Source of the DNA: Bradyrhizobium acaciae
Lineage (GTDB): Bacteria; Pseudomonadota; Alphaproteobacteria; Rhizobiales; Xanthobacteraceae
Assembly: GCF_020889785.1 (NCBI RefSeq)
Contig: NZ_JACMYK010000007.1
Coordinates: 62,001-126,000, forward strand
Direction of reading: 5' to 3'
DNA length: 64,000 bases
Part shown: in pieces, positions 1 to 64,000 of the stretch
Layout of the letters: each line of letters opens with the position of its first letter
Numbering within the stretch: position 1 is the first letter of the stretch
The notes under the pieces: model-generated
What the model was told of the DNA's origin: nothing
The model's input: the letters and a program-made list of their open reading frames with translations, nothing else
The model's database searches: none
Program-made: the position numbers and the translations under genes

Positions 1-147
1 TGGAGCTGCCCGGAAGGGTATCGATATCGAAAGTTGCAGGGGACGGCACCCCACGGTTTTTGCGCGGGCGCTTCGCCGAGGGCGGTATTTTCGGTTTATC
101 TGACGACCCAAACGCAAGAGCGTGAAGCTCTTTGTCGTTCCCGCTCA
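1..147 (-). CDS. N-terminus of an unidentified protein, cut by the window edge
   Basis: Reading the minus strand from an ATG at 147 gives 49 open codons with no stop before the left edge. The peptide begins MSGNDKELHALAF and then turns basic and proline-rich. A GAGG stretch lies just before the ATG. I do not recognise the family and cannot see its C-terminus, so it could still be a chance open frame. Confidence 0.38.
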
Positions 148-310
148 TGCCTCAACCCCGAGCTCCGAACAGTCTTCGATCAACTATGATTCGGGCTTCT
201 CGCGAGGAAGGGATTTAACGCGCAGGTGCGGCGGCGGAGTGGCTGTGGCGCGCAAATAGGACGATTGGTCTGTTAGTCCTGTATCTTGCTTTCCGATTAA
301 TCTGGCGGAT

Positions 311-368
311 CAGACTTTCCGCCCTCTCAAGGCTGAAACAGGGGGGTCGATTCCCCTCGGGAGCGCCA
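311..368 (+). tRNA. Possible tRNA 3'-end remnant
   Basis: The last 31 bases can be laid out as a T-arm (GGGGG / CCCCT stem around GTCGATT), a 3' acceptor strand CGGGAGC, discriminator G and encoded CCA. The T-loop has G where T54 is expected, and no matching 5' acceptor strand (GCTCCCG) is visible upstream. This looks like an attachment-site scar or decayed tRNA. The discriminator G would suit a serine tRNA, which is a weak inference. Confidence 0.3.
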
Positions 369-810
369 GTGATGTCAATGGCTTAGATCCGTTTGACAAA
401 AATAGTCGAATATCCGCCATAAGCATTGGCGAACGCGGGCGAACTAACGTCGCGGGTTAATCGGCTCAGCCGCTGCTTATCCTCACGGTCTTCCACCGTT
501 GAGAGACCGATGCTTCCGACGCGCTGGCCAACCGATCCGCCCGTGCAGTCAGTCGCGCATGAATGCATTCTTTGCGATCCGAACGGCACCGAGATCCACG
601 ATCATGAGCCAATCGCCAAGTATGTAAATCGAGAATTGCAGCGCAAGCTTCGGCATCTTCGGCCGAGCAACCGAGGTCGGCCCAGAAGCAAGATGCAATT
701 ACAGTATCTCGCTGTCAGGCCAAGCAATCCGAGCGCTCAATTTCGCGATGGTGAAAGTCGACGGCAACATTGGAAGCTCCTTGGTGTTGTCGCGTCGTAT
801 GAGCGCTTCG
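369..810. other. Stretch without a convincing gene
   Basis: Open frames exist on both strands, but the plus-strand one runs through the tRNA remnant at 811-860 and has no recognisable protein character. A minus-strand 68-residue frame (383-589) is serine/arginine-rich and unidentified. The segment lies between two tRNA 3' ends, so it is most simply read as residue of past integration and excision. Confidence 0.4.
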
Positions 811-860
811 TCAGGCTCATAACCTTGAGGTCGCTGGTTCAAATCCGGCTCCCGCAACCA
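811..860 (+). tRNA. tRNA-fMet 3'-half remnant (CAT anticodon)
   Basis: The segment reads as the 3' half of an initiator-type tRNA: anticodon loop with CAT, variable region AGGTC, a T-loop TTCAAAT and an acceptor end CTCCCGCAACCA. Initiator tRNAs of this group start CGCGGG and pair with CCCGC, but no such 5' half is found directly upstream, so only the 3' part is present. Integrating elements commonly duplicate tRNA 3' ends, which makes this a good candidate attachment-site copy for the island that follows. Confidence 0.55.
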
Positions 861-966
861 ACAGCACACTCAGACAGGTACGAGAGAATTGACCTGAATC
901 GCCAAGGGGGCTACGCTAATCCGCGTATTAGCGTCTTAAGAGCATCGACGCATGCAAGGGAGTGTT

Positions 967-1302
967 ATGGCGACTGAGAAGACTTTCGGCGGGGCCATCG
1001 CCGAGGCCCGGAAGGCAAAGAGCTGGAGCTTAAAGGATCTGGCATCGCGGATTTTGCGTGAAGATGAGGAGCCCATCTCACCGCAATACCTGAATGACAT
1101 TGAACACGATCGCCGCAGCCCATCTTCTGATCGCATGGTGCAACAATTCGCCGACGTGCTCGGTATCAATCGCGATTGGCTCTACTATTTAGCAGGACGA
1201 TTTCCTGAGGATGTACGAGTCCGCAACCTCACAGAAAAAGAAGTGACCGACGCGATGCTTGCTTTCCGAGGTGGGCCGCCGAAAGGAAGGACGCGGCGAT
1301 AG
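967..1302 (+). CDS. XRE-type helix-turn-helix regulator
   Basis: A 111-residue protein with a Cro/CI-like helix-turn-helix over roughly residues 6-75, including the segment SPQYLNDIEHDRRSPS typical of the recognition helix and following turn. I chose ATG 967 because AAGGGAG lies at 956-962; an in-frame ATG at 952 is an alternative. The stop overlaps the following ImmA/IrrE-type gene, so the two are almost certainly co-translated. In such pairs the HTH protein represses and the metallopeptidase relieves repression by cleaving it. That is known for the families; the target promoter here is inferred to be this operon or the ubiquitin-like operon behind it. Confidence 0.85.
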   Translation: MATEKTFGGAIAEARKAKSWSLKDLASRILREDEEPISPQYLNDIEHDRRSPSSDRMVQQFADVLGINRDWLYYLAGRFPEDVRVRNLTEKEVTDAMLAFRGGPPKGRTRR

Positions 1303-2023
1303 GGTGCGATACGTTCCGGACAAGACTGGCAGATTTTCGCAGCGCCCGCACTTCAAGCCGCAGGAGCTTGATCGGGAGTGCGAGAGCATCGTTGCCAGCT
1401 TTCTGAAGGAGCGTCGTGGGGAAGTCAGCTATCCCATTTCAACGGACGAATTAACGGTTCTGATCGAGCGCGATACAGAATCCCTCGATCAATTCGCCGA
1501 TCTTTCGGAGTACGGTCCCAATGTCGAGGGTCTGACCCTCTTTCAGCCCGGCCGTAAGCCGCAGGTCAAGATTTCGGCTCGTCTTGCGGAGGACGAACGT
1601 CGGCAAAATCGCCTTCGTACGACCTTGGCCCATGAGTACGGGCATGTCCGGTTTCATGCCATTCTCTGGGATATGGAGCCTCCCAGCGCCGATTTGCTGA
1701 AACGCAAACCTACCGCCAACATGCAAATCTGCTACCGCGATACCATGCTCGATGCGGTGCAGACGGATTGGATGGAGTGGCAGGCGGGATATGCGTGCGG
1801 TGCGTTCCTGATGCCGGCATCGGCGCTTCGGCGGCTCATCAGGTCGTACATGGAGCGGCACGGACTATTCGGAGTCGTCGGTGAACGCGATCCGCACGGA
1901 CAGGATCTGATCGAAATTGTGAAGAGCGGGTTCGAGGTTTCCGGCGACGCCGCCCGCATCCGCCTGATCAAACTCGGAATTATCGGTCCGACTGGGGCCG
2001 GGCCCTCACTTTTCAACTTCTAA
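1259..2023 (+). CDS. ImmA/IrrE family zinc metallopeptidase
   Basis: The 254-residue frame carries HEYGH at residues 125-129, the HExxH zinc site of ImmA/IrrE peptidases, followed by a conserved Trp-rich segment (residues ~160-170) that matches this family. ATG 1259 overlaps the XRE gene by 44 bp; GTG 1304, two bases after the XRE stop, is an equally reasonable start giving 239 residues. The enzyme is expected to cut a cognate HTH repressor in response to a signal. Its position directly before a ubiquitin-like conjugation operon suggests that it controls that operon. Confidence 0.85.
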   Translation: MLSEVGRRKEGRGDRVRYVPDKTGRFSQRPHFKPQELDRECESIVASFLKERRGEVSYPISTDELTVLIERDTESLDQFADLSEYGPNVEGLTLFQPGRKPQVKISARLAEDERRQNRLRTTLAHEYGHVRFHAILWDMEPPSADLLKRKPTANMQICYRDTMLDAVQTDWMEWQAGYACGAFLMPASALRRLIRSYMERHGLFGVVGERDPHGQDLIEIVKSGFEVSGDAARIRLIKLGIIGPTGAGPSLFNF

Positions 2024-2127
2024 TCCACAGGCACCGGGGCCCGGGAATGCCCTGGGTTGTAGTCGCTGAGGTTTTGTAGTACGCTCTTTAGCAGATCGGC
2101 GGATATGCTGCTGAGCTGAGAAAGGGA

Positions 2128-2340
2128 ATGTCGATGTCGAAGCACTGCAAAACCGGCCTTGATAACCGTTGTCGCGACCGAGATGGCGAGATTCGTCGGA
2201 AGCGCGGCGATACCTTGGTTGGAACACTGCGCAAGACTTACGGGGATGACTTTGCGCCCAGCGTTCGCAGCGACATGCGACTCGACACGCTGCGCGATCG
2301 CATGGGCGCTTCGCTTTCCAAGATTCTCAAGGGAGACTGA
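2128..2340 (+). CDS. Small conserved hypothetical protein
   Basis: A 70-residue basic protein whose start SMSKHCKTGLDNRCRD and segment RRKRGDTLVGTLRKTYG match, from memory, a small hypothetical protein that recurs in rhizobial genomes. Purine-rich sequence (AAAGGGAATG) precedes the ATG. It ends two bases before the tandem-ubiquitin gene, so it is the first gene of that operon. I know no function for it. Being basic and small, it could bind nucleic acid or be a conjugation target, but nothing in the sequence decides this. Confidence 0.6.
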   Translation: MSMSKHCKTGLDNRCRDRDGEIRRKRGDTLVGTLRKTYGDDFAPSVRSDMRLDTLRDRMGASLSKILKGD

Positions 2341-2342
2341 AT

Positions 2343-2807
2343 ATGTCGGACCACCAGCACGAAGTGCGTATCCACATCGATCAGAAGCTGCTGCACTCGC
2401 CGAACCCGACATCGGGTGCCGATCTTTACGAGCTCGGGCATGTCCCGGACGGGAAGGTGCTCTACAAGGAGGTTCAGGGCGATCACGAAGACAAACTCGT
2501 GCGGATTGATAGCCCGAAGATCGAGCTGACCGAAGACGAGCACTTCCATAGCGGCGACGCTCCCGAGAAGCACTACGTCATCATCGTCAACACCGATCCC
2601 GTGGTCGTCGATCATGACGTTTTGACGTTTGACGAACTCGTCAAGATCGCGTTTCCAGTTCTCCCGACCGGCACAGACCCGGAATTCACGGTGAGCTTTG
2701 AACACGCCAAGAGCATTCCGCATCACGGCGACCTCCCGCAGGGAGGGTCTGTCACGGTCAAGAAACACGGTACCATCTTCGATGTCGATCATACCAATCG
2801 ATCGTAG
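2343..2807 (+). CDS. Multiubiquitin-domain protein (tandem ubiquitin-like modifier)
   Basis: The 154 residues split into two similar halves, about 5-75 and 76-154. Each begins with a short strand (HEVRIHID; KHYVIIVN) and has the layout of the prokaryotic multiubiquitin family. The second half ends with the family's typical GTIFDVDHTNRS tail. Neither half ends in Gly-Gly, so conjugation would need trimming or a different C-terminal chemistry. The gene overlaps the downstream E2/E1 gene by 26 bp. Family knowledge (multiubiquitin next to E2/E1 fusions in mobile regions) supports a role as the modifier in a ubiquitin-like pathway. Confidence 0.85.
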   Translation: MSDHQHEVRIHIDQKLLHSPNPTSGADLYELGHVPDGKVLYKEVQGDHEDKLVRIDSPKIELTEDEHFHSGDAPEKHYVIIVNTDPVVVDHDVLTFDELVKIAFPVLPTGTDPEFTVSFEHAKSIPHHGDLPQGGSVTVKKHGTIFDVDHTNRS

Positions 2808-3963
2808 CCCTGACCTCCAGCGGCTGCGCAAGGAGGGCTACAATGTTCTGGTAACGAACGCCGGCAACCTGGTTGTTCAAGACGTGCCCTACGTCGACAG
2901 CAAGCGCGAGATCGCGATCGGCGCGCTCGCGTCAAACCTGGATCTTGCGGGCGATATCACCGCGCAGCCGCAGGATCACACCGCCAAATTCATCGGTGAA
3001 TATCCCTGCGATAGCCAGGGGAACACGTTGACTGTCTTGCAGCATGCTAGCGGCTCGTTCGACCTTGGGAGCGGGTTTGTCGCCCAGCATTCCTTCTCGC
3101 GAAAGCCCGCCTGTGGGCATTACGAAAATTACTATGAAAAGATGACGGCCTATATCGCGCTTCTCGGCAAGCACGTCGCTGTCGTCGACCCTTTGGCTAC
3201 AGCTAAAACCCACAGGGTCATTGAGCCTGAAGACGACAACTCACCTTTCAATTACCTCGATACGGCGTCGGCGCGCGCGGAAATTAACACCATCACCGCA
3301 AGGCTCGCCGATGATGCGATCGCGATTGTGGGGATTGGCGGGACCGGCTCTTACGTGCTCGACATGGTGGCCAAGACGCCCGTCAAGAAGGTCCACATTT
3401 TTGATGCCGACCGTTTCTTGACACACAACGCTTTCCGCGCGCCTGGCGCCCCGGCAATTGAGGAATTACGGGAGCAGCCGCTCAAAGTGGAGTATTTCGC
3501 GTCAATCTATGCCCATATGCATCGTGGAATCGTCCCGCATCCCTTCCATATTGATGCGACGAACCTCGACGAGTTGAGCGGCATGTCGTTCGTCTTTCTC
3601 TGCATGGAAGGGGGAGCTGCCAAGCGCGCAATCGTCGACAAGCTTGAAGCGCTCGGAATACCGTTCGCTGACGTCGGAATGGGCTTGTACGCCAAGCGCA
3701 ATTCCCTTGGCGGTATGCTACGCAGCGTCATAAGCCTTCCAGATGCCCGCGAAAGCGCTCGTGCACGCATCCCTTTTGCGACCGACGATGTAAACAACGA
3801 ATACGATAAGAACATCCAGGTTGCGGATCTCAACGCACTCAATGCTTGTCTCGCCGTGATCGCATGGAAGAAGCTGCGCGGCTTTTACTTTGACTTGGGT
3901 AAAGAGCGGTTTGTGTCATATACAATTGCAAACACCCTGCTCGCTAAGAGCGATACTCTATGA
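2782..3963 (+). CDS. E2-like / ThiF E1-like fusion enzyme
   Basis: A 393-residue protein. Residues ~1-165 match the domain usually found in front of these ThiF proteins (DUF6791, E2-like). They contain the segment HSFSRKPACGHYENYYEKM, with a Cys that could carry a thioester. From about residue 180 comes the adenylation domain, with the nucleotide-binding GIGGTGSYVLD and the acidic FDAD after the second strand. I chose ATG 2782 over the longer frame because the extra N-terminus is only the antisense-like overlap with the multiubiquitin gene. The enzyme should adenylate the modifier C-terminus and pass it on. It overlaps the next gene by 4 bp (ATGA). Confidence 0.85.
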   Translation: MSIIPIDRSPDLQRLRKEGYNVLVTNAGNLVVQDVPYVDSKREIAIGALASNLDLAGDITAQPQDHTAKFIGEYPCDSQGNTLTVLQHASGSFDLGSGFVAQHSFSRKPACGHYENYYEKMTAYIALLGKHVAVVDPLATAKTHRVIEPEDDNSPFNYLDTASARAEINTITARLADDAIAIVGIGGTGSYVLDMVAKTPVKKVHIFDADRFLTHNAFRAPGAPAIEELREQPLKVEYFASIYAHMHRGIVPHPFHIDATNLDELSGMSFVFLCMEGGAAKRAIVDKLEALGIPFADVGMGLYAKRNSLGGMLRSVISLPDARESARARIPFATDDVNNEYDKNIQVADLNALNACLAVIAWKKLRGFYFDLGKERFVSYTIANTLLAKSDTL

Positions 3964-4388
3964 ATAAGATCGACTCCATCCGCCCCGTATTTGTCGATCG
4001 GATACCCAAACTCCTCGACAATGGTGTTGTTTACATCTCGCAGAAATACGCGACCGCTGCTCATAACTGCTGTTGCGGGTGCGGTACCAAGATTGTGACG
4101 CCGCTTAAGCCGCGACGCTGGCGATTGGAGACGCAAGGCGACTCCGTAAGCATCTATCCGTCAATCGGCAATTGGAGTGCGGGCTGCCAATCTCACTACT
4201 GGATCAGGGACAACCGTATCGATTGGGCGCTTGGCTTTACCCCTGCTCAGATCGCAGCGAACCGCGCAAGTGACCAGCGCATGCGGCAACAGGCGCATGC
4301 GGAGCGTTACAGGAGTGAACGTGGATTTTGGGGACGCCGTTGGGACGCACTCAAAGACCTGTGGCAGGCGCTTACGAGTTGGTTCTAA
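3960..4388 (+). CDS. DUF6527 cysteine-rich protein of the ubiquitin-like operon
   Basis: A 142-residue protein with a CCCGCG cluster near residue 40 and a later C-x-SHYWI segment near residue 80, a layout I associate with DUF6527. The spacing suggests a bound metal. The last 45 residues are basic and tryptophan-rich. Its ATG overlaps the E1 stop, so it belongs to the same operon. No JAB-type peptidase or RING protein is visible in this operon, so this protein is the only candidate for a ligase, adaptor or deconjugase role. That role is inference only. Confidence 0.75.
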   Translation: MNKIDSIRPVFVDRIPKLLDNGVVYISQKYATAAHNCCCGCGTKIVTPLKPRRWRLETQGDSVSIYPSIGNWSAGCQSHYWIRDNRIDWALGFTPAQIAANRASDQRMRQQAHAERYRSERGFWGRRWDALKDLWQALTSWF

Positions 4389-4440
4389 TTCCCTTAGGAT
4401 CGCGACCGTCAGGAATTGCCGGATTCCGCAGCGCCACACG

Positions 4441-4777
4441 CTCCGGGGGAGGCGCGCAGATCGGCTTCAGCTCTGAGTTGCGGTCGGGGGCAAATCCGCG
4501 CGAATATCCTGTCAAATTCACGAACTACAATGTTCGGGAGCCTATGACTCTGTACTCGCCCCAACAGGGGGGCTACTTCGCCCACAAGGTAACCCTGGAG
4601 GGAATTGGAGAGGACACGCTCGCGCAATCTCTCTCCACGGCGCGCGTCGATACCCGATACCGTCATCGCCGAGCTGCTCGAAGCCAAGGCCAAAATGGTG
4701 AGGACACCGAAGCGTCCTTCCAAGAAACTCCGACGCGGACGAAGCGGTTCGCGCAGGATGGAAGGGTATAGCGGCTA
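4441..4777 (+). pseudogene. Frameshifted remnant of an unidentified gene
   Basis: Two frames together read like one protein. The first covers REYPVKFTNYNVREPMTLY through SLSTARVD. After a shift at about 4651-4654 the other continues PDTVIAELLEAKAKM to a basic tail and TAA at 4775-4777. Neither frame has a convincing start. The pieces have protein-like composition, whereas the continuations past the break are arginine-rich shadows. I do not recognise the family. Confidence 0.35.
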
Positions 4778-4893
4778 AAACCAGATGGATACCAATACAA
4801 GTGAGGCGCCCCTGCCGAGAGATCGGCGGGGGCGTTCTGTGCCGATGAATGACGGGGACGCTATGATGAACGCGATCAACCGGAGCCACTACC

Positions 4894-5367
4894 ATGCGCA
4901 AAGCAGAAGCCAGCGTCAGGCCGGCAGATGCCGTGTCCTGCTATATCCTTCAGATCGAGAATTGGGACTGGAGCTACAGTTTTGGCTTGAACGATCCTCG
5001 TTACGATGACCAGCGCCTATAGCGACCACCGCCATCTGGTTCTGCGCTCGAAACTGCTGCTTCCCAGCAAGCTCAAAAGCAAAGCAGAAAGTTCCGAGCT
5101 CACCTTCATGCCACATGCGCAGCTCGTAGCCTTCAAAGGAGCATGAACAAAGGCCGCTCGGCATGGGCTATATCGATCTGCGTGACGCGGGCGTATTGGG
5201 GATTCACCATGGCCGCCGATGCACTTGGTCCCGTCATGCAGATGCTGATCGGGGGACGCTTCAAGTTCATTATCCTGGACGGCGAGTCGATGAATTATCG
5301 GAAGGCACGAATCCGACACTACCGCTTCGAACCGCGGATGGAGCTTGATGACTATCCAGACGGATAG
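4894..5367 (+). pseudogene. Conserved hypothetical gene broken by three frameshifts
   Basis: A continuous protein can be followed only by changing frame three times. MRKAEASVRPADAV to PRYDDQR lies in one frame and ends at a TAG at 5020. The next piece, LYSDHRHLVLRSKLLLPSK to AFKGA, ends at a TGA at 5144. Then EQRPLGMGYIDLRDAGVLG leads, after a shift near 5200, into MAADALGPVMQMLIGGRF to the end. The restored protein is about 155 residues. The pattern resembles a hypothetical protein I recall from Bradyrhizobium, but I know no function. It shows that the region after the ubiquitin-like operon is decaying. Confidence 0.5.
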
Positions 5368-5412
5368 CCACGCCAATTGCGTGCCTAGCTCGGTAAACGC
5401 CACGGGGACGGA

Positions 5413-5565
5413 TTGACGGTAGGTGCCTTCTCTGTTCTGCTACCAGAACGGGATTTTCGCTCGCCTCTCGCGGTTCGCGATGCCGCCGCGGCGTTCAGCT
5501 ATTTTCTTATGGGCATTGGCGCTTATGACTCAAAAATTGATGCTGTGCAGGCTTGTCTGGGCTGA
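5413..5565 (+). CDS. Possible small protein with TTG start, overlapping the HNH gene
   Basis: Starting at TTG 5413, a 50-residue frame reads TVGAFSVLLPERDFRSPLAV and continues through an alanine-rich, then YDSKIDAVQACLG end at TGA 5563. It is more protein-like than the competing frame and overlaps the proposed HNH start by 26 bp, as coupled genes do. It could equally be the tail of a lost upstream gene. No family recognised. Confidence 0.25.
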   Translation: MTVGAFSVLLPERDFRSPLAVRDAAAAFSYFLMGIGAYDSKIDAVQACLG

Positions 5566-6436
5566 AGAGTACAAATCGAAAGACGAGCCCATTTTTGCAG
5601 GCAATATGAAGTATCCCGCCGCTCACGATCTCGCACTCGAGCGACTGAATTTTGCCGATGAGAACGGGGCGGTACGTGGCTTCGTTGAGAACCGCGGACA
5701 GAACTTCGACCTGCGCAAATTGGGAGCGAGGGAGTCCAATGACGCTGTCTCTGGAGTGACCATCATCTTTTGCGCTGTCGATGAACGAAGCAGGAAGTTG
5801 CGCGTGGTCGGCTGGTACGAGAATGCGACCGTGTATCATAAGCTCCAGAAGCCGAAAAAGGGCTCGATCCGCGGAAATTGGGAGTATTATTTCGAGGCCT
5901 CATCGAAGGACGCTCATCTGATACCCGGAACGGCGCGCGACCTCGTCGTGCCCCGAAAGACTAGGACCACTGATAAGGGCTTCATCGGACAGCGCTGCGT
6001 GTTTTATCCGGCCGATAACCCGAACTATGAGCGGTTTCTGAAGAGCTTCGAGCTACTCCGAAATGATGAGTTGGTTCGTGGCTCTGACGACATCGACCAG
6101 AGCGAGTTTCAGGAAGGGCAGCGAGCCTCGCGCGAAACGAGATATTTTGCGCGCAATCCAAAGCTGGTGAAAGCCGCGAAAATCCACTACGGCACCAGTT
6201 GCCTTGCATGCGGCTTCAACTTCGCGGAATTCTACGGCGATATCGGCGAGGAATTTATCGAAGTCCATCACAAGCGGCAGATGGCGGACGACAAGGTTCG
6301 GTTAAAGACCGTCGCTGATGTGGATGTCCTGTGCGCCAATTGTCATCGCATGGTTCACAGGCGCGCCGTCCCGCTTACGCTTGCGGAACTCAAGGCCTTG
6401 ATCCGCGAACAACAGAAACCTCGCAAACGCGCCTAG
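5540..6436 (+). CDS. HNH endonuclease with N-terminal YopA-like or unknown domain
   Basis: The C-terminal third carries a classic HNH site: CxxC at residues 221-224 (CLAC), the catalytic pair HH at 243-244 (EVHHKRQ) and a second CxxCH in VLCANCHRMVHR, so the zinc and catalytic residues are complete. The N-terminal ~190 residues resemble the region that precedes HNH in a family of stand-alone restriction-like nucleases (segment RVVGWYENATVYHK). I chose ATG 5540 (298 residues) because the longer frame adds an arginine-rich segment that looks out of frame, and family members begin near this tryptophan-containing segment. It is probably a DNA-cutting defence or mobile-element enzyme. The N-terminal assignment is uncertain. 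Confidence 0.8.
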   Translation: MLCRLVWAEEYKSKDEPIFAGNMKYPAAHDLALERLNFADENGAVRGFVENRGQNFDLRKLGARESNDAVSGVTIIFCAVDERSRKLRVVGWYENATVYHKLQKPKKGSIRGNWEYYFEASSKDAHLIPGTARDLVVPRKTRTTDKGFIGQRCVFYPADNPNYERFLKSFELLRNDELVRGSDDIDQSEFQEGQRASRETRYFARNPKLVKAAKIHYGTSCLACGFNFAEFYGDIGEEFIEVHHKRQMADDKVRLKTVADVDVLCANCHRMVHRRAVPLTLAELKALIREQQKPRKRA

Positions 6437-6562
6437 AACTGACCTCTTTCTGTTGGGGCGCCCGGCTGCGCCGGTCAGGCTCTACACCTCCGGTTGCGCG
6501 GCGTGGAGCCGCGAGGTCTCCGCCCTACGGGTAACGATCCTTCGCGCTGCTCAGCAGATGGG

Positions 6563-7111
6563 TTATCGTGTCAAGTCGACGAGCGGTTTGCAGGCAAGCC
6601 AGGATGCCGCGATGAGGTCGATGGCATCTTCTTGTCGAAGCTCCGGGCAGCGGTCGTAGCGGAATATGACGCCCATCTGGATTTGATAGTTCGTGCCTTT
6701 CTTGTCGGCAAAGGCCCCGTAGGCTGCCGACAGCCAGCGCGGCTGCACCTTGGGCGGTCCGCCGGATGCTAACGCCGTGCGGAGATCGAAATCGATCCTC
6801 GCATCAATGAACGGCACTGCCCTTTGCGAGGGGTAGCGCCTCTGGACACCACGGAACCACGGCGTTGCGGCCTTATGGCGCCGCAGGAGCGGCTTCATTC
6901 TGGCGAGGATATCCCGGATCAACTCTTCAAACCCCTGCTCCCCGAGATTGACGAGGTTTCGCCGCATCCTGCTGTTGACGGAATTCGGCACGGTTACCAC
7001 CGCCTCGATCGCGCTGGCGACGATCCCGAGCGTCAGGTGCGGATACTTCGTGAAGTTCTCATCTTTCGACTTTCGACGCGCTCGAAAGCGAAAGAAAATC
7101 CCATACGGCAT
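6563..7111 (-). CDS. Hypothetical protein
   Basis: A 182-residue minus-strand frame with balanced composition. It includes the helical segment EELIRDILARMKPLLRRH and a C-terminal EDAIDLIAASWLACKPLVD. No motif is recognisable. The N-terminus (MPYGIFFRFRARRKSK) is basic and could be internal to a longer ancestral gene, because no convincing ribosome site precedes it. It lies alone between the HNH gene and a small minus-strand gene. Confidence 0.5.
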   Translation of the reverse strand: MPYGIFFRFRARRKSKDENFTKYPHLTLGIVASAIEAVVTVPNSVNSRMRRNLVNLGEQGFEELIRDILARMKPLLRRHKAATPWFRGVQRRYPSQRAVPFIDARIDFDLRTALASGGPPKVQPRWLSAAYGAFADKKGTNYQIQMGVIFRYDRCPELRQEDAIDLIAASWLACKPLVDLTR

Positions 7112-7252
7112 CTCCCTGCCGACCCGTAATAGCCGGACGGCCCGGGGCCTTGGGGGTCATGCCGAGAACCGCGCGGAGGTCGCGGTTGCCGCGCAACTCA
7201 CCAAGCGCAAGACCAAGCACCCGCTTGCCTTCGAGATAGGTGAAAGGGTGGC

Positions 7253-7441
7253 CTATGTCGGCTTCTGAAGATCAATGTCTTTTGGATTGGCTGCAAGCAG
7301 TTGAAATAAGGCTCGGTCGCCCATGTATTTCGCGGCCTGTCGGGTCTTCTCTCGTCCTGCGAGCAAGGTTCTCTCGGATTGATCGCGAACTTGCCAATCC
7401 CAACCCCGTCTGCCTCTGTCTTTTAGGACAATCTCCAACAT
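7253..7441 (-). CDS. Small conserved hypothetical protein
   Basis: A 62-residue protein, MLEIVLKDRGRRGWDWQV with later GREKTRQAAKYMGDRALFQLL. The W-x-W-QV strand followed by GREKTR and a helix ending in RALFQLL is a pattern I recall from many short Bradyrhizobium hypothetical proteins. No function is known. It stands alone. Confidence 0.55.
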   Translation of the reverse strand: MLEIVLKDRGRRGWDWQVRDQSERTLLAGREKTRQAAKYMGDRALFQLLAANPKDIDLQKPT

Positions 7442-7691
7442 CGTCAGACATTGCCCTCAGCCTGCCGGTGAGCGTATCCGGATCAATACGGGACCCAGCT
7501 CGAGCCATGTCGCCTCGGCGCCCCTGGATTTAAGTATGTGAAAGCCGGAACTGACCGTTCCACACAAACTCTCGTATCCGCCCTCTAAACCGCGCAGGGC
7601 GGTTCGCGTGAAGCGATCACTGGCTTCTTCACCTCCAGGAAGCCAGGGGTCCACAGGAGACCTGGATTTGAACCAGAAGTCCCCCTTATTG

Positions 7692-7874
7692 GTGAACGTC
7701 GTGAATCCTGACGCATTTTCGGGAAAGGGCAGCATCATTGTAGTTGAATACTCGGACCCGGAAGCGGCAATGAGAGCGGCTAAGAAGATCGCTGAAGAGA
7801 CCGGACGCACGGTCACAGTGCGCGATGAAAACATGAACGTGCTTGGTACGATACCGAAACCTACTGCGCATTGA
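7692..7874 (+). CDS. Small conserved hypothetical protein
   Basis: From GTG 7692 the frame gives 60 residues with a strand-helix-strand outline (GSIIVVEYSDPEAAMRAAKK followed by GRTVTVRDENMNVLGTI). The longer frame from 7608 adds a low-complexity start, so I prefer the internal GTG, without strong ribosome-site support. The fold looks like a small ferredoxin-like unit. Function unknown. Confidence 0.4.
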   Translation: MNVVNPDAFSGKGSIIVVEYSDPEAAMRAAKKIAEETGRTVTVRDENMNVLGTIPKPTAH

Positions 7875-8139
7875 ATGGCATCTCAGGGCACGGGCACGCC
7901 GCTGTCTCTGAATGCTCGTGCGCACGTAGCTACGCGCTTTCGCAAAGTCCGGCAGAACGGGTGCCATACGACAGCGGCATCGAAGATGCGCTCGCTTGCG
8001 TTTTTTCCCGACAAATGCCGCTTTCACCTGTCTCGTAGCCGGGGATCTTTCAACATCCCCTGCATGAGCGTAAAACTGCGCTTACCCTGGGCCCACGAAC
8101 TGCCCTATGCGTAAGATTGGATGAGATATTGTATAGCTG

Positions 8140-8930
8140 GTGTGGGGAAAGGCGGTAGCGCTCTCCCGCTACCATCGATCCCCCCGACAGAGCCATGTTC
8201 GGGAAAAGGGTCGGATTTTCGCGGAGTGTGGCGAGACGTCCCTTGATATCGATCCGCACACTGCGGTCGTCCTCAGCGTTGGCTTTGGTTCCGGCGCCGC
8301 CCGGACGGCTGGGGCTGGCATGGACGACAATTGCCGTCACCGACTCTCGGATGGTTGCGAACTCGGTCGGGGCGCCGCACTTCAACTCCTGCGCCAATTC
8401 CATCGCAGCACGCTTGTAGCGGTCGAGAGCCTTCAGGTGCAGGGCAATCACGCTGTCGGCTTCGTTTGCAGCCTCGAGCTCTTTCGCCGAGCATTTTGCG
8501 CTCGGCCTCCAGCTCACGCATTCGCGGGATAAGTTGCTCAGGCGGCGCGCCCTGTGTGATCGCATCGATGACGCGCCTGATCTCCCGCTCGATCTCGCCA
8601 AGGCGCCATTCGGTGTTCTGACGCGGTCGGCGTTCGCCTCCTTCTTCCAACCGCTTGCGCTCGGTATTGTAGGCATCGACATAATCGGCAATTAGCGCGG
8701 GCTGAGCGAAGTGCTGGTGCAGTCCCTTGATCGCGAGCGCTTCGATGTCGTCCAAGCAGACGCGACGGCTGTTCTCGCACGAACCGCTCTCGCGATACGC
8801 AGTACATTGCCGGCACAGACCCTTTGCGTCGCTCTCGATTGATGCCATGCCGCTGCCGCGGCAGCCGCACTTGATGAATCCAGAAAGGATCCGCTTCGGT
8901 TTGGCCGAGAGTAAACCGCCCAGCCGTGGC
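8140..8930 (-). pseudogene. C-terminal remnant of a large serine recombinase, frameshifted
   Basis: The minus strand encodes a recombinase zinc ribbon (ILSGFIKCGCRGSGM then YRESGSCENSRRV) and the following coiled-coil segment, up to RMRELEAERKMLGE. There the frame breaks near 8490 and resumes with AKELEAANEADSVIALHLKA through LFPNMALSGGSMVAGE. This is the C-terminal half of a site-specific serine recombinase. The catalytic resolvase domain is absent, so it cannot act. It marks past integration activity at the right side of the accessory island. Confidence 0.7.
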
Positions 8931-9138
8931 TTTCGACTCGGCCCGAGAATTGAAGTGGAAATGATGACCGAGGTAGACCCTGGCCGTTGTTGCACAAACC
9001 ATTTGCGACCCCTTGCTTAAAGCGGGGTTCGCGGCAAGTGGAGCGGTCGTTCCACTGAGAAGTCCACGGAAACTTCATCGGCTTGATGCCAGGCATAGTC
9101 CGGTCGGTTGGGCTCCAAGGCCGCGACCTTGCAGTCCA

Positions 9139-9152
9139 TTGACTTACATCAA
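9139..9152 (+). promoter_or_regulatory. FixK box for the cytochrome c gene
   Basis: TTGACTTACATCAA. Its centre is 63.5 bp before the ATG at 9209. This is the first FixK-type site in the window and marks where the island changes character. Confidence 0.75.
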
Positions 9153-9208
9153 ACTAAAGCAAATCCATCACCGCTAAACTGATTTATTCGAAAGCCCGGG
9201 GGCGCGAT

Positions 9209-9658
9209 ATGAGGAACCGATGCTTAAAGCCGCTAATCATTGCCGGTCTGGCCGCTGTTTTCGCCGCGGCCGCCCACGCTGAAGATGCCGATGTCGGGAA
9301 GGCAGAGTTTCAGGCTTCGTGCGCAAGCTGCCATGGTGCGGATGGACGAGGCAAAGGACCGGTCAGCGAGCAGCTGAAGGTGCCACCTGCCGATTTGACG
9401 GCGTTGGCGAAGCACAACAACGGGGTCTTTCCCATAAACGCCGTTTACGAAACCATAGATGGACGGAAAGCAATTTCCGCGCACGGCACCCACGAGATGC
9501 CCATTTGGGGAGAACGGTTCAACCCCGTCAAGGGCCTGCCTCACACTGTTGATCCGACCTACGACGCGCTCGATCCTTCGCGGGACTTGCGGGAAGTCGT
9601 CGTGCGGACGCGCATCCTCGCCGTCATCGATTACCTGAATCGTATTCAGCAAAAGTAA
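9209..9658 (+). CDS. Periplasmic class I cytochrome c
   Basis: The 149-residue protein has a signal peptide (basic start, hydrophobic core, AHA cleavage before ED at about residue 24). It has a single CASCH haem site near residue 38 and a later methionine in GTHEMPIWG that is the likely sixth ligand. It would be a soluble periplasmic electron carrier. A FixK box at the usual distance implies microaerobic induction, so a role in feeding the cbb3 oxidase or another anaerobic reductase is reasonable but unproven. A hairpin follows the stop. Confidence 0.85.
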   Translation: MRNRCLKPLIIAGLAAVFAAAAHAEDADVGKAEFQASCASCHGADGRGKGPVSEQLKVPPADLTALAKHNNGVFPINAVYETIDGRKAISAHGTHEMPIWGERFNPVKGLPHTVDPTYDALDPSRDLREVVVRTRILAVIDYLNRIQQK

Positions 9659-9687
9659 GCGCGCCACAAAGGCGTCCGGGTCGCGGT

Positions 9688-9709
9688 GCTGCCGACGCTG
9701 CTCGGCAGC
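9688..9709 (+). terminator. Hairpin after the cytochrome c gene
   Basis: GCTGCCGA and TCGGCAGC form a perfect 8-bp stem around a 6-base loop, 29 bases after the stop. No T-run follows, so termination is likely but not certain. Confidence 0.4.
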
Positions 9710-9774
9710 GGCAACGCGATCTGCCGCCATAGACGAGCGGCATCCGCACGCGCCGCAAGGCAGTTGCCGCATCA

Positions 9775-9788
9775 TTGATCCCTGTCAA
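9775..9788 (+). promoter_or_regulatory. FixK box for the 9840 gene pair
   Basis: TTGATCCCTGTCAA, centre 58.5 bp before the ATG at 9840. Confidence 0.75.
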
Positions 9789-9839
9789 GGCCGCTGCGAG
9801 CAGAGCCGCTAGTGGTCATAGGAAAGTGGAGGATCAACG

Positions 9840-10340
9840 ATGACCAGCATAATGCTTGACGCCCAGCAAATTCAGAATGCCCCGGCTCCTGTTCGCCTCT
9901 GGCTTGAGCAGCAGATATCGGCGGTTCTGGGTCCGGTGTCGGTACCCGGAGCGTCGCAGCCTCGCCTGGTTGCCTGCACGGAAGTCCAGGCAGCGAACCT
10001 TCTCAATCGAATCAGACAGGCGCCGTCTGCTGTCGAAGTGTTCTTCGGGCTCGCCCATCCCGAAATCTCGTTCGGCGAGCCGCCGGTCGTGACGTTCCGT
10101 CTCCTCGATCTTCAGCGTCGTGCTGGTTTGGAGAACATCACCAAGCTCCTGGAATGTCTCGACCTGATCAACCGGGTGTTTGCGGAGATATGTGACGATC
10201 CGGCAGCGCGGTTCTGTGATTTTGACGCCGCAGGGCATTGCTCGATTCTGCCGGCCACTCAGGGCAGCATCGCTGCATTATGGAAGGCAATCGTCGCGGC
10301 GGAGCGGCCTGGCGTGCTGCCGATCGCCGCAGCCGAATAG
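9840..10340 (+). CDS. Hypothetical protein of the FixK island
   Basis: A 166-residue, probably cytoplasmic protein with no signal peptide, no membrane segment and no motif I recognise. It has a helical C-terminal half (LENITKLLECLDLINRVF). GGAGG precedes the ATG and a FixK box lies upstream. It ends 15 bp before the serine protease gene, so the two form an operon. The function may be linked to envelope stress through that neighbour, which is inference. Confidence 0.65.
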   Translation: MTSIMLDAQQIQNAPAPVRLWLEQQISAVLGPVSVPGASQPRLVACTEVQAANLLNRIRQAPSAVEVFFGLAHPEISFGEPPVVTFRLLDLQRRAGLENITKLLECLDLINRVFAEICDDPAARFCDFDAAGHCSILPATQGSIAALWKAIVAAERPGVLPIAAAE

Positions 10341-10355
10341 GCGAGGCGGCGCGAG

Positions 10356-11132
10356 ATGGACCCGAGAAGACCCTGCTGCAAGTTGGCACGGAAGTGGTCC
10401 GACCGCCTGTCGTCATTCCTCGTCGTCATGACGTGGATGCTCCTGCTCTGGCCCGGGCAAGTGCAAGCAGGGGAAATCCGGGATATGCAACCGCTTGCGC
10501 CCCTGGTCGGGAAGGTCATCCAAAGTGTCGTCGGCATAAGGGTCAGCACGGAGGCTACGGCAGCCGCCCGGTCAATGGACTCCGGTCCCGAGCTTCCCAA
10601 TGGACCGCCTCGCACGACGAACGACGTGTATGGTGCGGGCGTCATCATCAAGGCGGAGTCCGGATTGATCGTAACAACCAACCATCTGGTCAGCGGCGCC
10701 AAGACGCTTGCGGTCCGATTGTCCGACGGGCGCCAGCTTGACGCCAGATTCGTGGTGGCCGACGAGAGATATGACCTGGCCATGCTGAGAATTTCGGCCT
10801 CCGGCCTGACCGCAGCCCGCGTCGGTCGATCGATCGACGCCGAGCCCGGGGATTTCGTCCTAGCGGTCGGCGGCTCCTCGGGATCCGCTCCAAGCGTTAG
10901 CTTCGGCATTGTCAGCGCTCTGCATCGTTCGCGGCCTGGCATCCCCTGCCAGGATCTCATTCAGACCGACGCCTTGCTGGATCGCGGCAGTTCAGGCGGA
11001 GCTCTATTCAATCTGCGGGGCGAAGTGATCGGCATTGTTGCCGCCGGCGTCGATGAGACCGAATCCGAGCGCGCCTTCGGCCTCGCTATTCCCTCCGATG
11101 CCATCGATCGTCTCTACATCAGAATGAATTAG
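10356..11132 (+). CDS. Periplasmic trypsin-like serine protease (Deg/HtrA-type, no PDZ)
   Basis: A 258-residue protein with an N-terminal hydrophobic export segment (residues ~19-38, cleavage near VQAG). The catalytic triad is visible: H110 in TTNHLVSG, D140 in YDLAMLRI and S213 in DRGSSGGALF, the GSSGG variant of GNSGG. Full HtrA proteins carry PDZ domains and exceed 400 residues; this one stops after the protease domain. It probably degrades damaged envelope proteins under low oxygen, since it shares the FixK-controlled operon with the preceding gene. Confidence 0.8.
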   Translation: MDPRRPCCKLARKWSDRLSSFLVVMTWMLLLWPGQVQAGEIRDMQPLAPLVGKVIQSVVGIRVSTEATAAARSMDSGPELPNGPPRTTNDVYGAGVIIKAESGLIVTTNHLVSGAKTLAVRLSDGRQLDARFVVADERYDLAMLRISASGLTAARVGRSIDAEPGDFVLAVGGSSGSAPSVSFGIVSALHRSRPGIPCQDLIQTDALLDRGSSGGALFNLRGEVIGIVAAGVDETESERAFGLAIPSDAIDRLYIRMN

Positions 11133-11225
11133 GCGTTCCACGGATCGCGGATCGCGGATCGCTTTGAGGTGTGACTGATTTGATTAGCAAGCTGAATGGT
11201 TGCCCGCTCAATGATCGTGCACCGA

Positions 11226-11912
11226 TCAGTAGACCATGATCGGCGTTTCCAGAAGGTGATCGTTCACAGCAACGACACCGGGGATTGCCTCGGCGGCAAT
11301 CCGGATCGCCGTGCGCTCGGCGGCGGATGGCGCATATCCCCACAGGTCGACGACGCCGTTCTGTACGGTCGCGGTCAGATTGAATGTGTGTGCCCATGGT
11401 TGCCCGCGAAGCTCGCCGAGCAATCTCTTTCTGATGACGGAATCGGCAGGCGAATTCTCCAGCTTCGGCCGGGCGCTCGCGACAGCCTGGAGCAGATTGG
11501 CCCGGCTGACGATGCCGACGAGGTGGCCGGTTTCATCGACGATGGGTATGCGCTTGATGCCATGCTTTTCGAGCAGCATCGCAATTTCATGCAGAGGCGT
11601 CTCCGGCGTCGCGGTCACGACCTTGCGGGTCATGATGTCTGCGATCTTGACAGCATGGGACTTCACGTAGTCGGACGCCATTTGCGCGTCTCCGACCAGA
11701 AGCCGCAGCCACCAGGAATACGGGCGCTCGGTGCCGGCTTCAGTCCGATGCATCAAGTCGCTTTCCGTGACGATCCCGACGAGTTCGCTGTCCTTGCCCA
11801 CAACGGGGACGGCGCTGATGCGGTGCTGGAGCAGCAGGGAAGCGACTAGTCGAACCGTTGCGTTGGAGTCCACCGTGATGACGGGTGACACCATGACGTC
11901 GCGTGCTTGCAT
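11226..11912 (-). CDS. CBS-CBS-BON protein 1
   Basis: A 228-residue protein. Residues ~1-60 and ~90-145 are a CBS pair (MQARDVMVSPVITV; DIMTRKVVTATPETPL) that forms a ligand-binding Bateman module, usually for adenine nucleotides. Residues ~165-225 are a BON domain (VQNGVVDLWGYAPS), usually linked to membrane or lipid surfaces. I chose ATG 11912 because it begins the CBS motif; the longer frame upstream crosses the FixK box. It is divergent from the host-attachment gene and shares one FixK box with it. It likely senses energy state under oxygen limitation. Its partner is unknown. Confidence 0.85.
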   Translation of the reverse strand: MQARDVMVSPVITVDSNATVRLVASLLLQHRISAVPVVGKDSELVGIVTESDLMHRTEAGTERPYSWWLRLLVGDAQMASDYVKSHAVKIADIMTRKVVTATPETPLHEIAMLLEKHGIKRIPIVDETGHLVGIVSRANLLQAVASARPKLENSPADSVIRKRLLGELRGQPWAHTFNLTATVQNGVVDLWGYAPSAAERTAIRIAAEAIPGVVAVNDHLLETPIMVY

Positions 11913-11972
11913 GATCGTGCTCTCTGTAGCCGGGAAGATGTCGCATCCTGCGGGATCGTGCGGATGCGTGAT

Positions 11973-11986
11973 TTGACCCCGATCAA
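11973..11986 (+). promoter_or_regulatory. Shared FixK box (CBS-BON 1 and host-attachment gene)
   Basis: TTGACCCCGATCAA. Its centre is 67.5 bp from the start at 11912 and 61.5 bp from the start at 12041, so one site can serve both divergent genes. Confidence 0.75.
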
Positions 11987-12040
11987 TCGATTCGGAGTTC
12001 CCTGGTCCTAGAGAGGACCGTTGAAGCGGAGGATGTCGAG

Positions 12041-12505
12041 ATGGCAGGAATTCCAAAGAACGCGCTCGTGTTTGTCGGAGACGGGCGCAAGGCGCTGCTG
12101 CTCCGCAACGAAGGCGACGATCGGTTCCCCAGCCTGAAGGCGGAGGCGGTGTTCGAAGATCGCAACCCGCCAACGCATCTGCAAGGCACGGACCGCCCGG
12201 GACACTTCATAAAGGGGATCGTCTCCGGTCGGCGGGGAGCCGTCGAACCGACGAACTGGCACGAACTCGAGGAGTATCGGTTCACAAGGCGAATTGCGCG
12301 GGCTGCGGAGGAGATTGTCCGGAGTGGACGGACGACGGCGCTTGTCATCGTTGCTCCGCCGCGCACGCTGGCACAGCTTCGGGCGACACTGCATCCCGAT
12401 GTCAAGCGTCACATCATTGCGGAGATTCCCAAGGACCTGACGAGGCTTCCCGTCGGGGAAATTGAAAGGCACATTATGGAGGCGCTCGCGTCGCCTACAC
12501 GATAG
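12041..12505 (+). CDS. Host-attachment / baeRF12-type (eRF1-like) protein
   Basis: A 154-residue protein with the outline of the family annotated as host attachment protein, which belongs to the bacterial archaeo-eukaryotic release factor (baeRF) group. It has an N-terminal LVFVGDGRKALLLRN strand pair, a central HELEEYRFTRRIA helix, VIVAPPRTLAQLR, and a C-terminal EIPKDLTRLPVGEIERHI. The proteins resemble the eRF1 domain that enters ribosomes, so a role in ribosome rescue or dormancy is plausible but unproven. A FixK box lies at the standard distance. Confidence 0.75.
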   Translation: MAGIPKNALVFVGDGRKALLLRNEGDDRFPSLKAEAVFEDRNPPTHLQGTDRPGHFIKGIVSGRRGAVEPTNWHELEEYRFTRRIARAAEEIVRSGRTTALVIVAPPRTLAQLRATLHPDVKRHIIAEIPKDLTRLPVGEIERHIMEALASPTR

Positions 12506-12539
12506 ACGCTGTACGGCCGACAGTGTCTCAAGAGCGAGT

Positions 12540-13166
12540 TCAAGAGTAAGTCCGTCTCGTCGTATAGAACAGCCAGATTGCGACAACGGCCAGCAACACT
12601 GACATTATGCGCCCGATGAGCATTGTGTTTGCCCGCTTTTCGATGGTTGGCCGGATGGCGTTCGCTGAAATCACGACAGCCGCATGAATTGCGGTCGCTA
12701 TCGCAATGTACGTCGTCAGCAGGATCGCTGTCTGCTGAAGCAGTGGCCGTGCCTCATCGATGAACGTCGGAAAAATCGATAGATAGAAAGCGCCGGCCTT
12801 GGGATTGAGTAGATTGGTAATCAAGCCCCTGAAGAAGAATTTGGAGTGCGCCGCCGCATCGACTGGCTTGACGATCTCTCGCGGAGCATCGCGCCATCCT
12901 TGCCAGGCAAGCCAAAGCAGGTAGAGCGCGCCACCCCAGCGAAGGGCTTCGTAAAGCGGGGTGGAGGTCGCGACGAGAGCTGCAAGGCCGAGGGATGATG
13001 CGATCCCAACTCCTAATAAGCCGCAGGCGACACCAGCCGTTGCGGCAAGACCGGCTCGCCGACCGACCGAAACGGCCAGTACCGCGAGATAGCCCATGTT
13101 AGGTCCCGGTGTCAGTTCGATGAGCGTGGCCGTGAGTGCGAAAGCAAATAGAGAGTTTCCACCCAT
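12540..13166 (-). CDS. LysE-family amino-acid exporter
   Basis: A 208-residue membrane protein with about six hydrophobic segments and the family signature near the N-terminus (LIELTPGPNMGYLAVLAV). LysE/RhtB proteins export amino acids or their analogues by proton antiport in the inner membrane. The substrate cannot be told from sequence. A FixK box sits upstream, so export may relieve metabolite build-up when respiration slows. Confidence 0.85.
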   Translation of the reverse strand: MGGNSLFAFALTATLIELTPGPNMGYLAVLAVSVGRRAGLAATAGVACGLLGVGIASSLGLAALVATSTPLYEALRWGGALYLLWLAWQGWRDAPREIVKPVDAAAHSKFFFRGLITNLLNPKAGAFYLSIFPTFIDEARPLLQQTAILLTTYIAIATAIHAAVVISANAIRPTIEKRANTMLIGRIMSVLLAVVAIWLFYTTRRTYS

Positions 13167-13220
13167 GGTTCGATCCGTGCGTTTCCGAGGCGGGATTGCC
13201 CTAGATGTTGGTTTGATGGC

Positions 13221-13234
13221 TTGATCACGGTCAA
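13221..13234 (-). promoter_or_regulatory. FixK box for the LysE-type gene
   Basis: Plus strand TTGATCACGGTCAA, centre 61.5 bp from the start codon at 13166. Confidence 0.75.
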
Positions 13235-13424
13235 ATTTTCCATTTCGAGCTTACGTGGGTGCTGCCGGCAAGGGCGGCAACAGCCGCGAGCTTCTGCGAG
13301 TAGCTTTCGACGTGGGCAAATCGGGCTGGCGGTCCCGTCCTCTACCGGCGCTGCCCATGTGAGCTGACAACCCGCCGAGCGATCTTGCGGCGAAAACCAG
13401 CGGTTACAAAACCTGCGCGGTTTA

Positions 13425-13438
13425 TTGATCCAGGTCAG
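13425..13438 (+). promoter_or_regulatory. FixK-like box for CBS protein at 13506
   Basis: TTGATCCAGGTCAG, with one mismatch (G for the last A). Its centre is 74.5 bp before the ATG. Confidence 0.6.
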
Positions 13439-13505
13439 CCCGGCCTTCCGTTTTTGACCGATGCTGGCGGATCATCGCGTACAAAAAAACTCTAGGGAGA
13501 GTGCC

Positions 13506-13967
13506 ATGTTGGCGTCGGATGTCATGCGTACGTCGTTCGTGACGATCAAACCCGCCGCGCCATTGCTCGATGCCGTTCGTCTATTGCTGGAAACTGGCCA
13601 GCGCGGCTTGCCTGTGCTCGATGGCTCAGGGGCGCTGATCGGTGTTATCTCCGAGGGCGACTTCCTTCACCGCCGCGAACTCGGCGTGCATTGGCCAGAG
13701 GGCTTTTGGCTCGAATGGCTGCTGAGCAGAGAGGAGGGGCGGCTGGTCCGCGAGCGGACCCGGGCCCTGAGTGTCGACGCCGTGATGAGCCGCAAGCCCA
13801 TTTGCGTCGATGAATGCGCGACTGTGGACGAGATCGTTGTCGAAATGGACAAGCATCAGATATCGCAAGTCATGGTCCTCCGGGATACTCGTGTCGTTGG
13901 CATCGTTGGCCGCGTGCAGCTGATCACCGCGCTTGAGCGAATACTCGCGCGATCCGAGGGCGACTGA
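13506..13967 (+). CDS. CBS-domain pair protein (no BON)
   Basis: A 153-residue protein that is essentially two CBS repeats: residues ~2-60 (MLASDVMRTSFVTIKP) and ~92-148 (DAVMSRKPICVDECATV). AGGGAGAG precedes ATG 13506; the longer frame adds an unlikely start. It is a close paralogue of the CBS protein at 27267, with near-identical opening residues. Such stand-alone Bateman modules bind AMP/ATP-type ligands and regulate a partner. The partner is not evident, because the gene is monocistronic behind its own FixK-like box. Confidence 0.85.
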   Translation: MLASDVMRTSFVTIKPAAPLLDAVRLLLETGQRGLPVLDGSGALIGVISEGDFLHRRELGVHWPEGFWLEWLLSREEGRLVRERTRALSVDAVMSRKPICVDECATVDEIVVEMDKHQISQVMVLRDTRVVGIVGRVQLITALERILARSEGD

Positions 13968-14168
13968 TGCGGAGGCCGCCCGGCAGTCAGGTGTGGGGCG
14001 TGCGATTGATCCGAGCGCGCTTCGGGTCGAGTGCAAGAACAGCAAGAAGCAGGCTCATGCCGTACCTTGCCCTCAAGGAAAGCTATCGCTGAATTGACCC
14101 TGCTCAAGGTTTCCGCGGAGGCGATCGCGGATGCTGGCAGTGTCCATCGGGCGCTGATGAGGTTCGCC

Positions 14169-14357
14169 ATGACTGACCGAATGAAGTTGCCGGCCGTCGA
14201 GCAACCCGTGAAATCTGAAGCAGATAGTGGTTGCGAGAGGTCGGCTGATCGCCGCTGGCTACTGGATGCGTTGGAAGACGACGAGGTTCGTGAGGCCCTG
14301 AAGGACAATATGGCGCCCACATCCTCCGAGACGGACGGCATGCCGGCGCATGACTGA
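14169..14357 (+). CDS. Possible small acidic protein before the LOG gene
   Basis: A 62-residue frame (MTDRMKLPAVEQPVKSEADS, then RWLLDALEDDEVREALK) overlaps the following gene by 8 bp. The helical acidic end looks protein-like, but no family or ribosome site supports it. It may be an upstream coupled peptide or nothing. Confidence 0.28.
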   Translation: MTDRMKLPAVEQPVKSEADSGCERSADRRWLLDALEDDEVREALKDNMAPTSSETDGMPAHD

Positions 14358-15363
14358 CGAACGCGATCTGCCATCGGCTCGTCCGAACCCGAGGCGGGCC
14401 CACCGCGTCGACAGGATCGCGGCATTCCCGGGAGAGCAGCCCCAGGACGCGCAGGGGGACAGTCGCGCGCCCAGCCTTCTGCGCAGCATCCTGCAATCGC
14501 CAAGCTACCAAGAAGCGGATCGGGACGGAGAGTTCCTGCAGAGCGAAGCCGCACGCGGCATTCGTCTCCAACTTGATTTCCTCAAGGCCGAGACCCTGCT
14601 CCGGGAACATCAGATCGCTCATACGATCGTCGTCTTTGGCAGCACTCGCATCTGCGAAGCGCAAGCGGCCCGTCGGGCCGTCGCCTCGATAGCTGGCGAG
14701 CTCTCGTTGAATCCCGATGATGACGGTTTGCAGCGCCGTCTCAAGACGGCACGGAGTATTGCGGCGAAGAGCAAGTATTACAGGATCGCGCGCGAGTTCG
14801 GCCAGATCGTCGGTGCCGCGGGCGAAAAGGCCATCGGTGGCCGCCTCATGATCATGACCGGTAGCGGCCCGGGCATCATGGAAGCAGCCAACCGGGGTGC
14901 GCGCGACGTCGGGGCCCAGTCGATCGGACTGAACATCACGCTTCCGAAGGAGCAGGACCCGAACCAATATGTCACGCCCGAGCTCTGCTTCAAGTTTCAC
15001 TATTTCGCGATGCGAAAGTTGCATCTCCTGATGCGCGCGAGGGCGCTGGTGGCATTCCCGGGCGGGTTTGGCACAATGGACGAACTGTTCGAAGTGCTGT
15101 CATTGGCGCAAACCCGAAAGATCGCGCCGGTTCCGGTCGTGCTGGTCGGCGAGTCGTATTGGCGTCGCGCGTTTGATCCAGACTTCCTCGTCGAGGAGGG
15201 GGTCATCGATCCGGAAGACAGGGACCTGTTTTGGTTTGCAGAATCCGCCGAGGAAGCCTGGCAGGGCATTCTGCGGTGGTACCAGGCGGCGGGCCAGCCG
15301 CTGCTTCCGATTGGAGAAGTCGCCTCACGGCGCAAGTCGATCAGTCGAGAGGTCGAATCGTGA
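14350..15363 (+). CDS. LOG-family (lysine-decarboxylase-like) protein, possible nucleotide 5'-monophosphate phosphoribohydrolase
   Basis: A 337-residue protein with a Rossmann fold, HTIVVFGSTRICEA near residue 90, MIMTGSGPGIMEAANRGA and the PGGFGTMDELFEVL signature (PGGxGTxxE). Known members cleave nucleotide monophosphates to base and ribose phosphate. The ~90-residue N-terminal extension is longer than in the short cytokinin-type LOG proteins. The gene is translationally coupled (GTGA) to the metallo-beta-lactamase RNase-like gene, which suggests a joint role in RNA or nucleotide turnover. Confidence 0.8.
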   Translation: MTDERDLPSARPNPRRAHRVDRIAAFPGEQPQDAQGDSRAPSLLRSILQSPSYQEADRDGEFLQSEAARGIRLQLDFLKAETLLREHQIAHTIVVFGSTRICEAQAARRAVASIAGELSLNPDDDGLQRRLKTARSIAAKSKYYRIAREFGQIVGAAGEKAIGGRLMIMTGSGPGIMEAANRGARDVGAQSIGLNITLPKEQDPNQYVTPELCFKFHYFAMRKLHLLMRARALVAFPGGFGTMDELFEVLSLAQTRKIAPVPVVLVGESYWRRAFDPDFLVEEGVIDPEDRDLFWFAESAEEAWQGILRWYQAAGQPLLPIGEVASRRKSISREVES

Positions 15364-16748
15364 AATTATCCTTTCATGGCGCCGATCGCGCGGTGACCGG
15401 GTCCTGTCACCTGGTCGAATGCCTGAATCGTCGCATCCTGGTCGATTGCGGTCTGTTTCAGGGAAGCCGCGACCTGGTGGAAGAGAACATCGCGGCTTTC
15501 GGGTTCGATCCTGCAACCATTGACTATGTTCTGCTGACCCATGCCCACCTGGATCACTGCGGCAGGATTCCATTACTCGCCAAGCGAGGGTTCAGAGGTG
15601 AGGTGATCTCGACTGCGGCTAGTCGCGAATTGGCCCGTCTCGTGCTGGTCGATGCCGCACATCTTCAGGAGGAGGACGCGCAGCGGAGAGCCCGCCAATG
15701 GCGCAGGCGTGGGGAAGAGGATCCGCCTTTGCCGCTCTACAGCGTCGTCGAAGCGCTTGATTGCTTCGATCGATTTGGAAGGACGGCAGAGTATGGACAG
15801 CCGCTGCAACTCGCAGAGGGACTCCGCGCGACCTTCTTCGATGCCGGCCATATCCTGGGCTCCGCGAGCATCCTGATCGAGGCTGCCGAGCACGACCGCA
15901 CGCGTTCGGTGCTGTTCTCGGGCGATCTTGGCAACGCGGGTCGCCCGCTGCTGCGGCTGCCGTGCCCTCCCGCTCGCGCCGACATTATCGTCATGGAATC
16001 GACATATGGTGACAGGCGCCATCGGTCGCTGCAAGACTCCATCGAGGAGCTCTACGGCGCGGTCAGCAGCACGCTGGCGCGCGGTGGCAACGTCATCATC
16101 CCGACCTTCGCGCTCGAGCGCGCCCAGGAGATCCTCTATGCCCTGCGCCAGGGGGTGGCGTGCAGCAGGTTGCCGCCAGCCGTGCCGATCTTCCTGGATT
16201 CGCCGATGGCGATCTCGGCGACCGAGATATTCAAGCGGCATCCCGAATGTCTGAGCTCCGAGGCCGCCTCCATGTTTCGTGAAGGCCGGGATCCGCTGCA
16301 GCCGGCGAATCTGCGTCTCGTCCGCGAGAGTGCTGATTCGGTCGCCATCAACAGGATAACGGGCGGTGCCGTCATCATGGCCGGGTCCGGGATGTGCACG
16401 GGCGGCAGAATTTGCCATCATCTCCGGCACAACATCTGGCGCAAGGAATCGGCGGTCGTATTCGTCGGATACGCCGCCTCGGGAACGATTGCGCGGCAGA
16501 TTATCGATGGGGCCAAGTCGGTGCGGCTGTTCGGCGAGGACATTGCGGTTCGCAGCGCGGTCTACACGATCAACGGATTTTCAGCTCACGCCGATCAGCC
16601 GGAACTGCTCGCATGGCGACGCGCGATCGAGGGATGCGAGGCAACGTTCCTGGTCCATGGCGAAGAGCCCGCCATGCAGGCGCTCGCTGCGCATTTGGAG
16701 GGACAGCGGGTGGAGCTACCGCGTCTGGGAGACGTATTCGATCTATAG
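15360..16748 (+). CDS. Metallo-beta-lactamase / beta-CASP RNase-like protein
   Basis: A 462-residue protein from GTG 15360. The metallo-beta-lactamase zinc motif HAHLDHCGR, a downstream GHILGSA and SGDLG give the metal ligands. The beta-CASP insertion follows (ESTYGDR; IPTFALERAQEILYAL), then GSGMCTGGRICHHL and the final INGFSAHADQ, the typical CPSF73/YsgS-like layout. The family comprises RNA endo/exonucleases and related hydrolases. The start is chosen because VKLSFHGADRAVTGSCH is the conserved beginning and it overlaps the LOG stop. It may reshape RNA pools under oxygen limitation. Confidence 0.85.
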   Translation: MKLSFHGADRAVTGSCHLVECLNRRILVDCGLFQGSRDLVEENIAAFGFDPATIDYVLLTHAHLDHCGRIPLLAKRGFRGEVISTAASRELARLVLVDAAHLQEEDAQRRARQWRRRGEEDPPLPLYSVVEALDCFDRFGRTAEYGQPLQLAEGLRATFFDAGHILGSASILIEAAEHDRTRSVLFSGDLGNAGRPLLRLPCPPARADIIVMESTYGDRRHRSLQDSIEELYGAVSSTLARGGNVIIPTFALERAQEILYALRQGVACSRLPPAVPIFLDSPMAISATEIFKRHPECLSSEAASMFREGRDPLQPANLRLVRESADSVAINRITGGAVIMAGSGMCTGGRICHHLRHNIWRKESAVVFVGYAASGTIARQIIDGAKSVRLFGEDIAVRSAVYTINGFSAHADQPELLAWRRAIEGCEATFLVHGEEPAMQALAAHLEGQRVELPRLGDVFDL

Positions 16749-16802
16749 GCGGTCTGCGAAGATGAGCCGGACGATCCTCGGCCAAGCGAGTTCTTGGTCG
16801 TT

Positions 16803-17522
16803 TCAGCGCGTAGCCCTCTTGTCTTCCCGAGATTCAACGTAGAAGCCGGTATAGGTATCCACGAAGCAAAGGTGATCGTGCACCTCCTTGACGCCAGCGG
16901 TGTTCTCCGCGGCCACCATGGTTGCTTCGCGGGCATGGTCACTTGTGACGATGCCATGCAGATGGACAACGCCGTTGCGGACGGTCACCTCGAATCCGAT
17001 GGGGTGCCAGCTCGCGGCGTCGACCTGCCGCAGGATGCGATCGCGGATATGATCGTCGTCTGCGGTCGGATCCGGAATCTCGTGCGCCAGACTGGCCACG
17101 GCCTGGAGCAGATTTGACCGGGTCACGATGCCGACAAGGTCCTTGCCGCGCATCACGGGTAACCGCTTGATGTCCTTTTTCTCCATCAGGCGCACCAGCT
17201 CCTCGAGCGGCGTTTGTGCTTCGACCGTGACCGGATCCAGTGTCATCACGTCCTCGATCCTGCGACCGCGCTCGTGGACGAAGTCGTCGGCTGCGCGGCC
17301 GGGTCCGAACAGGAACTGGAGAACGGCCGAACGCTTGCGCTCGGTCCCGATCTCGCTGCGGCGCAGAAAGTCGCTTTCCGACACTATTCCCACCAACTTG
17401 CCGCCGTCGACGACCGGCAGGCCGCTGACTTGGTTTCGCAGCATGATGTTGGCGGCGTCCTCGATTGAGGTCCGGGGCGCGACGGTGACGACATTCTTCG
17501 TCATGATCTGATGGGCGCGCAT
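16803..17522 (-). CDS. CBS-CBS-BON protein 2
   Basis: A 239-residue protein starting MRAHQIMTKNVVTVAP. Its CBS repeats are at ~7-60 and ~90-145 (EDVMTLDPVTVEAQTPL), and a BON domain lies at ~165-220 (VRNGVVHLHGIVTSDHA). The tail carries the FVDTYTGFYVES motif shared with copies 5 and 6. ATG 17522 is chosen as the conserved start; the longer frame crosses the FixK box. Same architecture and likely energy-sensing role as its paralogues. It is the last gene of the minus-strand row CBS-BON, small membrane protein, CBS-BON. Confidence 0.85.
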   Translation of the reverse strand: MRAHQIMTKNVVTVAPRTSIEDAANIMLRNQVSGLPVVDGGKLVGIVSESDFLRRSEIGTERKRSAVLQFLFGPGRAADDFVHERGRRIEDVMTLDPVTVEAQTPLEELVRLMEKKDIKRLPVMRGKDLVGIVTRSNLLQAVASLAHEIPDPTADDDHIRDRILRQVDAASWHPIGFEVTVRNGVVHLHGIVTSDHAREATMVAAENTAGVKEVHDHLCFVDTYTGFYVESREDKRATR

Positions 17523-17580
17523 CAATGCCTCCGATGGAGCTTGTCGATTCCAAATTGGCAGCTTTCGCGCGGCGCCCCTT

Positions 17581-17594
17581 TTGACGAGGCTCAA
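17581..17594 (-). promoter_or_regulatory. FixK box for CBS-BON 2
   Basis: Plus strand TTGACGAGGCTCAA, centre 65.5 bp from the start at 17522. It overlaps the stop codon of the small membrane gene at 17591. Confidence 0.75.
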
Positions 17595-17737
17595 CCGCCT
17601 GAGTGAGCGCGACGTCGCGCCCGTAGCGCTAATGCTCTCAGTCGCTTCGTCGCGATGCGTTCCGACAGGTGGATGGCGATCAAAAGCGATCCGAACAAGA
17701 AAATCATCATAATAGCATTTGCTGTTTCACGGGCCAT
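17591..17737 (-). CDS. Small single-pass membrane protein after CBS-BON 3
   Basis: 48 residues from ATG 17737: MARETANAIMMIFLFGSLL, then a basic C-terminus rich in Arg. There is one predicted membrane span at about residues 8-26, with the basic end likely cytoplasmic. A longer frame starting at 17848 exists but adds non-conserved sequence. It follows a CBS-BON gene, as small membrane genes do at 24190 and 51528, so it belongs to a repeated gene pair. No family recognised. Confidence 0.5.
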   Translation of the reverse strand: MARETANAIMMIFLFGSLLIAIHLSERIATKRLRALALRARRRAHSGG

Positions 17738-17889
17738 TGCGGAAGCTCCGAATGCGTGGTGGTTTGAAATTGAACGCATCGCAGCGGAATGGCGTTGCTC
17801 TGGATCAACAAAGCGACGAGCTTTTTGGAGATTTGTCTGCGCCATCAACGTTCACGACGCATCTGGAATGTCGCTCGTCAAGCACGCTT

Positions 17890-18624
17890 CTAGTGAGCCT
17901 GCTTCTCCAGCTCCTGATCGTCCGGCGATTTCAGGTAGAAGCCCGAGAAACTATCGCCCCAGCAGAGGTGATCATGCACCTCGATGACTCCGGGAACGTT
18001 CTCGGCCGCTACGATCGCAGCCTTGCGAAATCTGCTTTCGGTAATCATGCCGCTCAAGTGGACGATGCCGCCCCGGACGATGACGCTGAGGCCTAACGGG
18101 CACCAGGCGTTCCGCTCGATCTCGTCGAGGATGCGTCGCCGGATCTGGTCGTCTTCGTTTTCGGTTGGAGCAGGTATGTCGTGTGCGAGGCGCGCCACCG
18201 TTCGCAGCAGATTGCTGCGGGTGATGATGCCGACAAGCTTGCCGCCACTAACCACCGGGAGCCGTTTGACATTGTTCTTCTCCATCAGTTCGACGACCGT
18301 TGTCAGCGGCGCATCCTCGGCTACGGTAAATGGCGCAGGGGTCATGATCTCAGAGACCTTGCGTCCATGCTCGAGTACGTAATCCTCGGCCCATTTTCCC
18401 GGTCCGAGGATGAAGGTCATCAACCAGTTGCGCTTCCGTTCGGTGCCGAGCTCGCTGCGATGGAGGAAATCGCCTTCCGTGATGATGCCGACGAGGGTGC
18501 CGTCATGGTCGATCACTGGAAGCCCGCTGACGCGGTGCTGAAGCATGATGTTTGCCGCGTCGAGGATGGTGCTGTCCGGCGTTGTCGAGAGCACGTTGCG
18601 GGCCATGATCTGGTGCGCGAACAT
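17890..18624 (-). CDS. CBS-CBS-BON protein 3
   Basis: A 244-residue paralogue, MFAHQIMARNVLSTTP. CBS repeats lie at ~7-60 and ~90-146 (SEIMTPAPFTVAEDAPL), then a BON domain with VRGGIVHLSGMITES. The end keeps the CWGDSFSGFYLKSP version of the shared tail. ATG 18624 has GGGAG eight bases upstream, which decides it over the longer frame. It is preceded by a FixK box and followed by a small membrane protein gene. Confidence 0.85.
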   Translation of the reverse strand: MFAHQIMARNVLSTTPDSTILDAANIMLQHRVSGLPVIDHDGTLVGIITEGDFLHRSELGTERKRNWLMTFILGPGKWAEDYVLEHGRKVSEIMTPAPFTVAEDAPLTTVVELMEKNNVKRLPVVSGGKLVGIITRSNLLRTVARLAHDIPAPTENEDDQIRRRILDEIERNAWCPLGLSVIVRGGIVHLSGMITESRFRKAAIVAAENVPGVIEVHDHLCWGDSFSGFYLKSPDDQELEKQAH

Positions 18625-18680
18625 CCGAAGTTCTCCCATCGTTCTGGAGCGTGAGCTTAGCTCCTGATGTGTGGGGTAAG

Positions 18681-18694
18681 TTGATCTGGCGCAA
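18681..18694 (-). promoter_or_regulatory. FixK box for CBS-BON 3
   Basis: Plus strand TTGATCTGGCGCAA, centre 63.5 bp from the start at 18624. It is identical in all 14 bases to the box 33 bp to its right. Confidence 0.75.
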
Positions 18695-18713
18695 GCGGCG
18701 AAGTGCGTGCGCT

Positions 18714-18727
18714 TTGATCTGGCGCAA
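18714..18727 (+). promoter_or_regulatory. FixK box probably for the 18901 gene
   Basis: TTGATCTGGCGCAA, a duplicate of the neighbouring box. The next plus-strand start lies 180 bp away, so a transcript would have a leader of about 140 bases containing a GGGCGGC/GCCGCCC hairpin. Confidence 0.6.
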
Positions 18728-18900
18728 ATGTCACGCGCGGTCGCTGAGTTACAAAATGCGGGTCCTGGCAGGCCGAACACGCACGTCCTTCAGAGAGGCC
18801 AGATCGTGTTGCCGGGCTGCATTGGATAAGGGCGGCGTTCGCCGTTGCATCCCCGTCGGCGGAGCCGCCCTTCCCCTGAACGTCGAAGACCGAGGGTCGC

Positions 18901-19272
18901 ATGCAAAAGGACTATGCCGACGTCTGCAGGCACATCTCCAGCAATCTGGGCCAGCTGCGCAAGGGTATTCCTGAAACCATGCGAGCGTTCTCGGCAATGG
19001 CGCAGGCGGCCACCAGAAATGGCGCGCTCGATGCCCGGACCAAGGAATTGATCGCGCTCGCGCTGGGCGTTGCCGCTCACTGCGACGGCTGCATCGGCTT
19101 CCACGCCGAGGCCTTGGTCAAGCTTGGGGTCGGCCGCAAGGAGGTCGAGGAGACGCTCGGAATGGCAGTCTACATGGGCGGCGGTCCCTCCTTGATGTAT
19201 GCCGCCGACGCGCTTGGCGCTTACGACCAGTTTCAGGAACGTGCGGTGGTTGCCGAGCCGGCGATGGATTGA
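18901..19272 (+). CDS. Carboxymuconolactone-decarboxylase / AhpD-like protein
   Basis: A 123-residue, all-helical protein with the AhpD-type redox motif HCDGCIGFH (CxxC plus flanking His) after KELIALALGVAAH. Proteins of this small CMD family usually reduce peroxides or act as thiol oxidoreductases, rather than as decarboxylases. The two cysteines are intact. Its stop codon overlaps the next FixK box. The likely role is handling peroxide or organic hydroperoxide when oxygen fluctuates. Confidence 0.8.
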   Translation: MQKDYADVCRHISSNLGQLRKGIPETMRAFSAMAQAATRNGALDARTKELIALALGVAAHCDGCIGFHAEALVKLGVGRKEVEETLGMAVYMGGGPSLMYAADALGAYDQFQERAVVAEPAMD

Positions 19273-19282
19273 TCCGGATCAA
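19269..19282 (+). promoter_or_regulatory. FixK box overlapping the AhpD-like stop codon
   Basis: TTGATCCGGATCAA, a perfect inverted repeat. Class II activation from here would start transcription near 19317, which bears on the start of the next gene. Confidence 0.72.
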
Positions 19283-19359
19283 CCTTGCTCGGTGCGAGGC
19301 CGATGGCGAACTGCCCAAAGGGACCGGAGCTGCCGTGCTTCGATGGCTGGAAGATTGGT

Positions 19360-19656
19360 ATGATGTGCTCTGGATATGCCAAGCGGGGCCTGCCGCAGCA
19401 ACACGGGAGCGAAGCCGTCACTGTTGCGCAGCCACCACGTCAAGCGGCGAAAAATGCCGATGCAGCCGTGCGGAAGGAGCCACGTGCCCGAAAGCCTCAG
19501 GACGACGCCTCATATTGGGCATCCCGGGCAGAGCGGACGAAGCGCCTAGCCGCACGATATCAGGACCAGGCGATTCGCGATCACTTCATGAAGATCGCGG
19601 CTGGATATGAGGAGCTCGCGCGCTCGGCCCGCAGCATCGGGCGGGATCCAGATTAG
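19360..19656 (+). CDS. Hypothetical protein of the FixK island
   Basis: 98 residues from ATG 19360, with a basic middle and a helical C-terminus (RDHFMKIAAGYEELARSAR). An upstream ATG at 19303 has fair ribosome-site sequence, but it lies only 27.5 bp from the FixK box centre, before the expected transcript start. ATG 19360 has GGAAG seven bases before it and sits 84.5 bp from the box. The helical end resembles short stress-related proteins of Bradyrhizobium. Function unknown. Confidence 0.5.
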   Translation: MMCSGYAKRGLPQQHGSEAVTVAQPPRQAAKNADAAVRKEPRARKPQDDASYWASRAERTKRLAARYQDQAIRDHFMKIAAGYEELARSARSIGRDPD

Positions 19657-19694
19657 GCGGGCGACCGACGAAAGCTCAGGGGACCGAGGCGGGT

Positions 19695-19708
19695 TTGACC
19701 CGGCTCAG
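19695..19708 (+). promoter_or_regulatory. FixK-like box, distal, before the DUF2892-like gene
   Basis: TTGACCCGGCTCAG, with one mismatch at the last base. It lies 50 bp upstream of a perfect box and may be a second, weaker site. Confidence 0.45.
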
Positions 19709-19744
19709 CCTTGGCAGAGTCGCCATGCGTAACAGCCGTGTGGA

Positions 19745-19758
19745 TTGATCGCGATCAA
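19745..19758 (+). promoter_or_regulatory. FixK box for the 19815 gene pair
   Basis: TTGATCGCGATCAA, a perfect palindrome. Its centre is 63.5 bp before the ATG at 19815. Confidence 0.78.
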
Positions 19759-19814
19759 GGGGTACGAGCCGGAGTGCGTTCAAAGTGGAGCCGCGTTAAA
19801 GGAGGCAGATTGCC

Positions 19815-19940
19815 ATGACACGCAACGTCGGACTTGTCGATCAGTACGCCCGGTTCATCATCGGTCTGGCTGTGATCGCATATCCCGTGAAGGACGGCTC
19901 GCTTGGAGCGGAAGTCCAGCTCAGTCTAGAGATCTGGTAA
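19815..19940 (+). CDS. Short DUF2892-like membrane protein
   Basis: 41 residues: MTRNVGLVDQYARFIIGLAV and a polar end. The opening NVG-x-(V/I)-D-x-x-x-R-x-x-x-G is the N-terminal pattern of DUF2892 proteins, which normally have two membrane spans in about 65 residues. Here the second span is missing, so the gene may be truncated. AGGAGG-like sequence precedes the ATG and the FixK box is correctly spaced. Its stop overlaps the next start (TAATG). Confidence 0.55.
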   Translation: MTRNVGLVDQYARFIIGLAVIAYPVKDGSLGAEVQLSLEIW

Positions 19941-20206
19941 TGGGAATGAATGAAAACCTCACTCTTGTCGAGTTGCGATCGCGACTCGATCGTCTCGGCG
20001 CTGGCGGTGTTTTGAGTATCTCCGACCATGATTATGAGCGGTTGTTTGGGATCAATGAGGTGGCTGCTGCCAAGGTCGCACAGTTTGCCAGGAAGCATCG
20101 TTGCGTGGCCGTTCCGGGAGAGGCCTCGGTGTACTTCCGAAAGTCGAAGTTTGACGCATATAGCTCAGCCGAGTTGGTGCAGGATGCGCCCCCAATATCC
20201 AGCTGA
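19940..20206 (+). CDS. Hypothetical protein coupled to the DUF2892-like gene
   Basis: An 88-residue soluble protein with a helix-turn-helix-like succession (LVELRSRLDRLGAGGVLSI; YERLFGINEVAAAKVAQFA). The second part would suit a winged-helix or small DNA-binding fold, but I see no certain match. It starts inside the stop of the preceding gene, so it is co-translated and shares that gene's FixK box. Confidence 0.6.
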   Translation: MGMNENLTLVELRSRLDRLGAGGVLSISDHDYERLFGINEVAAAKVAQFARKHRCVAVPGEASVYFRKSKFDAYSSAELVQDAPPISS

Positions 20207-20230
20207 ACCAGAAATCCGTTCAACGAACAT

Positions 20231-20467
20231 TCAGTCGAGAGTGATGATGGTCAGAAGCAGCCGGAAGATCTCCCAGCCGGCGGCGACCAGCAACGCTCCA
20301 ACAATGAGCAGACGGCCGTACCATGAGACGGTTGGACGGCGTCGAGGCTGCCGGCGTCGCACTGGCTGATTGAACGTGGGCGTCGGTGTGGGGGCTGTAA
20401 CGCCGCGAGCGCTCGTATCGCTCGCGTCGTCAAGTCTCTGTGCGTTCTGTTGCTGCGATCGATCCAT
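20231..20467 (-). CDS. Small membrane protein with basic N-terminus
   Basis: A 78-residue protein: a polar, Gln/Pro/Arg-rich first 48 residues, then one strongly hydrophobic span (GRLLIVGALLVAAGWEIF) and a short tail. It is probably an inner-membrane protein with the N-terminus in the cytoplasm. A FixK box lies at the standard distance. No family recognised. Confidence 0.55.
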   Translation of the reverse strand: MDRSQQQNAQRLDDASDTSARGVTAPTPTPTFNQPVRRRQPRRRPTVSWYGRLLIVGALLVAAGWEIFRLLLTIITLD

Positions 20468-20526
20468 TTGTGGTCAAGGTCATTCATCGTATCAACACAA
20501 GGATCGCACTCGGAGGAAAACAGGCC

Positions 20527-20540
20527 TTGATGCGAATCAA
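20527..20540 (-). promoter_or_regulatory. FixK box for the small membrane gene at 20467
   Basis: Plus strand TTGATGCGAATCAA, centre 66.5 bp from the start codon. Confidence 0.75.
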
Positions 20541-20630
20541 TCCTGCTCCCGGTCATCCCGCTAGTGGCCTCGTGTCCGTGTGTCATCCATTCTGTGCGGC
20601 ATAGCTATCGTGCGGCCTCGTGTTGCGAGA

Positions 20631-20644
20631 TTGATGCTGCTCAA
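20631..20644. promoter_or_regulatory. Orphan FixK box
   Basis: TTGATGCTGCTCAA fits the pattern fully but has no start codon of a credible gene at 55-90 bp on either side. Transcription rightward would run antisense into the 3' end of the CBS-BON 4 gene. The surrounding 200 bases (20541-20748) hold no visible gene. Confidence 0.5.
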
Positions 20645-20748
20645 GCCACGGGAAGCAAGTTTCAGGTAAATTTTAGGCACGAGTTGGCGCTAGATCTGCC
20701 GATGCGGTAGCGGCACTTGCATAAAACGTCTGCATCTGTCGCGTGCGC

Positions 20749-21504
20749 CTACAACGGTCGATCGTCCTCCGTGGAGGGCTCTTCCTGCAACGACACAAAG
20801 TCGCCGCCGCCATAGTCTTCTTCCGGCGGTGGGTAGGTGATTCTAGCCAGCTGATCTTCGACCCGCTTCACGCCACCGACGTTCTCCGCTGCAACGATCG
20901 TTGCCTTCTGCTCATTGTCGCTCCGCACGCTGCCACGCAGGCTGACAATACCATCGTGCACGCTGACGTTCAGCGCAGCGGGTCGCCAGCGTGCATGCGC
21001 CAGTGCCGCAATGACCGCCGCGCGGATCTGATCGTCACTGCCGGAAAACGAGGGCTCGTCTAGGCGAAGGCTCGCGATAGCGGTCATGAAGTCCGTACGC
21101 GTAACCATCCCGACCAGCGCTTTATCACGCATGACCGGAAATCGCGTGACGCCGTGCGATTCCATGAGTTGGACGACCTGCTCGAGCGGGGTGTCCTCCT
21201 CGACTGTGATCGGGTTAGGCGACATGATCTGACTGACCTTGCGGCCGTGTTGGCGGGCGAAGTCGAGCGCGGCCTGGTTTGTACCCGCGAGCATGGCAAG
21301 CCAGCGACCGCGGCGCTTTTCCGTTCCAACTTCCACGCGCCTGATGAAATCTCCGTCCGACAGTATGCCGACGAGCGCTCCATCCTGATCGATGACCGGA
21401 AGGCCACTGATATGATGGGACAGCATCGTCTTGATGGCGTCGATCACCGCTGCATCGGCAGCGATGGTGATGACGTTCCGTGACATGATCTCCCGTACGC
21501 GCAC
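20749..21504 (-). CDS. CBS-CBS-BON protein 4
   Basis: A 251-residue protein starting at GTG 21504 (MRVREIMSRNVITIAA), with GGAGGACTC just upstream. CBS repeats are at ~3-58 and ~90-145 (SQIMSPNPITVEEDTPL), and a BON domain has VHDGIVSLRGSVRSD. Its C-terminal 30 residues are acidic and differ from the GFYVES tail of the other copies, so it is the most diverged CBS-BON paralogue here. It shares a FixK box with a divergent membrane-protein gene. Confidence 0.85.
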   Translation of the reverse strand: MRVREIMSRNVITIAADAAVIDAIKTMLSHHISGLPVIDQDGALVGILSDGDFIRRVEVGTEKRRGRWLAMLAGTNQAALDFARQHGRKVSQIMSPNPITVEEDTPLEQVVQLMESHGVTRFPVMRDKALVGMVTRTDFMTAIASLRLDEPSFSGSDDQIRAAVIAALAHARWRPAALNVSVHDGIVSLRGSVRSDNEQKATIVAAENVGGVKRVEDQLARITYPPPEEDYGGGDFVSLQEEPSTEDDRPL

Positions 21505-21566
21505 AGTGCGAGTCCTCCAAGTTGAGCTGACACATTTCAGCTAACTCTCGGAAAGGACACGGTGTG

Positions 21567-21580
21567 TTGATACTTATCAA
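21567..21580. promoter_or_regulatory. Shared FixK box (CBS-BON 4 and 21660 gene)
   Basis: TTGATACTTATCAA. Its centre is 69.5 bp from the start at 21504 and 86.5 bp from the GTG at 21660. Confidence 0.75.
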
Positions 21581-21659
21581 CCGGACGATCATGTAATCGC
21601 GCTGATATGTCGCCTGTGACGGCAGGCAACAGAACCTGGTAAGCTGTCGAAGATTTGCC

Positions 21660-21884
21660 GTGGTCGGTCTGAAGGGAGCAATTCGCTGCGGCGAGCGTTC
21701 GCTCGAAACCTACTGTGTCGGCGTCGTGCTTTCCCTGCTGGCGAGTTTGTATCTCACCGAGGTGTCCAACAGCATCGCGGCGCAACTCGTGGTGAGCGCT
21801 GCAGGGGGCGCGACGCTCGTCTTGTTCGCGACATGCATGACCTGGATCGGCAAACGAAGCCGGCAACATCCGAAACTGTTATAG
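21660..21884 (+). CDS. Small two-span membrane protein
   Basis: 74 residues from GTG 21660, with two hydrophobic segments (YCVGVVLSLLASLYLTEV and LVVSAAGGATLVLFATCM) and a basic end. It is divergent from CBS-BON 4. This is another case of a small membrane protein beside a CBS-BON gene, here in divergent orientation. No family recognised. Confidence 0.5.
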   Translation: MVGLKGAIRCGERSLETYCVGVVLSLLASLYLTEVSNSIAAQLVVSAAGGATLVLFATCMTWIGKRSRQHPKLL

Positions 21885-21927
21885 ATGGGCCGGACCGGGC
21901 TCCGCTTGGGGCAACGACGGTCGCGAT

Positions 21928-23280
21928 CTAGACCGCTCGGCTGTGCCGGGCCGTGGTGCGGCCAAGGTGAGCGTCGAACGCCGCAGCGACGCTTCGGACC
22001 AGGAACTCTGCGTCATTGCTGACACAAAGGCGGTCACCCCTCATCGTCACGGCGCCGTCCGCGATAAGCTTGTCGAGCCGGGAGCGATCGACGACAACCG
22101 AACTCGGATCCCGGTGGTGCTGGCGGCATATCCGCGGCAGGTCGACGGCCATGTCGCACATGATGCGCTCGATGATGTCGGAACGGAAACGGTCCTCCGC
22201 CGTCAGCATGTAGCCCTTGACCGTGGCAAGCCGGTCTTGGGCGATGCGCGCGAGGTAATCGCGTGTCGCAACTGCATTCTGCACGAAGCCCTGCGGCATG
22301 CGGCCGATTGCGCTGGCACCGAGCCCAATCAGGACCTCGGCAGAATCGTCAGTGTAGCCCTGGAAGTTACGCCGCAGCCGGCCCGCGCGCTTCGCTGTGG
22401 CCAGATTGTCGTCAGGGAGCGCGAAATGGTCGAGGCCGATGCGGACGTATCCGGCATCGGTGAGTGCCCGCGCGATCGCTTCGGACTGACGATGCCGCTC
22501 GAGGCTGTCCGGCAGCGACGCCTCGTCGATCATGCGTTGGTGCTTCTTGAAGGATGGAATGTGGGCGTATCCGAACACGGAAAACCGGCCCGGCCGCAGC
22601 GCGATGCATTTGTCGATGGTGTCCAGACAGGAATCGACGGTCTGGGCCGGCAGGCCGTAGAGCAGGTCGAAGTTGATGCGGCCGACGCCAGCACGACGCA
22701 GCCGTTCGAGCGCTTCCGCGGTCTGCTCGAGGCTCTGCGAACGGTTGATCGCGTGCTGAACGACGGGATCGAAGCTCTGGACGCCGAGGCTCGCGCGGTT
22801 GACGCCGCTGTAGCCCAACGCTTCCGCCATCGGCTCGGTCAGTGTGCGTGGATCGATCTCGACGGCAATCTCGGCGTCGGGCTGCACGAAGAACGAGTGA
22901 CGCAGGGCGCCGATGAGGTCGGCGAACGTTTCAGGCGTCATGACCGTCGGCGTGCCGCCGCCGAAATGGATGTGTGAGATGGGCAATCGTTGACCGACCG
23001 CTTCCGCGACGAGATGCGCTTCGGTCCGAAGGCCGGCAGCGTAAATGGCCACCGGTTCGTCGCGGCTGGTGATGGAGGTGTGGCACCCGCAATACCAGCA
23101 CATCGACCGGCAGAACGGGACATGCAGGTAGATCGAGGCCGGCCGTCGAGTTGGGACCGACCTGAGCCATGTCCGGTAATCGGTCTCGCCGATCTCCGCA
23201 GAAAAATGCGGTGCCGTGGGATAGCTGGTGTAGCGCGGCAGCCTGTCCTGCCCATAGGTGATCGCCAGATTTGACCGCAT
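21928..23280 (-). CDS. hemN: Oxygen-independent coproporphyrinogen III oxidase
   Basis: A 450-residue radical-SAM enzyme. The [4Fe-4S] motif CRSMCWYC (Cx3CxxC) is near residue 60, preceded by YLHVPFC; the HFGGGTPT glycine-rich segment and the HemN C-terminal domain follow. It converts coproporphyrinogen III to protoporphyrinogen IX without oxygen and keeps haem supply for cbb3 oxidase and cytochromes going under hypoxia. It lies 54 bp behind the FixK-type regulator gene in the same direction, so the two are probably one transcript. Confidence 0.93.
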   Translation of the reverse strand: MRSNLAITYGQDRLPRYTSYPTAPHFSAEIGETDYRTWLRSVPTRRPASIYLHVPFCRSMCWYCGCHTSITSRDEPVAIYAAGLRTEAHLVAEAVGQRLPISHIHFGGGTPTVMTPETFADLIGALRHSFFVQPDAEIAVEIDPRTLTEPMAEALGYSGVNRASLGVQSFDPVVQHAINRSQSLEQTAEALERLRRAGVGRINFDLLYGLPAQTVDSCLDTIDKCIALRPGRFSVFGYAHIPSFKKHQRMIDEASLPDSLERHRQSEAIARALTDAGYVRIGLDHFALPDDNLATAKRAGRLRRNFQGYTDDSAEVLIGLGASAIGRMPQGFVQNAVATRDYLARIAQDRLATVKGYMLTAEDRFRSDIIERIMCDMAVDLPRICRQHHRDPSSVVVDRSRLDKLIADGAVTMRGDRLCVSNDAEFLVRSVAAAFDAHLGRTTARHSRAV

Positions 23281-23334
23281 TCGATTTCTTGCCTCTCACC
23301 CACGACCGGTTTGCGGAGCCTGGCGCGTCCCTGC

Positions 23335-24012
23335 TCACGCCGCCATGATCCGGCTCGACATCGCGCGGTTGCGCAATTGCACCCGTCGCGAGGTCAGAAG
23401 TGAGATCACGCCGTTCTGCTCGAGCTGGGTAAAGGTGCGTGATACCGTTTCGATCGTCAGACCGAGGTAGTCGGCGATATCTTGTCGCGACATTGGAAGC
23501 TCGATGGCCGCATTCTTGACGGCGCGACGCGCCATATCGTGCAGGAAGCCGACGACACGATCTTCAGCGCTGCAGATCAGGAGCATCAGATGCTCCTGGA
23601 AACGGCGCAACTCCTGGGCCGTCGCGTCCCATAGCTGCCGTGCCAGATCCTTTTCGTGAGTCGCACGGACCATGAGTGCGGCGCGCTTGACCACGATGAC
23701 CCGGGTCTCGGAGACCGCTTCGGCGGAAGAGATATGAGTTTCGCCGGCCTCGAAGCCGAAGATATCGCCGGGCAGATAGAATGCTCCGATCTGGCGACGT
23801 CCATCTTCCAGAATCCTGTAGGTTCGGACGGCGCCTGAAACGACCTGGTAGAGGTATTCCGCGGCCTCGTCTTCGCCATAGATCTCGCTGTTGCGCGCGA
23901 ACCGCATCGATGTCCCGATCATGCCGAAAGGCCCCTCGACGTGCACCTGCCGGCTGAGGATGTTGGTCGGGTGGCGGCTGCTCTCGTGAGAAATTGCGGT
24001 CTGGGTCTGCAT
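23335..24012 (-). CDS. fixK: FixK-type Crp/Fnr transcription activator
   Basis: A 225-residue protein. Residues ~25-140 form the cyclic-nucleotide-like beta barrel (LPGDIFGFEAGETH) and the C-terminal helix-turn-helix has LTIETVSRTFTQLEQNGVI, whose E-x-x-SR residues read TTGA half-sites. The N-terminal cysteine cluster of true Fnr is absent, so it does not carry an oxygen-sensing [4Fe-4S] centre. This is the FixK condition, in which oxygen is sensed by FixL-FixJ. It is the obvious factor for the 32 TTGA/TCAA sites in the window. A FixJ-like site lies upstream. Confidence 0.9.
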   Translation of the reverse strand: MQTQTAISHESSRHPTNILSRQVHVEGPFGMIGTSMRFARNSEIYGEDEAAEYLYQVVSGAVRTYRILEDGRRQIGAFYLPGDIFGFEAGETHISSAEAVSETRVIVVKRAALMVRATHEKDLARQLWDATAQELRRFQEHLMLLICSAEDRVVGFLHDMARRAVKNAAIELPMSRQDIADYLGLTIETVSRTFTQLEQNGVISLLTSRRVQLRNRAMSSRIMAA

Positions 24013-24090
24013 GGCAACGCTCCATGGATGGGAAGATCGATGGAGGCAGATTGATCGGATCTCCTGGATCGGGAAATTTGGATATTTCCC

Positions 24091-24123
24091 CTAAGTAGAA
24101 GCCACTTACGTATTTATACGTAG
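24091..24123 (-). promoter_or_regulatory. Candidate phospho-FixJ site upstream of fixK
   Basis: The segment contains TAAGTAG and CTTACGTA half-sites and a repeated TACGTA (TACGTATTTATACGTA). It resembles FixJ targets before fixK genes. It lies 79-111 bp before the fixK start and stands out as AT-rich in a GC-rich region. The match is from memory of the FixJ pattern and is not computed. Confidence 0.5.
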
Positions 24124-24189
24124 GCGCGGGACATAAGGCTCCGCACGCTGCGAGACAACGGTCTCGCAACGCATGAATTGAGAGCTGGA

Positions 24190-24357
24190 TCAGGCGACGT
24201 GCTTGTCAGGAAAGGAGGCTCGCGTGCTGGCGCGATTCTCGTCGTCGCGCTGGCGCAGCCAACGCGTCGTGCTGCGGTCGGTCAGGGCGAGCACGAGCGC
24301 AAAGATCGCAAAGATGAGACAGACGGCTGAAACGACAATTAGTGTACTCATTGCCAT
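24190..24357 (-). CDS. Small membrane protein after CBS-BON 5
   Basis: 55 residues from ATG 24357: one membrane span (STLIVVSAVCLIFAIFALVL) and a charged tail. GGAG six bases upstream supports the start. It begins 20 bp after the CBS-BON 5 stop, so it is in the same FixK-controlled operon. Same arrangement as at 17591 and 51528. No family recognised. Confidence 0.6.
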   Translation of the reverse strand: MAMSTLIVVSAVCLIFAIFALVLALTDRSTTRWLRQRDDENRASTRASFPDKHVA

Positions 24358-24376
24358 GTCAGGCTCCTCGATTTGA

Positions 24377-25099
24377 TCAACCAGCCGCCTTGATGTCCTC
24401 AGGGGACTCCACGTAGTAGCCGGAGTAACCATCGACGAAGCAAAGGTGATCGTGAACTTCCTTGACGCCAGAGGTGTTCTCGGCGAGCACGATTGCGGCC
24501 TGACGCGCGCGGTCATCGAAGATCAGGCCGTGCAGATGCACGACGCCGTTGCGCACCCAGACCTGGAAGCCGGCCGGCCGCCAGCCGGTGGCGTTGATTT
24601 CGCGCAGAATCCGTTCACGGATGTGGGTATCATCGGCCGTCGGGTCAGGCACTTCGCGAGCCAGCGATGCGACGGCCTGCAGGATGTCTGCCCGGGTGAC
24701 GATTCCGACCATGGTTTTGCCATTCACAACCGGCACCCGCTTCACGTCGTGCTTGTGCATCAAGTGCACAATCACGTCGAGCGGCGTCTGCTCATCGACG
24801 GTGATGGGGTTTGTCGTCATGACGTCTTCGACCCTCCGACCGCGCTCGTGCACGAAATCGGTCGCAGCGCGACCCACGCCGGTGAACAGTTCCAGCCATG
24901 CCGAGCGCTTGTGTCCTGTGCCGATCTCGCGGCGCTCCAGGAAATCTCCCTCGGACACCATGCCCCTGAGCGTGCCGTCCTCGTCCATCACCGGCAGGCC
25001 GCTGAGATGACATCGCAGCATGATGTTGGCCGCATCCAGGATCTTCGTGTGCGGGCTGACGGCAATGATATGTTTGGTCATGATCTGATGCGCGCGCAT
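24377..25099 (-). CDS. CBS-CBS-BON protein 5
   Basis: A 240-residue protein, MRAHQIMTKHIIAVSP, very like copies 2 and 6. CBS repeats are at ~7-60 and ~90-145 (EDVMTTNPITVDEQTPL), the BON domain has VRNGVVHLHGLIFDD, and the tail is FVDGYSGYYVES. ATG 25099 has GGAGGTCC just upstream. The FixK box upstream overlaps the end of the cytochrome gene. The partner gene downstream encodes a small membrane protein. Confidence 0.87.
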   Translation of the reverse strand: MRAHQIMTKHIIAVSPHTKILDAANIMLRCHLSGLPVMDEDGTLRGMVSEGDFLERREIGTGHKRSAWLELFTGVGRAATDFVHERGRRVEDVMTTNPITVDEQTPLDVIVHLMHKHDVKRVPVVNGKTMVGIVTRADILQAVASLAREVPDPTADDTHIRERILREINATGWRPAGFQVWVRNGVVHLHGLIFDDRARQAAIVLAENTSGVKEVHDHLCFVDGYSGYYVESPEDIKAAG

Positions 25100-25151
25100 T
25101 TCGGACCTCCATGTTGATGACGGAACGATAAAGCCTGTGTGTCCTCGCACG

Positions 25152-25165
25152 TTGACCTGGCTCAA
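25152..25165 (-). promoter_or_regulatory. FixK box for CBS-BON 5
   Basis: Plus strand TTGACCTGGCTCAA, centre 59.5 bp from the start at 25099. It overlaps the stop codon of the cytochrome c gene. Confidence 0.75.
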
Positions 25166-25506
25166 CGGTCTGCTTTGCTGCGCTCCAACGATTTCAAGAA
25201 CAGAATGAAGTCGCCCACCTGGTCGGAATCAAAGCTGAACTGGGGCATGGTCGGGTGGCCGGTGACGATACCTTCCGCCAGCGCCTCCTGCAGCATTTCG
25301 ACCGGATAGCGTTCGTGCAATGTCCGGAACGGCGGTGCGATCTTCAGCGGGCTCGCGCTCACCCGGTCGATCGCATGGCAGCGGGCACAGTAAAGCTGCG
25401 CAAGGCGACGACCTTGCTCCTGGTCCGCGGCGGCCGGAGTCAGCGTGGCGCAGAATACGCCGGCAACAAAAGCGAAGCCATAGCCGACAGTATGCCGAAA
25501 CGTCAT
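25162..25506 (-). CDS. Small periplasmic cytochrome c
   Basis: A 114-residue protein with a signal peptide (cleavage near PAAADQ, residue ~28), one CARCH haem site near residue 40 and a methionine in HPTMPQF as likely ligand. It is a short class I cytochrome. It starts 27 bp after the universal stress protein gene in the same direction, so both probably use the FixK box at 26434. It is likely an electron carrier for microaerobic respiration. Confidence 0.85.
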   Translation of the reverse strand: MTFRHTVGYGFAFVAGVFCATLTPAAADQEQGRRLAQLYCARCHAIDRVSASPLKIAPPFRTLHERYPVEMLQEALAEGIVTGHPTMPQFSFDSDQVGDFILFLKSLERSKADR

Positions 25507-25533
25507 GACGATGTGCCTCAGGTCAATCGACGC

Positions 25534-26370
25534 TTAATGCGACATCAGGACCGGAACGGTCATCGCGCGCAGCATGTCGCGCGTCACGCCGCCGAGCAGG
25601 GTTTCCTGCAGCCGGGAGTGCCCGTATCCACCCATCACCAGAAGGTCGATGCTCTCATCCGCCGCGATCGACAGCAGGATAGATTGGACTTCCGACCGGG
25701 ATGCTGGCAGCGACGTGATCTTGGCCGGAAGCCCCGCCTTGGCAAGATAGCGCACCAGATGGTCGGTCGAGCACTCGGCGGGAATTGGATCAGCGCCGGC
25801 GATGGTGATGACCGCGAGGGCATCGGCCGCGCGCAGCAGCGGCATTGCGTCACGCAGGGCACGGGCTGCGAGCCGGCTGCCGTCCCAGCAGATCCCAATG
25901 CGCTTCGCCGAAAATGCGCCGTGGAACGTGTAGGGCATGAAAAGGACGGGGCCACCGGCCTGGAACAGAAGCTCGCGCGGGATCACGTTGTCGTAGCTAT
26001 TGTATTCGCCCAGCGGCTGCACCACCACTGTCAGATCGTGCAGTCGTGCGTTCGCGCAGATGATCTCGCGAGCATCGATGGGGAGCGCACCCACGGCGCG
26101 GGTCGTGTAGGATATCCCTGCATTCCGCGCCTCGATGTCGAAGACCCGCAGTGCCGCATCGGCGCGTTCGAGTGCCTGGGCATGTTCGGCCTCGAACAGC
26201 GAAGCGACCGCCGCGCCCCCTTCAACGACCAACGGCACGCTGGCAGTCTCGTAGCCGATCGCCATTGCGTCCAGATGAGCGCCGGTGCCGAGCGCGAGCG
26301 AGACCGATCCGTCGATCGCAGGACGTGGCGACAGCTCCGTCGGAATGTGGACCAGGATGTTCTTGAACAT
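25534..26370 (-). CDS. Universal stress protein, tandem-domain length
   Basis: A 278-residue protein: MFKNILVHIPTELSPRP opens the first Usp unit, and the second ends with the nucleotide-binding loop GGYGHSRLQETLLGGVTRDML (G-x2-G-x9-G pattern) and VPVLMSH. Tandem Usp proteins bind ATP or AMP and support survival under hypoxia and starvation. The start at 26370 has GGAGAA upstream. It leads an operon with cytochrome c behind a FixK-like box. Confidence 0.88.
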   Translation of the reverse strand: MFKNILVHIPTELSPRPAIDGSVSLALGTGAHLDAMAIGYETASVPLVVEGGAAVASLFEAEHAQALERADAALRVFDIEARNAGISYTTRAVGALPIDAREIICANARLHDLTVVVQPLGEYNSYDNVIPRELLFQAGGPVLFMPYTFHGAFSAKRIGICWDGSRLAARALRDAMPLLRAADALAVITIAGADPIPAECSTDHLVRYLAKAGLPAKITSLPASRSEVQSILLSIAADESIDLLVMGGYGHSRLQETLLGGVTRDMLRAMTVPVLMSH

Positions 26371-26433
26371 GGGCCATTCTCCAAAAGGGTGTAGAAGCAA
26401 GTGCCATCAAAGCACGGGTCGAGGCGAGCCAAT

Positions 26434-26447
26434 TTGATCTGCCTCAT
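26434..26447 (-). promoter_or_regulatory. FixK-like box for usp-cytochrome operon
   Basis: Plus strand TTGATCTGCCTCAT, last base mismatched. Its centre is 70.5 bp from the usp start at 26370. Confidence 0.6.
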
Positions 26448-26466
26448 GCGCGTCCGTGGATTCTGA

Positions 26467-26480
26467 TTGAGCGAGATCAA
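26467..26480 (+). promoter_or_regulatory. FixK box for the phbB operon
   Basis: TTGAGCGAGATCAA, centre 58.5 bp before the ATG at 26532. Confidence 0.72.
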
Positions 26481-26531
26481 TTCATCGAGCGCTCCTTCGC
26501 GCAAATGTTGTGGCCAGTTTGGAGGGCCGGC

Positions 26532-27257
26532 ATGGCGCGCGTTGCATTGGTCACGGGTGGAAGCAGAGGAATTGGCGCAGCGATTGCGCGCGCCCTCGCT
26601 GCTGCCGGATGCCGGGTGGCGGCCAGCTATGCCGGAAATGTGGACGCCGCGTGGTCGTTTCAGGATCAGACCGGAATTCCCGTATTCCAGTGGGATGTCG
26701 CGAACTTTCAGGCCTGTGCAGCCGGCGTTCGCGAGGTGGAGGCGGCGTTGGGCCCGATCGACATCCTGGTCAATAACGCGGGTATCGTGCGCGACGCCAC
26801 ACTGCATCGCATGACGAAGCCGCAATGGGACGCGGTGATCCAAACCGATCTCGATTCGCTATTCAACATGTGTCGGGCCCTTATCGACGGCATGCGGGCG
26901 CGCAAGTTCGGTCGGATCATCAACATCTCGTCGATCAACGGGCAGAAGGGTCAAATCGGCCAGACGAATTATGCAGCCGCGAAGGCCGCCGAGCTCGGCT
27001 TCACTCGCGCGCTCGCGCTTGAAAGCGCGCGATTTGGGATCACGGTGAACGCGATCTGTCCGGGCTATATCAATACCGAGATGCTGTCCGCGGTGCCGGC
27101 AGATGTCATGCAGAACTCCATTCTGCCGCAGATCCCGGTCGGGCGGCTGGGGCAGCCGGAAGAGATTGCCCGTGCCGTGACCTTTCTTGCCGCCGACGAA
27201 GCAGGGTTCATCACCGGGTCGACGCTGTCGATCAATGGCGGCCAGCACATGTGTTGA
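26532..27257 (+). CDS. phbB: Acetoacetyl-CoA reductase (short-chain dehydrogenase)
   Basis: A 241-residue SDR enzyme: the cofactor loop TGGSRGIGAAIA at residues ~8-19, NNAG, the catalytic Ser in NISSINGQKGQ, and YAAAK as the Tyr-x3-Lys pair. SSINGQKGQFGQ-type sequence and the length fit NADPH acetoacetyl-CoA reductase of PHB synthesis. GGAGG lies 7 bp before ATG 26532. It leads the operon with a CBS protein, a baeRF-type protein and phaC. A ketoacyl-ACP reductase role is the alternative, but the phaC link favours PHB. Confidence 0.85.
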   Translation: MARVALVTGGSRGIGAAIARALAAAGCRVAASYAGNVDAAWSFQDQTGIPVFQWDVANFQACAAGVREVEAALGPIDILVNNAGIVRDATLHRMTKPQWDAVIQTDLDSLFNMCRALIDGMRARKFGRIINISSINGQKGQIGQTNYAAAKAAELGFTRALALESARFGITVNAICPGYINTEMLSAVPADVMQNSILPQIPVGRLGQPEEIARAVTFLAADEAGFITGSTLSINGGQHMC

Positions 27258-27266
27258 AGAGGAGCG

Positions 27267-27752
27267 ATGACCATGCTCGCAACCGATGTAATGCGCAGTT
27301 CGTTCGCGACGATCAAACCGACCGCCACTGTGCTCTATGCCGTCGAGCTGCTACTTGAGACCGATCAGCGCGGCCTGCCGGTAATTGATGATGCCGGCGA
27401 CCTCGTCGGCGTGGTTTCGGAGGGCGATTTCCTTCACCGTGACGAGCTCGGCATCAGTCCCCCGTCCGGAAACTGGCTGGAGTCGCTGCTCGGCATTGCG
27501 GAGAATACACCCGAACGCGAACGCATGCGCACGCAGCAGGTCGGCTCGCTCATGAGTGGTTCGCCGATCACCGTTGATGCCGAGGCATCGATCGAGGACG
27601 TTGTCGCGCAGATGGATATCTACAATGTCGCCCAGATTCCGGTGCTCGGCGCCGGAATCGTCGTCGGTATTGTCAGCCGCAGGGAGCTGCTTGCGGCGTT
27701 GGCGTGCCGATTGAGAGAAGCAGAGAAAGAAAGTACCGGAGGTACTTCATGA
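27267..27752 (+). CDS. CBS-domain pair protein in the PHB operon
   Basis: A 161-residue protein made of two CBS repeats (MLATDVMRSSFATIKP; SLMSGSPITVDAEASI). It is a close paralogue of the 13506 protein. It lies nine bases after phbB and overlaps the next gene by 4 bp, so it is made together with PHB enzymes. As a Bateman module it could tie polymer synthesis to adenylate levels; no direct partner evidence exists. Confidence 0.85.
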   Translation: MTMLATDVMRSSFATIKPTATVLYAVELLLETDQRGLPVIDDAGDLVGVVSEGDFLHRDELGISPPSGNWLESLLGIAENTPERERMRTQQVGSLMSGSPITVDAEASIEDVVAQMDIYNVAQIPVLGAGIVVGIVSRRELLAALACRLREAEKESTGGTS

Positions 27753-28138
27753 GCGAGATGACCCTGCAATCACATGCGCACGCCGTCGTCTGGATCGATC
27801 ACCTTGTCGCGAGGGTTTTCGGCATTGGATTGACGGGCGTCAGCATGACAACGGTCCATGCGCATTTGGCGTCGCAGCATCTGCATCACAAGGCGAACAC
27901 GATCGGCGATGGCCGCGTCCAGGCCGACGCTACTTTTCTCGCCAGGGTGGGCGAGGCCGTGAGCCGTTGCAGCGACTTGCTCGTCATCGGTCCAGGTATC
28001 GAGAAGGCCGAACTGACGCAGTATCTCAGGGCGGAGCGGCCCGACCTCAATTTGCATGTTGAGTCGAGCGATCACCCGACCGACGCGGAGATCGTGGCGC
28101 TGGGGCGGAAGCGATTCCACCTCGGAGGCGAGCGATGA
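27749..28138 (+). CDS. baeRF-type / translational-machinery protein
   Basis: A 129-residue protein with HAVVWIDHLVARVFGI at the start and a C-terminal LLVIGPGIEKAELTQYLRAERP strand-helix unit. It resembles the eRF1 domain 3-like proteins annotated as translational machinery proteins. GGAGG precedes ATG 27749. It overlaps both neighbours by 4 bp (ATGA), so it is tightly coupled to the CBS and phaC genes. The function is unknown; a link to ribosome state under dormancy is an inference. Confidence 0.7.
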   Translation: MSEMTLQSHAHAVVWIDHLVARVFGIGLTGVSMTTVHAHLASQHLHHKANTIGDGRVQADATFLARVGEAVSRCSDLLVIGPGIEKAELTQYLRAERPDLNLHVESSDHPTDAEIVALGRKRFHLGGER

Positions 28139-29943
28139 CAGTCCAGGCAGTTCTCGACCAGCCCGCATGTCCTGCCAACGACGATGTGACAGGTGCCGGG
28201 GCACCAGTTCAGCCCGAAAGCGGGCCATTGACGGGTACCGAATCGCTCGACCAACTCGTTCACGCGGCGATGGCTCGATGGACCGGCGGGCTTTCACCGG
28301 CGAGCCTTGCGCTCGCTTTCGCTGATTGGCAACTCCATCTGGCGGCCTCACCCGGTAGACGGCTTCAACTGGGCTTGGGTGCGCTTGCTGATGCGTCGCG
28401 TTTCGCGCGCATGGTGTCGACGCCGCACGCGGCCTGGCAACCCTGGTTCATGGTCAAGCCTCAACCAGGTGACAACCGGTTTGCCGGCCGGGATTGGACG
28501 TTGCCGGCCTTCAACGTCATGGCTCAGGGGTTCCTGCTGGCGGAGCAATGGTGGCATTCGGCGACCAGCGGCCTGCACGGCGTCTCGAAAGCAAATGCAG
28601 CGGTCGTGGATTTCACCATCCGGCAATGCCTCGACGTCGTTGCCCCGTCCAACTTTGCGTTCAGCAATCCCGAGGTGCTGCGCGAGGCCATGGATTCGGG
28701 GGGCGGCAATTTCGTATCGGGCTGGCATAACTGGCTGGAGGATTGCAGGGACCAGTTGACCGCCAAACAACCCGGCCCCGCTCCGTTTGTGGTCGGGAAG
28801 GACGTTGCCGTGACCAAAGGCAAGGTTGTCTACCGGAATGAGCTCATCGAGCTCATCCAGTACGCGCCCGCAACAGCCGACGTTTGCCCCGAGCCGGTGC
28901 TGATCGTGCCGGCGTGGATCATGAAGTATTACATCCTCGATCTCTCGCCGCAGAATTCGCTGGTCCGGTTTCTGGTCGAGCGCGGCTTCACCGTGTTCAT
29001 GATCTCGTGGCGGAATCCAGGGCCGGCTGACCGCGACCTTGGCCTCGAAGATTATCGCAAGCTGGGGATCGACGCCGCGATCGACGCGATCAATCAACTT
29101 GTGCCTGAACGCGCAATCCATGCAGCGGGCTATTGCCTCGGCGGCACCCTGCTCGCGATAGCTGCTGCTCGGCTGCAGAAGGAGCGGCCCGGCTCCCTGC
29201 GCTCGGTGACACTGCTCGCGGCCCAGGTCGATTTCACCGATGCGGGCGAGCTGACGCTCTTCATGAATGAAAGCCAGGTTGCGTTCCTGGAGGATATGAT
29301 GCGGCAGAGCGGCGTGCTCGAGGCGACGCAGATGGCCGGTGCGTTCCAGTTGCTGCGATCGAACGACATGATCTGGTCGCGCCTGGTCCGCGACTATCTC
29401 ATCGGCGAGCGTGCCGCGCCAAGTGACCTGATGTCATGGAACGCGGATGCGACCCGCATGCCCTACAGGATGCATTCGGACTATCTGCGCAAGCTTTTTC
29501 TCAACAACGACCTTGCCGAAGGCCGCTATCTGGCGGACGGGCAGCCGGTGGCACTTTCCGACCTTCGTGTTCCCATGTTTGTGGTGGGTACCGTCCGCGA
29601 TCACGTCGCGCCCTGGCGCTCTGTTCACAAGATTCACTTGCTCACGGATGCCGATATCGCCTTCGTGCTGGCGAGCGGTGGTCACAATGCCGGCATCGTT
29701 GCTCCGCCGTCGGAGGAGGGGCACAGCTACCAATTGTTGGAGAAGAAGGTGGATCAACCCTATGTCGGGCCCGCCGAGTGGCTGCACAAGGCGGTGAGCC
29801 GCGACGGATCCTGGTGGCTTGAGTGGGTTCGTTTCCTCACGGCACGTTCCGGTGAGTGGGTGCCCGCGCAGTCGGCGGTTCACGCGCCCGAGGGGAGATC
29901 GCCGCTTGGGGACGCGCCGGGACAATATGTCCTCCAGCATTGA
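28135..29943 (+). CDS. phaC: Class I poly-beta-hydroxybutyrate synthase
   Basis: A 602-residue alpha/beta-hydrolase-fold polymerase. The lipase-like box GYCLGG (active Cys in AAGYCLGGTLL) is near residue 333, the catalytic Asp is in GTVRDHVAPW and the His in SGGHNAGIV. The N-terminal ~100 residues are the usual PhaC domain. It polymerises hydroxybutyryl-CoA and thereby oxidises reducing power when respiration is limited. It is the last gene of the FixK-controlled operon; a phasin gene lies 20 kb away at 49729. Confidence 0.92.
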   Translation: MTVQAVLDQPACPANDDVTGAGAPVQPESGPLTGTESLDQLVHAAMARWTGGLSPASLALAFADWQLHLAASPGRRLQLGLGALADASRFARMVSTPHAAWQPWFMVKPQPGDNRFAGRDWTLPAFNVMAQGFLLAEQWWHSATSGLHGVSKANAAVVDFTIRQCLDVVAPSNFAFSNPEVLREAMDSGGGNFVSGWHNWLEDCRDQLTAKQPGPAPFVVGKDVAVTKGKVVYRNELIELIQYAPATADVCPEPVLIVPAWIMKYYILDLSPQNSLVRFLVERGFTVFMISWRNPGPADRDLGLEDYRKLGIDAAIDAINQLVPERAIHAAGYCLGGTLLAIAAARLQKERPGSLRSVTLLAAQVDFTDAGELTLFMNESQVAFLEDMMRQSGVLEATQMAGAFQLLRSNDMIWSRLVRDYLIGERAAPSDLMSWNADATRMPYRMHSDYLRKLFLNNDLAEGRYLADGQPVALSDLRVPMFVVGTVRDHVAPWRSVHKIHLLTDADIAFVLASGGHNAGIVAPPSEEGHSYQLLEKKVDQPYVGPAEWLHKAVSRDGSWWLEWVRFLTARSGEWVPAQSAVHAPEGRSPLGDAPGQYVLQH

Positions 29944-29956
29944 ACGTTGCGCCGGC

Positions 29957-29970
29957 TTGATCTGTCGCAA
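29957..29970 (+). promoter_or_regulatory. FixK box for small membrane gene at 30032
   Basis: TTGATCTGTCGCAA, centre 68.5 bp before the ATG. Confidence 0.72.
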
Positions 29971-30031
29971 ATCATCTCCGCCGCGAGCCGCTACGATGAA
30001 AAACGGTGCACCAGGTTGCAGCGAGGAAGCC

Positions 30032-30199
30032 ATGAGTCTGATCCTTCGCGTTTTCTTCATACTGGCGGGATCCATCACCGCGTTGTTCGTCGCGCGCGAT
30101 TCTCTGAACTTTGACGTCATGCAAATGTTCGTGGCGATCCTGCTGGTGATCGCGCTCCTGTTGGCCGGAAGTATCTGGAGCTTGTGGCGGCAAACGTGA
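30032..30199 (+). CDS. Small two-span membrane protein
   Basis: 55 residues with two hydrophobic stretches (MSLILRVFFILAGSITALFV and FVAILLVIALLLAGSIW). GAGGAAG precedes ATG 30032, which is chosen over a longer frame that would cross the FixK box. A dedicated box makes it a real member of the regulon. No family recognised. Confidence 0.6.
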   Translation: MSLILRVFFILAGSITALFVARDSLNFDVMQMFVAILLVIALLLAGSIWSLWRQT

Positions 30200-30499
30200 C
30201 TGCTCGAGTTCGGTCGATGGCCGTCCGTCTTGGTGGCGCTGGTATCAGCGCTATCCACCCATGATACTTGCAATCGCACTTGACGTACGCGCTGGATCGG
30301 TGATGCAGCAGAGCTTGAAACGTCGGAGCGCGCGGCGTGCAGATGCTGGTCTGCCGCTTGATTAAATCGGCGTAGATCGTGTCGGTCCAATTCGGAATGA
30401 CATCGGCACGAACCAATCCACCAGCCGAGGGCCGGCTGTTCGGGACGGCCTTCGGAAAGCAGATGGCGGACGTCGTCGACGCGTCCGAAATGGAAACGT
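30200..30499. other. Gene-free interval
   Basis: About 300 bases without a credible frame, box or hairpin. Two TTGA half-sites (near 30279 and 30358) lack partner halves. Confidence 0.5.
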
Positions 30500-30754
30500 C
30501 TATCGTCTTTCGATCTCGGTAGAACCCTTGGTGATGTTCATGAACATCAGGGCTATTGCAGATGCAGCAGCAACAAACGCCGCGGTCCATCTGAGGGTGG
30601 AGACGGCAAAGGCGGCGTCAAGCCGCCAGCTTGTGGGTGCCGGCTCGGTCGAGGCAAGCGGTACCAGGTCAGGAAAGTACCAATTGCAGAACAGAGCGAG
30701 CGCGACCGCGAGGATCGCACTACCGACAAAGACGAAGGTTAATCGCCGTTTCAT
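30500..30754 (-). CDS. Small two-span membrane protein
   Basis: 84 residues: a first span at ~8-26 (FVFVGSAILAVALALFCNW) and a second at ~55-73. AGGAGG lies just before the ATG, which makes this a confident start. No FixK box is seen directly upstream; transcription may continue from the kinase-like gene above it, 54 bp away. No family recognised. Confidence 0.55.
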   Translation of the reverse strand: MKRRLTFVFVGSAILAVALALFCNWYFPDLVPLASTEPAPTSWRLDAAFAVSTLRWTAAFVAAASAIALMFMNITKGSTEIERR

Positions 30755-30808
30755 GGAACTCCTCCTGTCAATGGGAGAATGTTGCCAGACCTGACGACAT
30801 CGACCAAT

Positions 30809-32365
30809 TCAGGAGTTTCCCTTAGGCGATGTGCCGCTCGCCCGTTCAAGCGTGGTAGAGGACGTACCGGAAGCGTCTACAATATCCCAATCGATCATTC
30901 CGGTTTCAATGTCATCTTGGATCAGGACTACATCGGACGTCGCGTCCGACGCGTCGTTTTGCCGCGATGCCACGCGGTGCAGCCGTGTGGCGCGCCCGGC
31001 GGTCAGGAAAATGCCGCGAAAGTCAACTTTTGCGTCGCGAGCAACGGCTTCCGCGGCACCACGCTCCCCCGGCTTCAGGAAGGCCGCATCGAGTATTACC
31101 GAAACTCCCTGGCCTAATGTGAGCACGGCACGATCGAGCATGGCCTGGTAGACGCCGTCTGACGCTTCGGGAGTGTAGGTCTCCGGCGGTAACGTGGCGT
31201 GCTCGGCGACGTGATAGAGCTGCTTGCGAATGACATCTGATCGCAGAACGAGGGCGCCCGGGGGCGGCGCGATCAGATGCGCCATATCGCGCGCCAGCAC
31301 ACTCTTGCCGGTACCGGACTTCCCGCCAACTGCAATTAGGCGGGGCGGCCCCGGTTCAATGAGCCGGCGTGCAAGCTCGAAATAGCGCTTCGCGTGGGCG
31401 GTGATCGCGTGATCGAGCTGGTGTTGCCGTGCCTTGGTGAAGAGCACATTGGCCCGGATCGCTGCGCGCATTGATAGGAACAGTGGCAGCAAAGACAACG
31501 CCCCCGATTGCGCATCCCAGGCGGTCTGCATGTAGCTATTGAACAGCCTGTTGGCCACGGTCTCCCGTCTGAAGTATAGAAGGTCCATCAGTGGAAACGC
31601 GAGGTCGTAGAGGACGTCGGTCGTCGCGATATCGGGGTCGAACTCGATCGCATCGAACAGAACGGGCTCGCCGTCGAGCAGCACGATGTTGCCGAGATGC
31701 GCGTCGCCGTGACAATGCCGGAGCTGCCCGGCTCCGACGCGGAGGCGCAGGAGCTCGAGATTTCGGGCAAGCGATCGATGGCTCAACTCGTGCAGTTCAT
31801 CGATCTTCCTGCAGGAAAGAGTTGATTCGGCGCGAAATTGCTCGGTGTTGCGATCGATGATGATCGGGAGTGACGGAAGCCAGTGCGCCCCATCCCCGAT
31901 CAGTTCTCGATGTGATTCGAGCAGGATGGCGGCCAGTCTCTCGCCGAGCTCCGGCGGGATTGCATCCTGCTCGGCGAGATGATCGAGCGTCTTGCTTTCG
32001 TCGAAGCGGGCCATTTCGACGGCCCATTCGACGACCGGTCCAGTTCCGCCGATCGCAAGCCCATCACGCCCGCGCGTGATCGGAACCACTCTGCGATAGA
32101 TCGAAGGGGCGTGGCGCTTGTTGACGGTAATCTCATCCTCGCAAGCGCGCCGCCGCTTCTCCAATGTCGAGAAGTCGAGATAGGGCAGCTTGACCGCTCG
32201 CTTGATCTTCAGGACGCGCGAAGGTTCGAGAAAGACAATCGAACAATGGGTGTCGATCCGCTTCACCGGTGCGTTCGGCTGGCCAGATCCGCCCAGGAAG
32301 GACAATACGGCGGCCTGGTCGGTTTCGCCTGTGACAGCCTCGGTTGATGATGCCGGCGTCATCAT
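30809..32365 (-). CDS. Bifunctional APH-like / P-loop protein
   Basis: A 518-residue protein. The N-terminal ~330 residues look like an aminoglycoside-phosphotransferase-type kinase, with the catalytic loop HCHGDAHLGNIVL and the metal-binding FDAIEFDP. The C-terminal ~170 residues contain a Walker A motif GGKSGTGKS at about residue 350 and look like a small kinase of the AAA/adenylylate type. The fusion is known as a family but its substrate is not. Its start overlaps the stop of the alcohol dehydrogenase gene by 4 bp, so both use the FixK box at 33403. Confidence 0.82.
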   Translation of the reverse strand: MMTPASSTEAVTGETDQAAVLSFLGGSGQPNAPVKRIDTHCSIVFLEPSRVLKIKRAVKLPYLDFSTLEKRRRACEDEITVNKRHAPSIYRRVVPITRGRDGLAIGGTGPVVEWAVEMARFDESKTLDHLAEQDAIPPELGERLAAILLESHRELIGDGAHWLPSLPIIIDRNTEQFRAESTLSCRKIDELHELSHRSLARNLELLRLRVGAGQLRHCHGDAHLGNIVLLDGEPVLFDAIEFDPDIATTDVLYDLAFPLMDLLYFRRETVANRLFNSYMQTAWDAQSGALSLLPLFLSMRAAIRANVLFTKARQHQLDHAITAHAKRYFELARRLIEPGPPRLIAVGGKSGTGKSVLARDMAHLIAPPPGALVLRSDVIRKQLYHVAEHATLPPETYTPEASDGVYQAMLDRAVLTLGQGVSVILDAAFLKPGERGAAEAVARDAKVDFRGIFLTAGRATRLHRVASRQNDASDATSDVVLIQDDIETGMIDWDIVDASGTSSTTLERASGTSPKGNS

Positions 32366-33345
32366 GGCTTCAAGACGGCTGCGCCGACGAGCTTGCCATC
32401 CCGCAAGCGCGCAAGCGCTTCATTCGCCTGGTCCAAGGGGAAAACGGTGACGTGCGTCCGGATTCTAGCCCTTGCCGCTGTCTTGAGAAAGTCGACGCCA
32501 TCCTGTCGCGTCAAGTTGGCAACGGAAACGATCTGCCGTTCACCCCAAAGGATGTCATAGGGAAAGCTCGGTATGTCCGACATGTGAATGCCGGCACAGA
32601 CCACGCGTCCGCCTTTGCGCAGCGCACGCAGCGCAAGCGGGACAAGCGGTCCGGTCGGCGCATAGATGATCGCGGCATCAAGCTCGGCCGGCGGCCGATC
32701 TTCTGAAGCACCCGCCCAGCAGGCGCCAAGCGACAATGCCAGGCGCTGGGCGTCGGTGTCGCCCGCGCGGGTGAAAGCGTACACATCGCGCCCTTGCCAG
32801 CGGGCCACTTGCGCGACGATATGTCCAGCCGCGCCAAAACCGTAGATGCCGAGCTTATGACCGTTGCCAGCCATTACCAGGGAGCGCCAGCCGATCAAGC
32901 CGGCGCACAGCAGCGGTGCCAGCTCCGCGTCCTTGCCGTCTTCACCGAGCGGAAAGCAGTAACGCGCGTCTGCCACCAGGTGGGTGGCAAAGCCGCCGTC
33001 TCGCGTGTAGCCGGTGAACAGGGGGGCGTCGCAGAGGTTTTCCTTGCCCTCTTGGCAGTAGGGGCAATGCCCGCAAGTCGATCCAAGCCAGGGAACGCCG
33101 ACGCGTGTGCCGAGATGCGCGTGGTCGACGCCGTCGCCAATCGCGTCGATACGGCCAACCACCTCATGGCCGGGAACGATCGGATAGGCGATGTCTGGCA
33201 GCTCTCCGTCGACGACATGCAGATCGGTGCGGCAAACGCCGCACGCATTGATCTTGACGCGCACTTCGCCCGGGCCAGGAATCGGATCGGGCCGCTCGGT
33301 AAATTGCAGCCGCGCGCCGCGCGCGGGCAGGATCATGGCGTGCAT
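32362..33345 (-). CDS. Zinc-dependent alcohol dehydrogenase
   Basis: A 327-residue MDR enzyme. Catalytic zinc ligands are in CGVCRTDLH and GHEVVGRI, structural zinc cysteines in CGHCPYCQEGKENLC, and the cofactor loop is YGFGAAGHIV. It is closest in outline to the AdhA-type group. It could regenerate NAD(P)+ by reducing aldehydes under low oxygen. It shares a FixK box with the divergent hsp20 gene. Confidence 0.88.
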   Translation of the reverse strand: MHAMILPARGARLQFTERPDPIPGPGEVRVKINACGVCRTDLHVVDGELPDIAYPIVPGHEVVGRIDAIGDGVDHAHLGTRVGVPWLGSTCGHCPYCQEGKENLCDAPLFTGYTRDGGFATHLVADARYCFPLGEDGKDAELAPLLCAGLIGWRSLVMAGNGHKLGIYGFGAAGHIVAQVARWQGRDVYAFTRAGDTDAQRLALSLGACWAGASEDRPPAELDAAIIYAPTGPLVPLALRALRKGGRVVCAGIHMSDIPSFPYDILWGERQIVSVANLTRQDGVDFLKTAARARIRTHVTVFPLDQANEALARLRDGKLVGAAVLKP

Positions 33346-33402
33346 GACAGAACTCGCTTGGGTCGGTGTCCGCTCCTTTGATCACATGACATTGGCGCGG
33401 TT

Positions 33403-33416
33403 TTGATCCTGGTCAA
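33403..33416. promoter_or_regulatory. Shared FixK box (alcohol dehydrogenase and hsp20)
   Basis: TTGATCCTGGTCAA. Its centre is 64.5 bp from the start at 33345 and 69.5 bp from the start at 33479. Confidence 0.78.
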
Positions 33417-33478
33417 CGGCGGTGTGGCCGTTCCTGACTAGCTTTGCTTCGCAAGCGACATTCAAACAGGAGGTACTG

Positions 33479-33952
33479 ATGGTCAAGGACATGATCCCCG
33501 TTGGAACCGAGCGCGCTCTTGCGCGCCGAGAAACCAATCCATTCACGCTTCTGCAGCAGGAGATCGACCGGCTGTTCGACGGATTCGGTCGTAATTTCCC
33601 TGCGTTTGCCACGCCGCAGGCGACGATGCCGCGCATGGACGTCAGCGAGACCGACAAGACCGTCGAGATATCCGCCGAACTGCCCGGCCTCGAGACCAAG
33701 GACGTTCAGATCAACCTCGCCGACAACACGCTCACGATCCGGGGCGAGAAGCAGAACGAGCGCGAGGAGAAGGACAAGGACTATCACCTGATCGAGCGCA
33801 GCTTCGGCGCGTTCTCGCGGTCCGTTACATTGCCCGAGGGCGTCAAGGCGGAAGATGTCAGCGCCGAGATCGCCAAGGGCGTGCTCAAGGTGACCGTCAA
33901 GAAGCCGGCGCCGAGGCAGAGCAGGCAGATCGACATCAAGACGGCGGCGTAG
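33479..33952 (+). CDS. Hsp20 / alpha-crystallin small heat-shock protein
   Basis: A 157-residue protein with the alpha-crystallin domain at ~45-145 (MDVSETDKTVEISAELPGL; YHLIERSFGAFSRSVTLP) and the family's AEIAKGVLKVTVKK strand. AGGAGG precedes ATG 33479. It holds unfolded proteins in a refoldable state. FixK control, rather than heat control, fits hypoxia-induced Hsp20 proteins such as mycobacterial Acr. A strong hairpin follows. Confidence 0.92.
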   Translation: MVKDMIPVGTERALARRETNPFTLLQQEIDRLFDGFGRNFPAFATPQATMPRMDVSETDKTVEISAELPGLETKDVQINLADNTLTIRGEKQNEREEKDKDYHLIERSFGAFSRSVTLPEGVKAEDVSAEIAKGVLKVTVKKPAPRQSRQIDIKTAA

Positions 33953-33962
33953 CCGCCTCGCG

Positions 33963-33994
33963 GGGCGCGTCGCCCGTCAGGCAGCGACGCGCCC
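33963..33994 (+). terminator. Strong hairpin after hsp20
   Basis: GGGCGCGTCGC and GCGACGCGCCC form a perfect 11-bp stem around a 10-base loop, 11 bases after the stop. Without a T-run it may only reduce read-through into the CBS gene 33 bp on. Confidence 0.55.
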
Positions 33995-34026
33995 GCGAAT
34001 ACAGCCATTCATCAAGGGGATCGGCC

Positions 34027-34503
34027 ATGTACGAGTTTCTTCAAGAAACCGTCGCGAGCAATATGACGAAGTCGGTACGAAGCGTCGCTCCCGAAATGAG
34101 CGTCGGCGACTTGTACCGGCTCTTTGCAAAAGACGGCTATGACGCCTATCCCGTACTCCGCGACGATGTCGTGGTCGGGTTCGTTACGAAGCTGGACGCC
34201 CTGAAGGTGTTCGCCTGTCCGACAGATCACATGCTGCCACGTTACGATGATCGCATGGGAACGACGGTCGATGAGATCATGTCGTCCGATGTGATTTCGG
34301 TCGAGCCGGATACAAACTTGCAGCGCGTTCTGCAGCTGATGGTCGCACATCGGCTCAAGAGCCTGCCCGTGATTGATAGATATCACCACTTGATCGGGAT
34401 TATTGCTCGCGAGGATGTCATGCGGGCTCTGGCGCGCTGCACGAAGCGGCAGGCGCCATCGCTCGTTCCCTGCGAGACTGTCCGATGTCTACGTTTGGTC
34501 TAG
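34027..34503 (+). CDS. CBS-domain pair protein before the acyl-CoA synthetase gene
   Basis: A 158-residue protein with CBS repeats at ~12-65 (SNMTKSVRSVAPEMSV) and ~80-135 (DEIMSSDVISVEPDTNL). It has no BON domain. Its end overlaps the ADP-forming synthetase gene by 19 bp, so the two proteins are made together. An adenylate-sensing subunit for that ATP-yielding enzyme is an attractive inference. No FixK box of its own; read-through from hsp20 is likely. Confidence 0.85.
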   Translation: MYEFLQETVASNMTKSVRSVAPEMSVGDLYRLFAKDGYDAYPVLRDDVVVGFVTKLDALKVFACPTDHMLPRYDDRMGTTVDEIMSSDVISVEPDTNLQRVLQLMVAHRLKSLPVIDRYHHLIGIIAREDVMRALARCTKRQAPSLVPCETVRCLRLV

Positions 34504-37238
34504 AGCGGGTTCTTTCGCCTCGAGCGATCGCGCTTGTCGGGGGCAGTTCGCGTCCGTCGTCGCTCGGCCTGGCGGTGCTCATGAACCTCAAGGCGTGCGG
34601 CTTTTCCGGCCGTATCGCCGTGGTCAATCCGAACTACACCGCGATCGACGGCGAGATTACGTCCCCGGATATCAAGTCACTTCCATTTGTTCCGGATCTG
34701 ATCGCGATTACGGCGCCTGCGACGGCGATTCCCGGAATCATCTCGGACGCTGCCTCGGTCGGTGTCGCCGGTGCGGTGATCCTGTCCGCCGGCCTCGGGC
34801 ATGGTGCTGGCTCGCTGGCCGAGACGGTCGCGCAGACGGCGCGCCGGCACGGCATGCGCCTGATCGGGCCGAACTGTCTTGGCGTCATGGTGCCGCGCGC
34901 GAAGCTCAACGCAAGCTTTGCCGCGCATCAGCCTGGCGAAGGGCGTCTTGCCCTGATCTCGCAGTCCGGGGCCGTCGCTGCCGCGATGATCGAATGGGCG
35001 GCAGAGCGGCGCCTAGGCTTCTCCGGCATCGTGTCGATCGGAGACCAGCTCGACGTCGATGTCGCCGATCTGCTCGACTATTTCGCGCAAGATGACCACA
35101 CCAAAGCGATCCTGCTCTACATTGAGGCCGTCAAGGACGCGCGCAAGTTCATGTCTGCCGCACGCGCCGCGGCGCGACTCAAGCCCCTGATTGTCGTGAA
35201 AGCGGGCCGGGTGGCGCAAGGAGCCAAGGCCGCAGCCACCCATACGGGTGCGCTTGCCGGTTCGGACGCGGTCTATGACGCGGCGTTCCGCCGGGCCGGC
35301 ATGCTGCGCGTGTACGACCTCCGCGAATTGTTCGATTGCGCCGAATTGCTTGGCCGCGGCTTCGTTCCGCGCGGCAACCGCCTGTCGATCCTGACCAATG
35401 GCGGCGGGCTCGGCATCCTCGCGATCGACCGGCTCGTTGAACTCGGCGGCGTTCCTGCAAGCTTGACGACGGAGACGATTGCGGCACTCGATCGGGTTCT
35501 GCCGCAAGGCTGGTCTCGCGCCAACCCCGTCGATATTTCCGGCGATGCCGACGCTGCTCGCTATGTGTCCGCACTCGACGCGCTTCTTGAGGACGCCAAC
35601 AGCGACGCTGTGCTGGTCATGAACGTGGAAACGGCTGTTGCGCCGACCGAAGGGATCGCCGAAGCGGTCACGCGGTGTGTCGGCGACCGCCGAGCCAGGA
35701 AAAGCGAGGTAGCCGCGCTGGTGCTTGCGTCCTGGGATGGTGCCGACGCGCGCACCGCGGCGACCTTCGAGCGGGCGCGCGTCCCGCATTTCCCGACCGA
35801 GGATGATGCCGTGCGCGCCTTCATGTATCTGGTGAGATACCGCGATGCCTCCATCGCGTTGGCCGCAACGCCGCCCGGCAGCGCCTCGACGTTTGCGCGG
35901 CGGACGCCGGCAGCGCGGAACATGATCGCGAACGCGCTGTCCGAGGGACGGGAATGGCTCGACCCGGTCGAGATCGTCGCGCTGTTTGAGGCTTACGACA
36001 TCCCGATCGTTCCGACCGTTGTCGCTCGCGACGCCGACGAAGCCGTGGACAAGGCCGAGCCGTTCCTGGCGCAAGGGCTCGCGGTGGCGGTGAAGCTGTT
36101 CTCTCGCGACATCAGGCATAAGTCGGACATCGGCGGTGTCATTCTCGGTTTACGGTCTCGCGAAAGCGTCGCCCAAGCAGCCAGGACGGTGCTGGCGCGT
36201 GCTCGTGCCGCGCGCCCGGATGCCACCCTGCAGGGCGTGACGATCCAGCCGATGATCGAGCGGCGGGCGGCGCGTGAGCTGATCCTCGGCATTGCCGACG
36301 ATCCGACTTTCGGACCGGTGATCGTGTTTGGCCGCGGCGGGACCGCGGTCGAGGTGATCGACGACAAGGCGTTGGCACTGCCACCCCTCGACATGAACCT
36401 GGCGCGCGACCTCGTGGGGCGCACGCGGGTCTCGCGGCTGCTTGCCGCCTACCGCGACGTACCCGCCGTTTCGGAAGACGTCGTACCGCTCACCCTCGTC
36501 AAGCTGGCACAGATGGCGGCCGATATTCCGGAAGTCGCAGAGCTCGACATCAATCCGCTGCTGGCGGATGAAACCGGCGTGCTGGCGCTTGACGCGCGGG
36601 TGGCGGTCCGCACGCCGGCGCGGCTGTTTGCGGGCCAGACGCGTCTTGCGGTGCGGCCCTACCCGTCGCAGTGGGAGTGTGAACTTGACCTAAGGGACGG
36701 CTCGCGCGTCGTGGTGCGGCCGTTGCGGCCGGAAGATGAGCCCATGGTCGAGAGCTTCTTCAAGCGAGTGACCGCAGAGGATCTCAGGCTTCGCTTCTTT
36801 CAGGCGATGAAGAATTTCTCTCACGCGTTTATTGCGCGGCTGACCCAACTCGACTACGCGCGTGCGATGGCCTTTGCGGCGCTGGATCCACGCACGGGTG
36901 CTATGGTTGGAGCGGTCCAGCTTCATTCGGACTCGCTCTATGAGAATGCCGAGTATGCTATCCTGTTGCAGTCCGACCTTAAGGGTAAGGGACTTGGATG
37001 GGCGCTGATGCAGCTCCTGATCCATTATGCGAAGTCGGAAGGGCTGAAGCGGCTGTCTGGTGAAGTACTGGCCGAGAACACTACCATGCTGTCCATGTGC
37101 CATGAGATCGGGTTCACCGCAGCCACGGAACCGACCGACCACAGGATCGTCAATGTCGTCCTCGACCTCTCCCTTCCGGTGGCGGATGCCTTGGGCGTCG
37201 ATATCCTGATCCGACGCGGACGGATCACAGCGGCGTGA
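34485..37238 (+). CDS. ADP-forming acyl-CoA synthetase fused to GNAT acetyltransferase
   Basis: A 917-residue protein. The CoA-binding domain (ISQSGAVAAAMIEW) and the ligase domain carry THTGALAGSD, whose H253 sits where the phosphohistidine of ADP-forming acetyl-CoA synthetases is found. An ATP-grasp part follows (~480-700) and a C-terminal GNAT domain (~740-905: LKGKGLGWALMQLL). Pat/PatZ lysine acetyltransferases share this layout but have lost the catalytic His. Retaining it argues for a working synthetase making ATP from acyl-CoA or the reverse, with an acetyltransferase attached. It is coupled to a CBS protein. Confidence 0.87.
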   Translation: MSTFGLERVLSPRAIALVGGSSRPSSLGLAVLMNLKACGFSGRIAVVNPNYTAIDGEITSPDIKSLPFVPDLIAITAPATAIPGIISDAASVGVAGAVILSAGLGHGAGSLAETVAQTARRHGMRLIGPNCLGVMVPRAKLNASFAAHQPGEGRLALISQSGAVAAAMIEWAAERRLGFSGIVSIGDQLDVDVADLLDYFAQDDHTKAILLYIEAVKDARKFMSAARAAARLKPLIVVKAGRVAQGAKAAATHTGALAGSDAVYDAAFRRAGMLRVYDLRELFDCAELLGRGFVPRGNRLSILTNGGGLGILAIDRLVELGGVPASLTTETIAALDRVLPQGWSRANPVDISGDADAARYVSALDALLEDANSDAVLVMNVETAVAPTEGIAEAVTRCVGDRRARKSEVAALVLASWDGADARTAATFERARVPHFPTEDDAVRAFMYLVRYRDASIALAATPPGSASTFARRTPAARNMIANALSEGREWLDPVEIVALFEAYDIPIVPTVVARDADEAVDKAEPFLAQGLAVAVKLFSRDIRHKSDIGGVILGLRSRESVAQAARTVLARARAARPDATLQGVTIQPMIERRAARELILGIADDPTFGPVIVFGRGGTAVEVIDDKALALPPLDMNLARDLVGRTRVSRLLAAYRDVPAVSEDVVPLTLVKLAQMAADIPEVAELDINPLLADETGVLALDARVAVRTPARLFAGQTRLAVRPYPSQWECELDLRDGSRVVVRPLRPEDEPMVESFFKRVTAEDLRLRFFQAMKNFSHAFIARLTQLDYARAMAFAALDPRTGAMVGAVQLHSDSLYENAEYAILLQSDLKGKGLGWALMQLLIHYAKSEGLKRLSGEVLAENTTMLSMCHEIGFTAATEPTDHRIVNVVLDLSLPVADALGVDILIRRGRITAA

Positions 37239-37635
37239 CGGCAACGACACGGTAGGGATGCATACCATCGGCCTCATGGACGGAGACGTATTCGCCGAGT
37301 TGGAAGCGCTCGTTGCCGAAATGATGCCCCGCTTCATCGGCAGCCGAGCCGGCGACGTCATAGTGGAGGCGCCAGCTGTCGGCTGGACCATGCACGAGAT
37401 GGCCGAGCTGATCGTCCTCGTCCGGCCGTTGGCGAACGACGCGGCAGGCCTCGCGATGCGCTCTCCAGGTCTCGACATCGATCCGTGAAGCCGTATCGAA
37501 CGGGGCGACGATAATATAGCTGATCGCGGACGCGCCCTCGGGGTGACCGTGTTCGCGCGCACGTTCGAGCCGAACGTGCTTGAACGAGTGCGGCAAGGAC
37601 GTGTTTTGCAGAGGTTTGAAGGCGGCGCGGTTCAT
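37225..37635 (-). CDS. Conserved hypothetical protein
   Basis: A 136-residue protein beginning MNRAAFKPLQNTSLPHSFKH, then LERAREHGHPEGASAISY and a C-terminal GEYVSVHEADGMHPYRV. I recall close relatives in Bradyrhizobium genomes, always unannotated. It converges on the synthetase gene with a 14-bp overlap. The FixK box at 37707 lies 78.5 bp from its start, so it may be induced together with the divergent lipid transporter. Confidence 0.65.
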   Translation of the reverse strand: MNRAAFKPLQNTSLPHSFKHVRLERAREHGHPEGASAISYIIVAPFDTASRIDVETWRAHREACRVVRQRPDEDDQLGHLVHGPADSWRLHYDVAGSAADEAGHHFGNERFQLGEYVSVHEADGMHPYRVVAVTPL

Positions 37636-37706
37636 CGAACTCTCCCTGAGTGCACCCGGTGCTCCGGGCCGGATAAAAGAACGTAGGCTCGTTGCTCATC
37701 GGGGCG

Positions 37707-37720
37707 TTGATTTGGGTCAA
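37707..37720. promoter_or_regulatory. FixK box for the Mla-type operon and the 37635 gene
   Basis: TTGATTTGGGTCAA. It lies inside the longest frame of the permease gene, which rules out the ATG at 37692 as start. Confidence 0.72.
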
Positions 37721-37817
37721 GAACGTTCCGGGGCGCGCGTTGAAGCCAATTGCGTTGGGTCAAACACGTCGGGTGCGGAGCGTCCTATGCTCGACCGGCG
37801 AATTTGGAGTTGGTTCC

Positions 37818-38930
37818 TTGCTCAACGCACCGGCATTGACGGCAGATACGGAAGACCCGCGGGCGCTTACTGCACGCGGGGCCTGGAACGTTTCCAACGT
37901 CGAGCTGCTGGAGCGGCTCTGCGAGCGTGCGGCCGGCGCCCAAATCGGGTCAATCGATCTGCGCCGTGTCACCGCGCTCGATACGGTCGGGGCTTGGCTG
38001 CTTGAGCGGCTCGCCCGCGGTGGCGCGACCAGAGCAGCCCTCACTGGTGCCGATGGCCCGTATGGCGACCTGCTCGAAGAGGTGCGAGGACTGAATCGGG
38101 CCGGCCCCATCGAACGCAGATCGGTCAACGCCGTGCTGCAGAGGCTCGATCAACTCGGCCGCAGCAGCAGGCGGCTGGCGTCTGATTCGGCGGCATTCCT
38201 GCATATGCTCGGCGCCTTCAGCGCAGCGCTGCTTGGCATTCTGAGGCATCCGCGATCGTTCCGATTGACGTCGACCGTCTACCAGCTCGGCCGGGTCGGC
38301 TGGCAAGCGGTGCCGATCATGGCGCTGATCACGTTCCTGATCGGTGCCATTATTGCCCAGCAGGGCATCTTCCATTTTCGCCGCTTCGGCGCGGAATCCT
38401 ATGTCGTCGACATGGTCGGCATTCTGGTGTTGCGCGAGATTGGTGTGCTGATCGTGGCCATCATGGTGGCCGGACGATCGGGCAGCGCCTATACGGCCGA
38501 GATCGGCGCAATGAAGATGCGCGAGGAGATCGACGCGCTCAGCACCATGGGGCTTGATCCTGTCGCGGTGCTGATCCTGCCTCGGATCCTGGCGCTGGTG
38601 GTGGCGCTGCCGATCCTCGCCTTTCTCGGCTCGCTCGCTGCGCTCTATGGCGGCGGGCTCATTGCCTGGCTTTATGGCGGCATGAGCCCGGCGATTTTCA
38701 TCGCACGCCTTCATGACGCGGTTTCAGTCACTCATTTCGAGGTCGGCATCATCAAGGCGCCATTCATGGCACTCGTGATCGGGCTTGTCGCGGCCGTGGA
38801 GGGATTGAGCGTCAAGGGCAGCGCGGAGTCGCTAGGACAGCAGACGACGGCGTCGGTCGTGAAATCGATCTTCCTCGTGATCGTGCTCGACGGATTGTTC
38901 GCGGTTTTCTTCGCTTCGATCGGGATGTAA
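37818..38930 (+). CDS. MlaE-type lipid ABC permease with N-terminal STAS domain
   Basis: About 370 residues from TTG 37818, which has GGAG eight bases upstream; GTG 37773 is an alternative. Residues ~15-100 form a STAS-like domain (IDLRRVTALDTVGAWLL). The remainder is the MlaE membrane domain with GAIIAQQG, LREIGVLIVAIMVAGRSGSAYTAEIG and the EEIDALSTMGLDP loop. It is the inner-membrane channel of a phospholipid or hydrophobic-compound transporter. It is the first gene of a three-gene FixK-controlled operon. Confidence 0.85.
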   Translation: MLNAPALTADTEDPRALTARGAWNVSNVELLERLCERAAGAQIGSIDLRRVTALDTVGAWLLERLARGGATRAALTGADGPYGDLLEEVRGLNRAGPIERRSVNAVLQRLDQLGRSSRRLASDSAAFLHMLGAFSAALLGILRHPRSFRLTSTVYQLGRVGWQAVPIMALITFLIGAIIAQQGIFHFRRFGAESYVVDMVGILVLREIGVLIVAIMVAGRSGSAYTAEIGAMKMREEIDALSTMGLDPVAVLILPRILALVVALPILAFLGSLAALYGGGLIAWLYGGMSPAIFIARLHDAVSVTHFEVGIIKAPFMALVIGLVAAVEGLSVKGSAESLGQQTTASVVKSIFLVIVLDGLFAVFFASIGM

Positions 38931-38932
38931 CC

Positions 38933-39670
38933 ATGGCCGATACGTCTGCGATCCATATCCGCGACCTCGTGGTCGGATTCGGCGAGAAGATCATCCTCGA
39001 TCATCTCGATCTCGACGTGAACGAGGGCGAAATTCTCGGCCTCGTGGGCGCGTCGGGGGGCGGAAAGTCGGTGCTGATGCGGACATTGGTCGGCCTTCTT
39101 CCGAAGCGGAGCGGGCAGATCGATTTCGCGGGCGATAGCGATGACGAACGCCGCTGGGGCGTCCTGTTTCAGCAGGGAGCGCTGTTCTCGGCCTTGACGG
39201 CCCGCCAGAACATCCAGTTTCCGCTGCGCGAGTGCGCGCGCCTGTCGCCAGGACTGCTCGACGAAATTGCCGACGCGAAGCTCGAGATGGTCGGCCTGAC
39301 GCGCGAAGACGGTGACAAGTATCCGTCGGAGCTCTCGGGCGGCATGACCAAGCGGGTTGCGCTCGCGCGGGCACTGGCGCTCGACCCGTCGCTCCTGTTT
39401 CTTGATGAGCCGACCTCGGGTCTCGATCCCATCGCCGCGGGCGAATTCGACGCCTTGATCCGGACGCTGCACCGGACGCTGCGCTTCACCGTATTCATGG
39501 TGACGCACGATCTGAACAGCCTGCAGGCCATCTGCGACCGGGTCGCCGCGCTCGCCGACGGCAGGATCGCGGCAATCGGGCGGCTGTCGTCGGTGCTCAA
39601 GTCCGATCATCCTTGGGTCCAGGCTTACTTTCATGGCGCCCGGGCGCAGAAGCTGGGCCTCGGCAACTAG
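38933..39670 (+). CDS. MlaF-type ABC ATPase
   Basis: A 245-residue ATPase: Walker A GASGGGKS, signature LSGGMTKR, Walker B LLFLDEPTSGLDP and the H-loop VTHDL. The VLFQQGALFSALT segment is typical of Mla ATPases. It lies two bases after the permease. It powers the lipid transporter. Confidence 0.9.
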   Translation: MADTSAIHIRDLVVGFGEKIILDHLDLDVNEGEILGLVGASGGGKSVLMRTLVGLLPKRSGQIDFAGDSDDERRWGVLFQQGALFSALTARQNIQFPLRECARLSPGLLDEIADAKLEMVGLTREDGDKYPSELSGGMTKRVALARALALDPSLLFLDEPTSGLDPIAAGEFDALIRTLHRTLRFTVFMVTHDLNSLQAICDRVAALADGRIAAIGRLSSVLKSDHPWVQAYFHGARAQKLGLGN

Positions 39671-39685
39671 GCAAGAGAGACGCAC

Positions 39686-40795
39686 ATGGAAATCCGCGCG
39701 CCCTACATCATCGTTGGTGCTTTCGTATTGTCGGCAATCGTCGCCGTGTTCGGCTTCGTCTACTGGCTGAACAATTTCGGAGGAATCGGAAAACGGGAGA
39801 CATATCAGGTCGTCTTTGTCGATCCCGTGCCGGGTCTGCTCGTCGGGGCAGGCGTTCTCTTCAACGGTATCCGCGTCGGTGAGGTCACAGCCCTTGAGCT
39901 GATTCCGGAGCGGCCGCACGAGGTTCACGCCACGATCGCAGTCGCCGAGCGCACGCCGGTGCATGGCGACACGCGAGTCGGCCTCGATTTCCAGGGGCTG
40001 ACCGGTGTTCCCGTGATCGCGCTGGAAGGTGGTGATGATGCGGGCGCGCCGCCGGCGCGCGAACCCCTGGTGGCCGAAAAGGGGGCCGGACGGAGCATGA
40101 CGCAGGCGGCCCGCGATGCCTTGCGCCGTGTCGATGCCGTCCTGTCTGAGAACGCCGCGCCGCTGCACAGCACGATCGACAATCTCAGCACGTTCGCCGA
40201 AGGGCTCGCGCGCAACACGCCGAAGCTCGATGGAATTGTGGCCGGACTCGAACGCATGACCGGCGGCGGTGTGCCCGCGCCGCGTAAGGTGGTGTACGAC
40301 CTTCATGCGGTGGATAGCTTCGGCGCGCAACGCCATGCGAATCTGCCCGAGCAACTGGTCATGGCAGAGCCGACCGCGATCGCGCGGTTGCAGACCCAGC
40401 GCTTCTTGTTCACGCCGGATGAGGAAACTCAGGGATTCGAGGGGGCGCAGTGGAGCGACAGTCTCCCGGTACTGGTGCAGGCGAGGTTGCTCCAGAGCTT
40501 TGAGAATTACGATGTGGAGCATGCACCATTGCGCGCCGACAGCGGCGTAGAGGGCGCGCGGCGTCTGTTCATAGATTTGCGTCGGTTCGAAATTATGCAG
40601 GGAACTCAACCGCGCGCGACGATCGCCTTCTCCGCGAAGATCGTGGATCGAAATGGTCAGGTGAAAGCTGCAAAGCTTCTCGAGGGATCCGAAGGAATTA
40701 GCTCGCTAACTCCGTCCGATGCGGCAGCCGCATTCGATCGGGCTTTCGGCACTCTCGCAAGCGAGCTCGTGATGTGGGTTGCGGCGACAGACTGA
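39686..40795 (+). CDS. MlaD-type MCE protein fused to a PqiC-like C-terminal domain
   Basis: A 369-residue protein: an N-terminal membrane anchor (~8-28), an MCE domain at ~40-120 (GLLVGAGVLFNGIRVGEV; LDFQGLTGVPVIAL), a helical part, then from ~residue 205 a domain with FGAQRHANLPEQLV and RLFIDLRRFEIM. That second domain resembles the ABC-transport auxiliary (PqiC/DUF330) lipoproteins. Normally these are two separate proteins. The fusion would place MCE ring and outer-membrane adaptor in one chain. Confidence 0.78.
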   Translation: MEIRAPYIIVGAFVLSAIVAVFGFVYWLNNFGGIGKRETYQVVFVDPVPGLLVGAGVLFNGIRVGEVTALELIPERPHEVHATIAVAERTPVHGDTRVGLDFQGLTGVPVIALEGGDDAGAPPAREPLVAEKGAGRSMTQAARDALRRVDAVLSENAAPLHSTIDNLSTFAEGLARNTPKLDGIVAGLERMTGGGVPAPRKVVYDLHAVDSFGAQRHANLPEQLVMAEPTAIARLQTQRFLFTPDEETQGFEGAQWSDSLPVLVQARLLQSFENYDVEHAPLRADSGVEGARRLFIDLRRFEIMQGTQPRATIAFSAKIVDRNGQVKAAKLLEGSEGISSLTPSDAAAAFDRAFGTLASELVMWVAATD

Positions 40796-40872
40796 ACCAG
40801 ATCCTCGACGCGTGCCACACAGAGATGTATGAGTCTTGCGCGCGCCTGTAGCCAGGCCAAGGTCGCCGCGAC

Positions 40873-42057
40873 CTAACAGCCCGGCAGCAGCAGGCTTCGG
40901 CAGTGCCGCGCAATGGTAATCTCCTCATTGGTCGGAATGACCAGCACATCTACGGGACTGCTCTTCACGGCGATACGTTGTTCGCCCCGCGCATTTGCTG
41001 CCGGATCGATGCTGACGTCGAGCCAGGAGAGTCGATCGCAGATGCGCTGCCGGATTTCGGCGGCATGCTCGCCGATGCCGCCGGTGAACACCAGGCCGTC
41101 GAGGCCGGCAAGGGTATTTGCCATCACGGCGACTTCTGCAGCGACGCGAAATGTGAAGAGATCTATGGCTTCGCGGGCCGCAGGCTCGTGGCTCGCCAGC
41201 AGTGCGCGCATGTCGGCAGACACCCCTGAGACGCCGAGCAGGCCAGATCCCTCGTACAGCAAACGTTGTACGTCTTCGACCGGCATCTTTTCCGCCTGCA
41301 TGAGATAAAGCAGCACGCCGGGATCGATCGTTCCACAGCGCGTACCCATCACAAGACCGTCGAGTGGGGTCAGTCCCATCGTGGTGTCGACGCTTTTTCC
41401 GTTCCGCAAGGCACAGAGGCTTGCGCCGTTGCCGAGATGCGCCACGACGACGCGCTTGTCGGCCACTAGCGGCGCGATCGCGGCGATCTGGCTCGCAACG
41501 TACTCGAAGGAGAGGCCGTGGAAGCCGTAGCGGCGGATGCCACGCTCCTCGAATTGCCGCGGGATGGCAAAGCGGTTTGCCGGCGGCGTCAGGCCGTGAT
41601 GGAAGGCGGTATCGAAGCAGGCGATCTGCGTCAGTTCCGACTGCAGTGACAGTATGGCCCGGACCGGCGCCAGGCAGCGTGGCTGATGCAGCGGCGCAAG
41701 CGGCGTCAACGCCTCCAGCGCGGCGAGAGTCTGTCCAGCAATGACGACCGGCGCGGAAAATGCTTGCCCGCCATGGACAATGCGGTGGCCGACGGCGGCG
41801 AGCCTGCCGCCAGCAAGATACTCATCGATCCAGGCAAGCATATCGCTGAACAGGTCGCTGTTCCCCGACGTGCCGCTCGCTCGACGCTTCGTGAACAACT
41901 GCTTGCCTGAGGCATCGCTCACCACGACGCGCGGGGCTTTCTCGTGCTCGTCAAGCAGGCCCTTGCATTGCAGCATCGGCTCGGCCGACGCATTGTCGAA
42001 CAGGCCGAGCTTGATGCTGGATGAGCCGGCGTTGAGCACCAGGACGCTGTCGGACAT
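40873..42057 (-). CDS. ackA: Acetate kinase
   Basis: A 394-residue enzyme with the N-terminal LNAGSSSIKLGLFD, FDTAFHHGL, VVAHLGNGASLCA and FTGGIGEHAAEIR motifs of acetate kinases. ATG 42057 is the conserved start. It turns acetyl phosphate and ADP into acetate and ATP. It lies 28 bp behind the phosphoketolase gene, which makes acetyl phosphate, so the pair gives substrate-level ATP when oxygen is short. Confidence 0.93.
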   Translation of the reverse strand: MSDSVLVLNAGSSSIKLGLFDNASAEPMLQCKGLLDEHEKAPRVVVSDASGKQLFTKRRASGTSGNSDLFSDMLAWIDEYLAGGRLAAVGHRIVHGGQAFSAPVVIAGQTLAALEALTPLAPLHQPRCLAPVRAILSLQSELTQIACFDTAFHHGLTPPANRFAIPRQFEERGIRRYGFHGLSFEYVASQIAAIAPLVADKRVVVAHLGNGASLCALRNGKSVDTTMGLTPLDGLVMGTRCGTIDPGVLLYLMQAEKMPVEDVQRLLYEGSGLLGVSGVSADMRALLASHEPAAREAIDLFTFRVAAEVAVMANTLAGLDGLVFTGGIGEHAAEIRQRICDRLSWLDVSIDPAANARGEQRIAVKSSPVDVLVIPTNEEITIARHCRSLLLPGC

Positions 42058-42085
42058 AGACGGTCTGTCTCGCGTGTTCGTTGCT

Positions 42086-44497
42086 TCAGTCAACGGATTT
42101 GTGGTCTGTGGTGCCGTGGGGCCAGACCCAGTCACGAATCTGCGGCATGTCCTCGCCATGTTCATGCACGTAGCGGGTGTGCTCGGTCAGCGCGTCGCGG
42201 AACTGCTGCTTGACGTGGGCCGCCGCGATGTCGAGCCCCGGCACACGCTCGATTGCCTCGATGGCAAGGTGGAAGCGATCGAGGCCGTTCAACACCACCA
42301 TGTCGAATGGCGTCGTGGTGGTGCCTTCCTCAGCGAAGCCCCGCACGTGCATTCCGTCGTGATTGGTGCGGCTGTAGGTCAGGCGATGGATCAGATAGGG
42401 ATAGCCGTGATAGGCGAAGATCACAGGCTTGTCGCGGGTAAACAGGCTGTCGAAGTCGCGGTCGGACAGGCCGTGCGGATGCTGCTCAGTCGGCTGCAGC
42501 GTCATCAAGTCAACCACGTTGACGACGCGAATCTTCAACTCCGGCAGCGCCTTGCGGAGCAGGTCGACGGCCGCGAGCGTTTCCAGCGTCGGAACGTCGC
42601 CGGCGCAGGCCATCACCACGTCTGGCTCGGCGTTGACGGCCTCGGTACCGGCCCATCTCCAGATGCCGATGCCTGTCTCGCAATGGGTGATCGCGTCGCG
42701 CATCGAAAGCCATTGCGGAGCGGGCTGCTTCCCGGCGACAATCACATTGATGCGGTCATAGGTGCGCAGGCAGTGATCCGCGACCCAGAGCAGGGTGTTC
42801 GCATCAGGCGGGAAGTAGACGCGGACGATGTCGGCCTTCTTGTTGGTGACGAGATCGACAAAGCCGGGATCCTGATGACTGAATCCGTTGTGGTCCTGCC
42901 GCCAGACATGCGAGGTCAGGAGATAGTTCAACGACGCGATCGGCCGCCGCCAAGGCAGTGCACGCGAAACCTTCAACCATTTGGCGTGCTGGTTGAACAT
43001 TGAATCCACGATGTGGATGAAGGCCTCGTAGCAGGAGAAGAAGCCGTGGCGGCCGGTGAGCAGGTAGCCTTCGAGCCAGCCTTGGCAGAGATGCTCGCTC
43101 AGGACTTCCATCACACGTCCGTCATGAGCCAGATGGACGTCATAGGGCTCGATGCCTTCCATCCAGACCCGGTCAGTGGCCTCGAAGACAGCGTCGAGCC
43201 GGTTGGACGCGGTTTCGTCCGGACCCATGATACGGAAATTGCGCGCCTCGGCATTCAGCTCCACGACCTTGCGCAAGAACTTGCCGAGTTCTCGCGTGGC
43301 TTCGGCAACGGAGTCGCCCGGAGCGATGACCTCGATCGCATACGTACGGAAATCCGGCAGCTTCAGTTCCCGCTTCAGAAGGCCCCCATTGGCATGCGGG
43401 TTGGAACCCATCCGACGGTCGCCTACAGGCGCAAGAACTTGCAATTCGGGCAGGAGCCGCCCACTTGAATCGAACAACGTTTCCGGCTCGTAGCTCCGCA
43501 TCCAACGCTCGAGCAGCCTCAGGTGCTCGGGGTTGCCGCGCGGGTTGGCTATCGGGACCTGATGTGCACGCCAGAAGCCTTCGACCTTCAGCCCGTCGAC
43601 TTCCTTCGGTCCCGTCCAGCCCTTTGGGCTGCGCAGTACGATCATCGGCCATCGCGGCCGCTTGAGGCCGCCGGTCTGCTGGCGCGCAGCTTGCTGGATC
43701 GCGCGGATGGTGCCGAGCGCGGTGTCGAGCGTGCCGGCCATCAACCGATGCATGGCATGCGGATCGTCGCCTTCGACGAACAGCGGCTCGTAGCCGTAGC
43801 CGGTGAAGAGGCTACGGATTTCCTCGTCATCCATTCGCCCCAGCACGGTGGGATTGGCAATCTTGTAACCGTTGAGGTGCAGGATTGGCAGCACGGCGCC
43901 GTCATGCACCGGGTTCAAGAACTTGTTTGAGTGCCAGGACGTCGCGAGCGGGCCGGTTTCCGCCTCGCCGTCGCCGACGACGCAAACGGCGATCAAATCG
44001 GGGTTGTCGAACACCGCACCATATGCGTGCACCAGTGCATAGCCCAACTCGCCGCCTTCGTGGATCGAGCCGGGCGTTTCCGGCGCGGCGTGGCTTGGAA
44101 TGCCGCCGGGGAAGGAGAACTGGCGGAACAGCTTTCGCAAGCCATCGGCGTCGCGCGTCACCTCCGGATAGAGTTCCGTGTAGGTGCCTTCGAGATAGGT
44201 GTTCGCGACCATGCCGGGACCGCCGTGGCCGGGACCGCAGACATAGATGACATTGAGGTCGGAGGCGCGGATTGCGCGGTTGAGGTGAGCATAGATGAAG
44301 TTGAGCCCGGGCGTGGTGCCCCAATGTCCAAGCAGCCGGGGCTTGATGTGCTCGGGCTTCAGCGGTTCTCTCAGCAGCGGATTCGCAAGCAGATAGATCT
44401 GTCCAACAGAGAGATAATTGGATGCTCGCCAATAGCGATCGAGCAGCTCCAGATCGGCCGTGTGTGCTTGCTGGTCTGGAATGGTCGCAGATTGCAT
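42086..44497 (-). CDS. xfp: Xylulose-5-phosphate / fructose-6-phosphate phosphoketolase
   Basis: An 803-residue thiamine-diphosphate enzyme of full family length. Typical segments include the [15 protein letters not shown] loop and [18 protein letters not shown]-type TPP-binding sequence (here [14 protein letters not shown]), followed by [12 protein letters not shown] and [13 protein letters not shown]. It cleaves sugar phosphates to acetyl phosphate and a shorter sugar phosphate. The operon with ackA and an upstream FixK box mark a microaerobic acetate pathway. Confidence 0.93.
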
Positions 44498-44577
44498 GTC
44501 GCTCTCCCAGGAGTCGGGGGTGACCCAGATGCCGGCCCGTCGGTTCCACGTTAGAAGGCGAATATGACGGGAATGGC

Positions 44578-44591
44578 TTGAGCCAGCTCAA
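44578..44591 (-). promoter_or_regulatory. FixK box for the xfp-ackA operon
   Basis: TTGAGCCAGCTCAA, a perfect inverted repeat. Its centre is 87.5 bp from the xfp start at 44497. Confidence 0.68.
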
Positions 44592-44666
44592 AGATGCGTG
44601 GCAATGCGGCTCCGGTAGTCAGCGTTCCTGTCGGTGCCCCGACACCGAGAAACTCGCGATCGGTCT

Positions 44667-44927
44667 TTACTGGAAAGGGGGAGCAGGTGGCGGTTCCTGC
44701 TTTAGATCGTTTGGCACCATGCCATATGTTCTCAAGACGGTGGTTTTCGTCTCCGGATGGCCGGTGCAGACGATTGCTGCAGCGCCAGCGTGGCCGAACG
44801 TCTTCCATAAATGCTTGGCGTGCTCTATGGCCGCGGCTGGGCTGTCGCATTTGGACTGCCGGCCGGGAACGAGCTCGCCATCGGTCCGGTCGTAAGGCAG
44901 GGCAATGAAATGTGTGATCTCAGCCAT
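44667..44927 (-). CDS. Conserved hypothetical protein before xfp
   Basis: An 86-residue soluble protein, MAEITHFIALPYDRTDGELV, with a central HAKHLWKTFGHAGAAAIVC and TYGMVPNDLK end. GGGAG precedes the ATG at 44927. The outline is a small alpha/beta protein of a type common in Bradyrhizobium. A FixK-like box lies 95.5 bp upstream. Function unknown. Confidence 0.6.
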   Translation of the reverse strand: MAEITHFIALPYDRTDGELVPGRQSKCDSPAAAIEHAKHLWKTFGHAGAAAIVCTGHPETKTTVLRTYGMVPNDLKQEPPPAPPFQ

Positions 44928-45015
44928 CGACGTCTCCCTCAAACTTATTGGCCGGACGATGCGGTCTTGGCTTCGGCATTTCCGTGCATCAAAGCAGGGT
45001 GCGGCGACAGATGTT

Positions 45016-45029
45016 TTGATCCACATCAT
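45016..45029 (-). promoter_or_regulatory. FixK-like box before the 44927 gene
   Basis: Plus strand TTGATCCACATCAT, last base mismatched. It is 95.5 bp from the start codon, slightly beyond the usual range. Confidence 0.5.
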
Positions 45030-45283
45030 TGGTGTAGCGGCATCGTTGGCGCTAATGCGTCATGCTTCATCGGATTTGCGACAGGCCGAATTGGTCGCAG
45101 TTGTCGTGGTCCAGCCAGGTGAAATAATGCAGCCCGCTGCAGAATTCCGATAGGAGATTTCACGGGAGCTAAATCTTGCGGTCCAATAGTTCTCACCAGC
45201 TCAGGCGAGCCGAAATTGACTTGCCATGCCCAAGTCATATCGGGGCAGTCGGTTTGCGACGGATCAGTTGGTGAACACAGGCC

Positions 45284-47350
45284 ATGAAATTCAGAATCTC
45301 CTTGGCACGGCGCATCTATGCAATTGTCGGGTTGAGCTTTTGCGGGCTTACCGGCCTGGGCGCTATCCAAACGAGTAATCTTACGGACGCTTTGCGCGCG
45401 CAGCGGCAGAGCGAGTTGAGACATCTTGCTCAATTGGCTCTTGGCATTGCACAGGAAGAATATGACGCCGCTATCGGCCGGCGAACAGACGAAGACGTCG
45501 CCCGTCACAACGCAGCGGCCAGGATCGGCGCGCTAAGGTTCGGGAATGGGGATTATTTCTGGATCAACGATCTCGGTCCCAGCATGATCATGCACCCGAT
45601 CAAGCCGGAGCTCGACGGCAAGGATTTGCGTGACATCAAGGATCCGACTGGCAAGCAGTTGTTTGTCGAGTTTGCCGAGATCGTGAAACGGAAAGGTGAA
45701 GGATTCGTCGACTATCAATGGCCAAAGCCGGGGCTGGATATGCCTCAGCCGAAGCTGTCGTTCGTCGCGGGCTTTCGGCCGTGGAATTGGGTGATCGGGA
45801 CCGGCGTGTATATAGACGATCTCCAGGCTCAGGTCTGGGAACGGGCACGAAGCATCATCATGGTCGCTGCAGCGATCGTGATCTTCGTCGGGCTGATAAC
45901 ACTTCTGCTTGCGCGACGGATATCCGGCGCGCTGGTCACAATGACGAGCTCCCTCAATCGCTTAAGCGAGGGAGACCTCGACATGAAGCTCCCGGGGCTC
46001 GAGCGGCCCGATGAACTCGGCGACATGGCGCGCTCAATCGAACAGTTCAGGCTTAAGGCTGCTGAGAAAGTGCGTGATGAGGCGCAACAAGAGGAAGAGA
46101 GGCGGCGCGCTACCGAGGAAGTCAGGGCGTCGGCATTGCAGCAGATGGCTGCGAACGTCGAGACTGCCACCAAAGCTGCTGTCGGCGAGGTCGCGTCGGG
46201 CACGGATCGTATGGCGAGGAACGCCTCCATGATGCGAGATACGGCGCTTACGCTGGAACGAAACAGCAGCAGCGTCGCAGCGGCCGCCGAAGAGGCGCTC
46301 GCAAACGCCCAGACTGTTGCGAAAGCATCCTCGCAGCTGGCGACATCGATATCGCAGATCGCCTGTCAAGTGGGTGCGTCGCGTTCGCTGACACTGGAGG
46401 CCGTGACGGCGTCGACGCAAGCTCAGGCCACAATCGCCAAGCTGTCGGTAGCTGCTTCGAAGGTTGGAACCGTGACGAGCCTGATCAGCGAAATTGCCGG
46501 ACAGACCAACCTCCTGGCCTTGAACGCGACGATCGAGGCCGCGCGGGCCGGAACTGCCGGTCGCGGTTTCGCTGTCGTCGCGGCCGAGGTGAAGTCGCTG
46601 GCCGAGCAGACGGCGAAAGCAACGAATGAGATCGCGCAGCAGATCGCCGAGATCCAGGAGGCTACGCATGCCTCCGTTGCATCCATGACCACCATTGGTG
46701 ACGTGATCCGCAGCGTCGAGTCCGTGTCAGCCGCAATCTCCACCGCGGTCGAGGAGCAAAATGTCGTTACGACCGATATCTCTCGGACTGTCGAAGAGAC
46801 ATCGCACGCCGCCCGGGAGGTGGCGTCTCAAATTGCCTCAGTGTCGGCCGAAGCGATCGAAACCGGGCGACGGGCGTCGGAAATGCACAGCGGATCAGCG
46901 GCGATTGCTGCGAAAGTCGCCGAACTGCGCACGACACTCATTCGTGTCATCCGTACGTCGACCACAGATGTTGATCGCCGGCGTTCGTCGCGCGTGACAC
47001 TCCGACGGTCCGGTGCCTTGGTCTGGCGCCACGAAACGAAATGTATCGAGGTTCATGATGCCTCGCTTGATGCGATACTGATCGAGTGCGCATTGCCGGA
47101 CGCTACAGCAGGCGAGACGGTGGAGTTGGCAATCGAAGGACTGTCGTTCCGTCTGGCCGGGGTTATCGGGCGTATCGAGCGCAGCTCGGTGCTGATCAAC
47201 CTGGATTTGACGGCAGAAACTGAGAAGAAGTTGGCGGAAGTACTCTCAAGCGAGTGTGCGCGCGCCGTAGCCGCGGGCTATTGTACCGGAGTCGATCAAT
47301 CGAAACTACGTACAAATACTGAAGCGGCGGGAGCGGTGTGCCATTGCTAG
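45284..47350 (+). CDS. Methyl-accepting chemotaxis protein with Cache sensor and PilZ-like tail
   Basis: A 688-residue protein. A membrane span lies at ~7-29 and a periplasmic single-Cache domain at ~35-185 ([19 protein letters not shown] is diagnostic). A second span (~190-212) and HAMP (~213-265) follow, then a long signalling coiled coil with the tip [21 protein letters not shown]. The last ~110 residues resemble PilZ, with RRSSR, but the following motif reads DASLDA where DxSxxG is expected, so c-di-GMP binding is doubtful. It probably steers motility to organic acids or energy taxis. Its end overlaps the fixJ stop by 4 bp. Confidence 0.87.
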
Positions 47351-47955
47351 AGCCCGGCGGCGATCGCGATCCGCATCAGTTCCGACATGCTGCGTACGCT
47401 AGTCTTGGCCATCAGGTTGGCGCGATAGACCTCAACCGTCCGTGGGCTGATGCCGAGGTCGTGGGCGATCACCTTGTTGATCTTGCCTGCCACGAGTCCT
47501 CGCAGCACATCGCGTTCGCGTGGCGAGAGGTCCACCAGGCGAGCTTCGGCTTCCCGCCTGACCGTATCATCTGCCGGTGCTGCCGACTGGGTCTTCAAGG
47601 CTTCGTCGATTGCGTGCAAAAGCGCCTCGTCCTCGAATGGCTTTTCGATGAAGTCAACCGCCCCAGCCTTCATCGCTTCGACGGCTAGCGCGACGTCACC
47701 ATGGCCAGTCATCAGGATGACAGGGCATGCTACTGCATCCGCCTTGAGTTTGCGGACCAGATCGAGACCGCTCATGCCCGGCATGCGGATATCGGACACG
47801 ATGCAGTCGACCGCGCTGCCGACGAAATGATCGAGAAATTCGGTTGCTGTCTCATATGTCGCTACGGCAAAGCCGTTGACATCGAGAAGGAAGGCCAGCG
47901 AATCCCGCATGGCGGAATCATCGTCGATCACGAGAATTGTGCGCCGCGTAGTCAT
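47347..47955 (-). CDS. fixJ: FixJ response regulator
   Basis: A 202-residue protein: receiver domain with the acidic pocket IDDD at ~10-13, phospho-acceptor D55 in [11 protein letters not shown] and the conserved Lys in FIEKPF. A LuxR-type helix-turn-helix ends with [16 protein letters not shown] and [14 protein letters not shown]. Phospho-FixJ activates fixK; a candidate site lies at 24091-24123. Its start overlaps the fixL stop by 4 bp. Confidence 0.92.
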
Positions 47956-49382
47956 GTTTCTTCTCCGTCCTCCGCGAACGGGAGGATGAACTGAAAAATC
48001 GTGCCGCCACCAATGTTCGGCGTCACGTTGATGCGCCCACCGTGGGATTCGATGATTGTGCGGCAGATCGAGAGGCCGACGCCCATGCCATGCTCCTTGG
48101 TCGTGATAAAGGGCTGAAACAGGCGGTCGGCAATGTCAGGGCTGATCCCCGGACCGGTGTCGGCAACGCTGAACGTCGCAACACCGTTAGTCTTCGTGAC
48201 GCCGACGGTCAACTCGCGCCGCGGACCGGAGGCCATCGCCTCGATCGCGTTGCGAACCAGGTTGAGGACGACCTGCTGAATCTGGATCTTGTCGACGATG
48301 ATCGAGGGCATGTCACGGTCGCTGCGGATCGTTACCCGGACTCCCTGCTCCTTGGCGCCGAGTAGCGCCAGCGCGACAGCCTCTTCAAGCAAGGTAGCCG
48401 GGCTTTCCAGGGAGTGTTGTGTTTCGCCCTTGGCAACGAATTCGCGCAGGCGCTTGATGATATCGCCGGCCCGCAGTGCTTGCTGCGCGGCCCGGTCGAG
48501 CGCATCACGAATTCGGGTCGCGTCCGGTACTTCCGAGATCAGCAGCGCCTTCGCGCCGCGCATGTAGTTGGTGATAGCTGATAGCGGCTGATTGATCTCA
48601 TGGGCAATGGAGGATGCCATTTCTCCCATTGCGGTCAACCGCGATACATGGACCAGCTCGGATTGCAGTTCCTGAAGTCGTCGTTCCTGCGCACGACGTT
48701 CCGTGAGATCGCGAATAAACCCGGTAAAGAAGCGTTCTCCGCGCACCTTGGCTTCGCCGACCGCGAGTTCCATCGGAAAGGTCGAGCCGTCGCTCCGTTC
48801 TCCAACGACGATGCGGCCAATGCCGATGATTCGCCGTTCTCCGGTGGAGAGGTAACGTTCGAGGTACCGGTCGTGCTCGCCGCGATACGGCTGCGGCATC
48901 AGGCTCGAAACGTTCTTCCCAATGACCTGGCCCGCTTTCCAGCCGAACAGGCGTTCGGCTGCTGCGCTGAAGGATTGAATGTTGCCGTGGTCGTCGATGA
49001 CGATCATGGCGTCAGGGACGGTGTCGAGGATCGATTGCAGATGGGCCTGGCGATTTTGCGCCTGATCGCCTTCCCTCAACAGCCGGTCGCCCATGAACCC
49101 AAGGACCGGTCCGAGGACGGCAAAACATGCGATATCGATCAGATTCGCAGGTTCAGTGATCAGGCTTTTGCCAAGGAATTTCGCGCTGATGAGGAGGCAG
49201 AGCAGGGTGGTGATGATCGCCGGCCCCCGGCCGCCGGCGAAGGCGGCGAACAGCACGGCGGGCACGTAGATGATTGTGAAGGTCCTGTCTTCGAAATAGT
49301 TGTCTAGCCCCGCGCGCACCGCAAATACGAGTGCGGCCGCTGCCGCGGCAGTGCCATAGCGGTACCAGGTGCGGTCGGACAT
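47952..49382 (-). CDS. fixL: FixL oxygen-sensing histidine kinase
   Basis: A 476-residue protein from ATG 49382. About four membrane spans lie at ~10-95. A haem PAS domain covers ~112-235, in which H170 ([10 protein letters not shown]) aligns with the haem-ligand histidine of Bradyrhizobium FixL, R176 and R190 (IIGIGR) with the oxygen-switch arginines. The kinase core has H261 in [11 protein letters not shown] and the ATP-binding NLVRNAIEA and DTGPGIS boxes. It shuts off when oxygen binds and phosphorylates FixJ when oxygen falls. No FixK box is visible before it. Confidence 0.93.
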
Positions 49383-49499
49383 GTTCCCCCGGGCAAAGCC
49401 CTCAAATCCCCTTCGACAGTACAACGTTCAGGCACCTGAAGCCACCAGTTGCTCGGCGTGAACTCGTCTTGGCGACCAGCATATTGACCCGGAATCCGC

Positions 49500-49727
49500 C
49501 TACTTGCCCCAAGCGCGCCAATGCGTCGGTTGCACCAGGATGCGTTCGATGGTCCCAGCCTTCACCCAACCGCCCAGGATGCGGCGGCAGGGAAAGACGA
49601 GCTTGTGAATGGCGTTGCCTTCGATCACGGCGAGTTCAAGGTCTCGGTCGAAGGGGGCCGTCGCGACCCCCTCCCATGTCGCGCTGACGCCGGCCTCCGG
49701 GCGCTCTGGAGCGTCTCGTCCTGGCAC
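49500..49727 (-). CDS. Small conserved protein with PTHWR motif, copy 1
   Basis: 75 residues from GTG 49727, one base after the phasin stop codon; a longer frame starts inside phasin. The core WEGVATAPFDRDLELAVIE and FPCRRILGGWVKAG ends with QPTHWRAW. The same pattern occurs in the protein at 60818-61063, so the two are paralogues. The compact strand-rich outline is common in Bradyrhizobium genomes and unassigned. Likely co-transcribed with phasin. Confidence 0.55.
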   Translation of the reverse strand: MPGRDAPERPEAGVSATWEGVATAPFDRDLELAVIEGNAIHKLVFPCRRILGGWVKAGTIERILVQPTHWRAWGK

Positions 49728-49728
49728 G

Positions 49729-50085
49729 TCACGCAGCCTTCTGAGCAACCTCGTCGACACTGCTGGTCTTTCGTGCAAACAGGTTCAGCTCGATCGTACC
49801 CAGCGAACGCGCGGTCTCGATCGCGTAGGTCGCGTCGTTCGCGCTCCGCGCGGTCACGCCCTTGGCCCAGTCCTGCAGCGCTGTGATCTTCTCGGCGACT
49901 GAGGCGGTGGAATTGAATCTGCGGAAGAGCTCCCAAGCCTCGTTCGATTCGACCTGGATCTGCTCGAACCAGTGCTGGTTTGCCTCGATCAGCTTCTCCG
50001 AGAATTCCGACTGGACGGCCATCGTGCGCTTCGCGTAGGTCTGGATGGCGTCGGAGACGGGGCGGGTTTCGCTATGGTCTGTCAT
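49729..50085 (-). CDS. Phasin-family PHB granule protein
   Basis: A 118-residue, almost fully helical protein (YAKRTMAVQSEFSEKLIEAN; FARKTSSVDEVAQKA) with the amphipathic pattern of phasins, which coat PHB granules. GGAGG precedes the ATG. A FixK box lies 63.5 bp upstream, so granule coat and polymerase (28135) are induced together although 20 kb apart. Confidence 0.83.
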   Translation of the reverse strand: MTDHSETRPVSDAIQTYAKRTMAVQSEFSEKLIEANQHWFEQIQVESNEAWELFRRFNSTASVAEKITALQDWAKGVTARSANDATYAIETARSLGTIELNLFARKTSSVDEVAQKAA

Positions 50086-50141
50086 TTTCGACCTCCTTCG
50101 TTGAGGAAGGCCTTGCTTCCCATACGTTCGGCACTTGCGTG

Positions 50142-50155
50142 TTGATGCGTGTCAA
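50142..50155 (-). promoter_or_regulatory. FixK box for the phasin gene
   Basis: Plus strand TTGATGCGTGTCAA, centre 63.5 bp from the start at 50085. Confidence 0.75.
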
Positions 50156-50194
50156 TTCGATAGCTTCCGGATCGCAACGGCCCTGGCGGTCAAC

Positions 50195-50389
50195 CTAGCT
50201 GCGCTTGGGATCGACGGCTGCGCCGGTTCGCAGGTTGATGAAGTGAACGCCGCCGCAGGCGGCGCAGGAGATCGAATCCAGATCGTCAGCCGAGGGTTCG
50301 GGCGGGTCACCGGGAAGCAGGCCTTGGACTCGATCGCCGGTGGTGGGACACGAGAAGATAATGGGGCGCCAAGCCCTTATGTCTGCCAT
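50195..50389 (-). CDS. Small zinc-ribbon-like protein
   Basis: 64 residues from ATG 50389: RPIIFSCPTTGDRVQG, a spacer, then ISCAACGGVHFINLRTG. Single Cys near the start and CAAC later could make a zinc site, although the first half has only one Cys. I recall this layout as a common small protein in Bradyrhizobium. A FixK box is 58.5 bp upstream. Function unknown. Confidence 0.6.
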   Translation of the reverse strand: MADIRAWRPIIFSCPTTGDRVQGLLPGDPPEPSADDLDSISCAACGGVHFINLRTGAAVDPKRS

Positions 50390-50440
50390 TTGCAAAATCC
50401 TGACGGAACAACATCATCCGGCGGCACGCGTCGTGCCGCA

Positions 50441-50454
50441 TTGACGCACGTCAA
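50441..50454 (-). promoter_or_regulatory. FixK box for the 50389 gene
   Basis: TTGACGCACGTCAA, centre 58.5 bp from the start codon. Confidence 0.72.
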
Positions 50455-50489
50455 AATTCGGGTGAACCGGTCGAGCCGATGCCGGCAGC

Positions 50490-50636
50490 CTAGAACGGCC
50501 GGCGGCGATGGAGCCGAACAGGGCTTGATTTGGCGGGCTGGCTTAGCGAAGGCCGCTTTGGCTGCAAGATCATCCGGACGAAGGCCACTACGGCGATCGC
50601 GAACGCTCCGATGGAGGCGAGCAGGTTCTGCAACAT
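50490..50636 (-). CDS. Small single-span membrane protein
   Basis: 48 residues from ATG 50636: MLQNLLASIGAFAIAVVAFV forms one span and the rest is basic (RMILQPKRPSLSQ). AGGAG lies nine bases upstream and a FixK box is 60.5 bp away, which supports a real gene despite its size. It is divergent from CBS-BON 6. No family recognised. Confidence 0.55.
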   Translation of the reverse strand: MLQNLLASIGAFAIAVVAFVRMILQPKRPSLSQPAKSSPVRLHRRRPF

Positions 50637-50689
50637 GATTTCGTTCTCCTGACTAACTGGCAACGTCTTCGATCATCGGCCGTGACGCC

Positions 50690-50703
50690 TTGATTCCCGT
50701 CAA
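50690..50703 (-). promoter_or_regulatory. FixK box for the 50636 small membrane gene
   Basis: Plus strand TTGATTCCCGTCAA, centre 60.5 bp from the start codon. Confidence 0.73.
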
Positions 50704-50712
50704 GCGCAGGCA

Positions 50713-50726
50713 TTGAGAGAGATCAA
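50713..50726 (+). promoter_or_regulatory. FixK box for CBS-BON 6
   Basis: TTGAGAGAGATCAA, centre 62.5 bp before the ATG at 50782. It lies 9 bp from the oppositely used neighbouring box. Confidence 0.73.
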
Positions 50727-50781
50727 GACGGATGGGTCGATCTTGTGTGAGCTTGCTGCGAGCGTTGAAAGGAGAGCGACA

Positions 50782-51531
50782 ATGCGCGCACATCAGATCA
50801 TGGCGAGACATCTCGTCACTGTTGAAACCGAGACATCCATTGTCGATGCCGCGAAGCTGATGATGGATCACCATATCAGCGGCCTGCCCGTAGTCGATGC
50901 GGCCGGAAGACTGGTCGGCATCCTGTCAGAGAGCGATTTCTTGCGGCGAAGTGAGATCGGTACGCAACGCCGGCGCGGCCGCTGGCTTCGGTTTCTTCTC
51001 GGTTCCGGCTATGCGGCCGCGGACTTTGTCCACGAGCGGGGGCGAAAGGTCGGAGAGATCATGTCGTCCAATCCCGTCACCGTGACGGAAGAAACGCCTC
51101 TGCCCGATCTGGTCGATCTCATGGAGAAGAAGGGTGTCAAACGGCTGCCAGTGATGCGCGACGGTCGCCTCGTTGGCCTCGTGACGCGTGCGGACCTGCT
51201 GCGGGCAGTAGCATCTATCGCGCACCAGATTCCGGATCCGACGGCAGACGACAACCACATCCACGATCGCATCGTGCGGGCACTCGACGGTGCAAACTGG
51301 TGTCCGCTCGGCCTGCAAGTCTCGGTGCGCAACGGCGTGGTGCACCTCCGCGGGGTGATCATGGATGAGCGGGCGAGGCAGGCGGCGATTGTCGCCGCGG
51401 AAAATACCGCCGGCGTCAAAGAAGTGCACGATCATCTTTGCTATGTCGACACCTATTCCGGCTTCTACATCCAATCTGCGGAAGACGAACGAGCGGCTGC
51501 CGTCAAGGCAGAGAAGGAGACGGCAGGGTGA
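50782..51531 (+). CDS. CBS-CBS-BON protein 6
   Basis: A 249-residue protein, MRAHQIMARHLVTVET. CBS repeats lie at ~7-60 and ~90-145 (GEIMSSNPVTVTEETPL), the BON domain has VRNGVVHLRGVIMDE, and the tail is YVDTYSGFYIQS with a lysine/alanine end. AAAGGAG precedes the ATG. It overlaps the following small membrane gene (GTGA), the tightest example of the CBS-BON/membrane-protein pair. Confidence 0.87.
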   Translation: MRAHQIMARHLVTVETETSIVDAAKLMMDHHISGLPVVDAAGRLVGILSESDFLRRSEIGTQRRRGRWLRFLLGSGYAAADFVHERGRKVGEIMSSNPVTVTEETPLPDLVDLMEKKGVKRLPVMRDGRLVGLVTRADLLRAVASIAHQIPDPTADDNHIHDRIVRALDGANWCPLGLQVSVRNGVVHLRGVIMDERARQAAIVAAENTAGVKEVHDHLCYVDTYSGFYIQSAEDERAAAVKAEKETAG

Positions 51532-51737
51532 TCGACCGCCCCGCGATCCTGCTGATCCCGTTGATTGTGATTGCGGTGGTCAGCGCAGATGTCGTGGGAG
51601 TTGCCGCGACGCTACTTGCGATTTGTGCGATCGTGGGGTTCGCGATCGTGGCCGCGGGATGGACCGTCAACGGCAAAGCGACGTCAATACCAGCAGTCCG
51701 ACCGTCGTCCGCGGACAGGGAGTCCTACCGCAAATAG
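51528..51737 (+). CDS. Small two-span membrane protein after CBS-BON 6
   Basis: 69 residues from GTG 51528: two hydrophobic stretches (AILLIPLIVIAVVSADVVGV and LLAICAIVGFAIVAAGW) with a polar tail. Its start lies inside the CBS-BON stop, so translation is coupled. It matches in position the genes at 17591 and 24190, although sequence similarity among the three is low beyond hydrophobicity. Confidence 0.6.
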   Translation: MIDRPAILLIPLIVIAVVSADVVGVAATLLAICAIVGFAIVAAGWTVNGKATSIPAVRPSSADRESYRK

Positions 51738-51862
51738 TGGCGCCTTCCTTGCGGATCTTGTGAGCTGCGCGTCGCGGTAGGTGCGACGTCATGAGCCTCG
51801 TGGTCCAGGCCGCTCATGAATCGCTTTCAATATCGATACGACATCTGCGCTGCATCACATTC

Positions 51863-51876
51863 TTGCGACAGATCAA
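51863..51876 (+). promoter_or_regulatory. FixK box for the 51938 gene
   Basis: TTGCGACAGATCAA uses the TTGC variant of the left half. Its centre is 68.5 bp before the ATG. Confidence 0.6.
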
Positions 51877-51937
51877 TACAGGTGCCTCGCACTCGTGGCA
51901 GCATGAATAACAACTGACCAGCCTGTGTGAGGTCGCC

Positions 51938-52165
51938 ATGCCATCATTCGACGTTCGTTTCATCAAAACCGTCTGCGACGATACCGGCCACGAACATCGC
52001 GCCTGCCAGGCAGCGTTCAAGATCGATGCTGTCTCGCTTTCCTCGGCCGCGCAGCTGGCCGAGGCCGACTTCTGCAGACAGAAGGGCGTCCGCGACTGGA
52101 CAATATTCGCTGATTCCATGGAGCTCCGAACGCCGCCGGCTTTGCCCTCCGCCTGGGGTGGCTGA
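51938..52165 (+). CDS. Conserved hypothetical protein
   Basis: 75 residues: MPSFDVRFIKTVCDDTGHEH, then a helix QLAEADFCRQKGV and DWTIFADSMEL. This strand-helix-strand outline with VRFIKTV at the front recurs in small rhizobial proteins of unknown role. A FixK box is correctly spaced. No operon partner. Confidence 0.62.
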   Translation: MPSFDVRFIKTVCDDTGHEHRACQAAFKIDAVSLSSAAQLAEADFCRQKGVRDWTIFADSMELRTPPALPSAWGG

Positions 52166-52206
52166 CGCTTGAGCGGCTACCACGTTCGATTGCTGCGATG
52201 CCAATC

Positions 52207-52220
52207 TTGACGAAGATCAA
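52207..52220 (+). promoter_or_regulatory. FixK box for the DUF6455 gene
   Basis: TTGACGAAGATCAA, centre 58.5 bp before the ATG at 52272. Confidence 0.74.
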
Positions 52221-52271
52221 ATCCGCAATCGCGACTAGCAGGTAAGAGTGAGCGAATGAGGGGAATCGATA

Positions 52272-52769
52272 ATGTCCGATCGATCAGACGGCAACAGCTC
52301 GCCGCAGTTTGAAAGTCTTCTTGGTCGCTTGCGTGGGTTTCTGTCCCGCTGGCGCGAGTTCGATCTGATGACCGATAGAGAGGTCGATGAGATCGCTCGC
52401 GAGCTTAATCTCTCCACGTCCGATCTCCGGATGCTCGCCCGCGAGCAGGGTTCTCCGGAATTGCTGCGCAAGCGTCTTGAGCATGCAGGTCTGTCCGAGC
52501 AGCAGCTCGCTTCGTCACATTGCGACGTGTTGCGTGATCTACAGCGCGTGTGCGGTCTATGCCATGAGAAGCCGCGCTGCGCCGCGGATCTCGCGCGAGA
52601 GAGACGAGCCAGTCCGGCTAAATATTGTCCGAACGAAATGACCCTGACGGCGCTGAGCCGCGGTGCCGGCGCCAAGCGCCATGGCGCAGGAATTGATGCC
52701 GGTCAACAGGCCGCCAGCGAGATTGTGGTTTCCATGCCGTCAGCCCATCCAAAGAAGGCCTCCACATGA
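52272..52769 (+). CDS. DUF6455-type protein upstream of fixN
   Basis: A 165-residue protein. The first ~125 residues follow the DUF6455 outline: [20 protein letters not shown], a helix with the [11 protein letters not shown] step, [14 protein letters not shown] with three cysteines, and [11 protein letters not shown]. The last ~40 residues have no family counterpart, because the reading frame runs on over the fixN promoter and its FixK box and overlaps fixN by 4 bp. The cysteines might bind metal. FixK-regulated DUF6455 genes near respiratory clusters suggest a role with oxidase metals or haem (inference). Confidence 0.75.
52693..52706 (+). promoter_or_regulatory. FixK box for fixNOQP, inside the DUF6455 coding region
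   Basis: TTGATGCCGGTCAA, centre 66.5 bp before the fixN ATG at 52766. It lies within the 3' part of the upstream gene. Confidence 0.78.
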
Positions 52770-54430
52770 CAAGTCCATCTTCAGTTTCCAAGTCGATTTC
52801 CAAGTCGATGACGATGGGCGAAGCCGGTTTGGCGTCGGGACTTGCGGTTTTTGCCTTCGTCTCCCTTCTCGGCATGGCGATGGGGCACGATGCCGCGTTC
52901 AGTTTCCACGCGGCGCTTGCTTGCGCCGCCAGCCTGATCTCCGTGGTCGTGATCGGCAACCGCTACCTTGACCGTCCGGCCGAATTGCCTCCGGCGGAGA
53001 TCAACGGACGCCCCAATTACTACCTCGGACCGATCAAGTTCGCTTCCGCCATGGCGATGTTCTGGGGTATCGCCGGCTTCACCGTGGGTCTGATCATCGC
53101 GATGCAGCTGGCGTGGCCGGCGCTGAACTTCGATCTGCCCTGGACGACATTCGGCCGGCTGCGACCGCTACATACGTCGGCCGTGATTTTCGCGTTCGGC
53201 GGCAATGTCCTGATCGCAACGTCGTTCTACGTCGTGCAGAAGACCTGCCGCACGCGTCTTGCCGGCGACCTCGCGCCCTGGTTCGTGGTGGTCGGCTACA
53301 ATTTCTTCATTCTGATCGCCGGCACCGGCTATCTATTGGGCGTCACCCAATCGAAGGAATACGCTGAACCGGAATGGTACGCGGACCTCTGGCTGACGAT
53401 CGTCTGGGTGACGTATCTGCTCGTGTTCCTGATGACGCTGGTGAAGCGCAAGGAGCCGCATATCTTCGTCGCCAATTGGTTCTATCTGGCGTTCATCATC
53501 ACGATCGCGGTGCTCCATCTCGGCAACAACCCCGCGCTGCCGGTCTCCTTCCTCGGGTCGAAATCCTACATCGCCTGGGGCGGCGTACAGGATGCAATGT
53601 TCCAGTGGTGGTACGGCCATAACGCGGTCGGCTTCTTCCTGACCGCCGGCTTCCTGGCGATCATGTACTACTTCATTCCGAAGCGGGCGGAGCGCCCGAT
53701 CTATTCCTACCGGCTGTCCATCATCCATTTCTGGGCGCTGATCTTCCTCTACATCTGGGCCGGCCCGCATCATCTGCACTACACGGCGCTGCCGGATTGG
53801 GCGCAGACGCTCGGCATGACCTTCTCGATCATGCTCTGGATGCCATCCTGGGGCGGCATGATCAACGGCCTGATGACGCTGTCGGGAGCTTGGGACAAGC
53901 TGCGTACCGATCCCGTGCTCCGCATGATGGTGGTGTCGGTGGCCTTCTACGGCATGTCGACCTTCGAGGGGCCGATGATGTCGATCAAAGTGGTCAATTC
54001 GCTCAGCCACTACACTGACTGGACCATCGGCCACGTGCATTCCGGTGCGCTGGGCTGGGTCGGATTCGTCTCCTTCGGCGCGCTCTATTGCCTGATCCCC
54101 TGGCTGTGGAATCGCCAGCTTTACAGCCTGAAGCTCGTGAACTGGCACTTCTGGATCTCGACCATCGGCATCGTGCTCTACATCTCGGCGATGTGGGTTT
54201 CGGGAATCCTGCAGGGCCTGATGTGGCGTGCCTACACCTCGCTCGGCTTCCTCGAATATTCCTTCATCGAGTCGGTCGAGGCGATGCATCCCTTCTACAT
54301 CATCCGCGCAGCCGGCGGCGCGCTGTTCCTGGCCGGCGCCCTGATCATGGCTTTCAATCTCTGGATGACGGTCAACGCCGGCCGAGCCAGCGAAACCGAG
54401 GGTGCCGCTGCCCTCCAGCCCGCCGAATAG
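52766..54430 (+). CDS. fixN: cbb3 cytochrome oxidase subunit I (CcoN)
   Basis: A 554-residue protein with about 12-14 membrane spans. Haem and copper ligands are visible: histidine in [12 protein letters not shown] (low-spin haem), [12 protein letters not shown] (CuB and cross-linked His-Tyr region), GPHHLHY (two CuB histidines) and [10 protein letters not shown] (haem b3/b). It is the catalytic subunit that reduces oxygen with high affinity and pumps protons. Expression is from the FixK box inside the upstream gene; fixO follows nine bases later. Confidence 0.95.
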
Positions 54431-54438
54431 GTCACGCA

Positions 54439-55173
54439 ATGTCCTTCTGGAATCGACACAAGATCTTTGAGAAGAACTCGATCATCCTGATCGCCGGCAT
54501 TCTCGTCGTCATTGCCATCGGCGGGCTGGTCGAGATCACGCCGCTGTTCTACCTGAAGAGCACGATCGAGGCGGTCGACGGTGTGCGGCCCTACACGCCG
54601 CTCGAGCTCGCCGGCCGCAACATCTACGTCCGCGAGGGCTGCTATCTCTGCCACTCGCAGATGATCCGGCCGTTGCGCGACGAGGTCGAGCGCTATGGCC
54701 ACTATTCGCTCGCTGCGGAAAGCATGTACGACCATCCGTTCCAGTGGGGCTCCAAGCGTACCGGGCCGGATCTGGCGCGCGTCGGCGGCAAATATTCCGA
54801 CGATTGGCACGTCACCCACCTGATCAATCCGCGGTCGATCGTCCCGCAGTCGGTGATGCCCGGGTATCCGGCGCTGGCGAAGACGGAGCTCGACCCGTCC
54901 GACGTCGCGGCCCATCTGCGCACCAATCGCGCGGTCGGCGTGCCCTATACCGACGAGCAGATCGCCAACGCGGCCGCCGATCTGAAGGCGCAGACCGATC
55001 CCGACGGTGCCGGCTCCGATGCGTTCCAGAAGCGCTATCCGAAGGCCGTGGTCCGCAACTTCGACGGCAAGCCCGGCAATCCGACCGAGCTCGACGCGCT
55101 GATCGCCTATCTGCAGATGCTCGGCACGCTCGTCGACTTCAAGCTCTACAACGAAAAAGCCAACCTGCGCTGA
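54439..55173 (+). CDS. fixO: cbb3 oxidase monohaem cytochrome subunit (CcoO)
   Basis: A 244-residue, membrane-anchored cytochrome c: span at ~15-38, haem site CYLCHSQ near residue 73 and a methionine ligand in [11 protein letters not shown] 54439 begins the conserved [13 protein letters not shown]. It passes electrons from CcoP to CcoN. Lies between fixN and fixQ. Confidence 0.95.
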
Positions 55174-55183
55174 GGGCACGAGG

Positions 55184-55348
55184 ATGAAAGCGATCATTCA
55201 AGTCGAGAATTTTGCGTCGAGCCTGGTCGGCACGCTCTGGACGCCCATCTTCGTTGGAATCTTCATCGCCATCGTCGCCTACGCACTGTGGCCCCGCAAC
55301 AAATCTCTCTTCGATGCCGCAGCCCGGATGCCGCTGCGGGAGGACTGA
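55184..55348 (+). CDS. fixQ: cbb3 oxidase small subunit (CcoQ)
   Basis: 54 residues with one membrane span (TLWTPIFVGIFIAIVAYALW) followed by PRNKSLFDAAARMPL, the CcoQ pattern. It stabilises the oxidase. GAGG precedes the ATG; ten bases separate it from fixO and six from fixP. Confidence 0.92.
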   Translation: MKAIIQVENFASSLVGTLWTPIFVGIFIAIVAYALWPRNKSLFDAAARMPLRED

Positions 55349-55354
55349 CCGATC

Positions 55355-56227
55355 ATGAGCGAGCACAATGAGATCGACCACGTTTCCGGCCGCAGCACGA
55401 CCGGTCATGAGTGGGACGGCATCAAGGAGCTGAACACGCCGCTGCCGCGGTGGTGGGTCCTGACATTCTACGCCACGATCATCTGGGCGATCGGCTATTG
55501 GGTCGTCTATCCGGCCTGGCCGCTGGTCTCGGGCTACACCACCGGCCTGTTCCAGTATTCCACCCGCGCGAGCGTCGCGACCGACCTCGCCGATCTGGAG
55601 AAGCTGCGCGGCGAGAAGATGGCGGTGCTCGGCAACGCCTCGCTTGCCGACATCGAGAAGGATCCGGCCTTGCTGGCGCTGGCCCGCGCGCGCGGCAAGA
55701 CTGTGTTTGCCGATAATTGCGCGCCCTGTCACGGCAGCGGCGGCGCCGGCGCCAAGGGCTTTCCCAACCTGAACGATGACGACTGGCTGTGGGGCGGCTC
55801 GCTGGACCAGATCATGCAGACGATCCAGTTCGGCGCGCGATCGGGGCACGCCAAGACCCACGAAGGGCAGATGCTGGCGTTCGGTCGCGATGGCATTCTG
55901 AAGAAGGACGAGATCGTGACCGTCGCCAACTATGTACGCTCGCTGTCCGGCCTTTCCACCGCGCCGAAGTTCGACGCCGCGGCAGGAAAGAAGCTCTTCA
56001 CCGAGAACTGCACGAGCTGCCACGGCGACAACGGCAAGGGCAACCCGGAGCTCGGCGCGCCGAACCTGACCGACCAGATCTGGCTCTATGGCTCCGACGA
56101 GGAGACCCTGGTCGAGACCATCACCAACGGCCGTGCCGGGGTGATGCCGGCCTGGGTCGGCCGTCTGGATCCGGTCACCGTCAAGGCGCTGACGGTCTAT
56201 GTGCACTCGTTGGGCGGCGGCAAATAG
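55355..56227 (+). CDS. fixP: cbb3 oxidase dihaem cytochrome subunit (CcoP)
   Basis: A 290-residue protein: the N-terminal WDGIKELNTPLPRWW motif and a membrane span at ~35-55, then two cytochrome c domains with CAPCH (~residue 128) and CTSCH (~residue 220) and methionines in GQMLAF and GVMPAW. It accepts electrons from the bc1 complex or soluble cytochromes. Confidence 0.95.
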   Translation: MSEHNEIDHVSGRSTTGHEWDGIKELNTPLPRWWVLTFYATIIWAIGYWVVYPAWPLVSGYTTGLFQYSTRASVATDLADLEKLRGEKMAVLGNASLADIEKDPALLALARARGKTVFADNCAPCHGSGGAGAKGFPNLNDDDWLWGGSLDQIMQTIQFGARSGHAKTHEGQMLAFGRDGILKKDEIVTVANYVRSLSGLSTAPKFDAAAGKKLFTENCTSCHGDNGKGNPELGAPNLTDQIWLYGSDEETLVETITNGRAGVMPAWVGRLDPVTVKALTVYVHSLGGGK

Positions 56228-56254
56228 CTGCCGCCGCAAGGGCGTCCGGGATCA

Positions 56255-56268
56255 TTGACCGACGTCAA
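56255..56268 (+). promoter_or_regulatory. FixK box for fixGHIS
   Basis: TTGACCGACGTCAA, centre 61.5 bp before the fixG ATG at 56323. Confidence 0.78.
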
Positions 56269-56322
56269 ACCCGGACCTGGTGCAGCGATGTAGGTTTCAG
56301 CGACAGCCTCCTCGAGCAACCC

Positions 56323-57780
56323 ATGAACAAGCCCGTGTCGCCTGACGAACTCATAACCGACGAAGACGGGCCGCTCTACGCGCCTCGCAAGAAGGTATAC
56401 CCGCAGAGCGTCTCCGGCCGCTTCCGCTCGATCAAATGGCGGCTGATGGCTGTCTGCCTCGGCGTCTACTATTTGCTGCCATTCGTGCGCTGGAATCGCG
56501 GGCTCGGCGCGCCCGACCAGGCGGTGCTGATCGATTTTCCCAACCGGCGCTTCTACTTCTTCTTCATCGAGCTGTGGCCGCAGGAGATCTACTACTTCAC
56601 CGGCCTCTTGGTACTCGCAGCGCTCGCTCTGTTCCTGATGAACGCGCTGGGTGGCCGGATCTGGTGCGGCTATCTCTGCCCGCAGACGGTCTGGACCGAT
56701 CTGTTCTATGCGGTCGAGCGTCTGGTCGAAGGCGATCGCCGCGCCCAGATCAAGGCCGATGCAGGCCCGATGACCGCAAAGCGCGCCGGTCGCCGCGTGC
56801 TGAAGCATGCGATCTGGCTGATGATCGCCTGGTGGACCGGCGGCGCCTGGGTGCTCTATTTCGCTGATGCGCCGACCCTGGTGCGCGATCTGGCGACCTT
56901 TCAGGCACCGGCGATCGCCTATGTTTGGATCGCGATCCTGACCGCGTCGACCTATCTGCTGGCCGGCTACATGCGCGAGCAGGTCTGCGTCTACATGTGC
57001 CCGTGGCCGCGGATCCAGGCCGCGCTGACCGATGAATGGGCGCTCAACGTCACCTACAAATACGATCGCGGCGAGCCGCGTTGCTCGGTGAAGAAGGCGT
57101 TCGACATCCGCGCGCTCGGCGAGAAGGCCGGCGATTGCATCGATTGCAACCAATGCGTTGCGGTGTGCCCGACCGGGATTGACATCCGCGACGGCGCGCA
57201 GCTTGGCTGCATCCAGTGCGGTCTATGCATCGATGCCTGCGATGCGGTCATGACCAAGGTCAGCCGCGGGACCGGCCTGATCGGATACGACAATGACATC
57301 AATGTGCAGCGCCGTATCGCCGGCAAGGAAGAGGTTTTCAAGCCTGTTCGCGCCCGCACGGTCGTCTATGCCGGGCTGATCACCGTCGTCTGCGCAGTGA
57401 TGCTCTATGCATTGATGTCGCGGACCCTGCTCGACGTCAATGTGCTGCATGATCGCAACCCGATCGCGGTGCGGCTCAGCGACGGGGCGACCCGCAACGG
57501 ATACACGCTGCGATTCCTCAACAAGCGCGGCTTCGATCGTGTGATCGCGATCGATATCGATGGGCCACCCGAGGCCAAGCTTCACGTCATCGGCGCGGAC
57601 TCCGTGACGCCAGACCGGCCGATGATCGTCCTCGGCCGGGATGCCACCACCGAATTGCGTGTGCTGGTGACAGCCCCGTTCGATGAAAAGGCGGAAAAGT
57701 CGGTGCCGGTCACATTCCGCATCACTGACGTCGGGCTCGGCGAAGTCGCCTCGGCAACCGACCACTTCGTTCTTCCATAA
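56323..57780 (+). CDS. fixG: FixG / CcoG ferredoxin-like membrane protein
   Basis: A 485-residue protein with five or so membrane spans, the CGYLCPQTVW and CPWPRIQAAL cysteine motifs, two ferredoxin-type clusters (CIDCNQCVAVCP and CIQCGLCIDACD) and a C-terminal immunoglobulin-like domain. CcoG reduces copper for cbb3 assembly. Start ATG 56323 follows a weak ribosome site but is the conserved start. Confidence 0.94.
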   Translation: MNKPVSPDELITDEDGPLYAPRKKVYPQSVSGRFRSIKWRLMAVCLGVYYLLPFVRWNRGLGAPDQAVLIDFPNRRFYFFFIELWPQEIYYFTGLLVLAALALFLMNALGGRIWCGYLCPQTVWTDLFYAVERLVEGDRRAQIKADAGPMTAKRAGRRVLKHAIWLMIAWWTGGAWVLYFADAPTLVRDLATFQAPAIAYVWIAILTASTYLLAGYMREQVCVYMCPWPRIQAALTDEWALNVTYKYDRGEPRCSVKKAFDIRALGEKAGDCIDCNQCVAVCPTGIDIRDGAQLGCIQCGLCIDACDAVMTKVSRGTGLIGYDNDINVQRRIAGKEEVFKPVRARTVVYAGLITVVCAVMLYALMSRTLLDVNVLHDRNPIAVRLSDGATRNGYTLRFLNKRGFDRVIAIDIDGPPEAKLHVIGADSVTPDRPMIVLGRDATTELRVLVTAPFDEKAEKSVPVTFRITDVGLGEVASATDHFVLP

Positions 57781-57795
57781 CGGCGAGATTCTGTC

Positions 57796-58296
57796 ATGGC
57801 AGCCTCAAGTCAAGCGGCGCGACCCATCACCGGACGCTTCGTCCTGATCACGACGGTCGCGTTCTTTGCCGTCGTCATCAGCGTGAACATGGTCATGATG
57901 CGCCTCGCCATCACGACGCTGCCAGGGACCGAGGTCGATAGCGCCTACAGCGCAAGCCTCGCCTATCAGCGCGAGATCGTGGCCGCGCGGCAGCAGAACG
58001 AACGAGACTGGCAGGTCCAGGCGCATATTGATCGGCGACCCGACGGCACCGCCGCGGTCGCACTCGAGGCGCGCGACCGTGCCGGCACGCCACTGACGGG
58101 GATGAATTTCCTCGCTCGGCTTGAGCGACCGATCGATCGCCGCGCCGATCGAGCGATCGAGGTCAGTGAGGCCGGCTTAGGAAGCTATCGCGGTCACGCG
58201 GATGGCGTTGCGGCGGGGCAGTGGGACCTTGTGATCGAGGGCGACGCCGACGGTCGCCGCATGTTCCTGTCGAAGAACCGGATTGTCCTGAACTGA
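57796..58296 (+). CDS. fixH: FixH cbb3 assembly protein
   Basis: A 166-residue protein with one membrane span at ~14-36 (FVLITTVAFFAVVISVNMVM) and a periplasmic beta domain. Length and the GTEVDSAYSASLAYQ segment fit FixH/CcoH, which stays with the oxidase complex during assembly. It sits 15 bp after fixG. Confidence 0.92.
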   Translation: MAASSQAARPITGRFVLITTVAFFAVVISVNMVMMRLAITTLPGTEVDSAYSASLAYQREIVAARQQNERDWQVQAHIDRRPDGTAAVALEARDRAGTPLTGMNFLARLERPIDRRADRAIEVSEAGLGSYRGHADGVAAGQWDLVIEGDADGRRMFLSKNRIVLN

Positions 58297-58307
58297 AGGC
58301 GCACCGC

Positions 58308-60494
58308 ATGCACGCGGATATCGATTTTTCGCATTATTTGAAGAAAACGGGAGCCGGGCTCGTCCATCTCGATCTCGCGGTCGAAGGCATCAACTGCGCA
58401 GGCTGCATGGCCAAGATCGAGCGCAATCTCTCGACCATTCCCGACGTTACCTCTGCCCGCGTCAACCTGACCGACAGTCGCCTGGCGCTGGAGTGGAAAG
58501 CAGGCGCCGTCGACCCGACGCTGTTCGTGAACCGTCTCGCTGAGCTCGGCTACAAAGCCTATCCGTTTGAGCGCGATGATGCCGAAACGTTGGAAGCGCG
58601 GCGGGCACAAGGCCTGTTGCGCCGGCTAGGCGTCGCCGCCTTTGCCGCCATGAACGTGATGATGCTGTCGATCCCGGTGTGGTCCGGTAATGTCTCGGAC
58701 ATGCTGCCGGAGCAGCGCGATTTCTTTCATTGGCTGTCGGCGCTGATCGTGCTGCCGGCGGCGGCCTATTCCGCGCAGCCGTTCTTCTCGTCGGCCCTCT
58801 CAGCGCTGCGGGCGCGCGGCGTCAACATGGACGTGCCGATCAGCATCGGCATCGTGCTTGCGCTGGCGATGTCGGTGATCGAGACCATCAATCACGCCGA
58901 GCATGCCTATTTCGACGCCGCGATCATGCTGATCGCGTTCCTGCTCGCCGGCCGTTATCTCGACCAGAACATGCGGCGGCGTACCCGCGCGTTTGCCGGC
59001 AACCTCGCGGCCCTGAAGGCGGAGACGGCGACGAAGTTCATCAGCCCAACTGAGATCAAGACAGTCCCGGCGGCCGCTATCCGGCCCGGCGACATCGTGC
59101 TCCTGCGGCCCGGCGAGCGCTGCGCGGTCGACGGCAATGTGATCGAGGGGCGCTCGGAGGTCGATCAAAGTCTGATCACGGGCGAGACTTTGCCGGCGAT
59201 GGTCACGCCCGGCAGCGCCGTGTTCGCAGGCACGCTGGTCCGTTCCGGGACATTGCGCGTTCGGGCGTCCGCGGCCTCCGGAGGCACTTTGCTCGATGAG
59301 ATTTCGCGGCTGCTCGATCACGCGCTGCAGGCGCGTTCGCGCTATTTGCGTCTCGCGGAGCGGGCATCAAGGCTCTATGCACCGGTCGTGCACGCGACCG
59401 CACTCCTGACCATGCTGGGCTGGCTGGCCTGGGGCGCGAGTTTTCACGACTCGATCGTGACGGCGATTGCGGTCCTGATCATCACCTGTCCCTGCGCGCT
59501 CGGTCTGGCCATTCCAGCCGTGCAGACCGTTGCGTCCGGCGCATTGTTTGGCTCGGGCGTGCTGCTCAACGCCGGCGATGCGATCGAGCGCATCGCCGAG
59601 ATCGACCGGGTAATCTTCGACAAGACGGGTACTTTGACCCTGCCCGAGCTCGATGTCGCCAATCTCGCGGAGATCCCGGACGATGTCGTGAGGCTCGCGG
59701 GCCGCCTGGCACTGTCGAGCCGGCATCCGGTCGCTGCCGCCATCGCCCGGTATGCGGGAGCGGCTTCACCACTGCCGGACATTCAGGAGGAACCGGGCCA
59801 GGGTGTCCATGGTCTTCACGACGGCCGTCCGATACGTCTGGGGCGCCCGTCATTCTGCGGCGCCGACGACCTCGCCAACGAGATTCTGTGCCGCGATCCG
59901 GAAGCTTCGGTCGTCGCATTCAGCCATGGCGAGAGCCGATACGCCTTCGCGGTTCGGCAACGGCTGCGGCCGGATGCGGCCGAGGTGGTGACAGATTTGG
60001 TGCGCATGGGTGTTGCCGTCGAGATCGTGTCCGGAGATCGCGAACCTGCAGTGCGGCTCGCGGCCGAGACGCTCGGCGTGCATGAATGGCGTGCCGAAGT
60101 GTCCCCGGTCGACAAGATCGACCGTATCGAGGAACTGGTGCGTCAGGGCTGTAAGGTGCTGATGGTCGGCGACGGCTTGAACGATGCGCCGGCTTTGGCT
60201 GCGGCGCACGCCTCGATGTCGCCCGTTACGGCCACCCACATGAGCCAGGCGGTCGCCGATGCGGTCTTCCTCGGCGAACGTCTCGCACCGGTGCTGGCGG
60301 CAGTGAAGGTGTCCCGCAAGGCGTTGCGGCTGATGCGGCAGAATCTTTGGCTTGCCGTCGTCTACAACGTGCTGGCGGTTCCGATCGCAATCGCCGGCCT
60401 GGTCACGCCGCTGATCGCCGCGGCGGCGATGTCGGGCTCGTCGGTGATCGTAATGCTCAACGCGCTGAGGGCGCGAGCGAGGGAGGCAGTCTGA
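58308..60494 (+). CDS. fixI: FixI copper-transporting P-type ATPase
   Basis: A 728-residue P1B ATPase: heavy-metal-binding domain with NCAGCMAKIE near residue 28, the membrane CPC motif (ITCPCALGL), the phosphorylation motif DKTGTLT and hinge GDGLNDAP. It exports copper to the periplasm side for the cbb3 active site. ATG 58308 is chosen; the longer frame only adds the fixH overlap. The fixS start overlaps its stop. Confidence 0.94.
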   Translation: MHADIDFSHYLKKTGAGLVHLDLAVEGINCAGCMAKIERNLSTIPDVTSARVNLTDSRLALEWKAGAVDPTLFVNRLAELGYKAYPFERDDAETLEARRAQGLLRRLGVAAFAAMNVMMLSIPVWSGNVSDMLPEQRDFFHWLSALIVLPAAAYSAQPFFSSALSALRARGVNMDVPISIGIVLALAMSVIETINHAEHAYFDAAIMLIAFLLAGRYLDQNMRRRTRAFAGNLAALKAETATKFISPTEIKTVPAAAIRPGDIVLLRPGERCAVDGNVIEGRSEVDQSLITGETLPAMVTPGSAVFAGTLVRSGTLRVRASAASGGTLLDEISRLLDHALQARSRYLRLAERASRLYAPVVHATALLTMLGWLAWGASFHDSIVTAIAVLIITCPCALGLAIPAVQTVASGALFGSGVLLNAGDAIERIAEIDRVIFDKTGTLTLPELDVANLAEIPDDVVRLAGRLALSSRHPVAAAIARYAGAASPLPDIQEEPGQGVHGLHDGRPIRLGRPSFCGADDLANEILCRDPEASVVAFSHGESRYAFAVRQRLRPDAAEVVTDLVRMGVAVEIVSGDREPAVRLAAETLGVHEWRAEVSPVDKIDRIEELVRQGCKVLMVGDGLNDAPALAAAHASMSPVTATHMSQAVADAVFLGERLAPVLAAVKVSRKALRLMRQNLWLAVVYNVLAVPIAIAGLVTPLIAAAAMSGSSVIVMLNALRARAREAV

Positions 60495-60661
60495 TGGAGG
60501 TACTGGTCTTTCTGGTGCCGCTTGCCCTCGCGCTGGGCTTTGTCGGCCTGCTCGGATTCCTGTGGTCGCTGAAGAGCGGACAGTATGATGACCTCGACGG
60601 TGCGGCTTGGCGTGCCATCGCTGATGACGAGCCGGCGAGCGATCAAGGCCGATCCAGATAG
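60494..60661 (+). CDS. fixS: FixS cbb3 assembly protein
   Basis: 55 residues: one span (LVFLVPLALALGFVGLLGFL) followed by WSLKSGQYDDLDGAAWRAI, the conserved CcoS tail. It starts in the fixI stop (TGATG). It is required for cofactor insertion in cbb3 oxidase. Its last 19 bases overlap an antisense small gene. Confidence 0.93.
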   Translation: MEVLVFLVPLALALGFVGLLGFLWSLKSGQYDDLDGAAWRAIADDEPASDQGRSR

Positions 60662-60816
60662 TGAAAATACACCAGTGAGGCCGCCGAGGCTATGGTCAAC
60701 GCCGTGCCGGCGAGGGCCAGCATCAGTATCCAGTCGGTTCGCCTGCCGGACCGTGCGGCGCGCTGCCGCAGGATCAGGACGGAAGCCAGTCTGCTGATGG
60801 AGGCGAGCCGTGCCAT
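60643..60816 (-). CDS. Small membrane protein convergent with fixS
   Basis: 57 residues from ATG 60816: a basic amphipathic start (MARLASISRLASVLILRQR) and a span WILMLALAGTALTIASAASL. Its ATG lies one base after the stop of the PTHWR protein (TGAGATG), so the two are coupled and share FixK control. It overlaps fixS by 19 bp. No family recognised. Confidence 0.5.
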   Translation of the reverse strand: MARLASISRLASVLILRQRAARSGRRTDWILMLALAGTALTIASAASLVYFHYLDRP

Positions 60817-60817
60817 C

Positions 60818-61063
60818 TCAGCAACAGCTCATCGGCAGCACGTCTGGCTGCCAGTAGCGCCAGTGCGTCGGCGACGCCTTGACGACTTGCATGGTACCCA
60901 AATTGAACCATCCGTCTGCGCGCCGGATGCAGGGGAAGCCCAACGGACGTTGCTTGTCATCGATAACGGCGAGTTCGATCGCGCAGTCGAACGGGGCCGA
61001 CGCGATGTCCCGCCACCCCAAAACAATGAACCAGCGTATGACTGAGCTGAATAGCCGCCGCAT
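60818..61063 (-). CDS. Small conserved protein with PTHWR motif, copy 2
   Basis: 81 residues: WRDIASAPFDCAIELAVID, GFPCIRRADGWFNLG and SPTHWRYWQPD, the same pattern as the protein at 49500-49727. The start ATG 61063 lies 64.5 bp from a FixK box. It leads a two-gene operon with the small membrane protein. Function unknown, but two FixK-linked copies in one island argue for a real microaerobic role. Confidence 0.62.
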   Translation of the reverse strand: MRRLFSSVIRWFIVLGWRDIASAPFDCAIELAVIDDKQRPLGFPCIRRADGWFNLGTMQVVKASPTHWRYWQPDVLPMSCC

Positions 61064-61120
61064 GTCCTGGATATCCTCCGAAGAACAGTGTCAACGATGG
61101 CATGATTGGTCGTCCGCGCG

Positions 61121-61134
61121 TTGATTTGGCGCAA
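61121..61134 (-). promoter_or_regulatory. FixK box for the 61063 operon
   Basis: TTGATTTGGCGCAA, centre 64.5 bp from the start at 61063. Confidence 0.74.
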
Positions 61135-61167
61135 AACGGAAGAGCAGGATTGACCGCAGGGCGGTGA

Positions 61168-61181
61168 TTGACGTCGCTCAA
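61168..61181 (+). promoter_or_regulatory. FixK box for the 61233 frame
   Basis: TTGACGTCGCTCAA, centre 58.5 bp before ATG 61233. It is the last FixK box of the island. Confidence 0.68.
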
Positions 61182-61232
61182 CTCCCCTGTCGGTGGGGCA
61201 GGCTATAGAAGCAGCGAAACTTGGGAGTGAGC

Positions 61233-61415
61233 ATGCAGCGTGTGCGACGACGCGCCGACAGGCTGGAGGTCATCGATGGAAACAAGGCGACGGTGCCCGC
61301 AATGCGTGGCATCATCGGACGCCTCTCGGACGTCTTGGCGGGTGGTAGCGCGCGCCTCAGGGACCATCCGTCATCGCCGGGTTACTCATCCAGTATTCGC
61401 CAGTCAGCCCGATGA
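61233..61415 (+). CDS. Small basic protein behind the last FixK box
   Basis: 60 residues, MQRVRRRADRLEVIDGNKAT and a serine-rich end. GGGAG lies just upstream and the FixK box is at the usual distance, so translation does start here. The second half reads into the Nramp remnant in another frame, so the C-terminus may be the product of a deletion. Unidentified. Confidence 0.38.
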   Translation: MQRVRRRADRLEVIDGNKATVPAMRGIIGRLSDVLAGGSARLRDHPSSPGYSSSIRQSAR

Positions 61416-61603
61416 AGGCGCTGTTCTGGAGTGCCGTGATCAATGGCGTCGTCGCCGTGCCACTGATGGTGGTTATCATCCTGCTGGCGTCCAGGCGTTC
61501 GGTCATGGGACCGCACGTCTCAAGTCGATCGACAGTGCTGCTCGGCTGGATCGCAACCGCCGTGATGGGGTTGGCCGCCATCCTGATGTTTGTGCTTCGT
61601 TGA
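61361..61603 (+). pseudogene. C-terminal remnant of an Nramp-type metal transporter
   Basis: The frame GLLIQYSPVSPMKALFWSAV continues with INGVVAVPLMVVIILLAS and LLGWIATAVMGLAAILMF. This matches the last two or three membrane spans of MntH/Nramp divalent-metal transporters. The first ~370 residues are missing. It is read in a different frame from the small gene starting at 61233, so the transporter was lost by deletion. Confidence 0.65.
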
Positions 61604-61642
61604 TCGGAGCCGCCGGTTGCGATTGCAACACCGATGTCACGG

Positions 61643-61676
61643 CACAGCCCGGCAGGAAGTCTCCTGCCGGGCTGTG
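61643..61676 (+). terminator. Very strong hairpin after the Nramp remnant
   Basis: CACAGCCCGGCAGGA and TCCTGCCGGGCTGTG form a perfect 15-bp stem with a 4-base loop, 40 bases after the stop. Probably a bidirectional terminator, though no T-run follows. Confidence 0.65.
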
Positions 61677-61772
61677 TCATCGGCGCTCCCGAGGGCAGGT
61701 CGGGCCGCTCAATGACTCGTGATTGCAGTCGCCTCCGCCGCCGCGCGCTGCATGCACGAGGACTCGCTGCGC

Positions 61773-62057
61773 TCAGATGTCGCCCAGCCTGCACCAGGCG
61801 AGGTCGATCAAGTTGCCGATCCTGGCGGATTGAGCCAACAGCTTTTCGCGGCTCTCGGGATGTTCAATTTTTTCGATCACGATGGACGTGCGCGCGTGGG
61901 TTATCTGAAGCGCGAAGATTGCTTCCTGAAGCGCCTCACGTGCTTTCTGTCGCCGGGCGCCCCAAAGTTCGGGCGCGTCGGTCGGCTTGGCCACGCATGC
62001 CATCGGTTGCGCAGGTAAACGACGGTTGCGTCCATGAAGGCTCATGGTGTCCGGCAT
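61773..62057 (-). CDS. Hypothetical protein
   Basis: A 94-residue frame whose last 70 residues (WGARRQKAREALQEAIFALQ; IEHPESREKLLAQSARI) are helical and protein-like. The first 25 residues are less so, and an internal start is possible. It is divergent from the MarR gene. No motif recognised and no FixK box. Confidence 0.45.
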   Translation of the reverse strand: MPDTMSLHGRNRRLPAQPMACVAKPTDAPELWGARRQKAREALQEAIFALQITHARTSIVIEKIEHPESREKLLAQSARIGNLIDLAWCRLGDI

Positions 62058-62193
62058 TGGGCTTTCTCCCCCTGTTCCGAGCTCGTTGCTTTGTCAGGAG
62101 GGATATTGAGGGCCCTGTCTTAAATGCCCGATCTATTCGCTTATCGTAATTCGGCAAGTTATGTGATTTTTGTGCTTAATCGATTGAAAACGG

Positions 62194-62226
62194 TATATGC
62201 ATATAAATTGCAAGTATATGCATATA
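62194..62226 (+). promoter_or_regulatory. Twin 12-bp palindromes, likely MarR operator
   Basis: TATATGCATATA occurs twice, at 62194-62205 and 62215-62226. Both copies are perfect inverted repeats with centres 21 bp apart, two helical turns. They lie directly before the MarR start at 62242, so autorepression is the simplest reading. Confidence 0.7.
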
Positions 62227-62241
62227 ACGAAGGACGCCTTG

Positions 62242-62721
62242 ATGAATCACGATGCACCGCCGACAGCCGAAGAACTGGCCGCGGTGGGTAGTTGTTGCGC
62301 CGCATTTAATATCCGCAAGGCCAGCCGTGTGATCACCCGGCTCTATGCCGAGGCCTTCGCGCCCGTCGGGGTAGAGCCGACGCAGTTCATGCTGCTCGCG
62401 GCTTGTGCGCGGCAAGGGACAGTAACCGTGGGCGCACTTGCGTCGAGAATGTCGATGGATCCGAGTGCGCTCGCGCGCAATGTTGCAATTCTCCAGCGCC
62501 GCGGTCTGCTGAAGATCGCGTTCGGTGCAGATCGCCGCGTGCGCGACCTCTCGCTCTCCGCCAAAGGCAGGAAGACCTTGTCCCGCGCGCTGCCGCTCTG
62601 GAGAGAGGTCCAGGCGAAGCTGGCGGGACAGTTCGGGGATGACCGCTTCGGAGCGGCGGTCGAAATGATGAAAGGAATCACCCGTTCGGGTGAGGCGCTG
62701 CTCGATCGTTCGCTTTCGTAG
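62242..62721 (+). CDS. MarR-family regulator
   Basis: A 159-residue winged-helix protein: dimer helices at both ends, recognition part VTVGALASRMSMDPSALARN and wing FGADRRVRDLSLSAKG with the conserved DxR. I chose ATG 62242 because AAGGAC precedes it and the longer frame runs through the twin palindromes. It probably represses itself and perhaps the AraC-type gene nine bases further on. The inducer is unknown. Confidence 0.86.
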   Translation: MNHDAPPTAEELAAVGSCCAAFNIRKASRVITRLYAEAFAPVGVEPTQFMLLAACARQGTVTVGALASRMSMDPSALARNVAILQRRGLLKIAFGADRRVRDLSLSAKGRKTLSRALPLWREVQAKLAGQFGDDRFGAAVEMMKGITRSGEALLDRSLS

Positions 62722-62730
62722 GAGATCAGG

Positions 62731-63678
62731 ATGCCCGTCCGCTGGCTTAATCAGTCACCGGTGCTGCGTGTCGAGCGCTTCAAGAGCTTCGATGAGTTTC
62801 GTCCTAATGACGTAATCGGCGGATTGAGAAGCACGCCGCTGGATTCGTCGCCGATTTCGGTCTCGCGGAGCATCCTGCCGCTTCCCGACTGCCTTCTCGT
62901 GCTGCAGCGATCCTTTGCCCGGCGAATGGAGGGAGATCTCGGGGCAAATCGCGGAGTTGGGATTGTCATTCCGCTCGCATTCCACGCAACCATGAATGGG
63001 AATGCGGTCGGCGATTCCACGATCGGGCTCATCCGCGGTCGTGCGCCCGTCGATGTTGTTGAGCAGCATGCAAACACCTATCTCATGCTGCGGTTCGGCT
63101 CCGATATGAGCAATCGAGGATGGGCCGACTTCAATATGGGAATCCAGTTTTTCAGGCCAGCGCCGACAAAGATGCTGGCGCTGCGATCAGCAATTCTGGA
63201 TATGTTTTGCCTGGCGTCCGGTTGCCAGGATCTCAGGCAGTTCGAGCTCTTGAGCGGGCAGCTACAGGAGACGCTGATCGCCGGGCTCGATAGCGTGCTG
63301 GTCGAGGACAGTGTCAAGCGGGTGCTCCCTGGCTCGTTCGACCGGCATCAAAAGCTCGTCGAACGTCTGGATGAACTGGTGACGGCGGTCGGGGCGGCCG
63401 ACCTTTACAGTAGCAGTCTTGCGCAGACGCTCGGCGTTTCCGTTCGAACTCTGCAGACCGCCGTGCAGCACGTCCGTGGAGTGAGTCTGCATCAACATCT
63501 TCGGTCGAAGCGCATGTGGTCGGTTCGCAGGCTCCTCGTCAAAGGTAGCCCGCTCCTCACTGTGACGGCGGCGGCGCATGCCAACGGCTTCTGGCATCTG
63601 AGCGACTTCGCCAGGTGTTATGGCCGTGCATATGGCGAGATGCCGTCGGAAACGCTCGCGCGGGCGCGGGGGGGCTAG
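62731..63678 (+). CDS. AraC-family regulator
   Basis: A 315-residue protein. The C-terminal ~100 residues form the double helix-turn-helix (LAQTLGVSVRTLQTAVQHV; VTAAAHANGFWHLSDFARCY with GEMPSETL). The N-terminal ~200 residues resemble the ligand-binding part of AraC regulators of the cupin-less type. It follows the MarR gene closely, so it may share the twin-palindrome operator. Target genes are not visible in the window. Confidence 0.87.
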   Translation: MPVRWLNQSPVLRVERFKSFDEFRPNDVIGGLRSTPLDSSPISVSRSILPLPDCLLVLQRSFARRMEGDLGANRGVGIVIPLAFHATMNGNAVGDSTIGLIRGRAPVDVVEQHANTYLMLRFGSDMSNRGWADFNMGIQFFRPAPTKMLALRSAILDMFCLASGCQDLRQFELLSGQLQETLIAGLDSVLVEDSVKRVLPGSFDRHQKLVERLDELVTAVGAADLYSSSLAQTLGVSVRTLQTAVQHVRGVSLHQHLRSKRMWSVRRLLVKGSPLLTVTAAAHANGFWHLSDFARCYGRAYGEMPSETLARARGG

Positions 63679-63887
63679 AAGTGCGGTCGCTTTTCCAAAT
63701 TGGAAATGGGCGCCCGTCTAACCCCCTGCCGACCGTCCAAGGCGGCGCAGCACGTCGTCCCCAGCGGGCTGCGGGGCCGTGCCGGCTCTTATAGCCCAAT
63801 TGGGTTATCCAGGTGCCGCACATGACCTGATTGTCTGGCACAAGCTGCACTGGTTTGTGGGCTCCGCCGTGATCTAGATTGACGATC

Positions 63888-64000
63888 ATGGGGCACGACA
63901 GCGAAAGATTTTGGCGAGTGCGTCGTGCGGGCCTGCCAGCCGGCGCTCGCAAATGGCTGCGTCATTGGCTCGAAGCGGTCGATGGCGATCTGGCTTTCAG
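63888..64000 (+). CDS. Start of an unidentified small protein, cut by the window edge
   Basis: From ATG 63888 the frame reads MGHDSERFWRVRRAGLPAGA, then RKWLRHWLEAVDGDL, and stays open to the edge. Composition is basic and tryptophan-containing. No ribosome site is obvious. The 209 bases before it show no gene. Confidence 0.35.
   Translation, partial: MGHDSERFWRVRRAGLPAGARKWLRHWLEAVDGDLAF

What the first reader, a model, noticed from the sequence alone, without database searches (positions are those of the whole stretch)
967..4388. Compact ubiquitin-like conjugation operon behind an XRE/ImmA-IrrE switch
Seen: two-repeat multiubiquitin protein, E2-like/ThiF fusion and DUF6527 protein with overlapping ends, preceded by a small basic protein and by an HTH plus HEYGH metallopeptidase pair, next to a tRNA remnant. 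Known: multiubiquitin-E2-E1 neighbourhoods are recognised as prokaryotic ubiquitin-like systems, and related Bil/Bub-type operons act in phage defence. Inferred: this is a defence-like modification system with a protease-controlled switch. I cannot tell how much of this exact six-gene arrangement is already described.
Basis: partly seen in the sequence, partly recalled or inferred. Interest (0 to 1): 0.7.

Follow-up and report, generated by a model that had tools for sequence, protein, structure and literature searches.

The report
Compact bacterial ubiquitin-like operon, damage-controlled
A soil bacterium carries, on what looks like a mobile stretch of DNA, a stripped-down version of a bacterial ubiquitin-like tagging system behind a likely protease-controlled off switch; the gene set was catalogued before, but its missing parts and the job of its unknown domain are open to direct test.

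Summary
The six genes are there. The core is a two-domain ubiquitin-like protein (Ubl), a DUF6791-ThiF activating enzyme and a DUF6527 protein. Of 80 relatives kept, 80 have the Ubl and 79 the DUF6527 gene. It fits the polyUbl type 6e, "domain X" subset, catalogued in 2006, and is related to Bub pathways: the best solved match of the E1 is Citrobacter BubCD (Z 23.6). It lacks Bub's E2 and JAB. DUF6791 is predicted as a UBC (E2-like) fold, though weakly (best Z 5.8; all 50 listed rows UBC). The modifier ends in an invariant Ser, and the E1 has no conserved cysteine but an invariant loop Tyr.

The switch is supported as genomic association: an IrrE-type (M78) peptidase lies upstream in 61 of 81 loci (57 of 72 with 3 kb held) and downstream, as control, in 0 of 67. 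The window's own HTH-peptidase pair has orthologues in front of a canonical Bub operon (73%/68%) and a complete BilABCD operon (59%/59%). The small basic protein is probably not specific.

Best reading: a damage-induced Ubl-conjugation system, probably defensive, with E2 fused to E1. Conjugation, switching and phage protection are untested. Known kind; new reading of its parts.

The parts
321..368 (.). fragment resembling the host's tRNA-Glu gene (attachment-site-like)
   Evidence: 94% match to contig 13 of the genome, where ARAGORN finds a tRNA-Glu
808..861 (.). tRNA-Met-like remnant
   Evidence: 83% match to contig 6, where ARAGORN finds a tRNA-Met; no tRNA called in the window
967..1302 (+). 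XRE-type HTH repressor, CapH-like (in-frame ATG also at 952)
   Evidence: HTH_3 1.5e-8; PADLOC capH 3e-5; 73% identical to the HTH before a canonical Bub operon, 59% to the one before BilABCD
1304..2023 (+). ImmA/IrrE (M78) metallopeptidase, HEYGH, CapP-like
   Evidence: M78 4.9e-4; PADLOC capP 4.4e-8; 68% and 59% identical to the orthologues before Bub and Bil
2128..2340 (+). small basic protein, 70 aa, probably not a dedicated part
   Evidence: no family; among the 80 relatives found only in L034 and L039; matches in 24 of 60 genomes, own included
2343..2807 (+). multiubiquitin-type Ubl, two beta-grasp domains, C-terminus T-N-R-S
   Evidence: Multi_ubiq 1.2e-9; profile A2 matches solved 9cd2 at 7e-55, which also ends in Ser; C-terminal Ser in 81 of 81
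2782..2807 (+). 26-bp overlap of Ubl and E1 reading frames
   Evidence: an E1 start codon at the same 26 bp in 80 of 81 loci, 23 bp in L103; some loci have further in-frame start codons upstream
2782..3276 (+). DUF6791 domain ('X'), predicted UBC (E2-like) fold; H66, P75-C76, S106
   Evidence: Pfam 9.6e-51; AlphaFold2 pLDDT 87; 50 of 50 listed VIA rows are UBC folds, best Z 5.8; residues invariant in 81 of 81
3007..3009 (+). codon of Cys76, candidate E2 nucleophile in the main group
   Evidence: C in 81 of 81; His in 4 of 4 far-group members
3292..3960 (+). ThiF/E1 adenylation domain, Bub-type
   Evidence: BubCD best solved match: E 6.7e-9, Z 23.6
3802..3804 (+). codon of Tyr341 in the low-confidence loop before the last long helix, candidate acyl acceptor of the E1
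   Evidence: Y in 81 of 81; BubCD was solved with Y370F; the two tyrosines are set side by side by a gapped alignment only
3960..4388 (+). DUF6527 protein, Cys-rich, conserved Ser68 and His79
   Evidence: Pfam 3e-25; profile match to the DUF6527 protein of a Citrobacter Bub operon, probability 97.7; invariant in the 15 sequences of A3

Best explanation
A stress-induced Ubl-conjugation operon of the Bub/6e kind in a compact form. Steps, with status. (1) Switch (inferred from orthology and conserved position): the HTH protein represses the operon; the M78 peptidase, when it meets single-stranded DNA from damage or phage attack, cleaves the repressor. (2) Activation (inferred from fold and residues): the ThiF domain adenylates the C-terminal Ser of the Ubl and may hold it as an ester on the invariant loop Tyr341 (ester chemistry of Bub is recalled, not read). 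(3) Transfer (inferred from the predicted fold, weakest step): the fused DUF6791 domain is a diverged E2; it takes over the modifier at Cys76 (main group) or at another residue such as Ser106 (far group) and passes it to target proteins. (4) Trimming or removal (inferred): DUF6527 does what is needed without a JAB, possibly as the Ser-His protease reported for Bub (recalled). (5) Purpose: more likely defence than housekeeping, because an orthologous switch stands before BilABCD elsewhere.
For: Core conserved: Ubl in 80 of 80 and DUF6527 in 79 of 80 relatives. E1 closest to BubCD by profile and structure. No Prok-E2_E or JAB at E up to 0.1 in the window's first 12 kb or in 78 of 80 relatives; L050 has both in a separate canonical operon, L080 a weak JAB hit at E 0.006. 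DUF6791: all 50 listed structural rows are UBC folds; the top two Foldseek rows are Atg3 and Atg10 (E 0.064, 0.13). Ubl: solved homologue with the same Ser end; Ser end in 81 of 81. Switch: M78 upstream 61 of 81, downstream 0 of 67; Pfam by itself finds M78 in 29 of 46 cluster members, HTH-only proteins included in the 46, and in 3 of 3 helicase fusions scanned. Orthologous pair before a canonical Bub operon and before BilABCD. Published: 219 of 544 Bub operons have CapW or CapH+CapP, and CapP is activated by ssDNA and cleaves CapH (PMC13373217, passages).
Against: No activity is shown by any search. The E2 reading rests on Z 5.8 and no Foldseek match under E 0.001; the tool warns that Z under 8 may be a common arrangement. 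Profile comparison of DUF6791 with Prok-E2_E (E 0.02) is no better than with the DUF6527 control (E 0.028), and 1 of 100 shuffled controls reached the score. Cys76 is His in 4 of 4 far-group members that keep the trio, so a Cys E2 is not universal. The window's E1 has Glu at position 276, where 90% or more of relatives have Asp. The E1's lead of BubCD over ThiF and SUMO E1 is only 1.2 and 1.5 Z. Orthologues of the HTH-M78 pair also precede unidentified operons in viral contigs, so the pair is not specific for Ubl systems. 20 of 81 loci show no M78 upstream, some of them cut short. Bub operons have not been shown to protect against phage.
Confidence: 0.55

Rival explanations
1. DUF6791 is not an E2 but takes the place of JAB as a processing or deconjugating domain (the 2006 guess for domain X), and the E1 transfers the modifier directly to targets.
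For: It sits exactly where JAB sits in canonical proteins; Iyer et al. 2006 proposed a JAB-like role for X (PMC1779556 section 14).
Against: The Ubl gene ends right at the Ser in 81 of 81 loci, so no longer tail has to be trimmed (inference); predicted fold matches UBC and none of the 50 listed rows is a JAB; the E2 gene would be missing without replacement.
Confidence: 0.2
2. The operon is a sulfur-carrier or small-molecule adenylation pathway (ThiS/ThiF, MccB style), not a protein tagging system.
For: ThiF and MccB are among the better matches of the E1 part; the modifier has no Gly-Gly end.
Against: BubCD is the top match by both methods; the modifier has two or three beta-grasp domains in many relatives; DUF6527 and the switch are shared with Bub operons; no sulfurtransferase family among the Pfam hits of the operon.
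Confidence: 0.1
3. The HTH-peptidase pair belongs to the integrase and controls excision of the island (ImmR/ImmA style); its place before the Ubl core is accidental.
For: A phage-type integrase ends just upstream of the window; tRNA-like fragments lie between it and the pair.
Against: M78 peptidase upstream in 61 of 81 loci and downstream in 0 of 67, in separate, fused and helicase-fused forms; orthologous pair before Bub and Bil operons.
Confidence: 0.1
4. General stress response rather than defence: the tag alters host proteins after DNA damage.
For: The authors of the CapK/CapS paper leave this open for Bub (passage); some relatives lie beside helicase, nuclease or SbcCD-like genes.
Against: An orthologous switch stands before BilABCD, listed by PADLOC as a defence system; patchy distribution (DUF6791 in 11 of 297 genomes of the order, own included).
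Confidence: 0.3

Closest known systems
Prokaryotic polyUbl operon type 6e, subset with domain X fused to E1 (Iyer, Burroughs, Aravind 2006, PMC1779556; section 14 read, Table 1 row 6e seen as a passage)
   Same: polyUbl, X-E1 protein instead of JAB-E1, predicted metal-binding third protein; listed for Rpal and Mlot among others
   Different: That section gives X no fold and only a guessed role, and does not mention the regulator pair; identity of X with DUF6791 is my inference
Bub (bacterial ubiquitination-like) operons; Citrobacter BubA/BubB/BubCD (PDB 9ea4, 9ea5, 9ea8, 9eae, 9eav)
   Same: Multiubiquitin Ubl, Bub-type E1, DUF6527 gene, CapH/P- or CapK/S-type controllers
   Different: Here no Prok-E2_E and no JAB but DUF6791; the modifier ends in Ser, whereas of 12 canonical Ubls looked at 3 end in TTEG, 3 have other Gly-containing tails and 6 run on into the E2
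BilABCD
   Same: Orthologous HTH-M78 pair directly upstream in Paraburkholderia caffeinilytica
   Different: Core genes belong to other families; the six window proteins hit no Bil model
CapH+CapP controllers
   Same: HTH protein and M78-type peptidase pair next to an immune-type operon
   Different: Cleavage and ssDNA activation not tested; matches to the PADLOC models are modest

Membership tests
polyUbl operon type 6e, X-E1 subset | Ubl with one to three beta-grasp repeats | tested here: met
   Multi_ubiq 1.2e-9; 9cd2 profile match 7e-55
polyUbl operon type 6e, X-E1 subset | E1 fused to a non-JAB N-terminal domain | tested here: met
   DUF6791 + ThiF, no JAB hit
polyUbl operon type 6e, X-E1 subset | third protein with C-x3-C-x(35-38)-H-x2-C | tested here: inconclusive
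   C37-x3-C41 then H79 after 37 residues, but the Cys stands three before, not after, the His
polyUbl operon type 6e, X-E1 subset | N-terminal domain is the same family as the paper's X | not tested
   the paper's sequences were not compared
Bub pathway | Bub-type E1 | tested here: met
   BubCD best match, E 6.7e-9, Z 23.6, rmsd 2.5, 218 aligned
Bub pathway | E2 of the Prok-E2_E kind, fused or separate | tested here: not met
   no hit in the first 12 kb of the window; among 80 relatives only L050, in a separate operon
Bub pathway | JAB domain fused to E1 | tested here: not met
   no JAB hit in the E1 protein nor in the first 12 kb of the window
Bub pathway | DUF6527 gene | tested here: met
   profile match to the Citrobacter protein
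Bub pathway | E1-to-E2-to-target transfer (by esters; recalled) | not testable with these tools
   needs biochemistry
BilABCD | BilA-D core genes | tested here: not met
   no Bil model among the PADLOC hits of the six proteins at E up to 1
CapH+CapP controller | HTH plus HExxH peptidase, adjacent to immune-type operon | tested here: met
CapH+CapP controller | ssDNA-activated cleavage of the repressor | not testable with these tools
   needs biochemistry
UBC / E2 fold (DUF6791) | UBC fold | tested here: inconclusive
   50 of 50 listed rows UBC but best Z 5.8; Foldseek best E 0.064; profile test no better than control
UBC / E2 fold (DUF6791) | catalytic Cys | tested here: inconclusive
   C76 in 81 of 81, His in 4 of 4 far-group members

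The most novel reading that the evidence does not exclude
DUF6791-E1 proteins are single-chain E1-E2 enzymes of a third bacterial ubiquitin-like pathway, distinct from Bil and Bub: a Ser-ended modifier is activated on a tyrosine of the E1 and handed to a fused, JAB-independent E2-like domain whose nucleophile has changed between Cys and something else within the family. The pathway is gated by IrrE-type proteases, including a fused IrrE-UvrD helicase that couples DNA processing to derepression, and one orthologous protease switch is swapped among DUF6791, Bub and Bil cores.
Probability: 0.4. Interest if true: 0.75.

Novelty: new member of a known kind. Interest (0 to 1): 0.5.

Why it matters
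The gene set has been on record since 2006 with one domain unexplained. If DUF6791 is a fused E2, these would be very compact E1-E2-modifier pathways, with an unusual modifier end and possibly ester chemistry, and easy to reconstitute. A shared protease switch in front of three different ubiquitin-like cores would point to one damage signal that turns on protein tagging in bacteria.

Tried and rejected
Sequence-only evidence that DUF6791 is an E2: hhalign against 16 Prok-E2_E sequences gave E 0.02, but the control against DUF6527 gave 0.028 and 1 of 100 column-shuffled E2 alignments reached the score; dropped as inconclusive. PDB profile search with DUF6791 alone gave one chance-level hit, E 0.24; with DUF6527 nothing under E 0.1. 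A dedicated small protein: thought unlikely, as matches occur in 24 of 60 genomes, own included, while the window's peptidase has a strong match in the own genome only; I did not read the neighbourhoods of those copies; its counterpart before the R. phaseoli Bub operon is an unrelated DUF2188 protein. Phage-borne copies: none in the phage collection, 7 loci in viral contigs. The structure of DUF6527 was not predicted (both jobs went to the E1 protein and DUF6791). Papers: DUF6791, DUF6527 and their Pfam numbers occur in 0 held papers; Gong et al. 2025 and Ye et al. 2026 on bacterial Ubls and Bub are not held, so I cannot say whether they treat DUF6791 operons; the solved 9cd2 Ubl with a TDKS end suggests that at least one member is known to structural biologists (inference).

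Limits of the counts. The m78 profile behind the 61 of 81 was built from members of the same loci, so weak hits are not independent; the Pfam results are. Before the cluster count, loci of the sigma-UvrD class and four others (L044, L066, L072, L074) were set aside, and L108 was added by hand because the gene picker had taken a wrong frame; that gave 32 of 47. The label 'fused HTH-M78' is by length only.


Full report
What is there. The window lies on contig 7 of an 8.5-Mb genome. The nearest relatives of its E1 protein are in Bradyrhizobium (94, 85 and 85%), so the genus is inferred. In one direction follow an HTH protein (967-1302), an M78/IrrE metallopeptidase with HEYGH (1304-2023), a 70-aa protein (2128-2340), a Ubl (2343-2807), a DUF6791-ThiF protein (2782-3963) and a DUF6527 protein (3960-4388). 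A phage-type integrase ends just upstream of the window (L033:10253-11836; Phage_integrase 4.3e-9, Arm-DNA-bind_3 1.6e-12), and two short tRNA-like fragments lie between it and the operon. So the operon probably sits at the edge of an integrated element (inference).

How conserved is the core. Of these, 80 of 80 have the Ubl and 79 of 80 the DUF6527 gene. In plasmids, 115 records match. It is patchy: DUF6791 occurs in 11 of 297 genomes of the order, own included. An E1 start codon lies exactly 26 bp before the end of the Ubl gene in 80 of 81 loci (window included; 23 bp in L103); in some loci other in-frame start codons lie further upstream. In 77 of 81 that start codon is hidden in the Asn/Asp-Val codons of the Ubl. 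The Ubl ends in Ser in 81 of 81. The Ser is written TCG, TCT or TCA (54, 18, 9), and the overlapping E1 residue varies with it (Arg 53, Leu 18, His 9), which suggests selection on the Ser rather than on the E1; it is no proof, as no AGY codon occurs. Of six standalone canonical Ubls, three end in TTEG, one in TTEGGAA and two in PGST or PGRA; in six more the Ubl is fused to the E2.

What the enzyme is. The ThiF part has the glycine loop and invariant Arg219 and Lys235; position 276 is Asp in 90% or more of the aligned relatives but Glu here. Its best match among solved structures is Citrobacter BubCD, by profile (E 6.7e-9) and by structure (Z 23.6, rmsd 2.5, 218 residues; ThiF and SUMO E1 follow 1.2 and 1.5 lower). 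No cysteine of the ThiF domain is conserved (the commonest, position 274, is Cys in 48 of 81); Tyr341 is invariant in 81 of 81. It stands in a low-confidence loop (336-343) before the last long helix, near where BubCD has Tyr370, a residue changed to Phe in a solved complex. That these two tyrosines correspond is my reading of an alignment with a gap.

DUF6791. AlphaFold2 on 62 sequences gives pLDDT 87. Foldseek gives no significant match; the two best rows are Atg3 (E 0.064) and Atg10 (0.13), and several E2s follow. Realigned by VIA, all 50 listed rows are UBC-fold proteins (E2, UEV, UFC1, the Cap2 E2 part), best Z 5.8 with 100 residues at 4.0 A. This is consistent but under the level the tool calls safe. 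The invariant P75-C76 after strand 4 recalls the His-Pro-Cys of Atg3/Atg10 (recalled, no call). Cys76 is invariant in 81 of 81, yet His in 4 of 4 members of a distant group (L029-L032) that keep Ubl, E1 and DUF6527; that group keeps His66, Ser106 and Tyr341 and its Ubls end in G-E-S (two members aligned, all four read by eye). So if DUF6791 is an E2, its nucleophile is not always Cys. Sequence-profile evidence is inconclusive.

What is missing. Canonical Bub-type operons (Citrobacter L114 and the annotated plasmid stretches) encode a Ubl, an E2 (fused to the Ubl or separate), a JAB-E1 or ThiF protein and mostly a DUF6527 protein; Pfam finds Prok-E2_E, JAB, ThiF and DUF6527 in L114. The host genome itself has such an operon on contig 4 (L142; its JAB match, E 3.6e-4, is under Pfam's cut-off). 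Around the trio neither Prok-E2_E nor JAB is found at E up to 0.1 in the window's first 12 kb and 78 of 80 relatives; L050 has both, in a second, canonical operon beside the trio, and L080 a JAB hit at E 0.006 that I take for noise. The 16 Prok-E2_E sequences aligned share no conserved Cys but a WSRH motif.

The switch. Among 81 loci an HExxH peptidase of the M78 type lies within about 3.6 kb upstream in 61 (57 of 72 with at least 3 kb held) and within 3.6 kb downstream in 0 of 67; with one locus per 60% identity group, 17 of 24. It comes as a gene beside an HTH gene, as a longer, probably fused protein, and, in 27 of 30 loci with a sigma-like gene further up, fused to a UvrD helicase. Pfam by itself finds M78 in 29 of 46 cluster members (HTH-only proteins among them) and in 3 of 3 helicase fusions scanned, two of which also carry a PD-(D/E)XK domain. 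Five loci without M78 (L069, L079, L084, L097, L103) have another two-gene pair; one member of each cluster was scanned, and one of the two is a STAS-like/HTH protein, like CapS. The window's HTH and peptidase are 73% and 68% identical to the pair before a canonical Bub operon in Rhizobium phaseoli and 59% and 59% to the pair before a complete BilABCD operon in Paraburkholderia (PADLOC BilA 9e-37, BilB 1.5e-46, BilC 1.3e-58, BilD 4e-136). Orthologues also occur before genes without Pfam match in viral contigs, and on a Nitrosospira plasmid with no core gene in the stretch held. So it is an exchangeable controller, found with three ubiquitin-like cores and with other things.

What is known. Iyer et al. 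2006 (PMC1779556; section 14 read whole, table seen as passages) describe type 6e with polyUbl, JAB-E1 and a metal-binding protein, and a subset where another N-terminal domain, 'X', replaces JAB, in Rpal and Mlot among others; they guess a JAB-like role. A 2026 paper (PMC13373217, passages only) reports that 219 of 544 Bub operons have CapW or CapH+CapP, that CapP is activated by ssDNA and cleaves CapH, and that Bub has not been shown to protect against phage. A 2024 review (PMC11354881, passages) repeats the 2006 type. No held paper contains DUF6791 or DUF6527. The two main Bub papers are not held; that Bub works through ester intermediates and has a Ser-His protease is recalled.

Verdict. 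The operon is a member of a catalogued kind, and the switch hypothesis stands up well as comparative genomics. What is new is the reading of its parts: DUF6791 as a possible fused E2, the Ser-ended modifier, the absence of a conserved E1 cysteine, the frequent presence of IrrE-type proteases, and the sharing of one switch among three ubiquitin-like cores. None of the biochemistry is shown.

Noticed in passing
L047:3797-7195, L054:3764-7180, L109:2006-5407 and 24 other loci: A roughly 1130-aa IrrE (M78)-UvrD helicase fusion, with PD-(D/E)XK in two of three scanned, lies directly upstream of the Ubl in 27 of 30 loci that also have a sigma-like gene and mostly a further small gene.
   Followed up: partly
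L142 (own genome, contig 4), 4654-7224 minus strand: A second, canonical Bub-type operon in the same genome: Ubl, Prok-E2_E, ThiF protein with weak JAB match, DUF6527.
   Followed up: partly
L159:4664-8780 (Paraburkholderia caffeinilytica plasmid): Orthologous HTH-M78 pair directly in front of a complete BilABCD operon.
   Followed up: yes
L164:6831-8922, L165:3323-5270, also L162, L163 (viral contigs): The HTH-M78 pair precedes a frame of 341-388 aa and, in L163-L165, one of 310-350 aa; the four proteins scanned (L164, L165) have no Pfam match. Candidate unknown defence operon.
   Followed up: partly
L050:7742-9507 plus strand and 11571-13366 minus strand: A contig labelled uncultured archaeon holds a DUF6791 trio and a canonical E2/JAB-E1 pair side by side.
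   Followed up: no
L029-L032: Distant DUF6791 group with His in place of Cys76, Ubl ending in GES, and an M78 peptidase upstream in 4 of 4.
   Followed up: partly
window 2128-2340: The small basic protein belongs to a family found in 24 of 60 genomes, own included, and twice in the own genome; neighbourhoods of the other copies were not read.
   Followed up: partly
L059:5188-7521, L063: Two acidobacterial loci without M78 have a gene for a 778-780-aa protein upstream of the trio, a subtilase in the one scanned (L059).
   Followed up: no
window 5423-6436: HNH-type protein resembling a type IV restriction enzyme model (PADLOC mREase_IV 1.6e-5) downstream of the operon.
   Followed up: no
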